Origin: Halosimplex salinum
GTDB taxonomy: Archaea > Halobacteriota > Halobacteria > Halobacteriales > Haloarculaceae
Reading direction: 5' to 3'
Assembly (NCBI RefSeq): GCF_003730195.1
Contig: NZ_QWGG01000012.1
Coordinates: 62,001-126,000, forward strand
Length of the DNA stretch: 64,000 nt
A program made the position numbers and the translations under genes. Positions within the stretch are counted from its first letter, which is position 1. Each line of letters starts with the position of its first letter. Below are positions 1 through 64,000 of this stretch, one piece after another. Below the pieces are notes generated by a model. It was not told the DNA's origin. It saw only the letters and a program-made list of their open reading frames with translations, and ran no database searches.

Positions 1-1207
1 CCTCCAGACGCTCGACCACGTCGGGGTGGTCGTCGATCACGTTGTGTAACTCCTCGGGGTCGGCTTCGAGGTCGAACAGCTGTCGCAGGTTCCGGTCGCG
101 CCCCTTCACGAACTTCCAGCCGTCGTAGCGGACGCCGTCGAGCCATCGACCCCGGTCCTGTTCGGAGCCGACGCCGCGGAGGTACGCGGGACGGTGTTCG
201 ATGGGACCGTCGAGGAGGTCCTGCCCGGACACGTCGTCGGAGGCGTCGAGACCGGCGGCAGACAGGAGGGTCGGGAAGACGTCGACCTGTCTGACCTGGT
301 CGCCGACGCGCCGCCCCGCGGGCACGCCGGGGCCGGCGAGGACGAACGGCACTCGCGTCAGGAAGTCGTAGACGTGGTAGCTGTGGCCGACGCGGTGGAA
401 GGCGTTCGGGAAGTCGACGGCGCTGAAGCGGCGCAGGGAGTTGTAGTAGTCCTCGAGCTCGATCCCTCTCGGTTCGAGATACCGGTCGTAAACGTCCTTT
501 CGGACGTGCCTGGTTCGCTTGCCGGTGAGGGGGATCGGGACCTGGTTGAACCCGACCACGGACGCGCGGTGGCGGAGGGTCCCGTCGTGGATGCTCTCGC
601 CGTGGTCGCCGGTCACCGCGACGACGGTCTCAGAGAGGTCGAGGATCTCGAGCAGTTCCTCGAGTTTCTCGGCGACGCCGCGGACGCTCGCGTCGTACTC
701 GATCTCGTCGTCGGTCGCGTCCGGCGGGAGGTCGCGGTGGACGTGGGCCTCCCAGAGGTGGAGGTACTGGAACCACGGCTCGTCGCTGTCCGCGACGTCG
801 CGCTTGAACTCCTCGAACCAGTCGGTGTACACGGTCTCGTCGCGCCGCCGGTAGTCGTAGCTGTCGAAGCCGGTGTCGAGGCCGGTGTCGGCGGTGATGG
901 GGCCGGTCACGTCGGCGCGGGTCGCGTAGCCGGCGGCGTCGAACACCTCGGCGAGCGTCTCGGTCTCGCGGTCGAGCGTGAAGTCGCGCAGGGAGAGGAC
1001 GCCGTGGTCGGGCGGGTAAGTGCCGGTCATGTAGCTCGCGACGCAGGGCGTCGTCGACGAGGCCGCCGCGACCGTCGTGTCGAAGACGGTGCCCTCCCGC
1101 TCGAAGAACTCGAAGAAGGGTTTCTCGCTGCCGTACTCCCCCAGCGCGAAGTCGCTGCGCAGTGCGTCGATGCAGACGAACAGCACGTTGGGGCGGTCTG
1201 TCGCCAT
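1..1207 (-). CDS. Sulfatase-like hydrolase (alkaline phosphatase superfamily), C-terminus cut by window edge
   Basis: The reading frame starts at ATG 1207 and is still open at base 1, giving about 402 residues. The N-terminus NVLFVCIDALRSD carries the first metal-binding aspartate (D14) of the sulfatase/phosphodiesterase superfamily, and VTGDHGES is the second metal site. The stretch TTPCVASYMTGTYPP sits where sulfatases have C/S-x-P-x-R, but the arginine motif is absent, so classical formylglycine sulfatase chemistry is doubtful; a phosphodiesterase or phosphotransferase acting on surface glycans is equally possible. A TATA-like box at about 1230-1240 would give a leaderless mRNA. It diverges from a flippase gene and so belongs to the glycan block by context. 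Fold is clear; substrate is not. Confidence 0.85.
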   Translation of the reverse strand, partial: MATDRPNVLFVCIDALRSDFALGEYGSEKPFFEFFEREGTVFDTTVAAASSTTPCVASYMTGTYPPDHGVLSLRDFTLDRETETLAEVFDAAGYATRADVTGPITADTGLDTGFDSYDYRRRDETVYTDWFEEFKRDVADSDEPWFQYLHLWEAHVHRDLPPDATDDEIEYDASVRGVAEKLEELLEILDLSETVVAVTGDHGESIHDGTLRHRASVVGFNQVPIPLTGKRTRHVRKDVYDRYLEPRGIELEDYYNSLRRFSAVDFPNAFHRVGHSYHVYDFLTRVPFVLAGPGVPAGRRVGDQVRQVDVFPTLLSAAGLDASDDVSGQDLLDGPIEHRPAYLRGVGSEQDRGRWLDGVRYDGWKFVKGRDRNLRQLFDLEADPEELHNVIDDHPDVVERLE

Positions 1208-1282
1208 ACCGGGGCGTCCGCGCTCTCGCCATTAGCTATGTCGCCCGTAACACCGGTAAGGCGACGGTTTCCAAGCGGTAAC

Positions 1283-1292
1283 AGGTATTTAA
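1283..1292 (+). promoter_or_regulatory. TATA-like promoter box ahead of the flippase
   Basis: The sequence GGTATTTAAC is the most TATA-like element in the divergent region 1208-1485. With the usual 25-30 base spacing it would start transcription near 1315, leaving about 170 bases before the flippase start at 1486 but only about 8 bases before a small open frame at 1323. Confidence 0.45.
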
Positions 1293-1322
1293 CAACAGGG
1301 CGGTGCCCGGAACTGGGAACTG

Positions 1323-1481
1323 ATGACCGACGCACACGGGACCGTCCCGACCGGCTCGCACCGCCGAGACGGGGCCGACGGGCCGACGCCGGTCCGGCGA
1401 GCGGTCCCTCCGGGCCGGTCCGACACTCGCCGAGCACCGCTCGCCGCGCGACCGACCGAGCGGAGTCGCCCGACGTGCTGA
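1323..1481 (+). CDS. Possible small upstream ORF (52 aa), doubtful
   Basis: An ATG at 1323, about 8 bases after the predicted transcription start, opens a 52-codon frame ending TGA 1479-1481, only four bases before the flippase start. The product would be rich in Arg, Pro and Thr (begins MTDAHGTVPTG, ends SRPTC) and resembles nothing I recognise. In its favour are the promoter distance and the close coupling to the next gene; against it are its composition, unlike the acidic proteome, and the ease with which frames stay open at this GC content. It may be a leader peptide, or simply untranslated leader. Confidence 0.2.
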   Translation: MTDAHGTVPTGSHRRDGADGPTPVRRAVPPGRSDTRRAPLAARPTERSRPTC

Positions 1482-1485
1482 GAGC

Positions 1486-2910
1486 ATGAATCTGAGAGAC
1501 TCGGTCCTCAAACTGTTCTCGGGGAGTATCGTTCTCGCGCTCATCGAGTTCGGTGCGATCGCCGGCTTCACGCAGGCGCTCGGCGCGGGCGCGATGGGCT
1601 CCTTTTTCGTCTTCCAGGCGGTCGTGGGGATGCTCGGCATCCCGATCGACGTGGGGATCTCCAAGGCCACCGAGAAACAGCTCTCCGCGGACGAACCGCA
1701 CGGGGAGGTGATGACCACCGCCGCCCTCGTCAAGGTGGTACTCTTGCTCCCGTGGGTGGTCGCCCTGTTCCTTGCCGCGCCGTACGTCGAGCAGTACGTC
1801 GGCGTCGACGGTGTCGTCCCGCTCGTCGTCCTCGGACTGCTGGTCGCACAGGGGCGCGGGCTGTCGCTCCGCCTGCTCGCGGGACAGCTCCGGGTCGACC
1901 AGAACGCGCTGCTGAAAGTGATCGGCAAGGTCACCTGGGTGGTCAGCGGGGCCGTCCTGATCTCCCTCGGGTGGGGCGCGATGGCGATCATCGCGGCGTT
2001 CATCCTGGGTCGATTCGCGACGATCCTCGGCGCGCTCGTCCGACTGGACCTGGCGGTGAGCCGGCCGACCGTGAGCAGGGCGCGGAGCCTCGTCGACTTC
2101 GGCCGCTACGTGTTTATCGGCAACGTCGGCGGCTTCGTCTACCAGTGGATGGACGTGGCGATCCTCCGGCTGTTCGTCCCCGTGTCGATGGTCGGCGCCT
2201 ACGAGATCGCCTGGCGCGTCGCGTCGGTGGCGATGATGCTCACCGAGGCGATCCGCACGTCGCTGTTCCCCAAGATCTCCCAGTGGCACGCCGACAACGA
2301 ACTCGGGGAGATCGAGTCGGCCTTCGAGCAGTGGCTCCAGATCCCGCTGTACATGACGATCCCCGCGTTCGCCGGGGCGGTGGTGCTCGGGCGGGAGGTG
2401 CTCGGGACGCTGTTCGGCGCCGACGTGGTCGTGGCGTACCCGGTCCTGATCGTCTTCATGACCGAGAAGATCCTCCGCTCCGTCCAGCTCGTCCTCGGAC
2501 CGTCGCTGTTCGCGATGGACAAACCGACGCTGGGCTATCGCGGGAGCGTCGCGGCCATCGTCTCGAACCTCGTGTTGAACGTCGCGCTCATCCCACAGTT
2601 CGGGATCATCGGGGCCGCCGTCGCGACCACGCTGAGCGCCGCGACGGCCGCCATCGTCGCGATCAACTACGTCAACCGGTTCGTCGACATCATCGTTCCC
2701 TGGCGGCGGATCGCCTGGAGCGTCGCGTCGGCGACCCTCATGGCCGTCGCCGTCGCCGCGCTCCGCCCCTACCTCCCGACGGGGTGGCAGCGCGTCGCCA
2801 TCGGCGTCACCGCCGGCGTGGCCATCTACCTCGCGCTGTTGCTCGCCAACGACGGGATCCGGCTGGAGATGTGGGGCGCCATCGAGGACGTCACCGGCTC
2901 GTCGCCGTGA
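1486..2910 (+). CDS. Polysaccharide/lipid-linked oligosaccharide flippase (Wzx/MATE-like superfamily)
   Basis: The 474-residue product is polytopic, with about 12-14 hydrophobic segments from residue 8 (LFSGSIVLALIEFGAIAGF) to the C-terminus, the length and pattern of O-antigen/teichoic-acid exporters of the MVF/PST superfamily. Features of the family include the early glycine/alanine-rich helices, the long cytoplasmic loop after helix 4 and the repeat-like second half. It would flip lipid-linked sugars across the membrane for S-layer N-glycosylation or exopolysaccharide. ATG 1486 is used because the same frame has no earlier start codon after the stop at 1321. It is followed, after a gene-free gap, by a glycosyltransferase and further membrane proteins on the same strand. 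Confidence 0.85.
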   Translation: MNLRDSVLKLFSGSIVLALIEFGAIAGFTQALGAGAMGSFFVFQAVVGMLGIPIDVGISKATEKQLSADEPHGEVMTTAALVKVVLLLPWVVALFLAAPYVEQYVGVDGVVPLVVLGLLVAQGRGLSLRLLAGQLRVDQNALLKVIGKVTWVVSGAVLISLGWGAMAIIAAFILGRFATILGALVRLDLAVSRPTVSRARSLVDFGRYVFIGNVGGFVYQWMDVAILRLFVPVSMVGAYEIAWRVASVAMMLTEAIRTSLFPKISQWHADNELGEIESAFEQWLQIPLYMTIPAFAGAVVLGREVLGTLFGADVVVAYPVLIVFMTEKILRSVQLVLGPSLFAMDKPTLGYRGSVAAIVSNLVLNVALIPQFGIIGAAVATTLSAATAAIVAINYVNRFVDIIVPWRRIAWSVASATLMAVAVAALRPYLPTGWQRVAIGVTAGVAIYLALLLANDGIRLEMWGAIEDVTGSSP

Positions 2911-2958
2911 GCGCGGTGTCAGTCCGTGCCGCGAGCGCGGAGTCAGTCCGTACCGCGA
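2911..2958 (+). repeat. Two tandem 24-bp direct repeats
   Basis: Bases 2911-2934 and 2935-2958 are adjacent copies of a 24-base unit beginning GCGCGG and ending CCGCGA, differing at two positions. They start directly after the flippase stop codon. The unit is a multiple of three, so it could be duplicated former coding sequence, but no frame continues through it. Confidence 0.7.
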
Positions 2959-3266
2959 GCGGTCGACTGCTCTCCGATCGAGGCACGGTTCGCGCTCGCC
3001 TCAGCCGTGGTATACGGCCTATTCCACGTCTTCGAGCCTGAGAACAGGTATCCGCTCGTGCGGGCGCGCGGTTAGTCCCGGTGATCGGCGCCCGTAGTCA
3101 GATCATTACAATAGGAGCATGCGGGGTGGATAGGGGTGTGAACGGGCACGAATGTAGACCGTGTTTGAGGGGTTCGAACCATCCGGGCGGCCGGAACAAA
3201 CGCATACATCGGCGACTCGCGTCGGCCGGCGTCGCGAGCCGGTGGCTACGGTCGGTGTTCCGATAG
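2959..3266. other. Gene-free region between flippase and glycosyltransferase
   Basis: About 300 bases after the tandem repeats with no convincing gene. A 61-codon frame (3081-3266) ends exactly before the next start, but its product looks random. The stretch is less GC-rich than its neighbours (for example GTATACGGCCTATTCC near 3010 and ATTACAATAGG near 3107), and a weak box ACAAACGCATACATC near 3197-3211 could serve the glycosyltransferase at 3267. Confidence 0.5.
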
Positions 3267-4199
3267 ATGGTCCGAACGCTTCAACTGGTCACGTCTCGCA
3301 GACCGTTTTTCGAACAGCAGGTCGAGGTTCTCGAACGCAACGGAGTGTCGTGTACGGTCGTCCCGGTACCGGGCGGGACCCGCGACCGCTCGCTCGCGGA
3401 CTACGTCCGGTTCTACGGCCGGGTCCTCGAGGCGTCGATGGGCCCCGACTTCGACCTGGTCCACGCGAACTACGGACTGACCGCGCCCGCGGCGCTGGCA
3501 CAGCCGATCAGGCCGGTCGTCCTCTCGCTGTGGGGATCGGACCTGCTCGGCCCCTACGGGACCGTCAGCCAGCAGTGCGCCCGGTTCGCGGACGAAGTCG
3601 TCGTCATGTCCGAGGAGATGGCGGCGGATCTCGACCGCGACTGCGCGGTCGTCCCGCACGGGATCGACACCGACCGGTTCGCCCCGGCGCCCCGTGACGA
3701 GGCGGTCGCCGAGGTCGGCTGGGACCCGGACGCGAAGCACGTCCTCTTCCCCTACGACCCGTCGCGCGCGGAGAAGAACTACCCACGCGCCGAGCGCGTG
3801 GTCGACCGGACGCGCGAGCGGGTTGCGGACGGCGTCGAACTCCACGCGGTGTCTGGCGTGCCACACGAGCGCGTGCCGACGTACATGAACGCCGCCGACG
3901 CGATGCTCCTCCCCTCGGAGCGCGAGGGGTCGCCCAACGCGGTCAAGGAGGCGCTCTCCTGTAACCTGCCGGTCGTGGCGACGCCCGTCGGCGACGTGCC
4001 GGACCTGCTCGACGGCGCCGACTGCTCGCACGTCAGCGATACCGACGAGGGGCTCGCCGACGCGCTCGCGTCGGTGCTCACGTCGACCGAGGCCCCGAAC
4101 GGCCGCGAGCGAGCGCGAGAGTTCGGACTCGAACGGATGGGCGAGGGGCTCCTCGGCGTCTACGACAGGGCCCTCGACAGGGGGGTGACCGCCGCATGA
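3267..4199 (+). CDS. Glycosyltransferase, GT4-like family
   Basis: The 310-residue protein has the two Rossmann-like halves of GT-B enzymes. In the C-terminal half MLLPSEREGSPNAVKEAL holds the E-x7-E type nucleotide-sugar motif of GT4 enzymes, followed by PVVATPVGDVPDLL, the usual next strand. The N-terminal half is short (family members are usually 350-400 residues), with the donor-domain segment VVPHGIDTDRFAP intact near residue 130. It should transfer a sugar from an activated donor onto a lipid-linked or surface glycan in the cytoplasm. Its stop overlaps the next start (ATGA at 4196-4199), so the two are translationally coupled. Confidence 0.85.
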   Translation: MVRTLQLVTSRRPFFEQQVEVLERNGVSCTVVPVPGGTRDRSLADYVRFYGRVLEASMGPDFDLVHANYGLTAPAALAQPIRPVVLSLWGSDLLGPYGTVSQQCARFADEVVVMSEEMAADLDRDCAVVPHGIDTDRFAPAPRDEAVAEVGWDPDAKHVLFPYDPSRAEKNYPRAERVVDRTRERVADGVELHAVSGVPHERVPTYMNAADAMLLPSEREGSPNAVKEALSCNLPVVATPVGDVPDLLDGADCSHVSDTDEGLADALASVLTSTEAPNGRERAREFGLERMGEGLLGVYDRALDRGVTAA

Positions 4200-6217
4200 A
4201 CGTCCACCCAACGGCCTGGCTCCGGAGTGGTCGCCTCGACGTCCTGATGGCCGCGGTCGGCCTCGTCATCGGGGTCGGCCTGCTCCCGCTGGCAGTGCTC
4301 TCCTCGGAGGCGTACGTTCAGACGGTCCCGCCTGTCCTCGTGGCCGCCTGTGCGGTGTACCTGTATTCGACCCGTCGGGAGACGTCCGCGAGCCGGGACC
4401 GGTTGACCGTCGGCGGGAGCGGCGTCGCCGCCGCCGAACTGACCGGTATCGGACTGGTCGCGGTCGCGACCGCGGCGGCGCTGGCCGGCACGCGGACGCT
4501 CCTGGTGATCCTGCTGGCCGGCGCGGTCGGCGCGTTCATCCTCCTGCAGATCGTCTTCCTCTCCGACGAGGCGCTGGACGAGCGGCTCGTGCTGGTCCAG
4601 ATACTGGCCCACGCGTTCGTGGTCAGGTTCGCCGGGCTGTTCACGACGCCGGGGTTCATCGGCGTCGACAGCTGGACGCACGTCACCCAGTACGCGGCGC
4701 CCGTGCTCGAGGCGGGGTCGCTGGCGCCCATCTCGGACGTGAAGTACTACTTCGCGCCGTTCCACCACCTGACGAACGTCGTCGGGACGGAACTGCTGGG
4801 CGTCCCGCTACGGCTGAGCCTGTATCTCGTGCTCGGGAGCGTCCTCGTCTTCGGGGTGTTGCTCGTGTACGGGACGGCGCGCTACTTCGTCGACCTGCGG
4901 TGGGCGCTGTTCGCGACGGGAGCGTTCGCGATGACCGACCAGGCCATCCGCTGGGGGATGCACGTCATCCCGACGAGCCTCGGGCTCGTCTTCTTCCTCG
5001 GGGTCGTGTTCTCGGTGACGCGACTGCTCCACGCCGAGACGACGCGAGCGGACTGGGCGATGCTCTGTGGCTTCATCGTCGCGGTGTCGCTTACCCACCA
5101 GGTGTCCGCGTTCGTCTCGCTCGTGTTCATGGGGTCGGCGGTCGTCGCGCAGGTGCTCGTCGGCCACGTCGACTGGGCGATCCCGGCCGACCACCGCACC
5201 ACCAGCGGCAACCTGACCGCTCCCACTCGCGACGGCAGCGAATCGGGCGACCCGATAACCGACGGCGCGTCCCGCACGCTCGCGGACACGGTCCCGCTCC
5301 ACGGCGTCTTCGCCTTCCACCTCGTGTTCACGGGCGCGCTCTGGGCGATCACGCCCTGGAGTGGCGAACGGTTCCTCCCGCGGATCGTCGCGCTGTTCTG
5401 GCTGACCGTCCAGCGGTCCGCCGGGTTCCTCAACCTCGTCCCCGAGGAGAGCGGCGGAGCCGCGGCCGCCGGCGGCACCCAGGCGGTCACCGCACAGCTG
5501 GCCGGCTACATCGACGCGGTCGGCTTCCTCGTGTTGCTGTTCGCCGCGCTGGTCGGGAGCTTCGCGCTCGTCCGTCGCCACCGGTCGCCCCAGGCCTCAC
5601 ACACGGTCGTCGTCGCCATCGCGGTCATGCTGTTCTTCTCGCTGGGCCTGCCGCTGTTCGGGATCCGAACCTTCCTCCCCGGCCGGTGGTACGCCTTCGC
5701 CTACGCGCTGATGGCCGTCGTCGGCGCCGCCGGTCTGCGTTACGTCGGACTGGAGTTCTCGACGCGCGCCGTGGCCGCCCTGCTGGTGGTCCTCGTGCTC
5801 GTGTTCCCCTTCGCGATGGTCGCCGGCAAGAAGGCGACCCTCGACGACCCGACGTTCGACGAGCAGTGGCCCAAGTACTCCTACACGGAGTCGGAGATCG
5901 CCGCGATGGGGACCATCGGCGAGACGACGCCGGGGAGCGAGGACGCGCTCTTCACGGACCACCCCTACCGGACGGCGTTCGAGAGCAGCGGCGCGTTCTT
6001 CGGAGCGACGATAAATCTCACCAGGGTGGACGGGACGGACCCGCCCTACGACCGGGTCGTCTACCGGGACTACCAGTCCTCGGGAGCGCCCCAGTTCACG
6101 ATCGAGAAAGGGGTCGTCGTGACCCGGCAGGTCTCACGCGACCAGATCTGTCCGGAGTCGAGCAACGTCGTCTACCAGAACCAGGACGCGGAACTCTGCA
6201 CGCGTTCGGGGGCCTGA
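4196..6217 (+). CDS. Large polytopic membrane protein of the glycan block, possible GT-C-type enzyme
   Basis: 673 residues with roughly 12 or more membrane segments through to about residue 550, then a soluble C-terminal tail of about 110 residues ending LCTRSGA. The first large outside loop contains GVDSWTHVTQYAAPVLE, which resembles the acidic first-loop site of GT-C glycosyltransferases that use lipid-phosphate sugars (PMT/ArnT type), though only a single aspartate is present. That assignment is inference; a transporter or polymerase for surface polysaccharide is possible. It overlaps the GT4 gene by four bases and is followed four bases later by a DUF1616 gene, so it is part of one operon. 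Confidence 0.75.
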   Translation: MNVHPTAWLRSGRLDVLMAAVGLVIGVGLLPLAVLSSEAYVQTVPPVLVAACAVYLYSTRRETSASRDRLTVGGSGVAAAELTGIGLVAVATAAALAGTRTLLVILLAGAVGAFILLQIVFLSDEALDERLVLVQILAHAFVVRFAGLFTTPGFIGVDSWTHVTQYAAPVLEAGSLAPISDVKYYFAPFHHLTNVVGTELLGVPLRLSLYLVLGSVLVFGVLLVYGTARYFVDLRWALFATGAFAMTDQAIRWGMHVIPTSLGLVFFLGVVFSVTRLLHAETTRADWAMLCGFIVAVSLTHQVSAFVSLVFMGSAVVAQVLVGHVDWAIPADHRTTSGNLTAPTRDGSESGDPITDGASRTLADTVPLHGVFAFHLVFTGALWAITPWSGERFLPRIVALFWLTVQRSAGFLNLVPEESGGAAAAGGTQAVTAQLAGYIDAVGFLVLLFAALVGSFALVRRHRSPQASHTVVVAIAVMLFFSLGLPLFGIRTFLPGRWYAFAYALMAVVGAAGLRYVGLEFSTRAVAALLVVLVLVFPFAMVAGKKATLDDPTFDEQWPKYSYTESEIAAMGTIGETTPGSEDALFTDHPYRTAFESSGAFFGATINLTRVDGTDPPYDRVVYRDYQSSGAPQFTIEKGVVVTRQVSRDQICPESSNVVYQNQDAELCTRSGA

Positions 6218-6221
6218 TACC

Positions 6222-7244
6222 ATGAGCTTCGAAACAGACACCGGGCGACGCAGCCTCGTCGACCTCGCGGTCGTCGTCGCGCTGGTCGTCGCCTTCGACG
6301 TCGTCGTCGCACTGGCCGTCGACCTGCCGGCGCTCCGACTCGCGCTGGGCCTGCCGGTACTCCTGCTGGCGCCCGGCTACGCGGTCGTCGCCGCGCTGTA
6401 TCCGCGCGGGACCGCTCGCGCCGACCCGAGTCGCCCCCGTGCGGCGTCGACACCGAGTCGCGGCGCGCCGGTCGACACGATCAGCACGCCCGTTCGGTAC
6501 GGGCTCTCGGTCGTCGCGAGCGTCGCGGTCGTCGCGGGCGTCGCGCTCGCGATCAACTTCAGCCCGTGGGGAATCCGCGCGGTCCCGTTGCTGGTCGGGA
6601 TCACCGCGGTGACCGTCGTCGCCGCCGCGGTCGCGGGCTACCGCCGGCTGGCCGTGCCCGCGCATCTCCGGTACAGCCCGTCGGTCCCGTGGCGGGCAGT
6701 CGCCGGTGCCGCCCGCCCGCGGCTCTCGGTGACGTTCTTCCTCGGGGTCGTGTTCGTCGCGAGCGCCGTCGGCGCGACGGCCGTCCTCGCCACGAGCGAC
6801 ACCGTCGCCAACGGCCCCGGCGAACAGTACACGGAGTTCGCCGCACTGACCGACAACGGCTCCGGCGAGTACGTCACCGGCAACTACGTCGACACCGTCG
6901 ACGCCGGCGGGTCGCTCTACTTCGAACTGGCGAACTCGGAGGGCGAGCGGCGGGACTACACCGTCGTCCTCGTCCGCGAGACGGTCACCCGCGAGGACGG
7001 GGCTCTCGTCGTCCAGGACGCGGTCGAACGCGACCGCCTGCGGACGACACTCGCCGACGGCGCGACCGAGCGCCTCGAATACGAACCGGACCCGTCGGAC
7101 GGCGAGGACGCCGAACGGCTGCGGGTCTACCTCTACCGCGGCGACGCGCCCTCGGTCCCGTCCGAGGACTCGGCCTACCGGAGCCTCCAGGTCTGGTACG
7201 ACGACCCGCCCACCGAACCGGACGAGGACGAAGCCGGCGAATAG
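6222..7244 (+). CDS. DUF1616 family membrane protein
   Basis: The 340-residue product begins with a run of helices (residues 13-60, DLAVVVALVVAFDVVVALAVD then LLLAPGYAVVAALYP) typical of DUF1616, a haloarchaeal family usually found beside surface-polysaccharide or S-layer glycosylation genes. Two further hydrophobic pairs follow (about 87-140), then one more near 170, then a long acidic domain (190-320) with a beta-sandwich look (YTVVLVRETV) that would lie outside the cell. The tail ends PPTEPDEDEAGE. The start lies four bases after the upstream stop. The molecular role of the family is unknown. Confidence 0.8.
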   Translation: MSFETDTGRRSLVDLAVVVALVVAFDVVVALAVDLPALRLALGLPVLLLAPGYAVVAALYPRGTARADPSRPRAASTPSRGAPVDTISTPVRYGLSVVASVAVVAGVALAINFSPWGIRAVPLLVGITAVTVVAAAVAGYRRLAVPAHLRYSPSVPWRAVAGAARPRLSVTFFLGVVFVASAVGATAVLATSDTVANGPGEQYTEFAALTDNGSGEYVTGNYVDTVDAGGSLYFELANSEGERRDYTVVLVRETVTREDGALVVQDAVERDRLRTTLADGATERLEYEPDPSDGEDAERLRVYLYRGDAPSVPSEDSAYRSLQVWYDDPPTEPDEDEAGE

Positions 7245-7366
7245 GTCGCCGCTTCGAACCCCTCGACGCTCCGCTGACACGCGGCTCTCCGTTTTCCGCT
7301 GACGCTCTTCTCTCCATCCACCGCCGACGCGCGGCTTTTCAGATTCCGTCGACGCGCTCCGCTCCC
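7245..7366. terminator. Convergent intergenic region with pyrimidine-rich tracts
   Basis: The 122 bases between the converging DUF1616 and nth genes contain TCCGTTTTCC, TCTTCTCTCC and GGCTTTTCAG tracts of the kind that end archaeal transcripts. A short element close to GACGCTCCGCTGAC / GACGCGCTCCGCTCC recurs. No gene is seen. Confidence 0.4.
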
Positions 7367-8188
7367 TCAGTTCTCGACGGCGTCGGCCGGGTCGACGACC
7401 TCGCCGGTCGCCGGCGTCACGCCGACCTGGTCACACAGGTCAGCGAGCGGGCACGCCTCGGGGTCGTCGAGACACGCCGGCTTGCGCGCGGAACAGTACT
7501 CGCGACCGAACTGGATCATCGCGGTGTGGCCGAAGCCGCACTTCTCGGCCGGGACCGCCCCCTCCAGCGCCTCGCGGACGCCCTCGTGGTCGGCGTCGGC
7601 GGGGGCGAGGCCCATCCGCCGTGCGATCCGGTGGACGTGCGTGTCGACGGGGAAGACCCCGCCGCGGCCGCCGGAGAAGAGGAGGACGCAATCGGCAGTC
7701 TTGGGACCGACGCCGTTCATGTCGAGCAGTGCGGCCCGAACCTCGTCGGGGTCGCCCGTCTTGACGAACTCGTCGAAGCCCGCGGCACCGCCGTACTCCT
7801 CGCAGATCCGCTCCGCGAGCGCGACGATGCGTTCGGACTTCGTGTTGTACAGCCCCGCCGAGGAGATGGTCTCGGCGAGTCGCTGCTGGTCGGCGTCGGC
7901 GAGTGACTCCGCGAGGTCGGCGTCGGGCTCACCGTACCGGTCCATCAGCGCGTCGTGTGCGGGCTGGCTCGCCACGTCGGAGGTGTTCTGGCTCAGAATC
8001 GTGCGGACGAGACACTCGAAGCCGTCCCGGCCGCCGTAGGCTTTCTGCCAGTACATCTCGCCGAGTCGGTCGACGACGGCCTCGGCGCGACTGTCGGCCT
8101 CGCCCGGTTCGAAAGCCGCCGCCTCACCGCCACCGGCGTCGCCGCCGCTGATGTTGCGGTCGGGTTCCGGGTCCGCGTCTTCGCTCAT
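7367..8188 (-). CDS. nth: Endonuclease III (DNA glycosylase/AP lyase)
   Basis: 273 residues from ATG 8188; a longer open frame upstream has no features of the family. The N-terminal 45 residues are an acidic, low-complexity extension. The helix-hairpin-helix LLDMNGVGPKTADCVLLF supplies the catalytic lysine (GPK), and VDTHVHRIARRMGL the catalytic aspartate. The C-terminal cluster loop has Cys-x6-Cys-x6-Cys-x5-Cys, with the second gap longer than the usual x2, and should hold a 4Fe-4S cluster. The enzyme removes oxidised pyrimidines and nicks the abasic site in base excision repair. A box TTATGTGG about 27 bases upstream suggests a leaderless mRNA. Confidence 0.93.
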   Translation of the reverse strand: MSEDADPEPDRNISGGDAGGGEAAAFEPGEADSRAEAVVDRLGEMYWQKAYGGRDGFECLVRTILSQNTSDVASQPAHDALMDRYGEPDADLAESLADADQQRLAETISSAGLYNTKSERIVALAERICEEYGGAAGFDEFVKTGDPDEVRAALLDMNGVGPKTADCVLLFSGGRGGVFPVDTHVHRIARRMGLAPADADHEGVREALEGAVPAEKCGFGHTAMIQFGREYCSARKPACLDDPEACPLADLCDQVGVTPATGEVVDPADAVEN

Positions 8189-8278
8189 ACCGGGAGTGCG
8201 GGACCGAACCCACATAACGGCACAGTTCTGTTCGCACCGGCCGGAACGTCTATGGCCGGTCCGGGCGCAGTGTGACGG

Positions 8279-9325
8279 ATGCCGGTACAGCCGAACGTCG
8301 TCGAACGACTCGCGATATACCGGTTCGACAGGGCGCCGTCGGCGATCGTCGACGTACTCGACGCGGGGAGCTTCTACGCCGTGGCGCTGGCTCACGATCT
8401 GGACGTGTTCGCGACGCTCGACCGACCGCGGTCGGTGGGGGAACTCGCCGCCGAAATCGACGCGGACCCGGCGGCGCTGGGCGACCTGCTCCGGGTACTC
8501 GCGGCGAACGGATACGTCGAGCGAGACGGCGGCGCGTTCGTCCGGGCGGCGACGACGGAGCGGTGGCTCACCGACGACGGGGCGGCGAACCTCGCGCCGT
8601 GGTTCACGTTCTGGCGGGACGTGGTCTTCCCGTTCTGGAACGAGTATCTGGAGACGGCGGTCCGCGAGGGCGGGCCGCCGCTGACGCTCTACGAGTGGCT
8701 GAACGACGACCCGGACCTGTGGCCGACCGCCCAGCGCGGGTTCCGCGCGGTCGCGACGCTGCTCGCCGATCCCGTCGTCGACGAGGTCGATCTCCCGGGT
8801 GGGGCGACGACGCTCCTCGATCTGGGCGGCGGCCACGGCCGCTACGCGGTCGAACTCTGCGAACGGAACCCGGGACTGTCGGCGGTCGTCTTCGACCATC
8901 CCGACGCGCTGGCGGTGGCCGAGACCGAGATCGGCGACCGCGGCCTGGCCGACCGGATGGAGACGCGGGGCGGCGACTACCGCACCGACGACATCGGCGA
9001 GGGCTACGACGCGGTCCTGCTGTTCAACGTCCTGCACGGGCACGACGAGGCGGAGGTGCGGGCGCTGTTCGAGCGAGTCCACGACGCGCTCGCGCCCGGC
9101 GGCCGCGTCGTCGTCCTCGACCAGTTCCGGGGCGGCGGGCGGATGAACGTCGGTCGCGCGGCGGTCGCACTCGTCTCGCTCACCTATCGGGCGACGCTCG
9201 GCCGCGGCGTCCACGACGCCGACGCGGTCGCCGACTGGCTCCGCGCCGCCGGGTTCGGCGCGGTCGAGCGCACGGGCCTGCGGCGCGACCCCGGGAGCGA
9301 ACTGCTGCAGGCGACTCGCGAGTAA
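8279..9325 (+). CDS. SAM-dependent methyltransferase, O-methyltransferase (winged-helix plus Rossmann) type
   Basis: 348 residues. The first 90 form a winged-helix dimerisation domain (SVGELAAEIDADPAALGDLLRVLAANGYVERDGG), the rest a class I methyltransferase: motif I LLDLGGGHGRYAVEL, acidic residue after strand 2 (VVFDHPDA), then GYDAVLLFNVLHGHD and the APGGRVVVLDQF strand. This is the architecture of Methyltransf_2 enzymes such as hydroxyindole or polyketide O-methyltransferases. The histidine HGHD sits where these enzymes carry the catalytic base. Substrate unknown. A weak TATA-like box near 8250 fits a leaderless start at 8279. It diverges from nth. Confidence 0.85.
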   Translation: MPVQPNVVERLAIYRFDRAPSAIVDVLDAGSFYAVALAHDLDVFATLDRPRSVGELAAEIDADPAALGDLLRVLAANGYVERDGGAFVRAATTERWLTDDGAANLAPWFTFWRDVVFPFWNEYLETAVREGGPPLTLYEWLNDDPDLWPTAQRGFRAVATLLADPVVDEVDLPGGATTLLDLGGGHGRYAVELCERNPGLSAVVFDHPDALAVAETEIGDRGLADRMETRGGDYRTDDIGEGYDAVLLFNVLHGHDEAEVRALFERVHDALAPGGRVVVLDQFRGGGRMNVGRAAVALVSLTYRATLGRGVHDADAVADWLRAAGFGAVERTGLRRDPGSELLQATRE

Positions 9326-9329
9326 GGCC

Positions 9330-9791
9330 TCACGCGGGGTCGACCCGGAGAGTGAGCGTCGCGTCGGCGCCGTCGGCCAGCGCGTCGACCAGATCCCTAT
9401 CGACGTCTGCGGCCGCGCCGTCCGCGCCGACCATCACGGTCCGGTCGTCCACGTAGTCGCTCGTGCGGATCACGTGACTGCGCTCGTTCTCGAAGGAGAA
9501 GCCCGGGTGGCCGCGACCGGTCACCTCGTGGACGTGGTCGTCGGCCTCGATGGTCGCGGTGACGGTCGCGCCGTGGGCCTGACAGGCGTCGAGAAACGCG
9601 TCGGAGAAGTCAGCGGGGACACGGTCGGCCTCGATGGCGAGGATACAGTCGCCGGCGGGCGTGAGGAAGTCGTCGCTGGTGAACTCGAGTGTACTGACGT
9701 GCTCGGCGGTGACGTTCTCGTGGCCGTGCGCGCGAACGACCTCGACGAGGGCGTCGTCGGACTCCTCGTCCGTCGCGGCGTCGTCGGTCAT
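9330..9791 (-). CDS. DUF371 family protein
   Basis: 153 residues. After an acidic start (TDDAATDEESDD) the segment VEVVRAHGHENVTAEHVSTLEFTSDD matches my memory of the N-terminus of DUF371, an archaeal family of about 140 residues with no known function. GRGHPGF and ENERSHVIRTSDYVDDRTVMVGADGAAADVDRDLV are the other conserved-looking parts. It converges closely on the methyltransferase gene (4-base gap). A box on the minus strand near 9817 would give a leaderless transcript. Confidence 0.75.
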   Translation of the reverse strand: MTDDAATDEESDDALVEVVRAHGHENVTAEHVSTLEFTSDDFLTPAGDCILAIEADRVPADFSDAFLDACQAHGATVTATIEADDHVHEVTGRGHPGFSFENERSHVIRTSDYVDDRTVMVGADGAAADVDRDLVDALADGADATLTLRVDPA

Positions 9792-9866
9792 GTGGAAGCG
9801 TTCGGACGCCGCTACTTCAGGGAGTCGAAGTCCGGCGGGCGGTCGCGCGGCGGCGCGACCGTCTGC

Positions 9867-10028
9867 TCACTCGTCCGGGGCGGCGACGGTGACGGTGACG
9901 TGACCGCAGTCGCACTCGTAGGCGCGTCGCTCGCCGGCCTCGGTGCGGAAGACGAGCATGCACGAGCCGTCGGTGAGCTTCCGCGAGCAGTTCGCCGCTT
10001 CGCACCGGCACACGATCTCGCTCAACAT
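9867..10028 (-). CDS. Small cysteine-rich protein (53 aa), probable zinc-binding
   Basis: Begins MLSEIVCRCEAANC and ends in YECDCGHVTVTVAAPDE. The pattern Cys-x-Cys-x4-Cys with a later Cys-x-Cys-Gly pair predicts a small zinc ribbon or knuckle. An in-frame upstream extension to 10112 is possible but looks non-coding, so ATG 10028 is preferred. It lies upstream of the DUF371 gene on the same strand with a 75-base gap. Function not recognised. Confidence 0.6.
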   Translation of the reverse strand: MLSEIVCRCEAANCSRKLTDGSCMLVFRTEAGERRAYECDCGHVTVTVAAPDE

Positions 10029-10199
10029 ATCTCGTCGTTCGACCCGCTCACATATCAATGCGAGCAGTACCCTGAGTGAAAGTGTAACCGCAGGACTGCG
10101 GTGGGGCGACACCTCACGTACAGCGGTTACGAGAGCGGAAGTAAAGCGGCCGATCGGGCACCGGTCGCTCCGGTGCCGGGTCGTCCTCGACCGTCCGAC

Positions 10200-10210
10200 G
10201 TAAAGGATAT
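10200..10210 (+). promoter_or_regulatory. TATA-like box for the GH2-like gene
   Basis: GTAAAGGATAT lies about 27-30 bases ahead of ATG 10236, predicting a leaderless transcript and supporting that start over longer upstream frames. Confidence 0.5.
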
Positions 10211-10235
10211 ACCATCAGGGAACGCGGACGTTGGT

Positions 10236-12095
10236 ATGCCGAGTGAGTGGAGCGGTGCGGCGGTCGACCCAGACGGCGGCAAGCCCGCGCCCAGAGAGTG
10301 GCACGACGTCGAAGTGCCCGGGCGCCCGGCCGAGTTCGCCGGCGAGGACCGGGTCGCCTACCGGACCGTCTTCGAGGACCCGCGCGGTCCCGACGACGCG
10401 CTGGCCCTGCTGGAACTCCGCGGACTGTACGCCGACGCCGACGTCTGGCTGAACGACGAACTCGTTGCCGAGTCCGACGCGGTGTTCGAACCGGTCGAGG
10501 TACCGTTCGAACCCGCCGACGAGAACGAACTCGTCGTCGAGTGCCGGGCGCCCGAGGACCGCTTCGGGGGGATCCACGCGACCGACCGGATCCCCGAGCG
10601 CGAGTCGGTGCCGGGGATCTGGTGGGGCGTCGACGTGACGGCCCACCCGGACCCGTTCGTCGTGGACGTCGACCTGACGCCGCGAGTGACCGACGACGGG
10701 GCGGTCGTCGACGCGGCGGTCGAGGTGTACACGACGGAGCCGCTGGACGACCGGCTCACGCTGACGACGAAACCCGCGGGCGAGCGACGCGGCCGCGGGA
10801 TGATGGACCGGGCGAGCGTCTCCGCCGGGGCGGGCGAGCGGGCCGTCGCCGAACACGCCATCGAGATACGCGACCCGTCGCTGTGGTGGCCCCGAGAGCT
10901 GGGCGCCCAGCACCGCTACGAGGTGCGCGCGAAACTGGACGACGCCGTTCGGACGGCGACGACCGGCATCGCGACCGTCGAACAGACCGACGAGGGCGGC
11001 CTCCGCGTGAACGGCGAGGACGTACCCGTCCGGGGCATCGCGCTCCAGGACGCGACGGTCGCCGACGTCGAGCGGGCCGTCGAGGTGAACGCGAACCTCG
11101 TGCGCGCTCACGCACACGCGATGCCCGAGGCGGTGTACGAGGCCTGCGACGAAGCGGGACTCCTCGTCTGGCAGGACCTTCCGCTGACCGGGCCGGGCGT
11201 CTTCGACATCGCGCGCGGCCAGGACCTCGCCGAGCGACTGGTTCGGACCGACGCGCATCACCCGAGCCTCGCGGCAGTGGGCGTCCACGACGAGCCGACG
11301 GCGACGTTCGCCGACCGCGTCGGGTCAGGGCTGGTCGACCGGCTGCGCTTCCGGTATCGGGTCTGGCGGAGCGACTACGACTGGGGGCCCGCCGAGGAGG
11401 TCGGGGAGGCGGTCCCGGACGGGGTGGCCGTCTACACCGTCGTCGGCGAGCCGGGGACCGACCCCGACGCCGCGGCGCTGTACCCGGGCTGGGACTACGG
11501 CGGCGTCGAGGACCTCGACTGGGTGCGCGAGCGCTACGACCTGGGCGGCGTGGTCGGGGAGTTCGGCGCGGGCGCGCTCCCGGACGGCGTGGACCCGGAC
11601 GACGACGTGGACCTGGCCGGGTTCGACGCGGCGAAACACGACGCGGTGGTCGGGAGCGACGACCCCGAGGCCTCGCAGGCGTACCAGGCCGAACTCGTCC
11701 GCGGGATCGCGGAGCGACTGCGGACCGACGGCTCGTCGGTCGTCGTCGCCAGTGCGCTCCGTGACGCCGGCGACGCGGGGATGGGCGTCTACGCCCGCGA
11801 CGGCTCCCCCAAAGCGGCGGTCGACAGCCTCGCGACGGCGTTCGAGCCGGTCCAGGCGTTCCTGGTCGGCGCCTCGCCCGGCGAGTGCGACGTCGTCGTG
11901 GCCAACGACGCGCCCGAATCCATCTCCGGGACGGTCACCTGGGCCGCGGGCGGGGAGGGGGGCGAGATAGACGTGACCGTCGACGCCGGTGCCCGGAGCG
12001 CGGTCGAGACCGTCTCGGTGCCGAAATCCGCCGATTCGGTGGATCTCACCCTGCGGGTCGGCGACGCGAGCGTCGAGAACGAGTACCGTTTATAA
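10236..12095 (+). CDS. Glycoside hydrolase family 2-like protein with degenerate active site
   Basis: 619 residues in the order of GH2 enzymes: an N-terminal jelly-roll (LLELRGLYADADVWLNDELVAE, residues 45-70), an immunoglobulin-like domain with the GIWWGV and SLWWPRELG signatures, then a barrel-like part starting VRGIALQDATVADV and NLVRAHAHAMPEAVYEACDEAGLLVWQDLP. The last phrase is typical of beta-mannosidase and beta-galactosidase relatives. GEFGAGALPDG resembles the nucleophile region SEFG of beta-mannosidases, but the expected Asn-Glu acid/base pair is replaced by VGVHDEP. Either an unusual hydrolase or a non-catalytic relative. No signal peptide, so cytoplasmic. Start chosen at ATG 10236, 27 bases after an AAAGGATATA box. 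Confidence 0.7.
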   Translation: MPSEWSGAAVDPDGGKPAPREWHDVEVPGRPAEFAGEDRVAYRTVFEDPRGPDDALALLELRGLYADADVWLNDELVAESDAVFEPVEVPFEPADENELVVECRAPEDRFGGIHATDRIPERESVPGIWWGVDVTAHPDPFVVDVDLTPRVTDDGAVVDAAVEVYTTEPLDDRLTLTTKPAGERRGRGMMDRASVSAGAGERAVAEHAIEIRDPSLWWPRELGAQHRYEVRAKLDDAVRTATTGIATVEQTDEGGLRVNGEDVPVRGIALQDATVADVERAVEVNANLVRAHAHAMPEAVYEACDEAGLLVWQDLPLTGPGVFDIARGQDLAERLVRTDAHHPSLAAVGVHDEPTATFADRVGSGLVDRLRFRYRVWRSDYDWGPAEEVGEAVPDGVAVYTVVGEPGTDPDAAALYPGWDYGGVEDLDWVRERYDLGGVVGEFGAGALPDGVDPDDDVDLAGFDAAKHDAVVGSDDPEASQAYQAELVRGIAERLRTDGSSVVVASALRDAGDAGMGVYARDGSPKAAVDSLATAFEPVQAFLVGASPGECDVVVANDAPESISGTVTWAAGGEGGEIDVTVDAGARSAVETVSVPKSADSVDLTLRVGDASVENEYRL

Positions 12096-12342
12096 GGACG
12101 GGCTACCGTGTGGTAGTGTCTGACGTGGCGTTCTCGGCCACGTCGGGGTGTGAGAGAGGCACACGGCTCATCGGAATATTTAAACAAGGGGACCCACAAG
12201 TGTCTGGTACCAGAACGTCTCCGGCGTTCAGGCTGTATCGCACTTCGACCAGCATGACAGGACACCCTTGTTGTCGGCGTCAGCCACTCCGTAGCGGTGG
12301 GCCTGTCTCTCGCCGGAGCGGGTATGGCATAGAGGTACAATT
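12096..12342 (+). promoter_or_regulatory. Promoter and long 5' leader of the coiled-coil gene
   Basis: A strong TATA-like box AATATTTAAAC at 12175-12185 predicts a start near 12207. That leaves a leader of about 135 bases, unusual here where most genes look leaderless. A perfect 12-base palindrome TCTGGTACCAGA (12203-12214) covers the predicted start. CTCCGGCG (about 12218-12226) can pair with CGCCGGAG (about 12312-12319), enclosing a smaller hairpin around CCACTCCGTAGCGGTGG. No open frame of note lies in the leader. Confidence 0.5.
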
Positions 12343-13233
12343 ATGGCAGACTCGATAGACGAATCCAAGAACGTAGCGGTAACAGACGACGATCTCGAGA
12401 ACAAATCCAAAGGCGAGCTCATCAAGCTCGCCGGGCAGCTTCGAGACCGACGAAACGAGCTCAACCAGATGGCGTCCGAGCGGGCGTCCAGCCGAGACGA
12501 CCTCAACGCGAAGACGCGCGAGAAGGTCGACGAGGCCCAGGAGCACCGCGAGAAGCGCGACGAGCTCAACCAGCAGGTCCAGGAGCACAAGGAGAAACGA
12601 AACGAGCTCAACGCGGAGGCCAACGAGCTCTTCGACGAGGTCGAGGACAAGCGAGACGACCTCGAACTCGACGAGGGCAAGGACATCGAGCAGCTCGAAG
12701 AGGAGATCGAGGACCTCGAGTTCAAACAGCAGACCGAGGTTCTCTCGGCCGAGGACGAGCGCGAACTCATCGAGGAGATCGAGGAGAAGCGCGAGAAGCT
12801 CGCCGAGAAACAGGAGAAGCTCAACGAGGGCGGCGACCTCGAAGCCGTCAAGGAGGAAGCCGAGGAGATCCGCTCTGAAGCCTCCAAGCACCACCAGAAG
12901 GTGACGGAGCTCGCCGACGAGGCCCAGGAGCACCACAACCAGATGATCGAGGCCTACCGCGAGGCCGACGACATCCGCGACGAGGCCGACGAGATGCACG
13001 AGAAGTTCGTGGAGGCCCAGGAAGCGGCCGACCAGCACCACGAGGACTTCGTGCGCGTCCAGAAGCGCCTGCGCGAGCTGGACAAGAAGGAAGAAGAGGA
13101 GGAGCGCGAGGCGCGCCAGGAGAAGGAAGAGGCCGCCCGCGAGGAGGCCGAGGAGATCTACCAGAAGTTCAAGGAGGGCGAGACCCTCGACACCGAGGAC
13201 CTCATGAAGCTCCAGAAGACCGGCCTGCTGTAA
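12343..13233 (+). CDS. Archaeal coiled-coil protein
   Basis: 296 residues, almost entirely heptad-like charged helix (Glu, Lys, Arg, Asp, Gln) from about residue 20 to 275, with no membrane segment or signal. The C-terminal segment EEIYQKFKEGETLDTEDLMKLQKTGLL is the conserved non-coiled end of a coiled-coil family found across euryarchaea, sometimes misnamed phosphoserine phosphatase. Codon use is strongly biased (GAG, CTC, AAG), as in highly expressed genes. It is expected to be a long cytoplasmic rod; the function is unknown. A strong TATA box and long leader precede it. Confidence 0.8.
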   Translation: MADSIDESKNVAVTDDDLENKSKGELIKLAGQLRDRRNELNQMASERASSRDDLNAKTREKVDEAQEHREKRDELNQQVQEHKEKRNELNAEANELFDEVEDKRDDLELDEGKDIEQLEEEIEDLEFKQQTEVLSAEDERELIEEIEEKREKLAEKQEKLNEGGDLEAVKEEAEEIRSEASKHHQKVTELADEAQEHHNQMIEAYREADDIRDEADEMHEKFVEAQEAADQHHEDFVRVQKRLRELDKKEEEEEREARQEKEEAAREEAEEIYQKFKEGETLDTEDLMKLQKTGLL

Positions 13234-13349
13234 GTTCTGCGACGCTTTCTGCGGTTTTCCTCGTCGCGTAGCGGCGCCGCTCTTCCGAACGCCCCGCGCC
13301 ACGGCGAGCGCCCCCGTGCTTTTTGGCCGCGCGCGGTGAGAACTCGGAC

Positions 13350-14699
13350 ATGGATCGGGGGGCGGACCGGTGCTGTTCCCGGCGGGCAGTCCTGCGGAGC
13401 GGGCTCCTCGTCGGCGCCGGAGGGCTCGCCGGATGCTCGCTGTTCGACGACCCGTCGAGCGGCGAGTCCAGCGTCACGCCGGTGCCACTCGACACGGCGA
13501 CGGGGACGGCGGAACCGGTTCCGTCCCGGTCGCCGCCCCCCACGGCGACAGACGACGCATCGACGGCAGAGGGTGTGGGTGGACCGGAGCAGACGGTTTC
13601 GGTGGGGACACCCGCGCCGGCCGACGGGTGGCGGACGCTCCAGGCGAACGACGCGCGCACGGGCTGGCGGCCGGACGCCGTCGGCCCGGACGGCCCAGTC
13701 GAACCGGCGTGGTCAGTCGACCTCGGCGGGGAGATCCGCGGGTCGGTGACAGTCGCCGAGGGCGTCGCGTACGCCGGCAGCAAGGCGGGGACGCTCGTCG
13801 CGGTCGACGAAGCGACGGGGGAGGAACGCTGGCGGTACGAGGCGAGCGCCGAGGTGCGAGCGACGCCGACGGTCGGAGACGGGCGGGTCTACTGCGGCGA
13901 CGAGAGCGGGCGACTGGTCGCGCTGGACGTCGCCGACGGCGGCGAGCAGTGGTCGTTCGGGGTCGGGACGGAGTCCGACGGGCCGGGGGCTGCGGCGATT
14001 CGAAGCGGGCCCGTTCTCGCCGACGAGACGGCGTACGTCGGTGGGACCGACGGGTTCGTGTACGCCGTCGAGACGGCGGAGGGGGGCGAGCGGTGGGCGG
14101 TCGACGTGGGCGGGTTCCTCGGTGTCGTCGCGCCGGTCGCGGTCGCCGGCGGGCGGGTGTTCGCCGGGAGTTACGCCGGTCGGCTGACCGCGCTCGACGC
14201 GGCGGACGGCTCGGAGCGCTGGCGCTACGAGGGACTGGGGGAGACGCGCACGTGGTCGGGGCCGACAGTCGCTGGCGGCGTCGTCTACGCCGGCGGGGTC
14301 CCGAGCGGCGTCTTCGCCGTCGACTCGCTCGACGGGACGGAGCGCTGGCACGTCGAGACGGCGGCACCCGTCTTCTCCTCGCCGGCCGTCACGGACGAGA
14401 CGGTGTACGTCGGGACCGACTCGGGGACGGTGCTGGCGCTCGATTCGGCGGACGGGACGGAGCGCTGGCGGGTCGACGCGGGCGGTGCCGTCACCGCTTC
14501 GCCAGCCGTGGCCGGCGGTGCAGTCTACGTCGGGAGCGACGCCGGCGCGGTGCTGGCGCTGGACGCTGGCGACGGGAGTGAGCACTGGCGGTTCGAGCCC
14601 GGCGACGCCGTGCGGAGTTCGCCCGCGGTCCTCGGCGGCCGCGTCTTCGTCGGGACGGACGGTGGACGGGTGTACGCGCTCGAGACCGACGGCGAATGA
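13350..14699 (+). CDS. Tat-exported PQQ-type beta-propeller lipoprotein
   Basis: 449 residues. SRRAVLRSG (R11-R12) is a twin-arginine signal and GGLAGC a lipobox with C29, so it should be exported folded and lipid-anchored. A Ser/Thr/Pro linker (30-105) leads to seven or so propeller blades of about 40 residues, each with the pattern VYxGxxxGxLxALDAxDGxxxWR (for example GKAGTLVAVDEATGEERWRYE and GSDAGAVLALDAGDGSEHWRFE). The family includes BamB-like and PQQ-like proteins; haloarchaeal members usually lack enzymatic residues and are thought to be scaffolds. Start ATG 13350 places the Tat motif at the correct depth. Confidence 0.88.
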   Translation: MDRGADRCCSRRAVLRSGLLVGAGGLAGCSLFDDPSSGESSVTPVPLDTATGTAEPVPSRSPPPTATDDASTAEGVGGPEQTVSVGTPAPADGWRTLQANDARTGWRPDAVGPDGPVEPAWSVDLGGEIRGSVTVAEGVAYAGSKAGTLVAVDEATGEERWRYEASAEVRATPTVGDGRVYCGDESGRLVALDVADGGEQWSFGVGTESDGPGAAAIRSGPVLADETAYVGGTDGFVYAVETAEGGERWAVDVGGFLGVVAPVAVAGGRVFAGSYAGRLTALDAADGSERWRYEGLGETRTWSGPTVAGGVVYAGGVPSGVFAVDSLDGTERWHVETAAPVFSSPAVTDETVYVGTDSGTVLALDSADGTERWRVDAGGAVTASPAVAGGAVYVGSDAGAVLALDAGDGSEHWRFEPGDAVRSSPAVLGGRVFVGTDGGRVYALETDGE

Positions 14700-14725
14700 G
14701 GGGAGTGCAGATACGTCGGGTTCGG

Positions 14726-15625
14726 TCAGGCGGTCTCGGGGATAGGGTCGGCGAGGACGACCGCTTCGCCGTCGATGACGGTCTCGTCGTCGGCGTCGCT
14801 GACGGTCGTCGTGAGCCGGTAGCGGTCCTCGTCGAGTTTCTCGACCACCTCGCACTCGGCGGTGACGCGGTCGCCGATGTCGACCGGGCCGAGGTAGCTG
14901 ACCTCCTGTGAGAGGTAGACGACGAGGCCAGGGAGACGGGCCAGCGCGGCGCTGACGACGCCGGCGACGAGAGTCCCGTGGACGATCCGTCGGCCGAAGC
15001 GCGTCCCGCGGGCGTACTCGTCGTCGAGGTGGAGTCGGTTCGTGTCGCCGCTCGCGTCGGCGAACGCGCCGACCTCGTCCTCGTCGAGCGGTTTCGAGAA
15101 GCGGACCACGTCGCCGACGTCGATGTGGGACTCGTGGCCGACGTACTCGAACTCCCAGTCGGCCTTCTCGTAGGCGGTGTCGGCGCGTTCGGTCTCGCGG
15201 ACGAGGTCGTCGCCGCCGTCGGCGTCCGGTTCCGGGCGGCGGACGTGCGGGAGGTGGTTCGAGAGGCGGGTCGTCGTGACGATGCCGACGAGCGTGTCGT
15301 CGTCGTCGACGACTGGAAGCGCCTCGATCCCGTAGGACCGGAGTCGGCGGGCGGCCGCGACGATCGACTCGTCGGTCGACGCCGTGTGGACCGGGCTGGA
15401 CATCACGTCGGCGACCGAGAGCGCCGCGGGGTCGCAGTCCCGGACCAGCATCCGCACCGCGTCGGATTCGGTGAGGATACCGACGACCGAGTCGTCCTCA
15501 ACGACCACGACCGACTCGATACCTGGGACGTCGAGTTTGTCGACCGCGGTCGTGGCGTCCGCGTCCGGCGGGACCGTCTCGACTGTCTCGTCCATGAGTT
15601 CCGTGACGCGCGGTGGGCGGAGCAT
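14726..15625 (-). CDS. CBS-pair domain fused to a MaoC-like hot-dog dehydratase domain
   Basis: 299 residues. Residues 5-60 (VTELMDETVETVPPDADATTAVDKL, VVGILTESDAVRML) and 70-125 (VMSSPVHTASTDESIVAAARRL, LVGIVTTTRL) form two CBS motifs, a module that usually binds adenosine ligands. After a linker, residues 165-299 are a MaoC/hydratase fold: FADASGDTNRLHLDDEYARGTRFGRRIVHGTL has the Asp/His hydratase signature (D-x4-H and the HG-TL end). A likely role is CoA-thioester hydration gated by nucleotide or SAM binding. A box near 15652 gives a leaderless transcript. Confidence 0.85.
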   Translation of the reverse strand: MLRPPRVTELMDETVETVPPDADATTAVDKLDVPGIESVVVVEDDSVVGILTESDAVRMLVRDCDPAALSVADVMSSPVHTASTDESIVAAARRLRSYGIEALPVVDDDDTLVGIVTTTRLSNHLPHVRRPEPDADGGDDLVRETERADTAYEKADWEFEYVGHESHIDVGDVVRFSKPLDEDEVGAFADASGDTNRLHLDDEYARGTRFGRRIVHGTLVAGVVSAALARLPGLVVYLSQEVSYLGPVDIGDRVTAECEVVEKLDEDRYRLTTTVSDADDETVIDGEAVVLADPIPETA

Positions 15626-15807
15626 CGTGTCGGCCGTTCGATCGGACGCCCCTTGAGAATACTGTCGCTACAGGCGAGTGGATTCGGGATACCTCGATCC
15701 AGCGGCCGACAGCGCGACCGGGCGATTCGCGCCTACACCGTAGCGAACGGTCCCGACGCGTCCTCTCGACCCTGTCAGTCAAGCCCGTCGAGCCCTAACG
15801 GCGGACG

Positions 15808-16911
15808 ATGGGCCGACTGCCGGAACTCGAACCGCCGCCACGGGTGGTCGACGCCTCCCTGCTGGCGGCGGTCGTCCTCTTGCTCGCGACGGGTGCCGTG
15901 AGTCTCGTCTCCGGCCGGCCGGCTGGCGCGTGGGTGTTCGACGTCCACGCCGTCGCGGGGCTGGCGACGGTCGTCCTGCTGGCCTGGAAGCTCCGGCGGG
16001 TTCGACACCGACTGAGGCCCGGGGCGCTGGACCCGACGCGCCTCGTGTCTGGCTTGCTGGGCGTCGTGGCGACTGCGGCGCTGGCGACCGGCGTCTGGTG
16101 GGTGGTCGGCGGCAGTCTCGACCTCGGCCCGTGGGGACTGCTGAACCTCCACATCGGGCTGGGCCTGCTGGTCCCGCTCTTGCTCGTCGTCCACCTCCGA
16201 CAGCGGTTCGCGCTCCCGACGCGACGGTCGGTGACGGACCGCCGGAACGCGCTCCGGTACGCCGCGCTCGTCGGGTCGGGCGCGGTCGTCTGGCGGGCAC
16301 AGGAGACCGCGAACGACCTGTTCGACACCGCGGGCGCGGAGCGTCGGTTCACTGGTTCACGCGAGGAGGGGAGCGACGAGGGGAACCGTTTCCCGGTCAC
16401 GTCCTGGGTCGCGGACGACCCCGACCCCGTCGACCGGGACGCGTGGTCGCTGACCGTCGACGGGCGAGTCGAGGAGTCGTTCTCGCTGGGCGCCGACGCG
16501 GTGTTCGGGGAGGAATCCGGTCCCGTCGGCGACGAAACCCGTCCGACCGGCGACGAGGAACGGGCCCTGCTCGACTGCACCAGCGGCTGGTACTCCGAGC
16601 ACGACTGGCAGGGCGTCCGCGTCGGCGACCTGCTCGACACTGCGGGCCCCGAGTCTGGGGCGAGGTGGGTGCAGTTCCGCTCGGTGACCGGCTATCGATG
16701 GAGCCTCCCGCTCGACGAGGCCGGGGACGCGCTGCTGGCGACCCACGTCGACGGCGACCCCCTCACCCACGGCCACGGCGCGCCGATGCGACTGGTGGCG
16801 CCCGGCCGCCGCGGCTTCCAGTGGGTGAAGTGGGTCGAGTCCGTGCGCGTCACCCGGCGTCGCGAGGTGGGCGAGGCGCTCGCCGTCTTCGTCAGCGGCG
16901 TGGACGGCTGA
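15808..16911 (+). CDS. Membrane cytochrome b-like domain fused to sulfite-oxidase-fold molybdopterin domain
   Basis: 367 residues. Residues 17-130 contain four hydrophobic helices with His47, His115 and His129 placed as possible haem ligands, like the small b-type subunits that serve YedY/MsrP. A fifth hydrophobic stretch (151-163) follows a twin-arginine DRRNALR (R145-R146). The rest (195-360) is an oxidoreductase molybdopterin domain: LLDCTSGW carries the Cys257 expected to bind molybdenum, with DWQGVRVGDLLD and a GAPMRLVAPG-FQWVKWV ending as in SoxC/YedY. Likely a quinone- or cytochrome-linked reductase or oxidase facing outside. It has no separate partner gene here. Confidence 0.85.
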   Translation: MGRLPELEPPPRVVDASLLAAVVLLLATGAVSLVSGRPAGAWVFDVHAVAGLATVVLLAWKLRRVRHRLRPGALDPTRLVSGLLGVVATAALATGVWWVVGGSLDLGPWGLLNLHIGLGLLVPLLLVVHLRQRFALPTRRSVTDRRNALRYAALVGSGAVVWRAQETANDLFDTAGAERRFTGSREEGSDEGNRFPVTSWVADDPDPVDRDAWSLTVDGRVEESFSLGADAVFGEESGPVGDETRPTGDEERALLDCTSGWYSEHDWQGVRVGDLLDTAGPESGARWVQFRSVTGYRWSLPLDEAGDALLATHVDGDPLTHGHGAPMRLVAPGRRGFQWVKWVESVRVTRRREVGEALAVFVSGVDG

Positions 16912-16935
16912 GGTACGTCGGCAGCCGCTCCGGCG

Positions 16936-17565
16936 TCAGAGCAACGTCGCCAGGGTTCGGAAGTCCGGCGCGCTGAGGTCCTCGGTCGCCGCGTCGACGT
17001 GGACCGTCTCGAAGCCGTGCTCCCGGGCGCCGTCGACGTCCGGCTCGCGGTCGTCGCCGACCATCACGTACGTCTCCGCGTCCACGCGATCCTTCGCCGC
17101 CTCGTAGATGTCCCGGTCGGGCTTCGTCGCGCCGATATCGGGGTCGTGTGAGGCGACTCTGGCGTCGAAGCGGTCGAGCAGTCCGATCTGTTCGACCTTG
17201 CCGAACTGGACTTCCGGGACGCCGTTGGTCAGGACCCCGAGCGTGTGGTCGTCCGCGAGTTTCTCGACGACGGTCTCGACGCCGGGGACCGGTTCGACCG
17301 CCTCGAACTCCGCGGTGACCAGTGCGTCCGAAAGTGTTCGGGGGTCGGCGTCGGTCTCGAATCGGTCACACACGTCCGCGAACGCGCGGTAATAGGGGTC
17401 CTCGACGAACTCGCCGAAGTGGTGGAAGAAGCGTTCGTCGTAGTGAGTCAGCCAGTCGGCGTCCGGGTCGACGTCCGCTCGCTCGAAGGCGTCGGCGAGG
17501 ATGTCGCCGTAGTCGCCCGGCCAGCGGACGAGCGTCCCGTCCACGTCGAAGAAGATCGCTGCCAT
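16936..17565 (-). CDS. HAD-superfamily hydrolase
   Basis: 209 residues with all four HAD motifs: FFDVDGTLV (nucleophile D7, acid D9), LTNG (motif II), a lysine in GATKPDRDIYEAA (motif III) and VGDDREPDVDGAREHGF (motif IV). The helical cap between residues 20 and 80 is the C1 type of phosphoglycolate phosphatase-like enzymes. The substrate is likely a small phosphate ester such as phosphoglycolate or a sugar phosphate, not determinable here. It converges on the molybdopterin gene. An A/T box at about 17588-17597 gives a leaderless start. Confidence 0.88.
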   Translation of the reverse strand: MAAIFFDVDGTLVRWPGDYGDILADAFERADVDPDADWLTHYDERFFHHFGEFVEDPYYRAFADVCDRFETDADPRTLSDALVTAEFEAVEPVPGVETVVEKLADDHTLGVLTNGVPEVQFGKVEQIGLLDRFDARVASHDPDIGATKPDRDIYEAAKDRVDAETYVMVGDDREPDVDGAREHGFETVHVDAATEDLSAPDFRTLATLL

Positions 17566-17639
17566 GTGCGACGATGGTCGGACCGCGTCAAAAAGGTGAC
17601 CGAGCAGTGAGAGCCAGTGGCGCGGACCGGGAGCGAGCG

Positions 17640-18059
17640 CTACTCGTCGGGGTCGATCGGCTTGCCTTCTCTCGTGGGTGGGGCGACCTGGTCGATGAAC
17701 GTCTCCGCGTCGGGGTCGTTCACGCGCACGCGGACGTGGAGTTCGCCGAGTTCGTCGGGTTCACCGACCGCGAAGTTCACGACTTCCTGGAAGGCGGCCT
17801 GTTTCTTCAGGTCGAACGAGAAGGTGTCGCCCTGCAGGTTCTCGAAGAAGGCGCCGCGGGCGGTGTCGAGGATCTCCTGGCGGTGGAGACACTGGGAGAA
17901 GTGCTCCATGTCGTGGGCGGTGGCGACGATCTCGCCGTGCTGGTGGTCGACCTCGGCGCCGGGAAACAGGTTGGTGACGGCGTCGGCGACTCTGTCGGTG
18001 ACCTCGGTGTCGTTGACCGGTGCGGTGATCTGTACGTCGACGCTGTAGACGGTGCTCAT
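17640..18059 (-). CDS. UPF0201 family RNA-binding-domain protein
   Basis: 139 residues, matching archaeal UPF0201 (DUF54): N-terminal VYSVDVQITAPVNDTEVTDRVADAVTNLFP, the central CLHRQEILDTARGAFF and the end GELHVRVRVNDPDAETFIDQVAP. The fold is ferredoxin-like and proposed to bind RNA; the function is unestablished. It starts 19 bases after the UPF0200 kinase-like gene on the same strand, a pairing seen, and sometimes fused, in other archaea. Confidence 0.85.
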   Translation of the reverse strand: MSTVYSVDVQITAPVNDTEVTDRVADAVTNLFPGAEVDHQHGEIVATAHDMEHFSQCLHRQEILDTARGAFFENLQGDTFSFDLKKQAAFQEVVNFAVGEPDELGELHVRVRVNDPDAETFIDQVAPPTREGKPIDPDE

Positions 18060-18078
18060 GGGTGGACTCCGTAGCTGG

Positions 18079-18654
18079 TCATCGTTCGTCCTCGTTCGCG
18101 ATGGCGTCGGGACCGTCGGAGAGCAGGCGCTCGACGGTGCTCTGGAAGGCTTCGAGCGAGGCGTCGTTGGCGACGGTGACGTCGGCCATCTCCATGGCCT
18201 CGCCCATGCCGAAGCTGAGCTCGCGCTCGTCGCGTTCGTCGAGGGACTCGCCGCCTTCCTCTGCGGTCGCGTCGCGGCCGCGGAGGTCGAGACGTTCGGC
18301 GCGGAGCGCTCTGGGAGCGTGGACTTCCACGAGGGTGAACTCGTCGCCGAAAGCGTCGACGAAGCGGTCGACCTCGACGTCCGATCGGATGCCGTCGACG
18401 ACGACGGTGTCGGCGTCGCTCAGGTGGTCCTCGATCATGGGGAGCGACGCCTCGGCGATGGCGCCCGGGCCGTTCTCCTCGCGGAGCGTCCGGGCCATCT
18501 CGCCGTGGTGGGTGGCGGGGTCGAACCCGCGGTCGCGACAGGCCTGGCGGATCACGTCCCCCATCGTCACGACGGGGACGCCCAGTTCGCGTGCGACCGC
18601 CGCCGCCTCGCTCTTCCCGCTTCCGGGCAATCCGACGATCCCGATGACTGTCAT
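18079..18654 (-). CDS. UPF0200 family nucleotide kinase-like protein (dephospho-CoA kinase/adenylate kinase-like)
   Basis: 191 residues from ATG 18654. The Walker A motif is GLPGSGKSEAA near the N-terminus, then VVTMGDVIRQACRDRG, VVDGIRSDVEVDRF and RAERLDLRGRDA, as in P-loop nucleotide/CoA kinases. Archaeal UPF0200 members have been suggested as candidates for missing kinase functions; the substrate is not settled. A CCTTATGC box at 18677-18685 (minus strand) is 27 bases upstream, so the mRNA is leaderless and the longer upstream start is unlikely. Operon with the UPF0201 gene downstream. Confidence 0.85.
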   Translation of the reverse strand: MTVIGIVGLPGSGKSEAAAVARELGVPVVTMGDVIRQACRDRGFDPATHHGEMARTLREENGPGAIAEASLPMIEDHLSDADTVVVDGIRSDVEVDRFVDAFGDEFTLVEVHAPRALRAERLDLRGRDATAEEGGESLDERDERELSFGMGEAMEMADVTVANDASLEAFQSTVERLLSDGPDAIANEDER

Positions 18655-18676
18655 CGCCGGACCTACTGCCAGGCCG

Positions 18677-18685
18677 CGCATAAGG
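18677..18685 (-). promoter_or_regulatory. TATA-like box of the UPF0200-UPF0201 operon
   Basis: CCTTATGCG on the minus strand is centred 27 bases before ATG 18654, supporting that start and a leaderless mRNA. Confidence 0.5.
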
Positions 18686-18748
18686 ACTGCGTTGTCCGCC
18701 GTGGGGAGCAGGACCGCACCCGACCGCGAGCGACTGCGGGGGAGGGTC

Positions 18749-18757
18749 GATTTAAAG
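18749..18757 (+). promoter_or_regulatory. TATA box of the cytochrome P450 gene
   Basis: GATTTAAAG is the strongest TATA-like element in the divergent region 18655-18811. It predicts initiation near 18779 and a leader of about 33 bases. Confidence 0.55.
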
Positions 18758-18811
18758 AGGCGAGCACACTCGGCCGAACTGCATTACCGCTGGAGTCCCT
18801 ACGGACTGGCG

Positions 18812-20242
18812 ATGGCAACTCAGGACGCCGCGGACGGGGCGGAGGGGTCGGGTGCGGAGGCGCTCCGGGAGTCGACGCCCGGTGACCGGCCGCCCGGGCC
18901 CGACGGTCTGCCGCTCGCCGGGAACACGTTCCAGTTCCTGCGGGACCCGCTGGAGTTCTACGACCGCTGTAGCGCGTACGAGGACGACGTGGTCACCTAT
19001 CGCGTCGCCACCAGCGACGGCGTCATGCTCAAACACCCCGCCGACATCGAGCGCGTGCTCGTCACCGACGACGCCGACTACCGCCGCGCCTCGATCATCC
19101 GCAACGCGCTCGGCCAGATCGCCGACGGCGGCCTCTTCCTCATGGAAGGGGAGGACTGGCAGGCCCACCGGACCGCCCTCCAGCCCTCGTTCTACCGGGA
19201 CCGCATCGAGACCTACGCGGACATGATGGCCCGGTTCGCCGACGAACGGGCCGACGAGTGGCGGGGCCGTGACACTGTCGCGGTCAGCGAGGAGATGCGG
19301 ACGCTCACGCTCGAGATCCTCGCGAAAACGCTGCTCGACGTGGACATCCGCGGGCAGGAGTCGGCCATCCGCGACGCCGCCGCGGCCATCTCCGAGCGCT
19401 TCGACGCCGGGTCGCTCTCGGCGTTTCTGCCGCTGTGGGTGCCGACGCCCGTCAACCGCCGCTGTCGGCGGGCGGTCTCGCAGTTCGACGAGTCCATCGC
19501 GGAGATCGTCGCCGAGCGCCGCGCCAGCGACGGCGAGTTCGACGACCTCCTGTCGATACTGCTCGACCTCGACCTCGATGGGGACGGGGACGGGGGCGGA
19601 CTCGACGAACGGGCGATCCGCGACCACCTCTTCACCTTCCTCTTCGCCGGCCACGAGACGACCGCGCTGACCCTCTCCTACGCCGCGTTCCTGCTCGCCA
19701 ACCACCCCGAGAAGCAGGCCCGTCTGCACGAGGAACTCGACGAGGTGCTCGGCGACGGGAGCGAGGGGAGTTCCGCCGACGCGACCAGACCGAGCGCGGC
19801 GGACCTGTTCGAACTCGACTATCTGGGTCAGGTCGTGGACGAGGCTCTGCGTCTCTACCCGCCCGCGTACACGGTCTTCCGGGAGCCGACTCGCGACGTG
19901 GAGATCGGTGGCTACGAGATCCCCGCGGGGTCGACCATCTCGCTCCCGCAGTGGGTCGTCCACCGCGACGACCGGTGGTACGACGACCCCGATAGCTTCC
20001 GGCCCGAGCGCTGGACCGACGACTTCCGCGACGACCTCCCGGAGTACGCCTACTACCCGTTCGGCGGCGGCCCGCGCCACTGCATCGGCATGCGGTTCGC
20101 GCTGATGGAGGCGAAACTCGTGCTCGGGACGCTCGCCCAGCGGTTCGCCTTCGAGGCGGTTACCGAACCGCCGCTCGACCTCTCCATGCAGATCACCCTC
20201 CAGCCCGAGGAGCCGATCGACGTGGGACTGCGCGAGCGGTAG
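18812..20242 (+). CDS. Cytochrome P450
   Basis: 476 residues. All class signatures are present: proline-rich PPGPDGLPLAGN after the N-terminal acidic stretch, the I-helix oxygen-activation motif FAGHETTAL, the ExxR pair in VDEALRLYPPAY, FRPERW, and the haem-binding loop FGGGPRHCIGM with its cysteine thiolate. No membrane anchor, so a soluble cytoplasmic monooxygenase needing ferredoxin and a reductase encoded elsewhere. Sequence style is like bacterial fatty-acid or terpenoid hydroxylases, and haloarchaeal relatives are common. An insertion DGDGDGG lies before the I-helix. Substrate unknown. Confidence 0.93.
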   Translation: MATQDAADGAEGSGAEALRESTPGDRPPGPDGLPLAGNTFQFLRDPLEFYDRCSAYEDDVVTYRVATSDGVMLKHPADIERVLVTDDADYRRASIIRNALGQIADGGLFLMEGEDWQAHRTALQPSFYRDRIETYADMMARFADERADEWRGRDTVAVSEEMRTLTLEILAKTLLDVDIRGQESAIRDAAAAISERFDAGSLSAFLPLWVPTPVNRRCRRAVSQFDESIAEIVAERRASDGEFDDLLSILLDLDLDGDGDGGGLDERAIRDHLFTFLFAGHETTALTLSYAAFLLANHPEKQARLHEELDEVLGDGSEGSSADATRPSAADLFELDYLGQVVDEALRLYPPAYTVFREPTRDVEIGGYEIPAGSTISLPQWVVHRDDRWYDDPDSFRPERWTDDFRDDLPEYAYYPFGGGPRHCIGMRFALMEAKLVLGTLAQRFAFEAVTEPPLDLSMQITLQPEEPIDVGLRER

Positions 20243-20303
20243 CGAAGACACGATCGCTCCAGCCCCTCGAAAAGTGTTTGAGGCGTCGGTGACAAGACGG
20301 CGT

Positions 20304-20891
20304 ATGCTCCGGTATCTCGCGTTGCTGTTGCTGGTGCCGTTGCTGGACTCGCTGTTCCTCGTCTTCGTGGCGACCCAGATCGGCGCCCCCCTGACGGTCC
20401 TCCTCGTCGTCGCGACCGCCCTCCTCGGCCTGCTGCTCGTGCGCGCCGAGAGTCGACACACTATCCGCGAGATACAGCGGAAGCTCGCCGTCGGCGAACT
20501 CCCGACCGAGGAACTGTTAGACGGCGCGTTCCTCCTCGTCGCCGGCGCGCTGACGATCACGCCCGGCCTCGTCACCGACGCCATCGGCATCCTGCTCGTC
20601 GTGCCGGTCACCCGCGCGCCCATCCGGTGGGTCGTCCGGGAGAAGGTCATCGTCCCGTACCTGGACAAGCGGAGCGGCGGGTTCGCCACCGGCAACGTCT
20701 ACATCGGTGGCTTCCCCTTCGGCGGCGACGGACAAGGACCCGGCGCGGGGCCGGGACCGGGCCCCGGCGGCCAGGGCCCCGGTCCGGGCGGTGCGGGTCG
20801 AGCGAACGACGCCGCGTACGACCTTGACGACGACGCCTACGACGTGGAGTTCGACGACGACGGTGACGACCCCCGACCCGGTGTCGACTGA
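20304..20891 (+). CDS. fxsA: FxsA family membrane protein with Gly/Pro-rich tail
   Basis: 195 residues. The first 125 are the FxsA core: hydrophobic start MLRYLALLLLVPLLDSLFLVFVA, ESRHTIREIQRKLAVGELPTEELLDGAFLLVAGALTITPGLVTDAIGILLVVP, ending RAPIRWVVREK. E. coli FxsA interferes with phage T7 exclusion by F plasmid; its native role is unknown. Uncommon is the tail: GAGPGPGPGGQGPGPGGAG followed by an acidic end (YDLDDDAYDVEFDDDGDD). A box AAAGTGTTT near 20276 fits a leaderless start. Confidence 0.88.
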   Translation: MLRYLALLLLVPLLDSLFLVFVATQIGAPLTVLLVVATALLGLLLVRAESRHTIREIQRKLAVGELPTEELLDGAFLLVAGALTITPGLVTDAIGILLVVPVTRAPIRWVVREKVIVPYLDKRSGGFATGNVYIGGFPFGGDGQGPGAGPGPGPGGQGPGPGGAGRANDAAYDLDDDAYDVEFDDDGDDPRPGVD

Positions 20892-21015
20892 GCGGTGTCG
20901 GGCGGTCCGTTCTCCCTGTGGATCAGTCTCACAGAACCGCCACACGGCGTCGCTATCGAGGCCGAAGGGTAACTGTTAAAGTCCCCCATCGGAAAGGTAG
21001 AGATGCGTTCGGCAC

Positions 21016-21089
21016 GGGCCAATAGCTCAGTTAGGTTGAGCGCTCGGCTGATAACCGGGAGGTCCGCGGTTCAAATCCGCGTTGGCCCA
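21016..21089 (+). tRNA. tRNA-Ile (GAT anticodon)
   Basis: 74 bases. The acceptor arm GGGCCAA pairs fully with TTGGCCC. The D-arm is in AGCTCAGTTAGGTTGAGC, the anticodon stem CTCGG/CCGGG holds loop CTGATAA with anticodon GAT at 21050-21052, and the T-arm GCGGTTCAAATCCGC is standard. CCA is not encoded (ends in A after the stem). No intron. An upstream CTGTTAAAG near 20973-20981 may be the promoter. Confidence 0.97.
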
Positions 21090-21197
21090 TTCCGTTTCTA
21101 CACGACTATCAGCCGACGAGCGGCACCCTCGTGACTGACAGCAGGGCAGATAGACGTCGCTGACGGTCGACAGCATCCGAAAGACGAGATACGCCAG

Positions 21198-21785
21198 TCA
21201 GGCGTCGGGCCCGGCTTCCTCGACGAGCGTCGAGGAGGTCCCTTCCGATTCGGACTGGTAGATCAGCGCCAGTTCGAAGTCGGAGTCGACGGGGACGTTC
21301 ACCGAGTCACTGGAGACGATCTGACTCTCGGAGCCGCTGGTCTGGGTCGCGTTCCAGGTACCGGCTTCCCTGATGTGGAGCGGTCGCTTCGACTCGGACC
21401 ACTCGACGATGTCGTGGCAGCTGGTCCACCTCGCGCCGGAGTCGCTGCACGCGCCGCTCGTCGGCCCGCCGGAACTCGCCTTGGCGTAGGACTGGTTGAT
21501 CCCCGTTCCGCGGACGTAGAGGTTCGAGGCGCGGATCGACTCCCCGCCCGTATGACTCACGGTCAGGATCCCGGCGTCGGCGAGTTCGCCGTCGGAGTTC
21601 TCGACGACCTCAGTGTAGTCGAAATCGAACGTCGTCGTCGGCGCGCCGTCCGGCGACTGATCCCCCAATCCGAGGACGAACGTCGCGGCGGTCGCGGCCA
21701 GCACGACGGTGATGGCGACCATCAGGACCACGCCGATGACCGGCGACACCGCGTCGTCGTCCGTGAAGAGTTGCGTGATGTGCAT
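21198..21785 (-). CDS. Type IV adhesion pilin (PilA-type), first copy
   Basis: 195 residues. After the short basic/acidic leader MHITQLFTDDD comes AVSPVIGVVLMVAITVVLAATAATFVLGLG, the conserved class III signal and H-domain of haloarchaeal adhesion pilins, cleaved by PibD just before the SPVIG helix. The rest is a secreted beta-rich head containing SHTGGESIRASNLYVRGTG, a motif shared with the second pilin, one pair of cysteines (C-S-D-S-G region and C-HD), and a common GPDA end. It would assemble into surface pili. No pilus motor lies next to it. Confidence 0.9.
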   Translation of the reverse strand: MHITQLFTDDDAVSPVIGVVLMVAITVVLAATAATFVLGLGDQSPDGAPTTTFDFDYTEVVENSDGELADAGILTVSHTGGESIRASNLYVRGTGINQSYAKASSGGPTSGACSDSGARWTSCHDIVEWSESKRPLHIREAGTWNATQTSGSESQIVSSDSVNVPVDSDFELALIYQSESEGTSSTLVEEAGPDA

Positions 21786-21832
21786 CGTGTGTCCACCAGC
21801 ACCCCCAGAGGTGCTACTCGTGAGGTTTCAGC

Positions 21833-21846
21833 GGATATACAAAAAT
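21833..21846 (-). promoter_or_regulatory. TATA box of first pilin
   Basis: On the minus strand GAATTTTTGTATATCC runs through this interval. The TATATC core predicts initiation near 21811 and a leader of about 26 bases before ATG 21785. Confidence 0.55.
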
Positions 21847-21913
21847 TCCCCTTCTTCCGTCGACGAGTCGCGACGCTATCGACGCTGTGAAAACGGAAAG
21901 AGAGTGACGCCGA

Positions 21914-22480
21914 TTAGGCGTCCGGGCCGGAGTTGCTGTTCAGCGTCGCTGACGTGTCGCCTTCCTGCGTCTGGTAGACCACGTCGATCTCGTGGTCGGA
22001 AGTGACGTACACGTTGTTGAAGTCACCCGAGACGATGGTCGTGTCGGAGCCGCTCGCGCGAGACTCGTTCCACGTGCCGGTGCTAGCAGCATGGATCTGG
22101 CTGCCGCCGTTGTCAATAATCCAATCTTCTAAGTCGGGACTACCTGAAGCCTTCGTGTCCCAAGTTACGTCTCCGTCGCTGTTATCCCCAGTTGAATTGA
22201 ATCCAGTTCCCCGGAAGTAGATTTCGTCCGGGTTCAGCGTTTCACCGCCCTCGTGCGAGACTTGGAGGACGCCGTAGTCGTTTCCTCCCGAGTTCTCCTC
22301 AACCTCGCTGTAGTCGAAGCCGATGGTCGTAGTCGGTGCGCCCGAATCAGTCTGGTTGCCCAGGCCGAGGACGAACGAGGCGATGACGGCGGCCAGGATG
22401 ACCGTGATGGCGACCATCAGGATCACGCCGATGACCGGCGACACCGCGTCGTCGTCGTTGAATAGCTTTTTGATGTCCAT
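21914..22480 (-). CDS. Type IV adhesion pilin (PilA-type), second copy
   Basis: 188 residues, beginning MDIKKLFNDDD then AVSPVIGVILMVAITVILAAVIASFVLGLG, the near-invariant H-domain of Haloferax-type PilA proteins. The head shares the order of the first pilin (FDYxEVxENSxG, SHxGGE, YxRGTGxN, VYQxxxGxxSxTL, GPDA end) but is strongly diverged. GC content in the middle of the gene (around 22100-22200) is visibly lower than in neighbouring genes, hinting at recent exchange of the head domain. Lies upstream of the first pilin with its own promoter, same strand. Confidence 0.9.
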   Translation of the reverse strand: MDIKKLFNDDDAVSPVIGVILMVAITVILAAVIASFVLGLGNQTDSGAPTTTIGFDYSEVEENSGGNDYGVLQVSHEGGETLNPDEIYFRGTGFNSTGDNSDGDVTWDTKASGSPDLEDWIIDNGGSQIHAASTGTWNESRASGSDTTIVSGDFNNVYVTSDHEIDVVYQTQEGDTSATLNSNSGPDA

Positions 22481-22550
22481 GTGTATTCACCACATCCCGG
22501 CTGGCGCGCTGACACGCACACCCCTGCGAGATGCTATCCGAGTAGTTACC

Positions 22551-22567
22551 AGATAAACACATAAACC
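22551..22567 (-). promoter_or_regulatory. Promoter box of second pilin
   Basis: The minus strand reads GGTTTATGTGTTTATCT here, two TTTAT boxes 8 bases apart. Either would start transcription 40-50 bases before ATG 22480. Confidence 0.5.
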
Positions 22568-22592
22568 CGTCAGTGCGTTTTCGCTAAATCCC

Positions 22593-22642
22593 CCGTTCAA
22601 CCCCAGATTTATCGCTTCAAGACCCGGTTGAACGGCGATAAA
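22593..22642. repeat. Two interleaved inverted repeats
   Basis: CCGTTCAACC (22593-22602) pairs with GGTTGAACGG (22626-22635), and TTTATCGC (22608-22615) with GCGATAAA (22635-22642). The arms alternate, so both stems cannot form as simple nested hairpins; a pseudoknot or competing protein sites are possible. Lies about 110-160 bases upstream of the second pilin start. Confidence 0.65.
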
Positions 22643-22899
22643 CAGATCTGAAAACGCCCCGAAAACAGTCGATTGCGCCCCCTGAAACTCTCGAAACCGG
22701 CCGAGATTCTGATTTTGTTGAAATATGGTTTCTGATGACACTATCGGCGGTGGATCTGTCGTCCGATCACGGACAGTTTCCGGCCGGGCGAGCGCGGGGA
22801 TGACGAGGCGGAACCCAGCGGTCCGGGACGCGGTAAGCCGACCGTACTTGACGGGACACTCGGACCGCTTCCGTCCGTTAACACGTATGTTAGTCGTCG

Positions 22900-22908
22900 A
22901 TACATATT
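22900..22908 (+). promoter_or_regulatory. TATA-like box of the Tat lipoprotein
   Basis: ATACATATT centred about 31 bases before ATG 22935, implying a leader of only a few bases. Confidence 0.5.
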
Positions 22909-22934
22909 TGTAGTGGAAGACGGTACCTGCCCCC

Positions 22935-23612
22935 ATGGTTCGAACGCGTCGTTCTGTCCTGGCGATGGGTGCCGCAAGCCTGTCGGCGGTTGCTGGGTGT
23001 CTCGGTGGCGGTGGAAACAACGACGGCGACGGAAACGGTGGCGGCGGCAACAACAACGACGGCGGGGGCGGCGGAGACGGCGACGGCGGCGGCGGAAACT
23101 CCGGGCCGTTCCCGGAACACACCGACGTGACAGACCTCTTCATGGAGGAGGAGGAGACGATCGAGATCCCGGCCGGCGAGTACAAGGACTACAAGATAGA
23201 GTTCCCGGACGGCGGGGCGCTCAAGTACGAGTTCACGGTCACGAGCGGGCCGGCCATCGACGTGCTGATGATCCGCGACGGCGAGTTCGGCTACTTCGAG
23301 GAAGGCCACAAGGTCAACTACAACTCCGCCCACAGCGTTCAGGAGGCCAAAGAGGGCTCCTCGCAGTCCAACATCAGTTCGGGGACGTTCCATCTCACGT
23401 TCGACAACTCCGAGATGGGTCGCGCGCAGCCGCCGACCCCCGAGCCGACGCCGACGGCGACGCCGACTGCGACACCAGACGAATCGACCGACGCGAGCGA
23501 CGAGACGGAGACAGAGACTGAGACTGAGTCGATGGAGGAGGACGACTCCGGCGACTCGTCGGGGGAGGACCACACAGCGGTCGTCGAACTGTCGATAACG
23601 GCCGGCCAGTAA
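22935..23612 (+). CDS. Tat-exported lipoprotein of unknown function
   Basis: 225 residues. TRRSVLAMG (R5-R6) and SAVAGC with C22 mark a Tat lipoprotein signal. A Gly/Asn/Asp linker (residues 23-55) leads to a domain of about 110 residues that looks like a beta-sandwich: IEIPAGEYKDYKIEFPDGGALKYEFTV, then IDVLMIRDGEFGYFEEGHKVNYN. A Pro/Thr/Ala then Thr/Glu/Asp tail closes the protein (PTPTATPTATP, TETETETES), probably a glycosylatable or flexible stretch. The central domain resembles small binding modules of haloarchaeal surface proteins, but I do not recognise a family. Confidence 0.75.
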   Translation: MVRTRRSVLAMGAASLSAVAGCLGGGGNNDGDGNGGGGNNNDGGGGGDGDGGGGNSGPFPEHTDVTDLFMEEEETIEIPAGEYKDYKIEFPDGGALKYEFTVTSGPAIDVLMIRDGEFGYFEEGHKVNYNSAHSVQEAKEGSSQSNISSGTFHLTFDNSEMGRAQPPTPEPTPTATPTATPDESTDASDETETETETESMEEDDSGDSSGEDHTAVVELSITAGQ

Positions 23613-23667
23613 CGACCTCCCGGTTCTGGGTGGGTGGTCTTGCGCGGTTCCAGCCCAAATACTCAAA

Positions 23668-23686
23668 ACACTTGACTCCCGAGTGT
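23668..23686. promoter_or_regulatory. Inverted repeat ahead of the ribbon-helix-helix gene
   Basis: ACACT (23668-23672) and AGTGT (23682-23686) form an inverted repeat spaced by nine bases. It lies between an A-rich box (CAAATACTCAAAAC, about 23656-23669) and ATG 23700, where a self-binding repressor would act. Assignment as an operator is inference. Confidence 0.35.
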
Positions 23687-23699
23687 AAACCGACAACCC

Positions 23700-23945
23700 A
23701 TGCCCACAGTCGAAGTATCACTGCCGGAGGACGTATTCACCAAGCTCGAACGGATGACCGAAGAGGAGTTCGTCAGCCGCGAGGCAGCGGTCGAGGAACT
23801 GCTGTCGATGGGGCTCGACGCCTACACCCGCGACACCGGCGAGGAAGTCGCCGAGACCGACATGGCCGACGAGTTCGCCGACGACATGTGGGACACCGCG
23901 GAGGACCCCGGGATGCGCGAAGAGGACGACGACTTCTCCTTCTGA
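23700..23945 (+). CDS. Ribbon-helix-helix (CopG/Arc-type) small protein
   Basis: 81 residues. PTVEVSLPEDVFTKLERM is the DNA-contacting beta-strand and first helix of a ribbon-helix-helix, with FVSREAAVEELLSMGLDAY the second helix. The tail (residues 45-81) is very acidic (EDPGMREEDDDFSF), which is unusual for a DNA binder and may mediate partner contacts. No toxin gene follows, so an orphan regulator rather than an antitoxin is likely. Confidence 0.75.
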   Translation: MPTVEVSLPEDVFTKLERMTEEEFVSREAAVEELLSMGLDAYTRDTGEEVAETDMADEFADDMWDTAEDPGMREEDDDFSF

Positions 23946-24117
23946 CCGTCGTCGCCGAACCGCCCCAGTTTCGCGACGCACACCACGCGCTCGGTCGAAC
24001 CGGTCCGACGACTGACGAGACCCCCGTGCCGTCACGTAATTTGCCGGTACTTCGCGTCCGGTCTTCGAAACCTTCAATTATCCCTGCCGTCAACTCGAGA
24101 GTGTAGCAGGCAAGCAC

Positions 24118-24192
24118 GGGTTGGTGGTCTAGGTTGGTTATGACACCTCCTTGACATGGAGGAGGCCGGCGGTTCAAATCCGCCCCAACCCA
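24118..24192 (+). tRNA. tRNA-Val (GAC anticodon)
   Basis: 75 bases. Acceptor GGGTTGG pairs with CCAACCC; the anticodon stem CCTCC/GGAGG carries loop TTGACAT with anticodon GAC (24153-24155); T-arm GGCGGTTCAAATCCGCC. CCA not encoded. A box TTCAATTATCC (about 24072-24083) is a likely promoter, and a TTTT tract plus a GCTGC/GCAGC hairpin follow the gene. Confidence 0.97.
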
Positions 24193-24195
24193 TTT
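24170..24195 (+). repeat. 3' end of tRNA-Val, first copy of a 26-bp direct repeat
   Basis: This segment of the tRNA gene and following T residues recurs exactly 100 bases downstream (24270-24295) with one mismatch (A to G within the T-loop). Confidence 0.85.
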
Positions 24196-24245
24196 TGCTG
24201 CGAACGATTCGTGAGCAGCGAATGGTTCGGACGGATTTGAGCCCA

Positions 24246-24295
24246 GAGAACGAACGGAGTGAGTTCTCGCGGTTCGAATCCGCCCCAACCCATTT
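24246..24295 (+). repeat. Detached tRNA-Val 3' fragment, attachment-site-like
   Basis: Bases 24270-24295 repeat the tRNA-Val T-arm and acceptor 3' strand plus CATTT, 25 of 26 identical, without the rest of a tRNA. Immediately before is a hairpin GAGAAC (24246-24251) / GTTCTC (24263-24268). Such partial 3' duplicates are what tyrosine integrases leave when they recombine at tRNA genes. No integrase is present here and the two copies are only 100 bases apart, so at most a scar. Confidence 0.6.
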
Positions 24296-24384
24296 CTCTC
24301 GAAGCAAACTCGCGAGAGTCTTCTGCAGTTTCCGAGTCTACGGTCTCCGAGTGCGGGTCAGCAGGCGACGAGCGTCGCGACCGG

Positions 24385-25332
24385 TCACTCGACGGCAGCG
24401 TCGGGGTCGCGGTCCCGAAGCATCGAGTGGATAACGCCGGAGAATCCGTCCGAGTCGGCGGCTTCGACCACGCGGGTGTCGGCGCTGTCACCGGTGTCCC
24501 CTTCGACGTCGACGCTGGTGTGGCCGCGGGTGAGGCCCTCGCGCTCGTCCACGTCGACGGCGTAGGTGGCGACCTGCTCGCGGAGTTCGGGGTAGGCGAG
24601 CAGCGCGGTGGTGAGACCGTCCGGCTGGGTGATGCCGTCCAGGCCGCCGGCCTCCCCGCGGTCGCGAACGGTCTTCGTGACTTCGAGGAAGAAGTCGGCG
24701 AGGTCGGTGTCCATCGCGGCGATCTCGTCGATGGCAGCCTCGTCGAGGGCGGTGCGAAGACACAGGCCCCAGTCGACCAGCGTCACGTCGAAAGCGTCGA
24801 AGACGCGCTTGGCGGCGTCGGGGTCGGCCCAGAGGTTGTACTCGGCGGTTGGGGTGACGTTGCCGCGGCAGTTGACGGCGCCGCCCATGACCCACACCTC
24901 GTCGACGAGACCCGGGAGGGCGGGTTCTCGCGCGTGTGCGAGCGCGAGATTCGTGAGCGGGCCGATACAGAGGAGCGTGATCTCGCCGGGCGAGTCGCGA
25001 CAGCGACGGACGATCTCCGCGGGGGCGAACCCCTCCGCGGAGTCGATCCCGGTGTCCGGGTGGAGGTCGCCGCCGAGACCGCCTTCGCCGTGGATCTCCG
25101 TGGCGTGGTCGTGAGATTTGACGAGGGGGCGGCGAGCGCCTTCGTAGACGGGCGTGTCTGTGGCGTCGACCAGCGAGAGGGTGTACTTGGCGTTCTCGAC
25201 CTCGCGGTCGAACGGGACGTTGCCGGCGACGACGGTGACGGCGTCGACGGCGAGTCGGTCGGTCAGGACGGCGAGGGCGAGCGCCTGGGTGTCGTCGCCT
25301 GCCGTGTCCGTGTCCACGATGACGCGTCGCAT
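24385..25332 (-). CDS. Inosine/uridine-preferring nucleoside hydrolase
   Basis: 315 residues. The N-terminus RRVIVDTDTAGDDTQAL gives the calcium-binding aspartate cluster (canonical DTDPGIDD). Also seen are VVAGNVP, TLLCIGPLTNLALAHAREP, VWVMGGAVNCRGNVTPTAEYNLWADPDAA with the conserved EYN-x-D-P motif, in the order typical of the family. Cleaves the N-glycosidic bond of ribonucleosides for purine/pyrimidine salvage in the cytoplasm. A GGCTTATGC box centred at 25359 supports a leaderless start at 25332 and excludes a longer upstream frame. Confidence 0.92.
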   Translation of the reverse strand: MRRVIVDTDTAGDDTQALALAVLTDRLAVDAVTVVAGNVPFDREVENAKYTLSLVDATDTPVYEGARRPLVKSHDHATEIHGEGGLGGDLHPDTGIDSAEGFAPAEIVRRCRDSPGEITLLCIGPLTNLALAHAREPALPGLVDEVWVMGGAVNCRGNVTPTAEYNLWADPDAAKRVFDAFDVTLVDWGLCLRTALDEAAIDEIAAMDTDLADFFLEVTKTVRDRGEAGGLDGITQPDGLTTALLAYPELREQVATYAVDVDEREGLTRGHTSVDVEGDTGDSADTRVVEAADSDGFSGVIHSMLRDRDPDAAVE

Positions 25333-25462
25333 ACTCCGAGTTCGCGCGCCGGGCATAAGCCGTTCGGGGTGACGGGCGGGGGCGGCGACCCGGCGGTGCA
25401 GACCCGGCGGGCGCGACCCGAGAGATGTTTCACGGCCCCCCTCGAATCACCGTCGAGAACCG

Positions 25463-25684
25463 ATGGCAGACGAGAACGCCGACGAGACGACGGTGCCAGT
25501 TATCTGTTCCGACTGCGGGACTGAGACCGCGATCGCGATCGACGACGTCGCCGAGGCAGTCGAGCGCCACAACGACCAGCTTCACGACGGCGAGGAGGTG
25601 GCGAGTGTCGACCCCGTGATCGCAGAGCAGGTCACGGATCTCGTCGCGGAGGAGCTCGGACTCCTCGAACCGTCCGAGGAGTGA
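25463..25684 (+). CDS. Small acidic CxxC protein (73 aa)
   Basis: MADENADETTVPVICSDCGTETAIAIDDVAEAV is followed by a helical stretch with HNDQLHDGEEVASVDPVIAEQVTDLVAEELGLL. One CSDC pair plus histidines could bind a zinc ion, perhaps as a dimer. It resembles many small haloarchaeal zinc-finger-like proteins. Box GATGTTTCACGG about 30 bases upstream. No function recognised. Confidence 0.65.
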   Translation: MADENADETTVPVICSDCGTETAIAIDDVAEAVERHNDQLHDGEEVASVDPVIAEQVTDLVAEELGLLEPSEE

Positions 25685-25834
25685 CCGGCCACTCGACGAC
25701 ACTCGAACCGTTCGAGCACCGCTGATACCCGATAAATCGGCTAAAATCGGATTGATCGGGGCTGACGATATTCCCCCTTCTTGCTGGTAGCGCTCCGGAG
25801 TCCGGGTAGACACCACCCGGTGTCCGAGCCCACC

Positions 25835-25939
25835 ATGACAGTCGCACACGACGCCACGACGGTGACGATGTCCGAATCGAAGCCGCCGCTCTCCATCACG
25901 CCGGCACCGCCAGTGGACCCGGAGGTGCCCGACTCGTGA
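25835..25939 (+). CDS. Possible 34-aa protein coupled to a zinc-ribbon gene
   Basis: ATG 25835 opens a frame of 34 codons (starts MTVAHDATTVTMSES, ends DPEVPDS) whose TGA at 25937-25939 overlaps the GTG start of the next gene as GTGA, the coupling arrangement used by several neighbours in this window. Composition (Thr, Pro, Val, Asp) is plausible for a haloarchaeal protein. Too short for homology recognition. The overlap is the main support. Confidence 0.4.
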   Translation: MTVAHDATTVTMSESKPPLSITPAPPVDPEVPDS

Positions 25940-26259
25940 CACGGGCGATCGGGCCCTGTCGCCACTGCGGGGCGCGCGTCCCCGCGACGACAGTGTGCCG
26001 CGACTGCGGGTACGACACCGATACGGAACGCAACCGGCGCGACCGGTTCGTCTGGAGTTTGCTCGGGACGCTCCTGGTCCTCTCGGTCGTCGGCGCGCCC
26101 GTCGGACTCGTCCTCCTCTGGAAGGCGAGCCGTCACCACCGGGCGATGAGCGGCGGAGTCGTCGCGGGGGACGCCCGACCGGCCCCGCTTTCGGCGGCGT
26201 TCGCTGGAGCGCGTCGCCGACTCACCGACGGCCCCCAGCGTCGCGGGGGTGAGTTCTGA
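25936..26259 (+). CDS. Double zinc-ribbon protein with one membrane helix
   Basis: 107 residues from GTG 25936. CRHCGARVPATTVCRDCGYD is a compact Cys4 zinc ribbon at the very N-terminus. A single hydrophobic helix follows (about residues 40-62, VWSLLGTLLVLSVVGAPVGLVLLW), then a basic tail (KASRHHRAMS, ARRRLTDGPQRR). Probably a membrane-tethered zinc ribbon with both ends inside or ribbon inside. The start overlaps an upstream 34-codon frame; one base separates its stop from the next small gene. Function unknown. Confidence 0.6.
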   Translation: MTRAIGPCRHCGARVPATTVCRDCGYDTDTERNRRDRFVWSLLGTLLVLSVVGAPVGLVLLWKASRHHRAMSGGVVAGDARPAPLSAAFAGARRRLTDGPQRRGGEF

Positions 26260-26260
26260 C

Positions 26261-26413
26261 GTGCCGATGCGTTGCCGGAACTGCGAGCGACGGGGGAACG
26301 TCATCGGCGCCAGCCGCGACTGGTACCTGCTGAACGACGCCGCGGCGTCGCGGCGAGTGTACGAGTGTCGCCACTGCGGTCATCGACAGCGCCGCAGAGG
26401 CGTCCGTCACTGA
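26261..26413 (+). CDS. 50-aa zinc-ribbon protein
   Basis: GTG 26261 (or ATG 26267) opens a frame encoding CRNCERRGNVIG near the N-terminus and YECRHCGHRQ near the C-terminus, a Cys4 zinc ribbon with about 28 residues between the knuckles, and a basic end RRRGVRH. It begins one base after the previous zinc-ribbon gene ends. Basic charge is rare in this proteome and suggests nucleic-acid contact. Function unknown. Confidence 0.55.
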   Translation: MPMRCRNCERRGNVIGASRDWYLLNDAAASRRVYECRHCGHRQRRRGVRH

Positions 26414-26451
26414 GACCGGGCCGCTTCAGGTATCGACCGAAATCTCCGTCC

Positions 26452-28275
26452 TCACAGCACGGTCCCGTGTTTCTTGTCCGGTCGGTCTTTCTCGACGTCC
26501 TCGTAGAAGGCGAAGCGCGCGGCCAACTCCGTGCGCAGGTCCGACGGCGGGACGATCTCGTCGATGACGACCTCGCTGGCCATCCGGTGGACGTCGATGT
26601 CCTCGCGGTACGCCTCGCGGAGCTCGCGCTCGCGCCGCTCTCGCTCCTCCGGGTCGTCGATCTCGTCGAGCTTGTTCGCGTAGACGGCGTTGATAGCGGC
26701 TTCGGGTCCCATGATGGCGATCTCTCCCGAGGGGAGGCCGAGCGTCGCTTCGGGGTCGTAGGCGGGGCCGGACATGGCGTAGATCCCGGCGCCGTAGGCC
26801 TTCCTGACGACGACGCACTGTTTGGGTACCGTGGCCGCGGAGGTGGCGTAGATCATCTTCTTGCCCGCTTCGAGGATGCCGTCTTTCTCGACGTCGGACC
26901 CGGCCATGAAGCCGGGCGTGTCACAGAGGTAGAGGAGCGGCACGTCGAAGGCGTCGCACTTCCAGACGAACTCGGCGGCCTTGCGCGCGGCGTCGGGGAA
27001 GATGGCGCCCGCGCGCTTGGCGGGCTGGTTGGCGACCACGCCGACGGGCCGGCCGTCGATACGGGCGAATCCGGTGAGGATCTCGCCGCCGAACTCCGGC
27101 TGCAGCTCGAAGAACGAATCGCCGTCCACGACCCGCTCGATCACCCGTTCCATGTCGTAGCCCCTGTTGGGTTCCTGGGGGACGACGCCGTCGATGCCTT
27201 CGGGCGACTTCGCCGGCGCTCGACCCTCGGTTTTCGGGGGCTTCTCGTCGCTGTTGTCCGGGAGGTAAGAGACCAACTGCTCGACCAGGTCGCGGGCGTG
27301 GTGTTCGTCTTCGGCGACGAGGTCCGCCGACCCGGAGTGGCGGGTGTGGACGTCCGGCCCGCCGAGTTCGTCGAGGTCGATCTGTTCGCCGGTGACCATC
27401 TCGACCATCCGCGGGCTGGCGATCGCCATGGCGGACATGTCCCGGACCATGACGGTGAAGTCGGCGAAGACGGGGGTGTACGCTGCCCCCGCGATGCAGG
27501 GGCCGTAGAGGACGCAGATCTGCGGAACGCGCCCGGAGAGCATCGAGTGGTTGTAGTAGTACTTCCCGATCCCTTCGCGGTTGGCGAAGAAGCCGGTCTG
27601 CTGGTCGATACGCCCGCCGGAGGAGTCCATCAGGTAGAGGACCGGTCGTCCGGTCTTCAGCGCCCGCTGTTGCATGCGGAGGAACTTCTCGACGCCGTGT
27701 CGAGCCATCGACCCCGCCTTGACGGTGAAGTCGTTGGCCATGAAGTGGACGTCCCGGCCGGCGAACTCCGCTGCGCCGGTGATCAGTCCGTCCGCGGGCA
27801 GCCGGTCGTCCGAGTCGCCGTCGGTCTCCGGCGAATCGGCGTGCCAGGCGTCGAAGTTCGCGAACCTGCCGTCCTCGAAGCGCAGGCCAGCGGGGTCGTC
27901 CCCGTCTCCGGGGGCGCTCTCGCCGGGCACCGGGTCGCTGTCTCCGAACCACAGTTCGAGGCGGTCGCGGACGAAGAGTTTGCCCTGCTCGGCGAGGCGC
28001 TCGCGGTACTTCTCGGGACCGCCCGCTCGGATGTCGGCGATCTCGTCGCGGAGCGCCCGCTCGCGCTCCGTCGGCCCGAGGTCAGTCTCGTCTGCGACAC
28101 CGGACCGGGCGTCCCCCCGTCCCGCGCCGCCGTCGAGCTCGTGAACGACGGCGGGCTCGTCCGCCTCGCCGACGAACACCTCGACGCGACCGTCTCCCGG
28201 GACGTGCTGTTCCAGTGCGGAAGCGATCGCCTCCGCCTCGTCGACGCTCGCGTCCTGGGCGATTCGCACTCGCAT
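26452..28275 (-). CDS. Acyl-CoA carboxylase, carboxyltransferase (beta) subunit with N-terminal extension
   Basis: 607 residues from ATG 28275, longer than the usual 510-530 of PccB/AccD5-type subunits. The carboxyltransferase signatures are clear: KGSM-like VKAGSMARHGVEKFLRMQQ, SSGGRIDQQ, YGPCIAGAAYTP in the first half and FARIDGRPVGVVANQP, PLLYLCDTPGFMAGSDVEKDGI and KAYGAGIYAMSGPAYDPEATLGLPSGEIAIMGPEAAINAVY in the second. It transfers a carboxyl group from biotin to acetyl- or propionyl-CoA. The first 50 residues (MRVRIAQDASVDEAEAIASALEQHV) are a separate small module. Biotin carboxylase gene not in the window. Confidence 0.9.
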   Translation of the reverse strand: MRVRIAQDASVDEAEAIASALEQHVPGDGRVEVFVGEADEPAVVHELDGGAGRGDARSGVADETDLGPTERERALRDEIADIRAGGPEKYRERLAEQGKLFVRDRLELWFGDSDPVPGESAPGDGDDPAGLRFEDGRFANFDAWHADSPETDGDSDDRLPADGLITGAAEFAGRDVHFMANDFTVKAGSMARHGVEKFLRMQQRALKTGRPVLYLMDSSGGRIDQQTGFFANREGIGKYYYNHSMLSGRVPQICVLYGPCIAGAAYTPVFADFTVMVRDMSAMAIASPRMVEMVTGEQIDLDELGGPDVHTRHSGSADLVAEDEHHARDLVEQLVSYLPDNSDEKPPKTEGRAPAKSPEGIDGVVPQEPNRGYDMERVIERVVDGDSFFELQPEFGGEILTGFARIDGRPVGVVANQPAKRAGAIFPDAARKAAEFVWKCDAFDVPLLYLCDTPGFMAGSDVEKDGILEAGKKMIYATSAATVPKQCVVVRKAYGAGIYAMSGPAYDPEATLGLPSGEIAIMGPEAAINAVYANKLDEIDDPEERERRERELREAYREDIDVHRMASEVVIDEIVPPSDLRTELAARFAFYEDVEKDRPDKKHGTVL

Positions 28276-28450
28276 ACCACTATCCTCGCACGCTAGCGGT
28301 AAAATATGCCACCCCGCTCGGGCCCCGCCCACGGAGTCTGACCGCAGGACCGTGGGCGACTGCCGACCGCGTTCGAACGAACCCGCGAGGGCGTCAGGAC
28401 GGGTCGGAGTGCTCGCATTCGGATTTCAAAGTTGATAGCCCCGGGCGACT

Positions 28451-28459
28451 GGTTAAGTA
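28451..28459 (+). promoter_or_regulatory. TATA-like box of the surface-protein gene
   Basis: GGTTAAGTA centred at 28455, 27 bases before the expected start at 28482; ATG is 28483, so the transcript is leaderless. Confidence 0.55.
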
Positions 28460-28482
28460 GGTGAACGACAGATCTCGGAGCA

Positions 28483-30951
28483 ATGCGTACTCGGTCGCTC
28501 TGTCTGGTTCTGCTGGTTCTCTGCTCGGTGACCGCGCCGTCCGTCGCGGGCGGGACGACCAGCGAGAAGCCGTCGGTCGACATCACCGTCGGATCGACGG
28601 CGGTCTCGGAGGGCGACGTCTACGAGGCCGGTGGGGACGTGGCGCTCACGATCAACGCGTCGGTCGGCGACGACGCGCCCGACGGGACCCAACTCTCCGA
28701 GATCGTCGTCCGGGTCAACGGCGAGCGCGACCGGTCCATCTCGGTCGACGGTGCCAGCGTCTCCGAGACCCTCACGCCGGAGCTATCGAACGGCAACAAC
28801 TCCGTGCGCGTGATCGTCACCGACGACGCCGGGAGCGTCGACGCGACCAGTTTCACGGTCGCGAAAGACGTCGAAGCGCCGTACGTCTATCTCACCAGTC
28901 CCTACAAGACGGCTCCGTGGAAGCAGATCACCGACGGTACCGCGAACGAGACCGGAATCACGCTCGCGGGCAACGTCATCGAGGACTCCACCGTCGAGAA
29001 ACTCCACATTACCCGGGAGTTCGACGGCGAGCGCTCGACGCGCGTCCTCCGTGACGTGGGCGAGAACTTCTCCGTGGAGATGGAACTCGGGTACGGCGAG
29101 AACGGGAGCGCGACCAACGAGTTTCGGGTCTCCGTCACGGACGAGTTCGACAACGTCCGCCTCTACAGGTTCAGCGTCAACGTGACCGACGATCGGGCGC
29201 CGCGGATCTCCGTCGAACCGTTCCCCAACGAGACGACCAGCAACCGGATCTTCCTCGCCGGCGCCGTCTCCGACGAGGTGGGAATCAGGTCGGCGAATCT
29301 CACAGTGAGGGGTCCCGACGGTAACGTGACCGGCGGGGAGCGGATCGCCGGCTCGTCGTCGGAACTCGACCCCGACCGCCGGACGGCGTCGTTCAACGAA
29401 TCGCTCTACACGCTCTACCCGGGCACGTACGAAGCGACGCTCGCCGTCGTCGACGTGACCGGCAAGCAGACCACTCGAACCGTCGAGATCGAACGCGTCC
29501 CGAACGAGGAGCGCGACGTGGCGCCCGAAATCGCCGTCGACCGCGACCGGACCGTCGTCATCGGTCCCGAGCGACTCTTCCTCAGCGGCGTCGCCTTCGA
29601 GGGCGTCACGGAACGCCTCGTCGTCGAGACGCGCCGCGAGTCGACCGGCGAGACGCTCGACTACCAGGTCGTCCACTCCGGGTCCCGGAGCGAGCGCGTC
29701 GAGTTCGACCGCGAGGTCGCCATCGCCGCCGAACGCACCCGGGTGATCGTCCGCGCGACCGACGCGAAGGGGATCGAACACACGGAGCGCTTCGTCGTCG
29801 ACGGCGAGACGCAGGAGACGTTCGTCGGCGAGGCCGGCGACGGCGAGAGCCGGTGGCCCCGGGTGAGCGTCGAACACCTCCGGGACGACCGCGCGGGCAC
29901 TGCGAGCGCGTCCGTGTCCGTCCTGCGCGGTGGGGCGAACGCGACCGTCTCGCTCCCGGGCGCCGACGGGCCGAGCGCGGTCGTCGCGACCGAGAACGTG
30001 AGCGTCGACAGCCTCGCCATCGACCTCGCGGCCGAGACCAACGTGACGGCGACCGTCGTCGCCCGCGAGCGAGCGGGTGACGCCCTCGACGCGCCCGACG
30101 GCGCGACGCCCGCCGCGACCGTCACCATCCAGCACTCCGTCGCCGACGACGCGGTCGACGGCGCCGCCTTCGACGTCTCGGTCCGCCGGGCCTACCTGGA
30201 CGCGAACGGCCTCGACCCGTCGAACCTCTCGGTGTACCGGCAGTCGGGCGGTAACTGGTCGGCTGTCGACACCACGCTGGCCGAGTCGAACGAGACGCAC
30301 GTGCGCTACACGGCCGATTCCCCCGGTCTCTCCGTGTTCTCGCTCTCGACCGACCCCGTGCTCGCGGACGACGGGAACGGAACGGTCGAGAACGGAACTG
30401 CCGGGAACGGCACGGTGGGCAACGCGACTGTCGGGAACGCGACGGTCGAGAACGGCACGGCACCGAACGGGACCGCGGGTAACGAGACGGCCGGCGACGG
30501 CGGCGAGCCGACCATCTTCGTCGAGAACGTCACGGTCAACCTGACCGCCGTCGCCGTCAACGAGTCCGTCGCGGTCAACGTGACGCTCGCGAACGACGGC
30601 GACGCCGAGGGCACCTACACCGCCGGGCTCCAGACGATACACGGCATGAACGTCTCCTTCGTCGGCAAGGAGTCCGTCGCGGTGGGGCCCGGCGAGCAGC
30701 GAGAGATCGGGTTCACCACGCAGTTCGCCACCGAGGGCAACCACACCGTGATGGTCAACGGCACCCAGGCCGGCCCCGTCGTCGTCGGTAGCGGTGGCGG
30801 CCTGTTCTCGTTCCTGTCGTTCCTCTCCTTCCTTCCCCTGCGACTCATCGGGATGGCTCTCGGCGGGATTCTGGGTCTCCTGCTGGTGCTCGTGCTCCTC
30901 CGGTTCGTCCTCGGGAAAGTCGGCGGTGGCGGCGAGAGTACGAGCGGCTGA
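28483..30951 (+). CDS. Secreted, sequon-rich surface protein with C-terminal membrane anchor
   Basis: 822 residues. A Sec-type signal (MRTRSLCLVLLVLCSVTAPSVAGG) is followed by several Ig-like repeats of about 90 residues (for example VDITVGSTAVSEGDVYEAGGDVALTI; APRISVEPFPNETTSNRIFLAGAVSDEVG). Residues about 548-625 match the PGF-pre-PGF domain of haloarchaeal surface proteins (AFDVSVRRAYLDANGLDPSNLSVYRQSGGNWSAVD, SPGLSVFSLS). Then comes a 40-residue N-x-T stalk, a CARDB-like domain (TVNLTAVAVNESVAVNVTLANDGDAEGTY) and a membrane helix (about 785-808) with a short Gly/Ser tail. Likely an adhesin or cell-wall protein. Confidence 0.82.
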   Translation: MRTRSLCLVLLVLCSVTAPSVAGGTTSEKPSVDITVGSTAVSEGDVYEAGGDVALTINASVGDDAPDGTQLSEIVVRVNGERDRSISVDGASVSETLTPELSNGNNSVRVIVTDDAGSVDATSFTVAKDVEAPYVYLTSPYKTAPWKQITDGTANETGITLAGNVIEDSTVEKLHITREFDGERSTRVLRDVGENFSVEMELGYGENGSATNEFRVSVTDEFDNVRLYRFSVNVTDDRAPRISVEPFPNETTSNRIFLAGAVSDEVGIRSANLTVRGPDGNVTGGERIAGSSSELDPDRRTASFNESLYTLYPGTYEATLAVVDVTGKQTTRTVEIERVPNEERDVAPEIAVDRDRTVVIGPERLFLSGVAFEGVTERLVVETRRESTGETLDYQVVHSGSRSERVEFDREVAIAAERTRVIVRATDAKGIEHTERFVVDGETQETFVGEAGDGESRWPRVSVEHLRDDRAGTASASVSVLRGGANATVSLPGADGPSAVVATENVSVDSLAIDLAAETNVTATVVARERAGDALDAPDGATPAATVTIQHSVADDAVDGAAFDVSVRRAYLDANGLDPSNLSVYRQSGGNWSAVDTTLAESNETHVRYTADSPGLSVFSLSTDPVLADDGNGTVENGTAGNGTVGNATVGNATVENGTAPNGTAGNETAGDGGEPTIFVENVTVNLTAVAVNESVAVNVTLANDGDAEGTYTAGLQTIHGMNVSFVGKESVAVGPGEQREIGFTTQFATEGNHTVMVNGTQAGPVVVGSGGGLFSFLSFLSFLPLRLIGMALGGILGLLLVLVLLRFVLGKVGGGGESTSG
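30376..30495 (+). repeat. Short tandem repeat encoding an N-x-T stalk
   Basis: About ten 4-codon units of the type AACGGAACGGTC/GAGAACGGC encode N-G/A/E-T-x repeated, eight potential N-glycosylation sequons in 40 residues. It separates the PGF-pre-PGF domain from the CARDB-like domain. Confidence 0.8.
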
Positions 30952-30972
30952 AAAACATCGAATCTGCGCCGA

Positions 30973-31860
30973 TTACGACAGCTTCGCTTCCAGCCGGTCC
31001 ACGAGCTCCGAGTTCCCGAGATACACCGGGCTACGCTGGTGGAGTTCCTCGGAGTCGGCGTCGAGCAAGTCGCCGCCACCGTCGGAGACGCGACCGCCGG
31101 CGGTCTCGACGACGAAGCCGACCGGGGCGCACTCGAACAGGTACCGAAGCTTGCCCTCGGGGGCGTCCTGGAGTTCCGGGTAGGCGAAGATGCCGCCGTG
31201 GGTCAACACCTGCATCACGTCGGCGATGAACGCGCCACCGTAGCGGAGTTTTAACCTATCTTCCTCGAAGTCCTCGACGGCGGCGGTGACGCCGGGCGTC
31301 CAGTCCGGGCGACGGCCGCCGAAGGCGTAGACGGTGGGGTCGTCGGGGAGGGTCAGGTCCTCGGTGAGCAGCTTCCGGCCGTCCTCCTCGATCAGGTACT
31401 CGTCGACCGAATCGCCGTCGCAGACGACGATCGTGGTGTTGGGGCCGTAGAGGACGAACGCGGCGGCGACGAGGTTCGACCCGCTGGTCGGGAGCGGCTC
31501 GTCGTAGACGCTGACGATGGTGCCCATCGGGTTGTTCGAGCGGAGGTTCGAGGAGCCGTCGAGCGGGTCGAGCGCGAGGTGGTACTCGCCGCCGTCGTCG
31601 GCCTCCTGCCGGGACTCGCGTTCCTCGGAGGCGTAGGACGCGACGGCGTCGAGGTCGAGCAGGCGCTCGGCGAACAGTTCGTCGGCGTACTCGTCGGCGG
31701 CGCGGATGCGCTCGCCGCTGGGGTTCTCGCGGTCGACGTAGGCCCGGCGTTCCGGGAGTGCGTCGCAGACCTCGACGGCGGTGTCGCTCACCACGTCGAG
31801 GACGGCGTCGACGGCCGGGTCGTCGACCCAGTCGGCCGACGGCGGGATCTGCTTGCTCAT
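30973..31860 (-). CDS. fbp: Fructose-1,6-bisphosphatase, class 1 type
   Basis: 295 residues. Metal and substrate signatures of the FBPase/inositol-phosphatase superfamily: SEERES for the first metal ligands, LDPLDGSSNLRSNNPMGTIVSVYD for the central metal loop, RYGGAFIADVMQVLTHGGIFAYPE for the sugar-phosphate binding part, and ECAPVGFVVETAGGRVSDG near the C-terminus. It removes the 1-phosphate of fructose-1,6-bisphosphate, the irreversible step of gluconeogenesis. Its ATG overlaps the stop of the aldolase gene (31857-31860), so the two enzymes are made together. Confidence 0.92.
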   Translation of the reverse strand: MSKQIPPSADWVDDPAVDAVLDVVSDTAVEVCDALPERRAYVDRENPSGERIRAADEYADELFAERLLDLDAVASYASEERESRQEADDGGEYHLALDPLDGSSNLRSNNPMGTIVSVYDEPLPTSGSNLVAAAFVLYGPNTTIVVCDGDSVDEYLIEEDGRKLLTEDLTLPDDPTVYAFGGRRPDWTPGVTAAVEDFEEDRLKLRYGGAFIADVMQVLTHGGIFAYPELQDAPEGKLRYLFECAPVGFVVETAGGRVSDGGGDLLDADSEELHQRSPVYLGNSELVDRLEAKLS

Positions 31861-32663
31861 GCTTTGGGAGGTGCGGCGGCGAGGGCCTCCTCGACGGAGG
31901 CCTCCTCGTAGATGACTTCCTCGAGCGCGTCGAGGATGCGCTCGGGGTTCTCGCGCTGCCAGACGTTGCGCCCGACGGCGAGGCCGGCGGCGCCGGCGTC
32001 GATGACGCTCTGCACGCTCTCCAGGAACTCTCGGTCGCTGGTCTTCGAGCCGCCGGACATGAGGACCTTCGTCGGGCTGGCCATGTCGGTGACCCGTTCC
32101 ATGGCCTCCCTGCTACCGGGGTATTTCACCTTCGCGATGTCGGCGCCCAGTTCGAGGCCGAGACGGGCGGCGTAGGCGACGATGTCCTCGCTGGTGTCGT
32201 TCTTGACGGCCTGTCCGCGCGGGTAGGCCCACATCACGACGGGGAGGTCGTACTCGCGGGCCTTCTCCTGCACGTCGCGGAACTCCTCGAACATCTCGAC
32301 CTCGCAGTTCGTACCGGGGTAGACGGTGAAGCCGATGGCCTCGGCACCCAGCTCCTCGGCGGCGTACTCGACGGAGCAGTTGACGGCGCTGTCGGGCTCG
32401 CCCATCCAGAGATTCGAGGTGCCGTTGAGCTTGGCGAGCAGCGACACGTCGTCCTCGTAGGAGGGGTAGTACGCCTCGGCGACGCCCTTCCCGACCGCGA
32501 GCGACGTGACTGCGGGGTGTGTGGCCACATCGAAGACGTGTTCCGGGTCCGCACTCTCGGGCTGGGGGTCGAAGTCGACCGGCCCGTGTTCGATTCCGTG
32601 GTCGTACGCCAAAACGAGTACTTTCCCGTCCCGCGTGACCGGAGCGTCGTCGATGGGTCGCAT
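31857..32663 (-). CDS. fba: Class I fructose-bisphosphate aldolase, archaeal DhnA type
   Basis: 268 residues. LVLAYDHGIEHGPVDF is the N-terminal signature of archaeal class I aldolases, and the Schiff-base lysine is in ADIAKVKYPGS; the phosphate site is MSGGSKTSDREFL and GAAGLAVGRNVWQ. It joins dihydroxyacetone phosphate and glyceraldehyde 3-phosphate. Relatives include the aromatic-biosynthesis enzyme ADH synthase, but the YDHGIEHGP wording and the overlap with fbp favour the aldolase role. A TATATA box 27 bases upstream indicates a strong leaderless promoter driving the pair. Confidence 0.9.
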   Translation of the reverse strand: MRPIDDAPVTRDGKVLVLAYDHGIEHGPVDFDPQPESADPEHVFDVATHPAVTSLAVGKGVAEAYYPSYEDDVSLLAKLNGTSNLWMGEPDSAVNCSVEYAAEELGAEAIGFTVYPGTNCEVEMFEEFRDVQEKAREYDLPVVMWAYPRGQAVKNDTSEDIVAYAARLGLELGADIAKVKYPGSREAMERVTDMASPTKVLMSGGSKTSDREFLESVQSVIDAGAAGLAVGRNVWQRENPERILDALEEVIYEEASVEEALAAAPPKA

Positions 32664-32686
32664 TGGGGATACGTACTCGGACCGAA

Positions 32687-32697
32687 CGTATATATCT
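32687..32697 (-). promoter_or_regulatory. TATA box of the fba-fbp operon
   Basis: Minus strand GATATATAC, centred 27-28 bases before ATG 32663, one of the clearest promoters in the window. Confidence 0.7.
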
Positions 32698-32912
32698 TCT
32701 TTCTGACATTATTTACTACTCGGCGAGTAAACGATTCGGTCGTGAGAGACGTTCACAATCGTTCATCGGGCCGAATTCGGCAAGTTCGGATCGACCCGCA
32801 ACTACCACGCAACCAAACATAAACAATCAGTCACTTGTCGAGGGGCCGGTCGCTGACCTCGTCCACCTGCCGGGGCAGTAGGCTTACCGTCGGGGCGGGC
32901 CCACTGACGGGT

Positions 32913-33773
32913 ATGCGCGGACTCGAAGCCATCGACACCGTCGGCGTGGTCGGCGCCGGCACCATGGGAAGCGGGATCGCTCAGGTCGCCACGCAGTCGG
33001 GCTACGACGTCGTCCTCAGGGACGTGGAAGACCGCCTCGTCGAACAGGGGATCGAGACCCTCTCCAGCGGGATCGACCGCCTCGTCGGGAAGGGGGAGGT
33101 CACTGCGGAAGAGGCCGAAGCGATGCACGAGCGCGTCACCGGGACGACCGACCTCGCGGATCTGGCCGAGGCGGATCTGGTGGTCGAGGCGGTGGTAGAG
33201 GACATGGACGTGAAGGAGGCGGTGTTCGCCGACCTCGACGAGGTGACCGACGACGATGTCGTGCTGGCGACGAACACGAGCACCCTGTCGATCACGACCA
33301 TCGCCAGCGCGACCGGACGCCCCGAGCGGGTCGTCGGCCTCCACTTCATGAATCCCGTCCCGGTGATGAACGGCGTCGAGGTCGTCGTCGGCGAGAAGAC
33401 CGCACCGGCGGTGACGGACCTGGCCCACGAGTTCGCCGAGGCGCTCGGCAAGGAGACCTGGGAGGCCGACGACAAACCGGGGTTCGTGACCAACCGGATC
33501 CTGATGCCGTGGATCAACGAGGGGATCCGCGCCTTCGACGAGGGCGTTGCCGCGAAGGCGGACATCGACCGCGGGATGGAACTCGGGACGAACGTCCCGA
33601 TGGGTCCGCTGGAACTGGCCGACCACATCGGACTCGACGTGTGTCTGCACGCCTCCGAGACGCTCCACGAGGAGCTCGGCGACCGCTACCAGCCCGCCTA
33701 CCTCCTCAAGCGGAAGGTCGCGGCCGGTGATCTCGGAAAGAAGTCCGGTCAGGGGTTCTACGAGTACGACTGA
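32913..33773 (+). CDS. 3-hydroxyacyl-CoA dehydrogenase
   Basis: 286 residues, the size of stand-alone 3-hydroxybutyryl-CoA dehydrogenases. NAD-binding GVVGAGTMGSGIAQVATQ, then NTSTLSIT, catalytic HFMNPVPVM (His-Asn pair), and the C-terminal domain with DKPGFVTNRILMPWINEG, GTNVPMGPLELADHIGLD and the GKKSGQGFYEYD end. It oxidises L-3-hydroxyacyl-CoA in beta-oxidation, or works in reverse for polyester precursors. A box TAGGCTTACC centred near 32885 gives a leaderless start at ATG 32913. Confidence 0.93.
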   Translation: MRGLEAIDTVGVVGAGTMGSGIAQVATQSGYDVVLRDVEDRLVEQGIETLSSGIDRLVGKGEVTAEEAEAMHERVTGTTDLADLAEADLVVEAVVEDMDVKEAVFADLDEVTDDDVVLATNTSTLSITTIASATGRPERVVGLHFMNPVPVMNGVEVVVGEKTAPAVTDLAHEFAEALGKETWEADDKPGFVTNRILMPWINEGIRAFDEGVAAKADIDRGMELGTNVPMGPLELADHIGLDVCLHASETLHEELGDRYQPAYLLKRKVAAGDLGKKSGQGFYEYD

Positions 33774-33866
33774 GCGACCGACGCGAGCGGCGGAGTCCGG
33801 TAGAGCCTGAAACCGTCGGCTGCCCCTCCCCAACGCACTTGTCACCCGGGTGTGAGATGAGCAGTG

Positions 33867-35225
33867 ATGACAGTCCGCCGCCCCGCCCTCCTCGCAGTGA
33901 CGGCGCTCGCAGTCGTCGCTCTCTCGCTCACCGCGGTCGTCGCCGTCGCTCCAGCCGTCGGCGCGCCGCCGCCCGAAGAACTCTGTGGCGTCTGCGGCGA
34001 CGGGTTCGAGGACGCCGCCGCCGAGGCCGGCGTCCTGCTGACGGTCGAACGCGGCACGGCGACCATCGCCGTCCGGGACGACGGGAGCGGCCACTGGACC
34101 GCTCGCGTCCGCGTTTCTGAAAGCGCCGCCGACCGGCTCGCCGCGAACGAGTCGCTTCGCGAGCGCGTCGTCCGCGAGAGCCTCGACCGCCGCACCGTCG
34201 TCGACGACCCGCGAAACCTGCGGACGAGCGTCGAGGACCGGACGCTCGTCGTGGACTTCGACGCCGCGGGGGTCGCACATCGCGGCGTGGGCGGCGTCGT
34301 CCTCGTCGACATGCTCGACTCGCGGACGCGGCGGGCCGCCCTCCGGGTCGACGCCGACGAACTCCGGATCCGCGGGCCGAACGGGACCGCGGTGACTCGC
34401 GCTCCGACGGGCGCCACCGTCGACGGTGCGGCGGCCGTCTGGCGATCCGACGAATCGAGCGGCGGAGTGAACTGGGGCGGCCACCTCGCGTTCGCCCCGT
34501 CCGACGGCCCGCTGGCCCAGAGCGCCACGACCGTCGCCATCGTCGGGGACGGACTCGCGCTCACCGATTCGACCGTCGTCTTCCTCGGTATCGTCCCGGC
34601 GTTCTTCCTCGGCGGCGTCCTCCTGGCACTCCGCCAGTGGGGCGACGAAGTACCCGGAGTCGACCCCGCGCTCGCGGCGAAGGGCATCGCCGGCGGCGGC
34701 GCCGTCGTCGCGCTCGGGGGTTCGCTCTCGCTCGCGCTCTCGGCGGGGTTCGATACCGCCGTGACGGAGACGGTGGTCGCTTTCAGCGCGCTGTACGCGC
34801 TCGTCGCCGCCTGCGCGCTGGCGCTGGACCGACCGGCACCGCGCGTCGCGCTCGGCTGGACGCTCGCCGCGGCGGCGCTGGTCGCCGCCCTCACCAGCGT
34901 CCGGTCGGTCGTCGCCTTCCAGACGGTACTGCTGTCGATTCCGGCCGCGCTCTGGTTCCCGCTCGGTCGCGCTCGCGGACTGGACCGTGCCCTCGGCCGG
35001 TTCGTCGCCGTGGCTGTGGTCGTCGCTCCCTTCGGCGCCGCAATCCTCTACTATCCCACCGGGTCGGCGCTGCTGGCGCTGCTGGGGTCGCTGATCACGA
35101 CGATTCCGTGGGCCGCCGCGACCGTGCTCTTCGGCCTCCCGCTGTACCTGCTGGGTCGCGGACTCGGCGAGAGCGGCGAGCCGGCCGACGGCGCGGAGCG
35201 GACGAGTCGCGTGAGCGCCGATTGA
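33867..35225 (+). CDS. Membrane protein with extracellular N-terminal domain, function unknown
   Basis: 452 residues. A signal-like helix (residues 5-32, LLAVTALAVVALSLTAVVAVAPAVGA) is followed by ELCGVCGDGFEDAA and a soluble domain of about 170 residues with no recognised family (VSESAADRLAANESLRERVVRESLDRRTVVDD; DMLDSRTRRAALRVD). From about residue 225 six or so membrane helices run to residue 430, ending in an acidic cytoplasmic tail. The CGVCG pair may form a disulfide or bind metal. GTG 33864 immediately precedes ATG 33867; ATG is chosen. No operon partner. Confidence 0.75.
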   Translation: MTVRRPALLAVTALAVVALSLTAVVAVAPAVGAPPPEELCGVCGDGFEDAAAEAGVLLTVERGTATIAVRDDGSGHWTARVRVSESAADRLAANESLRERVVRESLDRRTVVDDPRNLRTSVEDRTLVVDFDAAGVAHRGVGGVVLVDMLDSRTRRAALRVDADELRIRGPNGTAVTRAPTGATVDGAAAVWRSDESSGGVNWGGHLAFAPSDGPLAQSATTVAIVGDGLALTDSTVVFLGIVPAFFLGGVLLALRQWGDEVPGVDPALAAKGIAGGGAVVALGGSLSLALSAGFDTAVTETVVAFSALYALVAACALALDRPAPRVALGWTLAAAALVAALTSVRSVVAFQTVLLSIPAALWFPLGRARGLDRALGRFVAVAVVVAPFGAAILYYPTGSALLALLGSLITTIPWAAATVLFGLPLYLLGRGLGESGEPADGAERTSRVSAD

Positions 35226-35496
35226 ACGGCCCTCTTCCACGAGCAGACTCGAACCGCGCGACGGAGCCTCGCCGCCGTCGGGAGCGCCGACCGAAAACTC
35301 GGAGAAACAGACCCGCTGTTTTCGAGTGGAGATCCGGCAGACAGCGGCGGGACTGAGCGGCCGTGATCTCCGGCTGAAACGTACCCTGGTAGCGGTCCAC
35401 ACCGCTACCCCGTGAACAAGAGACGAAGGCGACCGGGGACCGTAAGAACGTTTCGGAGTGTCGCCGGAGTCGCGAAGCGGTCGGCCGGTCAGTCGT

Positions 35497-36489
35497 TTAC
35501 CACCGGTGGTGGACGTGCTCGGCGACGTGCTCCTCGTAGATGTCCCGGACGGCGCCGTGGGTCTGGTGGGAGAGCGGGTCGAGGTCCGCGGCGTCGTCGT
35601 TCTCGCTGACGTGGGCGGGCGTGGTGGAGCCGGGGATCACCGTCGAGACGGCGTCGTGGTCGAGGATCCAGCGGAGCGTGAACTGCGCCATCGTCGCGCC
35701 TTCGGGGACGAACGGCCGGAGTTCCTCGACGGCCTGCAGGCCCGCCTCGAAGGGGACGCCCGCGAACGTCTCGCCGCCCTTGCGGCCGACGCCGGCGTCG
35801 ACGCCCTCCTCGGCGGCGGTGCGTCGGTGGTCGCCCTCGCCGAAGTCCTCGGGCGCCTCGAAGACGTCGGCGAGCAGGCCGGAGGCGAGCGGGACGCGGA
35901 CGATGACGCCGACGTCCTCGTTTTTCGCTCGCTCGAAGAAGCGCTCGGCCGGACGCTGGCGGAACGGGTTGAAGATGATCTGGACCGTCTCGACCACGTC
36001 GTACTCGATGGCCTTCGTCGCCTCCTCGACCTTCTCGACGCTGACGCCCGCGTGTTCGATCATGCCCTCGTCGCGCAGGTCTTCGAGGACGTCGAAGGTC
36101 TCCGGTTCGTAGAACGCCGCGGTCTCGGGGCAGTGGAGCTGGACGAGGTCGAGCGAGTCGACGCCGAGACGGTCGAGCGACCCCTGAACGGAGGAGCGAA
36201 GCCCTTCCTCGGAGTGGCCGCCGTCGGCGTCCGGTGCTGCCTTCGTCGGGACGTAGATGCGCCGGTCGGGGTCGCGCTCCTCGAGCACGTCGTTGATGAG
36301 CCGCTCCGCGCGGCCGTCGCCGTACACCTCGGCGGTGTCGATCAGGTTGACCCCGTCGTCCAGCGCCGTGCGGATGGCCTCGCGACACTCCTCGTCGCTC
36401 GCGTCGCCCCAGCTGGGGCCGACGTTCCACGTGCCCAGGCCGATCTCCGTCACGTCGTACCCGGTCGAACCGAACTCTCGTGTGTCCAT
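35497..36489 (-). CDS. Aldo/keto reductase
   Basis: 330 residues from ATG 36489, where REFGSTGYDVTEIGLGTWNVG begins the family barrel. The catalytic tetrad is visible as NLIDTAEVYGDGRAE (Asp, Tyr), RIYVPTKAA (Lys) and LVQLHCPE (His). NADPH-binding residues lie in VIPGSTTPAHVSENDDAA near the C-terminus. Reduces an aldehyde or ketone, possibly a sugar or lipid-derived one; substrate not deducible. CGAAAAAGG centred at 36516 is a likely leaderless promoter. Divergent from the ArsR-like gene. Confidence 0.9.
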   Translation of the reverse strand: MDTREFGSTGYDVTEIGLGTWNVGPSWGDASDEECREAIRTALDDGVNLIDTAEVYGDGRAERLINDVLEERDPDRRIYVPTKAAPDADGGHSEEGLRSSVQGSLDRLGVDSLDLVQLHCPETAAFYEPETFDVLEDLRDEGMIEHAGVSVEKVEEATKAIEYDVVETVQIIFNPFRQRPAERFFERAKNEDVGVIVRVPLASGLLADVFEAPEDFGEGDHRRTAAEEGVDAGVGRKGGETFAGVPFEAGLQAVEELRPFVPEGATMAQFTLRWILDHDAVSTVIPGSTTPAHVSENDDAADLDPLSHQTHGAVRDIYEEHVAEHVHHRW

Positions 36490-36643
36490 GTTCACCCGGT
36501 CGTCCGGCGGGGCGAAAAAGGTGGTCGAACCGGCCGAGGCTTCCGTCTCTCCGACCGACATCGGCGAGACGGGGCCGGTTCGGAGGCCGCCAAGGTGGAC
36601 TGCGGGGCCAACCTATTTCGACGTGGATCGGGAAGGTCCGAGT

Positions 36644-37534
36644 ATGCCAGACGACGATTCGGGTCAGTCCGCGGCCGACGGCGCCGACCCCGAAGACGCC
36701 TTCGCGCTCGTCGGCAACGAGACGCGGGCGGCGATCCTCCGCGCGCTCGGCGAGACGCCACACGAGGGCGTCTCCTTTTCCGACCTCCGGGAGCGGGTCG
36801 ACCCCGATATCGACAGCGGGCAGTTCAACTACCACCTCTCGCAGCTGACCGGTCAGTTCGTCGACGACGACGACGAGGGGTACACGCTCAGGGCCGAGGG
36901 GCTCGCGCTCTACCGGCTGATCCGCGCCGGCACCGTCAACCGGCGCGCGTCGGTCGAGCCGTTCGAGGTCGGTCTCGACTGTTACTTCTGCGACGCTCCG
37001 GTCGAGGGCGAGTACGAGGACGGCACGTTCGAACTGCGCTGTCCCGACTGCGAGCATATGTACTCGCACGCCCAGTTCCCGCCCAGCACCGTCGAGACCG
37101 GGGACACTAGCGACCTCCTCGACCGCGTCGACCAGTACAACCGCCACAAGATGCTCGCGTACGCTCGCGACGTCTGTCCGATCTGCGTCAGTCCGCTCGA
37201 CACGGAGTTCGTCCCCGGCGAGGACGTCTGGTCCGAGGGGAGCGAGCGCTTCGACGTGTTCGTCAGTACCGACTGCGAGCACTGCGGCGCCAGCCACTAC
37301 ATGTCCGTCGGCCTCGCGGTGCTGTACCACCCCGCAGTCGTCGCCTTCTTCCACGACCACGGGGTCGACGTGACGAGCGTCCCGCACTGGGAACTCGAGT
37401 GGGCGATGACCGACGAGTACCTCACCGTCCGCTCGACCGACCCGTGGGAAGTCGCCCTCTCTGTCCCCGCCGGCGACGAGACGCTGGAACTCGTCGTCGA
37501 CGAGGAGCTGACCGTCGGCGCGCGCCGCTCGTGA
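36644..37534 (+). CDS. ArsR-like winged-helix regulator with two zinc ribbons
   Basis: 296 residues. Residues 17-95 are a winged helix of the haloarchaeal ArsR type (FALVGNETRAAILRALGE, FSDLRERVDPDIDSGQFNYHLSQLTGQFV). Next comes a Cys4 ribbon CYFCDAP-(x)-LRCPDCEH, then another CPICVSP-(x)-STDCEHCGAS, and a C-terminal beta-rich sensor-like domain. The combination suggests a metal- or redox-responding transcription factor. It sits between an aldo/keto reductase and an EamA exporter, both plausible targets. Box ACCTATTTCG at about 36610-36619 supports the start. Confidence 0.82.
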   Translation: MPDDDSGQSAADGADPEDAFALVGNETRAAILRALGETPHEGVSFSDLRERVDPDIDSGQFNYHLSQLTGQFVDDDDEGYTLRAEGLALYRLIRAGTVNRRASVEPFEVGLDCYFCDAPVEGEYEDGTFELRCPDCEHMYSHAQFPPSTVETGDTSDLLDRVDQYNRHKMLAYARDVCPICVSPLDTEFVPGEDVWSEGSERFDVFVSTDCEHCGASHYMSVGLAVLYHPAVVAFFHDHGVDVTSVPHWELEWAMTDEYLTVRSTDPWEVALSVPAGDETLELVVDEELTVGARRS

Positions 37535-37546
37535 GGTGAGCGGGAG

Positions 37547-38509
37547 TCAGTCGTCGCCGACGGGTTCCGCCCGGACCCGGCTCACGGTCCAGACGCCGGC
37601 AGCCATGAGCGCGCCGCCGAGGGCGAATCCCGGTCCGAGGCGTTCGTCGAGGAAGACGGCCCCGAGCGCGGCGCCGACGACCGGCTGGGCGAAAAAGAAG
37701 ACGGCGACCGTCCCCGCGGAGACGTACTCCAGCCCGGTGTACCAGAGGTACCACGCGGCCGCCGTCGACGCCAGCCCGAGGTAGGCGACCGCGAGGAGGG
37801 TCGGACCGGACCCGAGGAGCATCGGGCCGTCCAGCGGAACGTCGCCGAGTCCGTAGCCGAGCGCGGCGAGTTCGACGACCGAGAGCGCGCCCAGCATCGG
37901 GACGGACGCGAGCGTCGAGTAGGTCGCGGCGGTCAGCGCGGAGTACCGGCGGACCAGCGGCGCGCCCCAGACGGTGAAGCCCGCCCAGGCGACGCTCGCG
38001 ACGAGGAGAAGGGCGACGCCGAGGACGTTCCCGGCCGGGATCCCCCCGAGGTCGTACTGCCCGGCGAGGACGACGACCGTGCCGACGCCGGCGAGGGCGA
38101 CGCCGACGGCTTTCGTCCGCGTCACGCGCTCGCCCAGCACCGCGGCGCCGAGCGCGACGGTGAACACCGGCGTCAACACGGTCAACAGCGACCCCTGGCT
38201 CGCGTTCGTGAGGTCGGTGCCGAGGAACTGCGTCGCGATAGTGAGGGTGACCCAGCCGCCGAGCGCGACGAACCCCGGCCAGTCCTCGCGAGCGACGCTC
38301 GACCCGCCGTCGGTCGCGGTCGACGCCCGCGCCTCCCCGACCCGGAGCACGGCTAGCAACGCAGCGCCGCCCAGCGCGACCCGGAGGAAACCCAGTGTGA
38401 CGGGCGGGATCACGGAGAAGCCCCACTTGCTGACGACGTACATTCCGCCCCACAGCCCCGCGGCTGTCAGCGGCCCGAGCGCGAACGCGTACCGTCTGAG
38501 CGAGGTCAC
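37547..38509 (-). CDS. EamA/DMT-superfamily transporter
   Basis: 320 residues, ten hydrophobic helices in two EamA repeats (about 10-145 and 160-310). Typical phrases are GLWGGMYVVSKWGF, FLRVALGGAALL, FLGTDLTNASQGSLLTVLTPVFTVALGAAVLGERVT, and in the second repeat YLGLASTAAAWYLWYTGLEYVSAGTVAVFFFAQPVVGAALGAVFLDERL. Drug/metabolite transporters of this kind usually export amino acids, nucleotide sugars or metabolites. Start is GTG 38509, with GTGAAAACC centred 27 bases upstream. It converges on the ArsR-like gene. Confidence 0.88.
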   Translation of the reverse strand: MTSLRRYAFALGPLTAAGLWGGMYVVSKWGFSVIPPVTLGFLRVALGGAALLAVLRVGEARASTATDGGSSVAREDWPGFVALGGWVTLTIATQFLGTDLTNASQGSLLTVLTPVFTVALGAAVLGERVTRTKAVGVALAGVGTVVVLAGQYDLGGIPAGNVLGVALLLVASVAWAGFTVWGAPLVRRYSALTAATYSTLASVPMLGALSVVELAALGYGLGDVPLDGPMLLGSGPTLLAVAYLGLASTAAAWYLWYTGLEYVSAGTVAVFFFAQPVVGAALGAVFLDERLGPGFALGGALMAAGVWTVSRVRAEPVGDD

Positions 38510-38546
38510 AGTTGAGAGGAACGGTGGAGCGTGAAAACCGGGTCGA

Positions 38547-39257
38547 TCAGCCGCCGAGGTAGAGCTTCGACACCTCGTCGTCCTCCAGGAGCCCGTCCGC
38601 GGACCCCTCGAAGCGGACGGTCCCCTGGTCGAGGACGTACCCGCGGTCGGAGATGCCGAGCCCCTTCGTCGCGTTCTGCTCGACCATGAGGATGGCCGTG
38701 TCGAGTTCGTTGACTGCCTGCACGTGGCCGAACACGTCGTCGGCGGTGTTGGGCGCGAGGCCGGCGGAGGGCTCGTCGATCAGGAGCACGTCGGGCTCCA
38801 TCACGAGCGCGCGTGCGAACGCGAGCACCTGCCGCTGCCCCCCGGAGAGCGTCCGGGCCTTCGCCGACCGCTTCTCGTCGAGCAGCTGGAATCGCTCGTA
38901 GAGCCGACCGATCGCCTCTTCGAGCCCCTCCTCGCGGGCGACGCCGCCCATCCGCAGGTTCTCGTCGATGGTGAGCGAGCCGAACACGTTGTCGGTCTGG
39001 GGGACGAAGCCGATCCCCTCGCGGACGATGTCCTCGGGCGCCATCCCGCCGATCTCGCGGCCGTGGTACAGGACGTTCCCCTCCCACGGCGTGAGCAGTC
39101 CGAACGCGGTCTTCAGTACCGTCGACTTGCCGGCGCCGTTCGGTCCGATGAGACAGACGATCTCGTTCTCGTCGAGGTGGAGCGAGAGGTCGTCGAGGAC
39201 CTGCACCTCGCCGTAGCCGCCGTCGACGTCGGCCAGCTCGAGGACGTGGTCGCTCAC
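38547..39257 (-). CDS. livF: Branched-chain amino acid-type ABC transporter ATPase (LivF)
   Basis: 236 residues, the LivF length. Walker A GPNGAGKST, Q-loop VPQTDNVFGSLT, signature LSGGQRQVLAFARAL, Walker B VLLIDEPSAGL, H-loop VEQNA. Last gene of a five-gene operon; its ATG (39257) overlaps the livG stop. Drives uptake of hydrophobic or other amino acids with LivG. Substrate of this system is undetermined; position next to proline dehydrogenase suggests proline or a related amino acid. Confidence 0.92.
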   Translation of the reverse strand: MSDHVLELADVDGGYGEVQVLDDLSLHLDENEIVCLIGPNGAGKSTVLKTAFGLLTPWEGNVLYHGREIGGMAPEDIVREGIGFVPQTDNVFGSLTIDENLRMGGVAREEGLEEAIGRLYERFQLLDEKRSAKARTLSGGQRQVLAFARALVMEPDVLLIDEPSAGLAPNTADDVFGHVQAVNELDTAILMVEQNATKGLGISDRGYVLDQGTVRFEGSADGLLEDDEVSKLYLGG

Positions 39258-40072
39258 GCGTCACCTCCCAGGTACGCCTCGATGACGCGGCTGTCCGTCT
39301 GCACCCGCTGGGGCGGTCCTTCCATGAGGACGCTCCCCTGGTCCAGTACCACGACCGGGTCGGCGAGTTTCATCACGAAGTCCATGTCGTGTTCGATGAG
39401 GAGACAGGTCGTCCCCTCGTCGTTGAGCCGCTGGATCTGGTCGGCGAGCTTGTTCCGGAGCGTCGGGTTGACGCCCGCGACGGGCTCGTCGAGCAGGAGT
39501 ATCTCGGGCTCGGCCAGCATCGCCCGCGCGAGTTCGACCAGTTTCATCTGCCCGCCGGAGATGTCCGTCGCCGGCTGGGTCGCCAGGTGGTCGATCTCGA
39601 ACTCCTCCAGAATCCGTTGGGCGTCCGCGAGGTTCCGTTTCTCGGCCTCGCCGACCGACCCCGGCGACGTGAGCAGGTTGACGAACGACTCGCCGGGCTG
39701 GTTGCGCGGCCCGACGAGCATCGCCTCGCGCACGGTCATCCCCTCCAGCTTCCGCGGCGTCTGGAAGGTCCGGATCAGGCCGTGGTCGGCGACCTCGTAG
39801 GGCTCCATCCCGGTCACGTCGACGCCGTTGACCTCGACGCGGCCGCCGTCGGGCTGGTAGAAGCCCGAGATGAGGTTGAATATCGTCGACTTGCCGGCGC
39901 CGTTGGGGCCGATGAGGCCGGTTATGGTCCCGCGCTCCACGTCGAAGGTGGCGTGGTCGGTCGCGACCAGGCCGCCGAACGTCTTCTGGAGGTCCTCGAC
40001 GCGGAGGACGACGTTCTCCTTCGAGCGGTCGGCGGCGAACTCCTGGTCGACGGCTTCCTCGACGTCACTCAT
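39254..40072 (-). CDS. livG: Branched-chain amino acid-type ABC transporter ATPase (LivG)
   Basis: 272 residues from ATG 40072 (a GTG nine bases further upstream is possible). Walker A GPNGAGKST, signature DISGGQMKLVELARAML, Walker B ILLLDEPVAGVNP, H-loop IEHDMDFVM. The insert after FNLISGFYQPDGG (GLIRTFQTPRKLEGMT) is typical of LivG. Starts inside the end of livM (overlap about 8 bases) and overlaps livF by four bases, so all are translated from one message. Confidence 0.92.
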   Translation of the reverse strand: MSDVEEAVDQEFAADRSKENVVLRVEDLQKTFGGLVATDHATFDVERGTITGLIGPNGAGKSTIFNLISGFYQPDGGRVEVNGVDVTGMEPYEVADHGLIRTFQTPRKLEGMTVREAMLVGPRNQPGESFVNLLTSPGSVGEAEKRNLADAQRILEEFEIDHLATQPATDISGGQMKLVELARAMLAEPEILLLDEPVAGVNPTLRNKLADQIQRLNDEGTTCLLIEHDMDFVMKLADPVVVLDQGSVLMEGPPQRVQTDSRVIEAYLGGDA

Positions 40073-41303
40073 CGCCACCACCTGCCTTGACGTCGCGGAC
40101 GCCGCTGTCCGGCCGCGACGGCGCCTTATCGACCGCCGTGGGCCAGATGAGTTCCCGCTGTGGCGGGAGCACGCCCTGCGGCCTGAACCGCATCAGCAGG
40201 ACGATCAGCACGCCGATCATGAGGAACCGGAGCGGCGCCACGTCGACGGGGATCCACGCGAACTCGTTGAGGAAGCGCGTCCCCTCGCGGATGCTGACGA
40301 TGACGACGCCGCCGAACAGCGCGCCGCGGTTCGACCCGCTCCCGCCGAGGATCACCGCGACCCAGACGTAGAACGTCGTGATCGGGTCAAGGTCCCCGGG
40401 GCTGACGAAGAGGTTCAGGTGCGCGTAGAACACGCCGGCCAGCGCCATCAGCAGGCTGCCCAGCACGAACGACTGCATCTTGAACGAGTACGTGTGCTTG
40501 CCGAGCGCCCGCGCGAGGTCCTCGTCCGACCGGATCGTCCGCAGGACGCGACCCCACGGCGAGCGGTGGACGCGGCGCAGCAGCGCGTAGCTCAGGCCGA
40601 CGAACGCCAGGACGAGCGCGACGTTCAGGAGCGCCCGCCAGAACGACGTGCCGAGCAGCAGCGTCGACGACGGGATCACGAACTCGAGGCCGACGTCCAC
40701 GACGGGGACGGTGAACGTCGTCCGCCAGCCCGGCGAGACGACGATCTCCAGTCCCGGCATCGACTCGGGGAACGTCGCCAGCACCGGCCACCCCTCGAAG
40801 AAGCTCGGGATGCCGCGGATACCGGCCGTCCCGTTCGTCCACTGGCCCTCGTTTTTCACGATGGTGCGGACGACCTCGGCGAGGCCGAGCGAGGCGATAG
40901 CGAGGTAGTCCGCGCGGAGGCGAAGCGTCGGGATACCGATCAGCAGGGCGAGGACGGCGGCGAGGACGAGCGCGACGACGAGGCCGATCAGCGGGTTGAA
41001 CCCGCCGGCGAGCGGCGACCCCTCCGCGGTCATGAGCGCTGTCCCGTACGCGCCGACCCCGAAGAACGCGGCGACGCTGAAGTTGATCAGCCCGGTGAAC
41101 CCCCACTGGGAGTTCAGGCCGAACGACAGCAGCGCGTACATGCCAGCGATGCCGACGAGATAGAGGAAGTACGTCGGCGCGAGCGCGCCGCTGAGCAGTC
41201 CGAACAGGAGCAACGCGGCGAAGCCGACGACGAACCACGTGACGCCGCGTTCGGCGCGCGTGAGGTCCGCCCAGTGGGCCCGCGCCCTCGTGACTGCGCT
41301 CAT
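40065..41303 (-). CDS. livM: Branched-chain amino acid-type ABC transporter permease (LivM)
   Basis: 412 residues, with about ten membrane helices. The family motif region GLNSQWGFTGLINFSVAAFFGVGAYGTALM and, near the C-terminus, GLGSNRGALFGG-like GGSGSNRGALFGGVVIV are present. An insert around residues 170-230 is longer than in bacterial LivM, with a periplasm-side loop (FEGWPVLATFPESMPGLE). C-terminal 45 residues are soluble and charged. One base separates its start from the end of livH. Confidence 0.9.
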   Translation of the reverse strand: MSAVTRARAHWADLTRAERGVTWFVVGFAALLLFGLLSGALAPTYFLYLVGIAGMYALLSFGLNSQWGFTGLINFSVAAFFGVGAYGTALMTAEGSPLAGGFNPLIGLVVALVLAAVLALLIGIPTLRLRADYLAIASLGLAEVVRTIVKNEGQWTNGTAGIRGIPSFFEGWPVLATFPESMPGLEIVVSPGWRTTFTVPVVDVGLEFVIPSSTLLLGTSFWRALLNVALVLAFVGLSYALLRRVHRSPWGRVLRTIRSDEDLARALGKHTYSFKMQSFVLGSLLMALAGVFYAHLNLFVSPGDLDPITTFYVWVAVILGGSGSNRGALFGGVVIVSIREGTRFLNEFAWIPVDVAPLRFLMIGVLIVLLMRFRPQGVLPPQRELIWPTAVDKAPSRPDSGVRDVKAGGGDE

Positions 41304-41304
41304 G

Positions 41305-42249
41305 TCAGACCGCCTCCCCGGCGATGCCCTGCGGCCTGAACAGCAGGACGATCACCATGATGACGAACGCGATTGCGCTGCCGTACTGGTTGCCGATGGG
41401 CAGCCCGAACGTGTCGGGCAGGTACGGCAGGACCGCGCCGAGCTGTGAGAGCAACGGCGTCAGCTCGTGGATCATCCCGATGAGGAACGCCCCGAGCATC
41501 GCGCCGTACACCGAGCCGATCCCGCCGAGGATGACGGCAGCGAAGATCAGGAGGAGGAGGTCGAAGCCCATCCGCGGCCGCAGCAGGTTGAACAGGCCGA
41601 GGAAGACGCCCCCCGAGCCGGCGAGTCCGGCGCCGATGACCCACGTCCAGAGCTTGATCCGGTCGGTCCGAATCCCGCTCACGCGCGCGAGGTCGGGGTT
41701 GTCCGCCATCGCGCGCATCTTCCGCCCGAGGTCGCTGTACTGGAGCAGGACGTGCAGTCCGGTGACGAGCACGGCGGCCGAGATCACGATCGCCACGTCG
41801 TGTTCGGTCACGCGGACGTCGTACGGGAGCAGCCACTCGATGGGGCGGAGCGCCTGGATGTCGTAGCGGACGGCGTCGGCGCCGAACCACATCTGGACCA
41901 CTGCGCGGTAGATAAAGGCGATCCCGATCGAGGTGATCAGCATACCGATCGAATCGAGGTCCATCCCCTCGTAGACGACCTTCTCCGTGATCACGGCGAC
42001 GAGCGCGGCCACGGCGATGCCCGCCAGCAGCGCGACGAAAAAGCCCAGTGGGAGCCCGAGGACGGCCCCGCCCAGTCCGCCGATGGCTCCGAACGTGACG
42101 AACGACGAGTAGGCGCCGACGGTCATCGTGTCCCCGTGGGCGAAGTTGGCGAAGTCGGCGATGCTGTACACCAGGGAGAGGCCGATGCTCCCGAGGATGA
42201 TGATGCTACTGAATATCAGCCCGCTCGCGATGTGATCGAGGAGGACCAT
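41305..42249 (-). CDS. livH: Branched-chain amino acid-type ABC transporter permease (LivH)
   Basis: 314 residues, eight or so helices. ASGLIFSSIIILGSIGLSLVYSIADFANFAHGDTMTVGAYSSF is the classic LivH start, and GIGSVYGAMLGAFLIGMIHEL the coupling-loop region near the C-terminus. It forms the membrane channel with LivM. Six bases separate it from livK. Confidence 0.92.
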   Translation of the reverse strand: MVLLDHIASGLIFSSIIILGSIGLSLVYSIADFANFAHGDTMTVGAYSSFVTFGAIGGLGGAVLGLPLGFFVALLAGIAVAALVAVITEKVVYEGMDLDSIGMLITSIGIAFIYRAVVQMWFGADAVRYDIQALRPIEWLLPYDVRVTEHDVAIVISAAVLVTGLHVLLQYSDLGRKMRAMADNPDLARVSGIRTDRIKLWTWVIGAGLAGSGGVFLGLFNLLRPRMGFDLLLLIFAAVILGGIGSVYGAMLGAFLIGMIHELTPLLSQLGAVLPYLPDTFGLPIGNQYGSAIAFVIMVIVLLFRPQGIAGEAV

Positions 42250-42255
42250 CGGTCC

Positions 42256-43608
42256 TCAGGACTCGATGAAGCCGGTCCCGACGTAGTCGTGGTCCTGGAC
42301 CGTCTGGATCTGCAGGAACCCGACGGGGTCGCCGTTCTCGTCGAAGTCGATCGGACCGCTCACGCCCTGGTAGTCGAGGTCGTCCACGCCGCCGTCCTCG
42401 AGGATCGCGCTCGCGGCCTCGAACGTCTCGGCCTTCTCGCCTTCGGGACGGGTCACTTCGCGGACGGTCTCCTGGAGCGCCGCGCCGGTGAACTCGTCGG
42501 CCGCCTGGATCGACAGCGCGGCGGTGATAACGCAGTCGTAGGCGTAGGCCGACCACGAGGTCGGCGACTCGTCGTAGGCCTCCTCGAACCGCGCCGCGAA
42601 GTCCTGGTAGTTGTCTTCCTCGACCGGCGCCGAGGGCACGACGATCTTCATCCCTTCCATGCTCCCCTCGGGCGTGTTCTCGAGCACGTCGTCGCCCGAG
42701 ACGGAGTCGGCGCCGTACAGCGGCGCGTCGTAGCCGCTGGAGAAGATCTCGTTGACCATCGTCGCGAACTCCGCCTGGTAGGTGACGAACAGCCACGCGT
42801 CCGCGTCGGAGCTGTTCATCTCCGAGACGACCCCGGAGTAGGACTGCTGGTCCTGGTCGTGGGCCTGGTTGTACGCGACGTCGCCGTCCCAGGCCTCGAC
42901 GAAGGCGTCGGCGAGGCTCTGTCCGTAGTTGTTGTTGACGTAGGTGACCGCGACCGAGTCGTGGCCGTCGTCGGCGATGATGTCCGCGAGCGCGACCGAC
43001 TGCGTGCGGCCCGTCGGGGACATTCGGAGCAGCCCGGGGAAGTCGGTCAGCCCCAGCCCCGTGGAGTTCTGGCTCAGCTGGACGACGTCGGTGTCCTGGA
43101 TGACGCTCTCGTAGATCGCGAGCGAGACGCCGGACCCGACCGAGCCGATGAGGAACGGCACCCCGTCCTGGTTGACGAGTTTCTGTGCCGCCGAGACGCC
43201 GCCCTGGCTCTCGGACTCGGAGTCCTCGACGATGATGTCGAGCTCGCGGCCGTCGATCCCGACCTCGTTCACCGTCTCCAGGGCCAGTTCCGCCCCGCGC
43301 TGGTTGCGCTCGCCGAACGCCGACAGCGAGCCCGTCAGGGAGTCGACCATCCCGATCTCGTAGGATCCGCCGTTCCCGCCGTCGCCCGACGGCGTCTCCG
43401 TCGGCGTGTCGGTGTCGCCGCCGCTCCCGTCGCCGCCGTTCCCGTCGCCGCCGTCGCCGTCTCCGCCGTCACTGTCGCCGTCGCCGCCGTCGCCGCCGTC
43501 ACTGTCGTCCGTGGTGTTGACACAGCCCGCCAGCCCGGCCAGTCCGACCCCACCCGTCAGCTTCAGGAGCGTTCGTCGGTCGATGTCGTCCGTGGTATCT
43601 CGTGACAT
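42256..43608 (-). CDS. livK: Tat-exported substrate-binding lipoprotein of the Liv-type importer (LivK)
   Basis: 450 residues. DRRTLLKLTGG (R11-R12) and GLAGC (C29) mark a Tat lipoprotein; a Gly/Asp repeat linker (30-75, DGGDGDGGDG) spaces it from the membrane. The ligand-binding part is a periplasmic-binding-protein type I fold: EIGMVDSLTGSLSAFGERNQRGAELALETVNEVG, VPFLIGSVGSGVSLAIYESV, VTYVNNNYGQSLADAF, SSWSAYAYDCVITAALSIQAA. First gene of the operon, divergent from proline dehydrogenase. A box GGCTTAACC (43637-43645) lies about 27 bases before its probable transcription start. Confidence 0.92.
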   Translation of the reverse strand: MSRDTTDDIDRRTLLKLTGGVGLAGLAGCVNTTDDSDGGDGGDGDSDGGDGDGGDGNGGDGSGGDTDTPTETPSGDGGNGGSYEIGMVDSLTGSLSAFGERNQRGAELALETVNEVGIDGRELDIIVEDSESESQGGVSAAQKLVNQDGVPFLIGSVGSGVSLAIYESVIQDTDVVQLSQNSTGLGLTDFPGLLRMSPTGRTQSVALADIIADDGHDSVAVTYVNNNYGQSLADAFVEAWDGDVAYNQAHDQDQQSYSGVVSEMNSSDADAWLFVTYQAEFATMVNEIFSSGYDAPLYGADSVSGDDVLENTPEGSMEGMKIVVPSAPVEEDNYQDFAARFEEAYDESPTSWSAYAYDCVITAALSIQAADEFTGAALQETVREVTRPEGEKAETFEAASAILEDGGVDDLDYQGVSGPIDFDENGDPVGFLQIQTVQDHDYVGTGFIES

Positions 43609-43636
43609 ACGTTCTATAAACTAACGGCACGAGCGG

Positions 43637-43645
43637 GGTTAAGCC
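43637..43645 (-). promoter_or_regulatory. TATA-like box of the liv operon
   Basis: Minus strand GGCTTAACC, predicted start near 43614 and a 6-base leader. The element CCATGGTCGGG begins 13 bases upstream of it. Confidence 0.45.
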
Positions 43646-43653
43646 CAACCCTC

Positions 43654-43664
43654 CCATGGTCGGG
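43654..43664. promoter_or_regulatory. CCATGGTCGGG element upstream of livK
   Basis: First of three identical 11-base copies in this gene block (others at 45442 and 45508). Its distance from the predicted livK TATA centre (about 14 bases to its near edge) equals that of the copy upstream of the Bat-type regulator. Confidence 0.5.
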
Positions 43665-43754
43665 CCGAATCCGTTCGGTCGAGAGTATCGGAAATCTCAC
43701 CGTCAGGATCGGCTGAGGCGTATTTATCTCACGCGGCCGAGCGGCGAAACGTTT

Positions 43755-43772
43755 GGTCGGGTGGTTACTTAG
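43755..43772 (+). promoter_or_regulatory. Proline dehydrogenase promoter with GGTCGGGTGG element
   Basis: GGTCGGGTGG (43755-43764) abuts a TATA-like GTTACTTAG (43764-43772) centred 27-30 bases before ATG 43798. The same ten bases abut the box of the aldehyde dehydrogenase gene. A second TATA-like GTATTTATC is at 43720-43728. Confidence 0.45.
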
Positions 43773-43797
43773 GGAGGTGTCGGACCGAGTGTCGGCA

Positions 43798-44625
43798 ATG
43801 ATTCCGCCGATCGCCAGCAACTTTGTCGCCGGTGAGACGCCGGAGACGGCGCTGGCACACGTCGAGGAACTGAACGAGAACGGGGTGGCCGCCATCGTGA
43901 ACCTCCTCGGGGAACACTACGAGGAACGCGCGCCCGCGGACGCGGACGCGAACGAGTACGTCGAACTCGCCGACCTGATCGCCGAGCGCGGCGCCGACGC
44001 CTGCATCTCGGTCAAACCGAGCCAGATCGGGCTGGAAGTCGGCGCGACGGCGTTCGAGGAGAACCTCGCGCGGATCGTCGACGCCGCCGACTGCTTCGTC
44101 TGGGTCGACATGGAGGACCACGAGACGACCGACGTGACGCTGGACGCCGTCGAGCGCCACACCGTCGAGACCGACGGGCAGGTCGGCGTCTGCGTCCAGG
44201 CGAACCTCAAGCGCACGCGCGAGGACCTCGAACGCCTGGCCGACCTGCCGGGGAAGGTCCGGCTGGTCAAGGGCGCCTACGACGAACCCGCCGAGATCGC
44301 CTACAAGAAGAAGGCTCGCGTCGACGAGTCCTACCGCGACCTCCTGGAGTTCATGTTCCGCGAGTTCGACGACGGGGTGGCCGTCGGGAGTCACGACCCG
44401 GCGATGATCGACCTCGCGCGGGACCTCCACGAGGAGTACGGGACCGCCTACGAGGTGCAGATGCTGATGGGCGTCCGCGAGACGGAGCAGTACGCCCTCG
44501 CCGACGAGGTCGACGTCTACCAGTACATCCCCTACGGGAGCAAGTGGTTCTCCTACTTCTACCGGCGCGTCAGGGAGCAGAAATCGAACGCGCTGTTCGC
44601 ACTCAGGGCCGTCGTCGGGCGGTAG
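43798..44625 (+). CDS. Proline dehydrogenase
   Basis: 275 residues from ATG 43798; an in-frame upstream extension lacks conserved features. The protein is a TIM barrel of the PutA/PRODH type: SNFVAGETPETALAHVEELNENGVAAIVNLLGEHY, FVWVDMEDHETTD, RLVKGAYDEPAEIAYKKKARVDESY with the flavin-binding lysine/arginine region, VGSHDPAMIDLA, FEVQMLMG-like YEVQMLMGVRE and the substrate-binding YIPYGSKWFSYFYRRVRE. It oxidises proline to pyrroline-5-carboxylate and feeds electrons to the quinone pool. An aldehyde dehydrogenase for the next step follows two genes later. Confidence 0.93.
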   Translation: MIPPIASNFVAGETPETALAHVEELNENGVAAIVNLLGEHYEERAPADADANEYVELADLIAERGADACISVKPSQIGLEVGATAFEENLARIVDAADCFVWVDMEDHETTDVTLDAVERHTVETDGQVGVCVQANLKRTREDLERLADLPGKVRLVKGAYDEPAEIAYKKKARVDESYRDLLEFMFREFDDGVAVGSHDPAMIDLARDLHEEYGTAYEVQMLMGVRETEQYALADEVDVYQYIPYGSKWFSYFYRRVREQKSNALFALRAVVGR

Positions 44626-44661
44626 AACTGGCGGGGATCGGCGGTCGTCGCGGTCCGTGAC

Positions 44662-45384
44662 TTACGGGTCGAGCAGTTTGGATTCGGCCTTCCGCAGGTG
44701 TTCGAGCAGCGTCGTCTTCGAGACGTCGAGGTCGGCGGCCAGTTCCCGCGTAGAAGTGCCGCGGGGCCAGTCGTAGTAGCCCACCTCGCGCGCGTGTTCG
44801 AAGACTTCCCGTTGCGTGGTAGTGAGCGTGTCGAGGCGCCGGTCGCGCGCCGACCCGCCCGGCCCCTCGCTGGTCGTGATCGAGTCGACGGTCACCTCGG
44901 CGCCGGCCTGCTCGCGGACGCCGTCGAGGGCGTCCTCGATCCCCGAGCGGTCCTCGGCGAAACACACTTCCCACTGTTCGCTGCCGTCCTCGATCCGGAC
45001 GGGCGCGCTGTGGACGAAGCCGTGTTCGAGCAGGGTCGGACACACCATGTCGTCGGGGTCGTACTCGAGGAAGAACTCGCGGACGACCTCGCCCGGCGCG
45101 TTCCGCCCGCGACCGAACCGCTCCTGGAGTTCGAGTACTTCACCGGAGCGGTCCGAGGCGCGGATCGTATCGAGCAGTTCCTCGACTGCGCCCTCGTCGG
45201 GGCCGAATGCCGTGAACAGGCCGTTGACCGACGCGGGTCGGTCGGCCACCGTCTGGGGCGAGTTGTAGATGGCGTGTGCGAGCACGCCGCCGGCCGTCTG
45301 TTCGGTCGCCTCGATGGCCCAGCAGTTCGGATGCCACAGGTCCAGCGTCAGCCGCGTCCCTGATATCTCGTCGGCGATACTCAT
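44662..45384 (-). CDS. Bat-type HTH transcriptional regulator
   Basis: 240 residues from ATG 45384. The first 150 residues form the sensor half of short bacterio-opsin-activator-like proteins (ADEISGTRLTLDLWHPNCWAIEATEQT, FLEYDPDDMVCPTLLEHGFVHSAPVRIEDGSEQWEVCFAEDR). The C-terminus is an HTH_10 helix-turn-helix (LTTTQREVFEHAREVGYYDWPRGTSTRELAADLDVSKTTLLEHLRKAESKLL). It lies between proline dehydrogenase and the aldehyde dehydrogenase, whose gene it diverges from, and is the natural candidate regulator of both. Confidence 0.88.
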   Translation of the reverse strand: MSIADEISGTRLTLDLWHPNCWAIEATEQTAGGVLAHAIYNSPQTVADRPASVNGLFTAFGPDEGAVEELLDTIRASDRSGEVLELQERFGRGRNAPGEVVREFFLEYDPDDMVCPTLLEHGFVHSAPVRIEDGSEQWEVCFAEDRSGIEDALDGVREQAGAEVTVDSITTSEGPGGSARDRRLDTLTTTQREVFEHAREVGYYDWPRGTSTRELAADLDVSKTTLLEHLRKAESKLLDP

Positions 45385-45423
45385 GCGTGGTATAGACCTC
45401 CTCGGGGCCTTTACGTGCCAGAT

Positions 45424-45432
45424 ACTATATAA
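45424..45432. promoter_or_regulatory. TATA box in the divergent Bat regulator/aldehyde dehydrogenase region
   Basis: ACTATATAAG/CTTATATAG. On the minus strand it is centred about 44 bases before ATG 45384 (leader about 17). Its symmetry would also allow plus-strand use. Confidence 0.55.
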
Positions 45433-45441
45433 GGGGGCCGC

Positions 45442-45452
45442 CCATGGTCGGG
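45442..45452. promoter_or_regulatory. CCATGGTCGGG element, second copy
   Basis: Exact copy of the 43654 element, starting 14 bases from the centre of the Bat regulator's TATA box, on the upstream side. Confidence 0.5.
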
Positions 45453-45507
45453 TGCGCCGACGAATCGGCCGAATTCGGACCGTTCGGAGCCCGAGAGTTC
45501 GTCCCGT

Positions 45508-45530
45508 CCATGGTCGGGTGGGACGTTTCA
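45508..45530 (+). promoter_or_regulatory. CCATGGTCGGG element, third copy, with aldehyde dehydrogenase promoter box
   Basis: CCATGGTCGGG at 45508-45518, extended to GGTCGGGTGG (45512-45521), directly abuts GACGTTTCA, centred about 28 bases before ATG 45555. The arrangement copies that of the proline dehydrogenase promoter. Confidence 0.5.
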
Positions 45531-45554
45531 CCGCCTGCAGGCGTCGAGCGATCC

Positions 45555-47072
45555 ATGGTAGAGACACACCGGCAGTACATCGACGGCGAGTGGGTCACCG
45601 GCGACGGGACGGAGACGTTCACGAGCGAGAGCCCCGCGACGGGCGAGACGCTGGGCGAGTTTCACCGGGGGACGCCCGCCGACGTCGAGCGCGCGGTCGA
45701 CGCCGCGAGCGCGGCCTTCGAGGAGTGGCGCGAACTCTCCCGGATCGAGCGCGCCGAGTACCTCTGGGACGTGTACCACGCGCTCAAGGAGTCCGTCGAT
45801 GAGCTCGGCGCGACCGTCTCCCGCGAGTGCGGCAAGGAGATAAGCGAGGGCCGCGCGGACGTGGTCGAGGCCGCTCACATGGTCGAGTGGGCCGCCGGCG
45901 ACGCCCGCCACCCCAAAGGCGACATCGTGCCCTCCGAGATCGCCAGCAAGGACGCCTACATGCGGCGGAAACCCCGCGGCGTCACCGGCTGTATCACGCC
46001 GTGGAACTTCCCGGTCGCCATCCCCTACTGGCACATGGCGGTCGCGCTCGTCGAGGGCAACACCGTCGTGTTCAAACCCGCCGAGCAGACGCCGCTGTGT
46101 GCGAACGTCGTCGCGGAACTGTTCGCCGAAGCGGGACTCCCGGACGGCGTGTTCAACATGGTCCAGGGCTTCGGCGACGCCGGCGAGGCCATCGTCGACT
46201 CCGACGACGTGGACACCGTCCTCTTCACGGGCTCCGCGGAGGTCGGCCACCAGATCGGGCAGGCCGTCGCCGCCGACCCCGGTAAGCGCGCCGCCTGCGA
46301 GATGGGCGGAAAGAACGCCGTCGTCGTCACCGAGCAGGCCGACCTCGACGTCGCCGTCCACTCGGCCGTGATGTCCTCGTTCAAGACGACCGGCCAGCGC
46401 TGCGTCTCCAGCGAGCGCATCATCGTCCACACTGACGTGTACGACGAGTTCAAGGAGCGCTACGTCGCGGCCGCCGAGCGCGTGGCCGTCGGCGACCCGC
46501 TGGACGAGGACACCTTCATGGGCCCGCTGATCGAGGCCGAGCACCGCGAGAAGGTCGCGGAGTACAACGACCTCGCCCGCGAGGAGGGCGTCGACGTGCT
46601 CGTCGACCGCGCCGACCTCGACGCCGAGGAGATCCCGGAGGGGCACGAGGACGGCCACTGGATCGGTCCGTTCGTCTACGAGGCCGATCCCGACGCCGAC
46701 CTGCGCTGCACCCACGAGGAAGTGTTCGGTCCCCACGTCGCGCTCCTGGAGTACGACGGCGACATCGAGCGGGCGGTCGAGATCCACAACGACACCGACT
46801 ACGGCCTCGCCGGCGCGATCATCTCCGAGGACTACCGGCAGATCAACTACTACCGCGACCACGCGGAGATCGGGCTCGCCTACGGCAACCTCCCGTGTAT
46901 CGGCGCGGAGGTCCAGCTCCCGTTCGGCGGCGTCAAGAAGTCCGGGAACGGCTACCCGAGCGCCCGCGAGGTCATCGAGGCCGTCACCGACCGCAGCGCG
47001 TGGACGCTGAACAACTCGAAGGACATCGAGATGGCCCAGGGCCTCTCTGCGGACCTCTCCACCGACGACTGA
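45555..47072 (+). CDS. NAD-dependent aldehyde dehydrogenase, likely pyrroline-5-carboxylate dehydrogenase
   Basis: 505 residues. Catalytic cysteine in TTGQRCVSSERII, catalytic glutamate in CEMGGKNAVVV, NAD-binding GCITPWNFPVAIPYWHMAVALVEGNTVVFKPAEQTP and LFTGSAEVG, and the C-terminal EVFGPHVALLEY and PFGGVKKSGNGYPSAREVIEAVTD. The sequence is of the ALDH7/P5CDH-like kind. Neighbouring proline dehydrogenase makes glutamate semialdehyde, so conversion of that to glutamate is the likely role; other aldehydes cannot be excluded. Start ATG 45555 fits the promoter; the open frame continues upstream without homology. Confidence 0.9.
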   Translation: MVETHRQYIDGEWVTGDGTETFTSESPATGETLGEFHRGTPADVERAVDAASAAFEEWRELSRIERAEYLWDVYHALKESVDELGATVSRECGKEISEGRADVVEAAHMVEWAAGDARHPKGDIVPSEIASKDAYMRRKPRGVTGCITPWNFPVAIPYWHMAVALVEGNTVVFKPAEQTPLCANVVAELFAEAGLPDGVFNMVQGFGDAGEAIVDSDDVDTVLFTGSAEVGHQIGQAVAADPGKRAACEMGGKNAVVVTEQADLDVAVHSAVMSSFKTTGQRCVSSERIIVHTDVYDEFKERYVAAAERVAVGDPLDEDTFMGPLIEAEHREKVAEYNDLAREEGVDVLVDRADLDAEEIPEGHEDGHWIGPFVYEADPDADLRCTHEEVFGPHVALLEYDGDIERAVEIHNDTDYGLAGAIISEDYRQINYYRDHAEIGLAYGNLPCIGAEVQLPFGGVKKSGNGYPSAREVIEAVTDRSAWTLNNSKDIEMAQGLSADLSTDD

Positions 47073-47142
47073 GCGACGCGTCGCTCTCCAGACCGCCCCG
47101 TTTCTGCCGAACTATCAAGGTCCGAGCGCCTGTAGTGTGGGT

Positions 47143-48285
47143 ATGGATTTCGCCCTCACGCAGGAGCAGCGCCAGATCCGCGACATGGTCGCGGAGTTCG
47201 TCGACGAGGAAGTCGTCCCGCGGGCCGCAGAGATCGACGAGACCGACGAGTTCCCCGACGACCTGGTCGACGCGATGGCCGATCTGGGGCTGATGGGCAT
47301 GCCGATCCCCGAGGAGTACGGCGGCGCCGGCCTCGACTACCACGCCTACCCCGAGGCGCTCGTCGAAATCTCGCGGGGCAGCGGCGGGCTCGGAACGATC
47401 GTCGCCGCCCACATCTCGCTGGCCTGCAACATGGTCTACGAGTTCGGCGACGAGGACCAGCGCGAGACGTACCTCACCCCGATGGCCGAGGGCCGGGAGA
47501 TCGGCGCCTTCGCCCTCTCCGAACCGGGAGCCGGGAGCGACGTGCCCGCCATGGAGACGACCGCGGAGCGGTCGGGCGACACGTACACCATCGACGGTGG
47601 GAAACTCTGGATCTCGAACGGCTCCGTCGCCGACACCGTCGTCGTCTTCGCCAAGACAGACCCCGACGCCGGCGGCAAAGGCATCTCGTCGTTCGTCGTC
47701 CGCCCCGACGAGGACGAGGGGTTCCACGTCGAGGGGACCGAGCACAAACTCGGCGACAAGGGCTGTCCCACGGCCGAACTGCGCTTCGACGAGATGGAGA
47801 TTCCGGCGGACCGCCGTCTGGGGGAGGAAGGCGGGGGCTTCGTCCACGCGCTCAAGACGCTCAACGGCGGCCGGATCACCATCGCCGCCCGTTCGATCGG
47901 ACTCGCACAGGCCGCGCTCGACGACGCGCTCGAGTACGCCCAGGACCGCGAGCAGTTCGACCAGCCCATCAGCGAGTTCCAGGCGATCCAGCACAAACTC
48001 GCGGACATGGACACGAAGATCAACGCGGCTCGCTACCTGATGCACGCCGCCGCGGACAAGAAGATGCGCGGGGAGCGCTACGTCAAGGAGGCCGCACAGG
48101 CGAAGCTCTACGCCTCCGAGATCGCCCGCGAAGTCACGAACGAGGCCATCCAGATCCACGGCGGGTACGGCTACACCAAGGACTTCGCCGTCGAGCGGTA
48201 CTACCGGGACGCGAAACTCAACGAGATCTACGAAGGCACCAGCGAAGTGCTCCGGAACACCATCGCCGACCAGTTGTTCGACTGA
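47143..48285 (+). CDS. Acyl-CoA dehydrogenase
   Basis: 380 residues, the standard length. FALTQEQRQIRDMVAEFVDEEVVP opens the all-helical domain; FALSEPGAGSDVPAMETTAER is the FAD/substrate signature 1; DQPISEFQAIQHKLADM and QIHGGYGYTKDFAVERYYRDAKLNEIYEGTSEVLRN give signature 2 with the catalytic glutamate in YEGTSE. Oxidises a short- or medium-chain acyl-CoA and passes electrons to ETF. Box AACTATCAAGG, centred near 47116, supports a leaderless start. It may act on branched-chain acyl-CoAs given the adjacent amino-acid genes, which is inference. Confidence 0.94.
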   Translation: MDFALTQEQRQIRDMVAEFVDEEVVPRAAEIDETDEFPDDLVDAMADLGLMGMPIPEEYGGAGLDYHAYPEALVEISRGSGGLGTIVAAHISLACNMVYEFGDEDQRETYLTPMAEGREIGAFALSEPGAGSDVPAMETTAERSGDTYTIDGGKLWISNGSVADTVVVFAKTDPDAGGKGISSFVVRPDEDEGFHVEGTEHKLGDKGCPTAELRFDEMEIPADRRLGEEGGGFVHALKTLNGGRITIAARSIGLAQAALDDALEYAQDREQFDQPISEFQAIQHKLADMDTKINAARYLMHAAADKKMRGERYVKEAAQAKLYASEIAREVTNEAIQIHGGYGYTKDFAVERYYRDAKLNEIYEGTSEVLRNTIADQLFD

Positions 48286-48950
48286 GCGGCGTTCGACCGT
48301 CAGATCGGCGCTGAGAGCGAGCGCCGACGGCACACCCGCGGCTCGGCGGTCGGGTCAGAGGGAGGCGCGCAACGCCCGACAGCGGACGTCCGCTCTCGTG
48401 GCGGGCGTTTCAGAGGGGTCAGACCTCCCACCGGTGCTACCGTAGAGAGCGACTATAACCTCCGTATTTAGGAAGATCGCTACAGGCGTCTCGGGGAACA
48501 GGAGGGAGGGGAGTCCCGTACGGGCCGCGTGTCGGCCCGCTCGTGACACTGTATCGAACGGTAGATGTCTCATACCCTCGAGGATCGACTTCATTCGCCG
48601 TTTTCAGGGTGAAAGAGCGCCGACAGTGCGGTCTCGGGTTTAACCGGGTCGACGGTACGCGAGCGGGCGTGTGCGTCGAATCAGAACGGTTCCGCCCGGT
48701 CGACTCCGCTCGGTCGATTCCGTCGATCGCCTCCGCTCGGTCGCCGACCAGTGGGGCGGTTCGGGTTCGAAACGACCGCTCGAGACCGACTCCCGGAGCG
48801 TGAGAACGCGACACGACGCCGAAATCGGCTGATCTGCGTTCGACGGACGGTGTTCCAGAGAAGAGGGTCGATACTGCCGGGAGGCGGCCGGTAACTCTGC
48901 CAATAACGAAACGTCCGCTGTGGGACTGTCCGGTGGAGAGGCTTCACAAC
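48286..48950. other. 665-base gene-free region
   Basis: No frame here looks coding on either strand: those that stay open (for example 48543-48803 plus, 48437-48814 minus) give low-complexity, Arg/Ser/Thr-rich products without recognisable domains. The first half is less GC-rich (CGACTATAACCTCCGTATTTAGGAAGATCGCTAC near 48450-48480, which could hold a promoter). The end (CAATAACGAAACG, about 48901-48912) lies 40-50 bases before ATG 48951 and may be that gene's promoter. Could hide a non-coding RNA. Confidence 0.5.
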
Positions 48951-49637
48951 ATGGACAGTTCGAACGGCGGCGTGGGTGGCGAATCGACCGGACTCGACCG
49001 CAGAAGCGTGCTGAAGCTGGTCGGGGCCGGTGCAGTCGGGATCACGGCGACGACCGGGACTGCCAGCGCGTGGCAGTTCCAGTTCTACGGGTGTAGCCAG
49101 GTGTGTTCCGACAGCAGGAACAGCAGAGCCGTCGTGGCGGTCGACGGCGGATACGAGTGTCGGGAGATGAAAGAGTACAACTCGGACAGACAGAACCAGG
49201 ACTGGGCGTGGGCGTCCGCCTGTTACGAGGTCTCCGGCGACGAATCGGTCGTCGGGATCGTCGAGACCTGCAACCGGGAGGAACCCGAGTTCTGCGAGAA
49301 CCCGAACAACTGCGCGTCGAATCACTACGGAACGGTCGACGAGGTGGTCGCGGAACTGAACGAGATCGGATGCTGTAAGCGAGACATCGTTCCGGGCAGT
49401 TGCGACGTGTCCGGGACCGGCAACGGCGGAAACGACGACGAAAATAGCGGCGACGAGAACGCAGACGGAGACGAAGACAGCAACGGCGACGAGAACGGCA
49501 ACAAAGGCGGGAACGGCGACGAGAACGGCAACAAAGGCGGGAACGGCGACGAGAACGGCAACAAAGGCGGGAACGGTGACGAGAACGGCAACAAAGGCGG
49601 GAACGGTGACGAGAACGGCAACAAAGGCGGGAAATAG
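48951..49637 (+). CDS. Tat-secreted cysteine-rich protein with C-terminal Gly/Asn/Asp repeats
   Basis: 228 residues. LDRRSVLKLVGAGAVG (R17-R18) with a cleavable end TASA/W near residue 40 is a Tat signal without lipobox. The mature core of about 100 residues has ten cysteines (GCSQVC, YEC, SAC, ETC, EFC, NNC, GCC, GSC), exceptional for a haloarchaeal protein and suggesting several disulfides. The C-terminus has five perfect or near-perfect GDENGNKGGN units. Likely released to the medium or cell surface. I do not recognise a family. GTG 48933 in frame is an alternative start. Confidence 0.78.
   Translation: MDSSNGGVGGESTGLDRRSVLKLVGAGAVGITATTGTASAWQFQFYGCSQVCSDSRNSRAVVAVDGGYECREMKEYNSDRQNQDWAWASACYEVSGDESVVGIVETCNREEPEFCENPNNCASNHYGTVDEVVAELNEIGCCKRDIVPGSCDVSGTGNGGNDDENSGDENADGDEDSNGDENGNKGGNGDENGNKGGNGDENGNKGGNGDENGNKGGNGDENGNKGGK
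49485..49634 (+). repeat. Five 30-bp tandem repeats inside the cysteine-rich protein gene
   Basis: Unit GGCGACGAGAACGGCAACAA plus AGGCGGGAAC, five copies in frame, differing at one or two third positions (GGC/GGT). Codes for GDENGNKGGN, the last ending K. Such perfect arrays are prone to copy-number change. Confidence 0.92.
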
Positions 49638-49763
49638 GGCGACTCGAAACGTCTCGGCCGGTCGGACGGGCGGGGATATCGCTGTCGTGCGGGGGGCTAT
49701 CGGTCGGCAGTCGGGGTGGCGCGACTGTCGGCAGTAGCCAGTGGGTCCGACGGGGGAGAACGG

Positions 49764-50057
49764 TTACTCGTCCGCGGTGGGGACCGGACCGGTCCCGACG
49801 ACCTCGCGAACGGCGTCGGTGAACTCGTGACGGCTCTCGAAGTACGGCACGTCGACGTCGGCCATCGCGTCGGCCAGTTGCTGGGGGCCGTCAGGGGTTC
49901 GGATCGTGACGTCGCCCTCGCGCTCGACGATGTCGCTGTGGGCCATCCCCCAGTTCAGTCGCGAGGCGACGCGCGCGAGGGGCGCGCCCTCGACCGGTTC
50001 GCCCTCGCCGAGTTCGACCGCGGGTGCCTCCTCTTCCTCGGACTCGTCGTCAGCCAT
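49764..50057 (-). CDS. DUF5789 family protein
   Basis: 97 residues from ATG 50057. After an acidic stretch (MADDESEEEEAPAVELGEG) the core PLARVASRLNWGMAHSDIVEREGDVTIRTPDGPQQLADAMADVDVPYFESRHEFTDAVREVVG is the pattern I associate with DUF5789, a small haloarchaeal family without known function; the SRL-W phrase and the final helix are typical. Box GCACTAATC centred near 50085 gives a leaderless start. Confidence 0.75.
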   Translation of the reverse strand: MADDESEEEEAPAVELGEGEPVEGAPLARVASRLNWGMAHSDIVEREGDVTIRTPDGPQQLADAMADVDVPYFESRHEFTDAVREVVGTGPVPTADE

Positions 50058-50148
50058 AGGCACACGTTCTGCTGGCCGGCGATTAGTGCTTTCGCTTCCA
50101 GACCGGCGAGCGATGCGGACGCACCGAGCGCGGAGACAGCCCGGTGTG

Positions 50149-51234
50149 TCAGAACAGGTCGTCGAGTTCCTCGTTGAGGAACGCTTCGTCGGCCGCCGGA
50201 CCGCTCCGCTCGTTCGCGTCGTGTGCCTCCCGCGCGCGTTCCATGAACTCGTCGATGCGATTCGACCGCTCGACGCCGCCGAGGAGGACGAGCGTCGCGA
50301 TGCGCTCCGAGTCGAGCGGGAAGTCGCCGCCGCGGACCTGCATGCTCCCGGTCTCCTCCTCGACCCACGAACGGGCGCGCTCGACGCCTTTGCGCGAGAT
50401 GCGTTCGGGCTGACCGGCGACGACGAGGAGGCCGGTCTCCGCCTCGACGACGTTGGGGACGCTCGTCCCCGTCAGGAGGGCGTTGCGAGTCGTGGAGGTG
50501 ATCGCGTTGACGTTCTCGCCGGCGTCCTCGCTGGCGGCCGCGCTCGCGTAGCCGAGGACGGCCATCCCGCCGGGGCGGAGGGTGTTGATGATCTCGGAGG
50601 AGTCGACGACGCTCTCGGCGACGTCGGCGCCGGCGTCGATCTCGCCGGAGGCGAAGAGGAGGCCCAGTCGCTGTGCGATGTTGTCGTTGATCTCCTCGAA
50701 GCCCTCCTCCATGCTCTCGCCGGCGGTGCGCCAGGCGTCGTTGTCGATGAGCAACAGCGAGTCCGCCTCGCGGGCGATGGTCTTGAGCGAGCGACCGGCG
50801 TTGGCCTGGTAGATCGCGCCCTCGTCGCGGCCGGGGAGGATACCCAGGACGTAGATCGGGACGTCGTAGATCCGGTTGAGTTCTCTGGAGAGCGCGGGCG
50901 CGCCGCCGCTCCCGGTCCCGCCGCCGAGGCCGGCGACGATGACGACCGCCTCGGCGTCGGTGGAGAGCTTCGCGTCGAGACCGTCCATCACTTCCGTCGC
51001 CTCGTCTTGCATTATCTCGGCGCCGAGTTCGTTGTCACCACCGACGCCGTGGCCCTTCACGCGGTCGCGGCCGATGAGCATCGTGTCGATGTCCAGATTC
51101 TGGAGATCCGCTTCGGCGGTGTTGACCGCCATAGCGCCCTGGACGGCGCCGAACCCCATCTCGTAATCGAATTCGGCCAGACGCTGGGTGACCTTGCCCC
51201 CAGCCTGACCGACACCTATCAGGACGACTTTCAT
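50149..51234 (-). CDS. cetZ: CetZ, archaeal tubulin/FtsZ-like cell-shape GTPase
   Basis: 361 residues from ATG 51234. KVVLIGVGQAGGKVTQRLAEFDYE is the CetZ N-terminus (GQAGGK rather than FtsZ's GGGGN), and the GTP-binding loop GLGGGTGSGGAP lies at residues 102-113. VVDSSEIINTLRPGG occupies the T7-loop region. Haloarchaeal CetZ proteins polymerise at the inner membrane and control rod shape and motility rather than division. TATA-like GAATAACC (51254-51263) is about 27 bases upstream. Divergent, with only 80 bases between, from the pilus-like gene series. Confidence 0.93.
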   Translation of the reverse strand: MKVVLIGVGQAGGKVTQRLAEFDYEMGFGAVQGAMAVNTAEADLQNLDIDTMLIGRDRVKGHGVGGDNELGAEIMQDEATEVMDGLDAKLSTDAEAVVIVAGLGGGTGSGGAPALSRELNRIYDVPIYVLGILPGRDEGAIYQANAGRSLKTIAREADSLLLIDNDAWRTAGESMEEGFEEINDNIAQRLGLLFASGEIDAGADVAESVVDSSEIINTLRPGGMAVLGYASAAASEDAGENVNAITSTTRNALLTGTSVPNVVEAETGLLVVAGQPERISRKGVERARSWVEEETGSMQVRGGDFPLDSERIATLVLLGGVERSNRIDEFMERAREAHDANERSGPAADEAFLNEELDDLF

Positions 51235-51253
51235 ATTGCTACCCTCGGTACAG

Positions 51254-51263
51254 TGGTTATTCA
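51254..51263 (-). promoter_or_regulatory. TATA-like box of cetZ
   Basis: Minus strand TGAATAACCA, centred about 25-27 bases before ATG 51234; predicts a leaderless transcript. Confidence 0.5.
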
Positions 51264-51281
51264 ACGTTGGGTACGGGCGAG

Positions 51282-51291
51282 GGTTCAAGTA
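51282..51291 (+). promoter_or_regulatory. Promoter box of the pilus-like series
   Basis: GGTTCAAGTA centred near 51288, 27 bases before ATG 51315. Only about 20 bases separate it from the cetZ box, so both divergent leaderless promoters share one compact control region. Confidence 0.4.
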
Positions 51292-51314
51292 CAGTGACGG
51301 GACGAACCCAGTCC

Positions 51315-51923
51315 ATGTCCGAGCGAGACCTGGAGGCGCGGCTCGACGCGGTCGAGCGCGCCCTGACCGACGACGGCACCGACCTGACCGACCTCAGAGA
51401 GACGAGCGGCGTCGTCGACGACCTGGCCGACCTCGAGCGCCGCGTCGAGCGGATCGAGTCACGCCTCGACGAACTCGAAGCCGGACTCCAGGCCGTCCGC
51501 GGCTACGCCGGGAACGTGCGCGCGGTCAACCGGGAGGTCGAACGCCGCGCCAGCGCCGCTCTCGCCAAGGCCGAGGCGCTCGAAACGGCCGTCGAGGACG
51601 GTGACGTGCGTACCGATCCCTCCGACCAGCAGGCCGACCGTGCCCACTCTCCCGAGCGCGGTGAGGCCGCACGTCGAGCGGTCGACAGACCGGGAGCGCC
51701 GCCTCGGCGCCAGCCCTCCGATGCAGGCGCACGTGGCCGTTCCTCGACGGGGTCCGGGCGGACGGGCGACGGTCGCTTCGCGGACGAGCGCGGCCAGCGA
51801 CCCAGAGAGCAGGACGAGGGGACGGGCGCCGTCCACGGCGACGAGTCGGACGATGCGTCGCGTTCGACGGGGGCCGAGGGGAAAACCGAGCAGTTCGTCG
51901 AGCGCGTCAGAGACGCGCTGTAA
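51315..51923 (+). CDS. Coiled-coil protein opening the pilus-like series
   Basis: 202 residues. Residues 5-85 are a coiled coil (RDLEARLDAVERALT, LADLERRVERIESRLDELEAGLQAVRGYAGNVRAVNREVERRASAALAKAEALE). The rest is a disordered Arg/Gly/Asp/Ser-rich linker with a short helical end TEQFVERVRDAL. No membrane segment. Resembles a haloarchaeal family (I believe the one catalogued as DUF7310) that regularly precedes secretion-ATPase genes. Probably a cytoplasmic scaffold of the machine. Three bases before the next gene. Confidence 0.7.
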   Translation: MSERDLEARLDAVERALTDDGTDLTDLRETSGVVDDLADLERRVERIESRLDELEAGLQAVRGYAGNVRAVNREVERRASAALAKAEALETAVEDGDVRTDPSDQQADRAHSPERGEAARRAVDRPGAPPRRQPSDAGARGRSSTGSGRTGDGRFADERGQRPREQDEGTGAVHGDESDDASRSTGAEGKTEQFVERVRDAL

Positions 51924-51926
51924 CGT

Positions 51927-52430
51927 GTGGTGAGGGTCGCCTTCACCGTCGCGCTCCTCGTGGCCGTGGCGGGGGTCGCCGTCCCGGCCACCGAGTACGT
52001 CGGCGTCCAGCGGAGCGACACCGCCGTCAGAGACGCGGTGGACCGACTCGTCGGCGAAGCGCGCGCGCTCGACGCCGGGAACGATCCGCTCCCGAGCGAC
52101 GCGGATCCGGCGCGCCGGTCCGTCCGGGTGCGACTCCCGACCGACGGGTTCGCCAGCGCCGGGGTCCGCGCGTTCGCCGTGGGACCGCCCGAGGTCTCGA
52201 CGTCGAGAGCGGCCGACTCCGACCCCGACGACCCCTCCGAGGGGGCGGACGCGACGCGGTTCGACTGGCGCGTCGCGGGCGGGACGGAACACACTGTCGT
52301 CGCCGATGGCGTCCGGATCAGGCCGCGGCCGGGTGACTCGCTCCGAGTGTCGGGCGGGCGGACGCGACTGGTCCTCGAACTCGTCGCTACGGACGACCGC
52401 ACCGTCGTCCGGGTCCGGGACGAAGGTTGA
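51927..52430 (+). CDS. Small membrane-anchored protein of the pilus-like series
   Basis: 167 residues from GTG 51927. One N-terminal helix (residues 3-20, RVAFTVALLVAVAGVAVPA) with the rest outside: helix-forming RSDTAVRDAVDRLVGEARALDAGND, then beta-rich SVRVRLPTDGFASAGVRAFAVGP and TRLVLELVATDDRTVVRVRDEG. The N-terminal helix followed by an amphipathic stretch and a beta-rich end is the general plan of pseudopilins, but no prepilin-peptidase site is obvious. It is the second gene; the ATPase gene follows 27 bases later. Confidence 0.65.
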   Translation: MVRVAFTVALLVAVAGVAVPATEYVGVQRSDTAVRDAVDRLVGEARALDAGNDPLPSDADPARRSVRVRLPTDGFASAGVRAFAVGPPEVSTSRAADSDPDDPSEGADATRFDWRVAGGTEHTVVADGVRIRPRPGDSLRVSGGRTRLVLELVATDDRTVVRVRDEG

Positions 52431-52457
52431 AGTACCGGAGCGGGACCACCCGCGGCC

Positions 52458-54392
52458 ATGGACGCACTGCTGTCGCGACTCCGAGGAAGCGACGACGCGG
52501 GCTCGTGTCGCTGCCGGCCCGGCTTCGACGGGGACCGACTGGTCGTCGACGCGAGCGACTGCCCCGGGGGCGGTCGTCTGGAGAGCGCGGCCGACTGCCG
52601 GGAGACGGTCGTCGAAGCGCTCACGGACCGAGACGTGGAGGCGGTCACGACCCGGGCGAACGGGACCCTGCGGGCGTACGAGGACGACGCGGCCGCGTTA
52701 CTGGTCGCGACTGGTCGGTTCGTGGACGCTGCCGCGTTCCACGACGAGCGACTGGCCGAGCGAGCGAAAGGCGACCCGCTCGCCGCGGCGCGGGAGGCAA
52801 CCGGTCGGGCCGGGCCGGTACGGCGGATCGCCGCCGAGACGGGGCTGGCCGACGGAGCGGCCAGGGCCCAGGGGTACGAGGACGCGCTCAGGCCGTACGT
52901 CGGGCCGACCGTGAGTCGGTCCCGGGTCGCCGCGCGGCCGCCGGCGGACGCGCGACTCGTCGACCGTCGTGAACTCGATTCCGGTGGGACGGTCCGCGTC
53001 TACGAGCGGCCGAGCGACGCGGTCCGCACGTACCATCTCGAACCCGTCGAAGCCGGGTTCGACGCGTCGACGACGGCGACGCTCGCGGCCGCCTACGAGC
53101 GACTGGCTGGCGGCGAGGTCTCGGGCGCCGAGCGTGCGCCCGGCCGCGCCGTCCGCTCGGTGGCCGACCCGGACGACCCGGTCGAGCGACTCGCGGCCGT
53201 GCTCCGGAAGCACGCGCGGGGGTACGGCGTCGTCGCGGATCTGTTCGCCGACGGCCGCGTCTCGGACGTGTTCGCCACCGCACCGGTCGCCGAGACGCCG
53301 CTGAGGGTTCGGGTCGACGGCGAGACGATGCGGACGAACGTCAGGCTCACTCGCGGCGGCGCCGCGGCGCTGGCCTCTCGATTCCGTCGCGAGAGCGGTC
53401 GCGCGTTCTCGGGTGCCGACCCGACGCTCGACGCCTCGGTCGTGGCAGGCGACCGGCGGGTGCGGGTCGCCGCCGTCACCGACCCGGTGAGCGACGGGGT
53501 CGCCTTCGCGTTCCGTGCCGGCGACCGCGAGCCCTGGACGCTCCCCGCACTCGTCGCGAACGGGACGCTGTCCGCCGCGGCGGCCGCCGTCCTCTCGGTC
53601 GCGGTCGAACGCGGCGCGGCCGGTCTCGTCGCCGGCCCGCGCGGCGCCGGGAAGACCACCTGTCTGAGCGCACTCCTCTGGGAGGTGCCCGCCGAGACCC
53701 GGAGCGTCGTCATCGAGGACACGCCCGAACTCCCGGTCGACGCGCTCCAGTCCGGTGGCCGAGACGTGCAGGCCCTCCGGAGCTCGCTCGACGGGACCGG
53801 CACCAGTCCGACGGAAGCGCTCAGGACGGCGCTCAGACTCGGGAGCGGCGCGCTCGTCGTCGGCGAGATCCGCGGCGAGGAGGCGGGGACCCTCTACGAG
53901 GCGATGCGCGTCGGCGCGAACGACGGCGCGGTTCTGGGGACCATCCACGGGAACGGCGGCGCGGACGTCCGCGAGCGGGTCGTCGCCGATCTGGGCGTTC
54001 CGGCGTCGTCGTTCGCGGCGACCGACTTCCTGGTGACGCTCGAAACCGCCGACGGCGGGGACGGGACCGAGCGGCGCGTCCGCTCGATCGAAGAAGTCCG
54101 ACGAGCGGGAGCGGTCGACGGGTCGGGCAAGGGAGGCGACTCCGGGGCCGGTGCCGGGAGCGTTCGGTTCGCGCCGCTGTTCGAGCGGGACGGCGACGGG
54201 CTGTCGTCGACCGACCGGATCGAGCGCGGCAACAGCCGACTGGTCGCGTCACTGACGGCGCCCGGGGAGCGCTACGCCGACCTCCGTGACGAACTGACTG
54301 CGCGGGAATCGTGGCTGTCCGACCTCGCTGCGACCGGACGGACCGACCCGGAGCGGGTCGAACGAGCGCGGATCGAGCGGGTGACAGCGTGA
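52458..54392 (+). CDS. Type II/IV secretion-system ATPase (GspE/PilB/TadA-like)
   Basis: 644 residues. The N-terminal 200 are a divergent haloarchaeal region starting SRLRGSDDAGSCRCRPGF with three cysteines near CRC and CPGG. The ATPase core has Walker A GPRGAGKTT (about 393-401), Asp box IEDTPELP (about 419), Walker B ALVVGEIRG (about 465) and His box GTIHGN (about 494), all four hallmark boxes of traffic ATPases. The tail (540-644) is charged. Drives pilus assembly or substrate transport together with the membrane protein encoded next, whose GTG start overlaps its stop. Confidence 0.92.
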   Translation: MDALLSRLRGSDDAGSCRCRPGFDGDRLVVDASDCPGGGRLESAADCRETVVEALTDRDVEAVTTRANGTLRAYEDDAAALLVATGRFVDAAAFHDERLAERAKGDPLAAAREATGRAGPVRRIAAETGLADGAARAQGYEDALRPYVGPTVSRSRVAARPPADARLVDRRELDSGGTVRVYERPSDAVRTYHLEPVEAGFDASTTATLAAAYERLAGGEVSGAERAPGRAVRSVADPDDPVERLAAVLRKHARGYGVVADLFADGRVSDVFATAPVAETPLRVRVDGETMRTNVRLTRGGAAALASRFRRESGRAFSGADPTLDASVVAGDRRVRVAAVTDPVSDGVAFAFRAGDREPWTLPALVANGTLSAAAAAVLSVAVERGAAGLVAGPRGAGKTTCLSALLWEVPAETRSVVIEDTPELPVDALQSGGRDVQALRSSLDGTGTSPTEALRTALRLGSGALVVGEIRGEEAGTLYEAMRVGANDGAVLGTIHGNGGADVRERVVADLGVPASSFAATDFLVTLETADGGDGTERRVRSIEEVRRAGAVDGSGKGGDSGAGAGSVRFAPLFERDGDGLSSTDRIERGNSRLVASLTAPGERYADLRDELTARESWLSDLAATGRTDPERVERARIERVTA

Positions 54393-56170
54393 CGTCCGAC
54401 CATCGCCGAACGGACGGACCGGGATCGCACGCGGTCGATCGGTACCCGGGTGCGGACGCGGCGGACTCGGGCGACCGGTTCGAGCGCGCGGTCGAGGCGT
54501 TCGCGTCGGTCGCCCCGTGGACGCCCGAGGCCGACCCCGAACTGGCGCGCGCGGTCGCGTTTCTCGGCTGGGACGTAGACGCGGAGACGATCCTGCGGGC
54601 GGGCGACGGCGTCGGCGTCGTCGCCGCTGTCGCGGTCGCGCTTCCGCTGGCGCTACTCGTCGGAGTCCCCTCCGTCTCGGTGGCTGCGGCATCGCTGGTC
54701 GGGCTGGGCGTCGCCGCCGGCGCGAGACTCCTGCCGCGTGGGCTGGCGACCGCCCGCCGAACTCGCGCGCTCGGGACGGCACCGGAACTCGTCAGCAGCG
54801 CGGTCCTGCGGATGCGACTCACGCCGACGCCCGAGACGGCCGCGACGTTCGCAGCCGACACCGGCGGTGGACGGCTCGCGCGGAGCCTCGGAGCTCACGT
54901 CAGACAGGCGCGCGGGACCGGGCGGTCCGGGCTGTCGTCGTTCGCCGACGAGTGGGCGGAGTGGTTCCCGGCGCTCAGGCGGGCGCTGACGCTCGTCGAG
55001 TCCGCGGGGTCGGCGACGGCCGAGGAGCGCGAGCGAGCGCTCGACAGTGCGCTCGACGTGACGCTGGCGGGGACTCGCGAGACGACGGCCGAGTTCGCCG
55101 CGAGCGTCCAGGGGCCGGCGACCGCACTCTACGCGTTCGGCGTCCTGCTGCCGCTCGCCCTCGTCGCGCTCTTACCGACCGCCGGGACGGTCGGGCTGTC
55201 TGTGCCGCTGGCCGCCGTCGTGGTCGCGTACGACCTGCTCCTGCCGGCGGCGTTGCTCGTCGCGACCGGGTGGTTGCTCGCTCGTCGACCCGTCGCCTTC
55301 CCGCCGGTCCCGGTGTCACGCGCACATCCCGACGTGACCGACCGTCGGTGGCCGGCACTCGTCGCGGGGGCCGCAGCCGGGGCTGGTGCGTGGCTCGCCG
55401 TCACTCGGATCGCACCGACCTGGGCGGCGTTCGTGACGGCGCCCGCCGCCGGACTGGGTGTGGCGCTCGTCGTCACCTACCGACCGATGACTGCCGTCCG
55501 CGACCGCGTCGACGCCGTCGAGGCGGGACTCCCGGACGCGCTCTATCTCGTCGGTCGCGAAGTGGGACGGGGACGCGCCGTCGAGATAGCGCTGGACGAC
55601 GCGGTCCAGTTGCTCGAGTCGGCGACGGGCGAGGTGTTCGCCGACGCCGTCCGCCAGCAACGGCAGACCCGGGCCGGCGTTCGCGAGTCCTTCCTCGGCG
55701 AGCACGGCGCGCTCGCGACTGTTCCGAGCGAGCGCGCCCGGAGCACGGCCGAACTGCTGGCGGTCGCCGCCTCGGAGGGGCAACCGGCCGGTTCGGCTAT
55801 CGTCGCGATGGCCGACCACCTCGACGACCTCCGGTCGGTCGAGCGGGAGATCCGTCGCGATCTGGAGCGGGTCACGTCGACGCTCGCCAACACGGCCGCG
55901 GTGTTCGGACCGCTGGTCGGCGGTGCGACCGTGACGCTCGCCGAGCAGATGAGCACGGACGGCCCGCTCACAGCGGCGGTGGACCCGGGAGCGCTCGGCG
56001 TCGCAGTCGGCGTGTACGTGCTCGCGCTTTCGGTGATCCTGACGGTGCTCGCCACCGGGCTCGAACGCGGGCTCGACCGCTCGCTGGTCGGGTACCGGAT
56101 CGGGCGGGCGCTCTGTCTCGCCAGCGGCGTCTTCGTCGTCGGACTCGTCGCCACCGGACGGCTCGTCTGA
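54389..56170 (+). CDS. Type II/IV secretion membrane protein (TadC/PilC/GspF-like), duplicated form
   Basis: 593 residues. The start is GTG 54389, overlapping the ATPase stop (GTGA); a longer frame runs upstream inside the ATPase gene and is unlikely. Two similar halves each consist of a cytoplasmic helical domain plus membrane helices: PELVSSAVLRMRLTPTPETAA and GLPDALYLVGREVGRGRAVEIALDDAVQ mark the two T2SSF domains; membrane helices lie at about 70-115, 240-290, 325-370 and 530-590. The FGPLVGGATVTLAEQM segment is typical of archaeal TadC-like proteins. It is the inner-membrane platform of the pilus-like machine. Confidence 0.88.
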   Translation: MTSDHRRTDGPGSHAVDRYPGADAADSGDRFERAVEAFASVAPWTPEADPELARAVAFLGWDVDAETILRAGDGVGVVAAVAVALPLALLVGVPSVSVAAASLVGLGVAAGARLLPRGLATARRTRALGTAPELVSSAVLRMRLTPTPETAATFAADTGGGRLARSLGAHVRQARGTGRSGLSSFADEWAEWFPALRRALTLVESAGSATAEERERALDSALDVTLAGTRETTAEFAASVQGPATALYAFGVLLPLALVALLPTAGTVGLSVPLAAVVVAYDLLLPAALLVATGWLLARRPVAFPPVPVSRAHPDVTDRRWPALVAGAAAGAGAWLAVTRIAPTWAAFVTAPAAGLGVALVVTYRPMTAVRDRVDAVEAGLPDALYLVGREVGRGRAVEIALDDAVQLLESATGEVFADAVRQQRQTRAGVRESFLGEHGALATVPSERARSTAELLAVAASEGQPAGSAIVAMADHLDDLRSVEREIRRDLERVTSTLANTAAVFGPLVGGATVTLAEQMSTDGPLTAAVDPGALGVAVGVYVLALSVILTVLATGLERGLDRSLVGYRIGRALCLASGVFVVGLVATGRLV

Positions 56171-56204
56171 ACCTTTAAGTCCGAACGGGCGACCAGGGCG
56201 ACCC

Positions 56205-56681
56205 ATGTTCGACACCGCCGTGGAATCGACGTACGTCTGGCTCGCGCTCGTCGTCGTGAGCGCCGGCATCATGGGACTCGCGCTCCGGGTCCCGACCGCA
56301 CCGCCGCCCGACGCGACGCCCGTCGCCCGCACCGTGGATAGCGTCGCCTCCAGCCCGCACGAGGCGACGGCGAGACATCCCGTCGACGCCCGACAGATCC
56401 GGCTGGGGTCGACGCGACTCGGCCTCCGCGGGCCCGGTGGAGACGCCCACGCGACGTTCACGTACGGCCCGGTCGTCCCCGCGAAGGGAGGCGACGGCGA
56501 CCGACTAGAGGCGGTTCTCGACGGCGTTCCGCCGGAACGAGTGTTCAGGAACTCGGCCGCGTTCGAGCGAGCCGTGAACCGTTCACAGACCCGGGAGCCG
56601 TCGTGGGAGCCGGCACCGGAGACGCTGGTCGTCAGGCGAGTTACCTGGGGAGGTGTCGATGCGACGCTCGTCGGCGCGTGA
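56205..56681 (+). CDS. Pilus-like series protein, single N-terminal helix (158 aa)
   Basis: MFDTAVESTYVWLALVVVSAGIMGLALRVPTAPPPDATPVA gives one membrane helix at residues 9-27, then an outside domain (SSPHEATARHPVDARQIRLGSTRLGLRGPGGDAHATFTYGPVVPA). No family assigned with confidence; it is probably one of the haloarchaeal DUF7283-7286 group that sits beside such ATPases. The next gene's start lies inside its last 25 bases. Role likely a minor pilin-like or structural subunit. Confidence 0.65.
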   Translation: MFDTAVESTYVWLALVVVSAGIMGLALRVPTAPPPDATPVARTVDSVASSPHEATARHPVDARQIRLGSTRLGLRGPGGDAHATFTYGPVVPAKGGDGDRLEAVLDGVPPERVFRNSAAFERAVNRSQTREPSWEPAPETLVVRRVTWGGVDATLVGA

Positions 56682-57051
56682 GGCACAGACCGAGCCACTG
56701 GCGGCGCTGGTCGCCGTCGTCGTCGTCGCGACCGCGCTCGCGCTCTACGCCGGAGCGTTCGAGTCGAACCTGCCCGGGGCGGTCGAGCGTGACCACGCCG
56801 AGGCAGCGGTCGACCGCGTCGAGCGCGCCGTGACAGTCGGTGGCGTCGCCAGACCGGACCGACTGGGGGAGACACTCGACCGCGGCCCGGCGGGGTATCA
56901 GCTGAACGCGACGCTCGCCGTGGGGAACGACACGGAACGCGCCGGGCCGCAGGCGCCGGAGACGGCCGACACCGCGACCCGACGGGTGAGCGTCCGCGTC
57001 GACGCCGCCCGGGTCGCTCCGGGGCGGCTGGAGGTTCGGATATGGATGTGA
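56653..57051 (+). CDS. Pilus-like series protein, QTEP-type N-terminal helix (132 aa)
   Basis: From GTG 56653 (or ATG 56659). AREAQTEPLAALVAVVVVATALALYAGAFE (residues 8-38) is a pilin-like start: a charged residue, then a small residue/Gln, a Pro, then a long hydrophobic helix. Behind it the chain is helical then beta-rich (VRVDAARVAPGRLEVRIWM). Overlaps the previous gene by 29 bases and ends 10 bases inside the next, so tightly coupled. Could be a pseudopilin. Confidence 0.65.
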   Translation: MSMRRSSAREAQTEPLAALVAVVVVATALALYAGAFESNLPGAVERDHAEAAVDRVERAVTVGGVARPDRLGETLDRGPAGYQLNATLAVGNDTERAGPQAPETADTATRRVSVRVDAARVAPGRLEVRIWM

Positions 57052-57929
57052 GGGCGTCGAGTACCGTCCTCGACACCGTCGTCTTCGTGTTGCTCGTGGG
57101 CGTCGCGGTGGGGATTCTCGCGGGGGTCGACGTCCGCGAGACGGCCGGTGGCGACCGCGTCGCCGAGGAGACCGCGGACGTGCTGGCGACGAGCACGACG
57201 GAACTGACCTACACTCGCACGGCACAGGTACAGTCCGCATCGGTCCTCGGCGGTGAGGAGACGGAGACCGTCAGCGTCGCCCGGACTGCCCGCGGGACGC
57301 ACGCGCAACTGCTCGCGGCGGCCGCGGTGTCTACTCCGTCTCTCGCCGCCGAGTCGCTGGTCGGAACCGGCGAGACGCTCCGAACGGCAGTGCGCCCGGC
57401 GACACGGCGCATCCTCCCCACGCGGACGGCGAACGTACAGGTGGGCGTGGCCTGGTACCCCTATCCGAACGCGACGCTGCATTCGTCGTTCACGGTCGGT
57501 GACTCGCCGCCGCGGGACGCCGACGTGTCCGTCACGACGGCGCGGGTCGCGAGCGGCCTCCCCAACGTCTCGGCGGAGGCGAGGCGAGCCGTGCAGGCGG
57601 GCGGGTACGACGGCGTCGCGACGGTCCTCGCTCGCGCCGTCGTCGACGGCCTCTTCCCGCCCGCCGAGACCAGAAGCGCGCTCTACAGCGAAGGCCCCGA
57701 CAGAGCGCTAACCGCGCATCGCTACCGCACGGCCTCGGAACTGCTCGGGTCCGACGCCGACGAAGCGCTGGGGCCACGGAGCGTCGCGGCGGCGAACCGT
57801 CGACTCGCCGACGCACTCGCGGATCGACTGCGTGCGGATCTTCGCCACCGCTACGACTCCCCGGACGACGCCGCTCGCGCTGTCCGTGCTCATCAGGTCC
57901 GACTCGTCGTCAGGACGTGGGAGCCGTGA
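57042..57929 (+). CDS. Pilus-like series protein, single N-terminal helix (295 aa)
   Basis: STVLDTVVFVLLVGVAVGILAGVDVRET places a membrane helix at residues 8-28, typical of TadE-like or minor-pilin proteins. The remainder is outside and soluble, with repeated helical parts (AHQLLAAAAVSTPSLAAESLVG-like, ADALADRLRADLRHRYDSPDDAARAVRAHQ). Overlaps both neighbours (10 bases and 4 bases). I do not recognise it beyond membership of the haloarchaeal pilus-like set. Confidence 0.65.
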   Translation: MDVRASSTVLDTVVFVLLVGVAVGILAGVDVRETAGGDRVAEETADVLATSTTELTYTRTAQVQSASVLGGEETETVSVARTARGTHAQLLAAAAVSTPSLAAESLVGTGETLRTAVRPATRRILPTRTANVQVGVAWYPYPNATLHSSFTVGDSPPRDADVSVTTARVASGLPNVSAEARRAVQAGGYDGVATVLARAVVDGLFPPAETRSALYSEGPDRALTAHRYRTASELLGSDADEALGPRSVAAANRRLADALADRLRADLRHRYDSPDDAARAVRAHQVRLVVRTWEP

Positions 57930-60900
57930 ACCGGCGCAGTCTGGAGATCGGGGCGCGGGGCCGCGTTCCGTTCGCCCTCGTCGGCGTCCTCCTCGTCCTC
58001 TCGAGCGCGCTGTACGCGAGCGCCGTCGACCGGCCTCAGCCCACGCCGGAGCCTGCGGTCGACCTGGCGGTCGAACGGACGACCGCGGACGCGCGCGCCG
58101 CCGTTCGAACGGCGGTGACAGAAGCGAGCGTCGACGCCGCGAGCGACCCGGCGCTCACGCCTGCGAACAACGAGTGGGGTGCGGTGCTCGATCCCGACGA
58201 GACGTTCGAGGACGCTCTCAGGGCGCGGATCTATCTCGTCGCGCGCGACCGGCTCGGGTCGGTCGGGCGCACTCACCGGGGTATCCGTGCGAACGCGACG
58301 ATGGCGGCGACGCCGACGCCCGCCGCGCTCGACCGGGCGATCGACCGGGTCGAGATCGAGCGCGCGGGCCCGGACGGGACGAAACTCCGCGCGGAGATTT
58401 CGAACGTCACGGTCCGGGCGACCCGGAACGGCCGAGTGGTCGGTCACGACCGGGTCTCGTTCTCGGTCGTGGTCGCGACGCCGGTTCTGGCAGTCCACGA
58501 GCGCGTCGAGACCTACCAGCAGCGGCTGAAAGCGGGGGTCGCGAAGCCGGGACTCGGCCAGCGGCTGACCGCCAGACTGTACGCCGTCGCCTGGGCGCGC
58601 GGGTACGCACAGTACGGCGGAGCGCCGGTCTCGAACGTCGTCGCCAACCGGCACGTCGAACTGATGACCAACGGCGCCGTGCTGGGCGTCCAGCGGAACA
58701 CGTTCGGAGAGAGCGACCCCGACGGGCGACAGTCGCTCGCGAAGGCGACGGCGGCCGTCGGACTGCAGGACGTGTTGTCCGGGCACGGTCCGTCCGACCC
58801 CGCGGTCGAGAAACTCCTCCAGCAGCGGCTCCGGTCGGCGGCCGCTCCCTCCGAGAGTGCGGGCGTTCCGGGGCTTGCGAACGATAGCGACGCGCCGCCG
58901 CCCAACGAGACGGTGAATGCTAGCGTCGGGCTGTCGGCCGACCGGGCGTTCCGCGAGTTTGTCCGCGCTCGGGGGATCAACCGGACGATCCAGTCGGTGT
59001 ACAGCGCCCGCGTTCGGACGCTCGGAGGGAGTGAACGGATCCGTGGCGGGAAGCCCGGTCGCCCCGGGCCGCCGGACGATTCGAGGGACTGGGAGTTCCG
59101 GGTGGAGTCGACCGACACCGACGTGGTCAGCGTCTCGAACGCGACGCGCGGACCGGCGGTCACGACACCGTCGGGGTATCACCGACTGGAGACGTACGTT
59201 CGGACGGTCCGACTCGAACACGAGCGGCGGGCGGTCTGGTACCACAACGGCTCGTTCAACGCCACGACCCGGACGGAGCGGGAGACGAAGCGCGTGACGG
59301 TCGCCGTCGTCGGCGACCACGCGGCGACGCCGTACGCGCCGGACCGCCCTATCTCGTCCGTCCACGAGCGAGGGGGTCGGTTCGCTGGGTCGAACCTCGC
59401 GGACGTGCTGCCACGGGTCCGCGAGGAAGTCGTCGCGGCGGCGGGCGGACCGGACGGCCTCGCAGGCGAGGCCGCCCGCGGTGGGCTCTCTGGCGAGTCG
59501 ACGACGGTCTACGCCGAGTGGCCGTCCGATGCATCGCCCTGGATCTACGAGGGGCTGATCGAGTTGCGCCGGGAAGTTCGGAACGAGTCGGTCTCGGTCT
59601 CGCGCGGCCGGGTGGGGACTCATCAGGTCAACCCGGCTGCAGAACTGGCCGCTCGCGTTCGGGAGCGACGCGACGCTCTCGTGGACGCGCCGGCCACGTA
59701 CGACGACGTCGCGGGGAAGGCACGAGCGGCCGTCCGCGGCCGGTATCTCGACGCCGTTCTCGCGCGACTGGACGAGCGCGCCGACGAGCGATCGGACCGA
59801 GAGAGCTCCCTCGCTGACGCGCTCGACGACGTCGACGGTCCGTCGCTGTCGCGACTCCGCACGACCTACGACGCGCGGCGGGCCGACGAACGCGACGCCG
59901 GTCCGGGCGATGACGGAGGTGGGAGCGGTCCAGGCGGTGGCGGGGGGCCGGCCCTCGACCTGTCGGTGGACGGCGCGCCGCCGTATCTGACGCTGACGGA
60001 GGTCTCCGCGGGAGAGGTCGCTGCGGTCGACGAGGACGACGAACCAGTCCATCCGCTGACTGCTCGGAACGTCAACTACGTCACCATCCCGTACGGCGAC
60101 GCGACGAACGCGGTGTTGACCGCGCTGTTACCCGGTGGATCGAGCCGGGAGCGGCGCCTCGACACCGCGGCGAGGGCGCTCCGGGCGGCGAACCGGACGC
60201 TCGAGTACAGGTCGAACGCCACCGTCGTCGAGCGTCGTGACCGACTCCGGCGCGAGGTCGAGTCGACCGTCGAGTCGGTGCGTCGCGACCTGCGGACCGA
60301 ACTCCTAGTTCGGGGCGTCGGGAACTCCTCGGACCAGCGAGAGCGGATCGTCGAGGCGGGACTCTCGAAGTGGGGGACCGTCGACGCTCGGGCGCTGGCG
60401 CTGTCGAACGTGTCGGCCGTGGAACCGATCGTCGACGCCGCCGAGGAGCGGACGACCGACGACGGGTGGACGACCCGAGAGCGCGACTGGGTCCGCCTCT
60501 CGCTGCGGACGGCGCTGTACGACTCGCTCGGACGGAAGCGCGGGAAGGTCTCGGGATCGGCGGTCACGGCGACGACGTCGTACACGAAGGACCTGGTCCA
60601 GCGGAGCGTCAGGTCCGGTGTCTCGGACGTCTTCGAGAAGCAGTTCAACGAGTCCGTCGAGCAGATCCCGGCGGGGATGCCGATGTCGCCGGTGCCGGGC
60701 TCCTGGGTCGTGACGGCGAACGTCTGGTCGGTGACGGTCCGCGGACAGTACGCCCGCTTCGCCGTCGAGGCGCCGCGACGGACACCCGCGCCGGGAGACG
60801 CCTCGTTGCAGTACGTCCGCGACGGGTCGAACGCCACGCTCGACGTGGACGGTGACGGGGAGTCGGAAGTACTCGGGCGGGCATCGCGAGTGACGTTCAC

Positions 60901-61162
60901 GACCCGGACTGCGGTCGTGGTGGTCGTCCCGCCGGGCGGAACCGGCGTCGGCGACATCGACGGGACGGCGATGGAGGAGTCGCCGGGGTGGCCGATCCCG
61001 GGCCCGGTCGATCGGACGCGACCGTGGACTGGCGAGAAATATCCGCTCTCGGTCGGCGAGAGTGGAGACGGGGGCTGCGACGGGGACCGACCCCGCGACC
61101 GTCCCGATCCGCCCGCCGATCGGTACCCGGACTGTCGACCCGAGAGTGACAGTGACTTGTAG
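57926..61162 (+). CDS. Giant pilus-like series protein (1078 aa) with N-terminal membrane helix
   Basis: Start GTG 57926 overlaps the previous stop (GTGA); GTG 57917 is also possible. RGRVPFALVGVLLVLSSALYAS gives one helix at residues 11-31 after a basic start (VNRRSLEIGARGR). The other thousand residues would be outside: helical/beta mixed parts with sequons (NGSFNATTRTERE), a Gly-rich linker near residue 665 (DDGGGSGPGGGGGP) that divides it, and an acidic last section (VVPPGGTGVGDIDGTAMEESPG). No known domain recognised. I think it corresponds to the haloarchaeal family DUF7286. Likely the large surface subunit or substrate of the machine. Confidence 0.75.
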   Translation: MNRRSLEIGARGRVPFALVGVLLVLSSALYASAVDRPQPTPEPAVDLAVERTTADARAAVRTAVTEASVDAASDPALTPANNEWGAVLDPDETFEDALRARIYLVARDRLGSVGRTHRGIRANATMAATPTPAALDRAIDRVEIERAGPDGTKLRAEISNVTVRATRNGRVVGHDRVSFSVVVATPVLAVHERVETYQQRLKAGVAKPGLGQRLTARLYAVAWARGYAQYGGAPVSNVVANRHVELMTNGAVLGVQRNTFGESDPDGRQSLAKATAAVGLQDVLSGHGPSDPAVEKLLQQRLRSAAAPSESAGVPGLANDSDAPPPNETVNASVGLSADRAFREFVRARGINRTIQSVYSARVRTLGGSERIRGGKPGRPGPPDDSRDWEFRVESTDTDVVSVSNATRGPAVTTPSGYHRLETYVRTVRLEHERRAVWYHNGSFNATTRTERETKRVTVAVVGDHAATPYAPDRPISSVHERGGRFAGSNLADVLPRVREEVVAAAGGPDGLAGEAARGGLSGESTTVYAEWPSDASPWIYEGLIELRREVRNESVSVSRGRVGTHQVNPAAELAARVRERRDALVDAPATYDDVAGKARAAVRGRYLDAVLARLDERADERSDRESSLADALDDVDGPSLSRLRTTYDARRADERDAGPGDDGGGSGPGGGGGPALDLSVDGAPPYLTLTEVSAGEVAAVDEDDEPVHPLTARNVNYVTIPYGDATNAVLTALLPGGSSRERRLDTAARALRAANRTLEYRSNATVVERRDRLRREVESTVESVRRDLRTELLVRGVGNSSDQRERIVEAGLSKWGTVDARALALSNVSAVEPIVDAAEERTTDDGWTTRERDWVRLSLRTALYDSLGRKRGKVSGSAVTATTSYTKDLVQRSVRSGVSDVFEKQFNESVEQIPAGMPMSPVPGSWVVTANVWSVTVRGQYARFAVEAPRRTPAPGDASLQYVRDGSNATLDVDGDGESEVLGRASRVTFTTRTAVVVVVPPGGTGVGDIDGTAMEESPGWPIPGPVDRTRPWTGEKYPLSVGESGDGGCDGDRPRDRPDPPADRYPDCRPESDSDL

Positions 61163-61182
61163 GGCGACGGCCAAGGTCGGAT

Positions 61183-61605
61183 ATGCTCAGAGGCGAGTTC
61201 GAGTCGGCGGGCGAGCAGTCCCCCGACGAGTTACGGAGCGCGTACGGGCGGCGACTGGCCGAGACGGTGGACTCGGTCGGCGTCGAGACGACGGTCGACC
61301 GGTCCGGCGTCGACCGCGACGTGGTCGAGGCCATCGCCGCCGGGGAGGAACCCGAACTGACGCTCGAAGCAGCGTCGGCGATCTTCGGCGCGGACCCGGA
61401 GCGGCCCGACGGCGAGACGATCAAGATGGAGGCGCTCGACATCCTTCTGATGGGGATGACGACGGCCGTCGTCGACGTGGACGCGGTGGCGGCGGGACTG
61501 AACGACGAGATGGGGCCCAAGGAGATCCAGCAGAAGGTGGAGGGGCGCTACCCGATCACGCTCGCCGAGTACGCCGCGATCCACCAGTTCCTCGAGAGTC
61601 GATAG
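61183..61605 (+). CDS. DUF5791 family protein
   Basis: 140 residues. All-helical by sequence: SPDELRSAYGRRLAETVDSVGVET, VDRDVVEAIAAGEEPELTLEAASAIFG, KMEALDILLMGMTTAVVDVDAVA, KEIQQKVEGRYPITLAEYAAIHQFLESR. I associate this pattern with DUF5791, a haloarchaeal family of unknown role. It starts 20 bases after the giant gene and its stop (TAG 61603-61605) touches the next start, so it may be in the same operon or begin a new one. Confidence 0.75.
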   Translation: MLRGEFESAGEQSPDELRSAYGRRLAETVDSVGVETTVDRSGVDRDVVEAIAAGEEPELTLEAASAIFGADPERPDGETIKMEALDILLMGMTTAVVDVDAVAAGLNDEMGPKEIQQKVEGRYPITLAEYAAIHQFLESR

Positions 61606-62511
61606 ATGCGCGTCGCCATCCTCGGCTGTGGCTACGTCGGCCTCGAGCTGGGTCGCCAGCTTTCCGCGGCGGACCACGAGGTCGTCGGCGTCCGCCGCTC
61701 GGAGGCGGGCGTCGACCGGATCGAGGCGACGGGGTTTACCGGCGTGCAGGCGGACGTGACCGACGCCGACGCGCTCGAAGCGGTACCGGACGCCGACGTC
61801 GTGGTGTTCGCCGCCAGCAGCGGCGGTCGCGGCGCCGACGCCGCCCGCGAGGTGTACGTCGAGGGTCTGCAGACCGCGATCGACCAGTTCTGTGGCCGCG
61901 CCGACCCGCCCGACCGGGTCGTGTATACGTCGAGCACCGGCGTATACGGCGACCACGACGGCGACTGGGTCGACGAGGAGACGGCGATCGACCCGACGAC
62001 GGCCAAGACGGAGGTGCTCGCGGAGGCCGAGCGGATCGCGCTCGAACGGCCGACGGAGCACGACGTGGACGGGACGGTCGCGCGGTACGCCGGGCTGTAC
62101 GGCCCGGACCGCTACCGGCTGGACCGCTACGTCGACGGCCCGGTGACGGAAGGGTACCTGAACATGGTCCACCGCGACGACGCCGCCGGGGCGGTGCGAT
62201 ACCTACTGGAGTCGGATCTCGCCCGCGGCGAGGCGGTCAACGTCGTCGACGACGAACCCGTCTCGAAGTGGGCGTTCGCGGACTGGCTGGCCGAGCAGTG
62301 CGGCGAGCCCGCCCCGTCCAGACGAACCGTCGACGAGCGGCTCGCCGACGAGGACCTCTCCGAGACGGTCGAGCGGCGACTTCGGACGAGCAAGCGCGTC
62401 TCGAACGGGAAACTCCGCGAACTCGGCTACGAGTTCGCCTACCCGACCTACCGCGAGGGGTACCGCGCCGCGGTCGACGCTTATCTCGGGGACGGCGAGG
62501 GGGAGGGGTGA
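61606..62511 (+). CDS. NAD-dependent epimerase/dehydratase-like protein (extended SDR)
   Basis: 301 residues. VAILGCGYVGLELGRQL is the nucleotide-binding GxGxxG fold, VVVFAASSGGRGADAARE and VVYTSSTGVYGDHDGDWVDEET contain the SDR serine and tyrosine (STGVYG), but the usual YxxxK lysine is not obvious after it (TTAKTEVLAEAERIAL). MVHRDDAAGAVRYLLESD and a C-terminal helix follow. The group is closer to YeeZ/Rossmann oxidoreductases than to sugar epimerases, so a substrate cannot be given. Start directly after the DUF5791 stop. Confidence 0.85.
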   Translation: MRVAILGCGYVGLELGRQLSAADHEVVGVRRSEAGVDRIEATGFTGVQADVTDADALEAVPDADVVVFAASSGGRGADAAREVYVEGLQTAIDQFCGRADPPDRVVYTSSTGVYGDHDGDWVDEETAIDPTTAKTEVLAEAERIALERPTEHDVDGTVARYAGLYGPDRYRLDRYVDGPVTEGYLNMVHRDDAAGAVRYLLESDLARGEAVNVVDDEPVSKWAFADWLAEQCGEPAPSRRTVDERLADEDLSETVERRLRTSKRVSNGKLRELGYEFAYPTYREGYRAAVDAYLGDGEGEG

Positions 62512-62659
62512 CTGTCATCGAGCGGATCGGTTCCGTCCCTCTCTCGGGGTTCGATCGATAGAATCTGCGTATTGGTCGCTGAGAGGCTAATTATCCCCAT
62601 ATCTGTCGGAGGATGTAATAGTGGGAAACTACTTGACCCTCGAAGGCGACAGCCCGGGT

Positions 62660-63856
62660 ATGCCACACGCAGCCGCGGGTGGCGTCGGGCGCGTCGCGCC
62701 CTCCGACGCCGCTTCGGCGGTCGCAGAGCAGGACCCGCTCGTCCTGGCGGCCGCCGTCGTCGGCTTGCTCGCCGTACTCGTCGCGCTCTGGTGGGGGATC
62801 CGGCGGTTCCGCCGCACACCGGGCGAACAGTTCGTCCGGCAACTCGCCGACCACGAGGAGATCTCGGTGCTCATGCACCCCAACCCCGATCCCGACGCGA
62901 TGGCATCGGCGCTCGCCGTCGCCGAGTTCGCCGACGAGATCGGCGTCGATAGCTCGCTCCAGTACCCCGGCCAGATCCGCCACCAGGAGAACCGGGCGTT
63001 CGAAACGGTCCTCAACCTCGACTTCGACCAGGTCGACACCGCCAGCGACCTCACCTCCGAGAACGTCGTCCTCGTCGACCACAACGAACCCCGCGGGTTC
63101 ACCGGCGCCGAACGAGTCGACCCCGTCGCGGTCGTCGACCACCACCCCGGTGACGGTACCGGCTCCGCGTTCACCGACGTGCGTCCCGACCACGGCTCCT
63201 GTGCCAGCATCCTCGCCGAGTACTTCGAACAGCAGGGCTGGGACCCCGTCTCCCCGGAGGAGGAGGACGCCCTCGGCACCAACGGCGACGCCCAGCGAGT
63301 CCTCGGCTCCGAAACTGCGACCGGACTCCTCTACGGTATCCAGTCGGACACGAAACACCTCACGAAGGGCTGTTCGGAGGCGGAGTTCGCCGCCAGCGCC
63401 TACCTCTACGACGGCATCGACGAGGACAGCCTCGACCGCATCGCCAACCCGCAGGTCGACGCCGAAGTGCTGGACGTGAAAGCCCGCGCCATCAACGAAC
63501 GCGTCGTCCGCAACGCGTTCGCCGTCGCCGACGTCGGCGAAGTGTCCAACGTCGACGCCATCCCGCAGGCCGCCGACGAGCTGACCCGGCTGGAAGGGGT
63601 GACCGCCGTGGTCGTCATGGGCCAGAAGGGCGATACGCTCCATCTGTCCGGTCGGTCCCGCGACGACCGCGTCCACATGGGCAAGGCCCTCCGCGCCGTC
63701 GTCGAGGAGATCCCGATGGCCAACGCCGGCGGCCACGCCCGCATGGGCGGCGGGCAGTTGTCGGTGGAGCACATGGAGGGCCTCGGCCCCGGCGACGGCA
63801 TGGACCGCCAGGACTTCGTCGACCGCCTCTTCGACGCCATGACCGGCGATATCTGA
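62660..63856 (+). CDS. Membrane-anchored DHH/DHHA1 phosphoesterase
   Basis: 398 residues. One membrane helix lies at about residues 30-48 (PLVLAAAVVGLLAVLVALWWGI). The DHH domain follows: VLMHPNPDPDAMASALA, VVLVDHNEP, VAVVDHHPGDG and the Asp of GIQSDTKH, metal-binding residues of RecJ/NrnA/GdpP-type enzymes. DHHA1 has NAGGHARMGGGQLSVE at the C-terminus. It could degrade nanoRNA, pAp or cyclic di-AMP; a TM-DHH-DHHA1 layout favours a signalling nucleotide. GTG 62621 in frame is a longer alternative start. Confidence 0.85.
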   Translation: MPHAAAGGVGRVAPSDAASAVAEQDPLVLAAAVVGLLAVLVALWWGIRRFRRTPGEQFVRQLADHEEISVLMHPNPDPDAMASALAVAEFADEIGVDSSLQYPGQIRHQENRAFETVLNLDFDQVDTASDLTSENVVLVDHNEPRGFTGAERVDPVAVVDHHPGDGTGSAFTDVRPDHGSCASILAEYFEQQGWDPVSPEEEDALGTNGDAQRVLGSETATGLLYGIQSDTKHLTKGCSEAEFAASAYLYDGIDEDSLDRIANPQVDAEVLDVKARAINERVVRNAFAVADVGEVSNVDAIPQAADELTRLEGVTAVVVMGQKGDTLHLSGRSRDDRVHMGKALRAVVEEIPMANAGGHARMGGGQLSVEHMEGLGPGDGMDRQDFVDRLFDAMTGDI

Positions 63857-64000
63857 GTTTTGGAGTTCTCTGTAGGTGCGTTCGCAGCCGTTCGACTCTT
63901 GAGATTCTCGACCCGCTCGCTACGAGACGGAGTGACCGCACTCGACAGCCAGCGATGAAAGCCCTCGACCCGCTTGCTCACGGCTCCCTTCGGTCGCCGT
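63857..64000. other. Right edge, no gene seen
   Basis: 144 bases after the phosphoesterase stop. TTTTGGAGTTC just after the stop may help termination. The edge sequence (CTCGACCCGCTCGCTACGAGACGGAG, then CTCGACCCGCTTGCTCACGG) repeats CTCGACCCGCT about 60 bases apart. Could be the 3' part of a gene beyond the window; nothing can be assigned. Confidence 0.4.

Follow-up and report, generated by a model that had tools for sequence, protein, structure and literature searches.

A 14-bp inverted repeat, CC(G/T)nCCATGGn(C/A)GG, found at three promoters of one gene cluster of Halosimplex salinum and replaced by a half-site at a fourth, is very probably the switch site of a regulon for proline use that appears not to have been described before. 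The element would be the operator through which an HTH_10 protein encoded in the cluster controls a small regulon; this protein is predicted to bind as a dimer and to activate the transport and oxidation of a substrate that is probably proline, together with its own gene. From comparative sequence analysis, the probability of this reading is put at about 0.82. Specific archaeal regulators with their regulons are known as a kind; for this regulon itself, a partial literature search found no earlier description. To our knowledge, only a small number of archaeal activators have a known operator. Haloarchaea encode many HTH_10 proteins, one of which would now gain a predicted operator, a spacing rule and a regulon in many genera.

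The cluster lies within a stretch of 64,000 nucleotides that was analysed as a whole (the window). A livJ-type amino-acid substrate-binding lipoprotein (42256..43608, minus strand; PF13458, E 2e-45), relatives of which with solved structures bind amino acids, branched-chain ones among them, is followed downstream by the permeases livH and livM and the ATPases livG and livF (38547..42249, minus strand; Pfam BPD_transp_2 and ABC_tran). Proline dehydrogenase (PRODH; 43798..44625, plus strand) matches PF01619 (E 4.9e-27) and also NF045947, below the cut-off of that model (E 1.6e-54); with the half-site upstream, a proline dehydrogenase thus lies under the element, as expected of a proline-catabolic regulon. 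The putative binder, a regulator of 240 aa, is encoded at 44662..45384 on the minus strand. Aldehyde dehydrogenase (ALDH; 45555..47072, plus strand; PF00171, E 4.8e-145) is a conserved neighbour of PRODH in relatives and is predicted to be a probable P5C dehydrogenase; its TIGR01237 score of 321.8 bits is below the cut-off of 659.65, and no curated equivalog cut-off was reached. Its homologue in H. volcanii is likewise a P5CDH by prediction only (PMC6801745).

The preliminary description of this DNA had reported three intergenic copies of an 11-mer and estimated well under one chance copy in the window. The window scan located CCATGGTCGGG at 43654, 45442 and 45508, always on the plus strand and always in intergenic DNA; shuffled sequence gave an expectation of 0.05 copies, and three were reached in 0 of 100 shuffles. 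Genome-wide, four copies were present in 5,072,893 bases, three of them the promoter copies of this locus; the fourth (L004, on another contig) lies over a start codon and was taken as chance. The copies are real, but the shared unit is the 14-bp inverted repeat rather than the 11-mer, since each copy is embedded in a near-perfect form of it: CCTCCCATGGTCGG (43650-43663), CCGCCCATGGTCGG (45438-45451) and CCGTCCATGGTCGG (45504-45517). The whole-genome search for frequent copies inside genes returned the relaxed repeat CCNNCCATGGNNGG at only four places, three at this locus and one coding (L029), the last taken as chance. A genome scan allowing two mismatches was uninformative (671 matches vs 587 for the reversed control). 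The shorter GGTCGGGTGG, which had been described as abutting the TATA-like boxes of PRODH and ALDH, is present there (43755 and 45512). It is expected 0.54 times in the window and 11 of 100 shuffles reach two copies, so that it is not significant by the window alone and becomes significant because of the comparison with relatives.

At livJ the operator (43650..43663, minus strand; CCGACCATGGGAGG on that strand) stands 7 nt from the TATA core TTAA (43639..43642, minus strand), which is ~32 nt upstream of the livJ ATG; this position and spacing are kept in 33 non-redundant loci. At the regulator gene the 14-bp inverted repeat (45438..45451, minus strand; CCGACCATGGGCGG on that strand) has TATATA (45426-45431) 6 nt away. 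The equal TATA distance claimed earlier for these two promoters holds, at 7 nt (livJ) and 6 nt (regulator) from the repeat end, and it extends to ALDH and PRODH. The ALDH operator (45504..45517, plus strand) precedes a TATA-like TTTC at 45526-45529 and the ATG at 45555. At PRODH, the half-operator AAACGTTTGGTCGG (43747..43760, plus strand) has an AT-rich left half, and its conserved right half TTTGGTCGG at 43752-43760 is the half-site found instead of a full repeat. The TATA-like core ACTTAG (43767..43772, plus strand) lies ~28 nt upstream of the PRODH ATG, and the mRNA is therefore probably leaderless. The ALDH start at 45555 agrees with the TATA and with relatives. Upstream of this start the ALDH frame runs on without a stop as far as an ATG at 45444, which falls within the first repeat (a 542-aa ORF), and automatic annotation may place the ALDH start too early, hiding both operators.

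Conservation in relatives was very strong. Halorussus, Haloferax, Halogeometricum, Halorarius and one Halorubrum MAG have the repeat in the orthologous intergenic regions between livJ and PRODH and between the regulator and ALDH. The repeat is conserved at orthologous sites across many genera in which the regulator is 60-80% identical. Regulators just 43-46% identical (L117, L119) retain the same repeat. The repeat was absent at the PRODH loci of Halobacterium, Halomicroarcula rubra and Haloarcula pellucida, all of which are without the regulator at the locus. Sixty loci picked by regulator homology alone were combined with an earlier set of PRODH loci, giving 76 regulator-bearing loci (765 kb); the repeat occurred in 61 of these, in 104 copies, and five control patterns with equivalent composition gave 0, 1, 0, 0 and 0 copies. 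The copies at 45438 and 45504 are 86% identical across 22 nt, as would be seen if the repeats had arisen by chance or by recent duplication of intergenic DNA. The shuffles, the genome-wide rarity and the controls speak against such an origin, and conservation across genera, where the flanking sequence varies between genomes and the repeat stays constant, refutes it; we consider it hardly credible.

The preliminary description had proposed the HTH_10 protein as binder, and this candidacy gains from co-occurrence. Of the 391 genomes of the class, 228 have a homologue of the regulator (E <= 1e-25) and 154 a close orthologue (E <= 1e-80). The motif CCGNCCATGGNCGG was present in 111 of the 154 genomes with a close orthologue (72%) vs 40 of the 237 others (17%), an association with Fisher p 2e-28 over the 391 genomes in raw counts that ignore phylogeny. 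Wherever the PRODH promoter of a regulator-bearing locus can be read (54 loci), GGT(C/A)GG ends 36-40 nt before the PRODH start codon (34 of them at 37). At PRODH loci without the regulator, two of them from the genus of the window and two from another genus with a regulator-bearing member, the half-site was found in 0/16 and the repeat in 0/16. The contrast of 54/54 vs 0/16, which includes same-genus contrasts (G161, G275), has p 4e-16, again by counts that ignore phylogeny. The composite of half-site and TATA, WTGGTMGGGTN6TWA, occurs once in the genome of the window, at PRODH. Another transcription factor, tied to the cluster by co-occurrence only, could bind the element, given that the genome holds 35 HTH_10-type matches to the regulator. 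The element, however, tracks the regulator rather than PRODH alone, as the regulator-less PRODH loci indicate, and loci with the regulator and liv genes but without PRODH keep it; a different factor is accordingly quite improbable. Regulator-less haloarchaea serve as natural controls.

With the sites of relatives set in register, a constant 7 nt separates the end of the site from the TATA core downstream at livJ, ALDH and PRODH, with the site adjoining the BRE position. The A+T content at +8 to +11 was 88, 100, 85 and 100% after the livJ repeat, 71, 90, 90 and 100% after the ALDH repeat, and 77, 91, 93 and 100% after the PRODH half-site. The AT peak at this fixed position means that the operator ends about where the BRE begins. 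The seven spacer bases between site and TATA are mostly G or C, with no A-rich BRE. An element at a fixed distance upstream of BRE/TATA, as in BRE-adjacent promoters of the GvpE type, was found at all three genes. Across relatives, no clear TATA peak accompanies the site of the regulator gene, probably because in many genomes there is a single repeat and it serves ALDH only, and autoregulation is for this reason less general than the other parts of the regulon.

Binding by the HTH_10 protein, its dimeric form, activation and a proline-type signal are what we infer from the element, its spacing, its conservation and its co-occurrence with the regulator. The earlier proposal of a small regulon for proline uptake and oxidation is strengthened by the same evidence and by the rarity of the repeat. 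A dimer of the regulator would bind the 14-bp repeat, or the conserved half-site at PRODH. Since the site ends ~7 nt short of the TATA core and adjoins the BRE position, the bound dimer would most likely recruit TFB/TBP to weak promoters. In this way it would turn on the liv-type importer, PRODH, ALDH and its own gene, and proline would be converted to P5C and then to glutamate by the two enzymes. The signal may be proline, a product, or the nitrogen state.

The main rival to activation is that the same regulator on the same operator represses by blocking TFB beside the BRE and is released by proline or P5C. Autoregulated catabolic regulators are often repressors, and the site abuts the BRE position, which suits this model as well. 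Against it, the site overlaps neither TATA nor the expected transcription start, the promoters look weak, with a GC-rich spacer and no A-rich BRE, and the literature treats Bat, NarO and DmsR, which are characterised HTH_10 relatives, as activators (PMC11218638). Repression is thus unlikely and activation is favoured, because the BRE adjacency, GC-rich spacer and weak TATA resemble the GvpE system and because these relatives are described as activators.

In haloarchaeal gas-vesicle promoters the GvpE UAS adjoins the BRE, and activation depends on the two lying close together (PMC4390858). The operator described here shares with it a two-part, BRE-adjacent element at a short fixed distance from the core promoter, as well as divergent promoters and a regulator gene inside the regulated cluster, GvpE being an activator (PMC4390858). 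The two differ in that GvpE is leucine-zipper-like and its UAS consists of two 8-nt parts separated by 4 nt (PMC4390858), whereas here an HTH_10 protein is paired with a 14-bp CCATGG-centred repeat. The Bat/bop regulon of Halobacterium is alike in its HTH_10 domain and in being a small regulon with a common upstream element (UAS). According to a title cited in PMC1447603, bop is without a TFB recognition element, and the promoters here are without an A-rich BRE. Bat differs in having PAS and GAF domains (PMC11218638) and in its pathway. NarO and DmsR are, like the present regulator, Bat-type proteins without PAS or GAF and are described as activators (PMC11218638); unlike here, their targets are anaerobic respiration genes.

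The HTH_10 domain of the regulator (PF04967, E 2.9e-20) occupies residues 187-238 and scores 72.3 bits vs a gathering score of 23.1, and it was the only domain match in the 240 aa, with no PAS or GAF. The name 'Bat regulator' used in the preliminary description was therefore too strong, as the protein has the HTH_10 of Bat alone. Along most of its length, the C-terminal HTH helix (SKTTLLEHLRKAE) does not vary in the alignment. The N-terminal part contains two predicted beta-alpha-beta-beta-alpha-beta domains (model mean pLDDT 77), which may bind a ligand. A PDB sequence search with the regulator gave no match; the best hit of a fold search, 5m86 (Ta1207; E 1.2e-3, TM 0.43), is too weak to name the sensor, and a partial literature search found no paper on Ta1207. 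There is about an even chance that the protein represents a class-wide haloarchaeal family of proline/nitrogen regulators, with full-repeat and half-site forms, one TATA spacing rule and an operator definable to base resolution from sequence, in which an amino acid is sensed via a two-domain N-terminal fold new to HTH_10.

In H. volcanii, PRODH (fadM2, HVO_1191) and ALDH (aldH2, HVO_1189) are co-induced on alanine vs ammonium, and the authors of that study found the signal unclear and left the regulator open (PMC6801745). The present protein, whose H. volcanii orthologue is by gene order probably HVO_1190, supplies a candidate for this missing regulator. A partial literature search found no paper on the gene between the two (HVO_1190 by gene order). 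The nitrogen-source cis motif of H. volcanii, AAAGACTAART, has a different candidate regulator (PMC6801745); it is AT-rich, unlike the repeat, and the PRODH/ALDH promoters were outside the MEME input (PMC6801745).

The repeat also follows genes that have moved. At one locus (L144) ALDH lies outside the cluster and still has the repeat upstream, and liv-type transporters carry it as well, whether close to the regulator or elsewhere (L077, L106, L107, L147). A second, distant set of liv-type transporters (24-34% identical) has the same operator (L147:4998, L106:5392, L107:4396, L077:5332). Perfect repeats distant from the regulator were seen in other genomes, some upstream of ALDH or liv genes; those at L116, L118, L145 and L146 look like chance. 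Close homologues at L105 and L108-L110 have no site nearby. In one lineage the full repeat is absent (L058, L061, L063, L067, L069, L070, L111, L113), and six of these loci (L058, L061, L063, L067, L070, L111) have a degenerate CGATCATGGTCG between ALDH and PRODH, possibly a rewired version. In the same six, ALDH and PRODH are divergent, the PRODH half-site is intact and the repeat is absent at the regulator. In one genome (G372), a perfect CCGACCATGGTCGG at L115:5332 lies directly upstream of a 643-aa ORF, with a different TATA spacing; the N-terminus resembles, by eye, aldehyde ferredoxin oxidoreductase, and the ORF is possibly an extra member of the regulon there. Elsewhere in the window, 48933-49637 encodes a secreted-looking protein with a start that appears twin-arginine-like by eye and C-terminal repeats of DENGNKGGNG.
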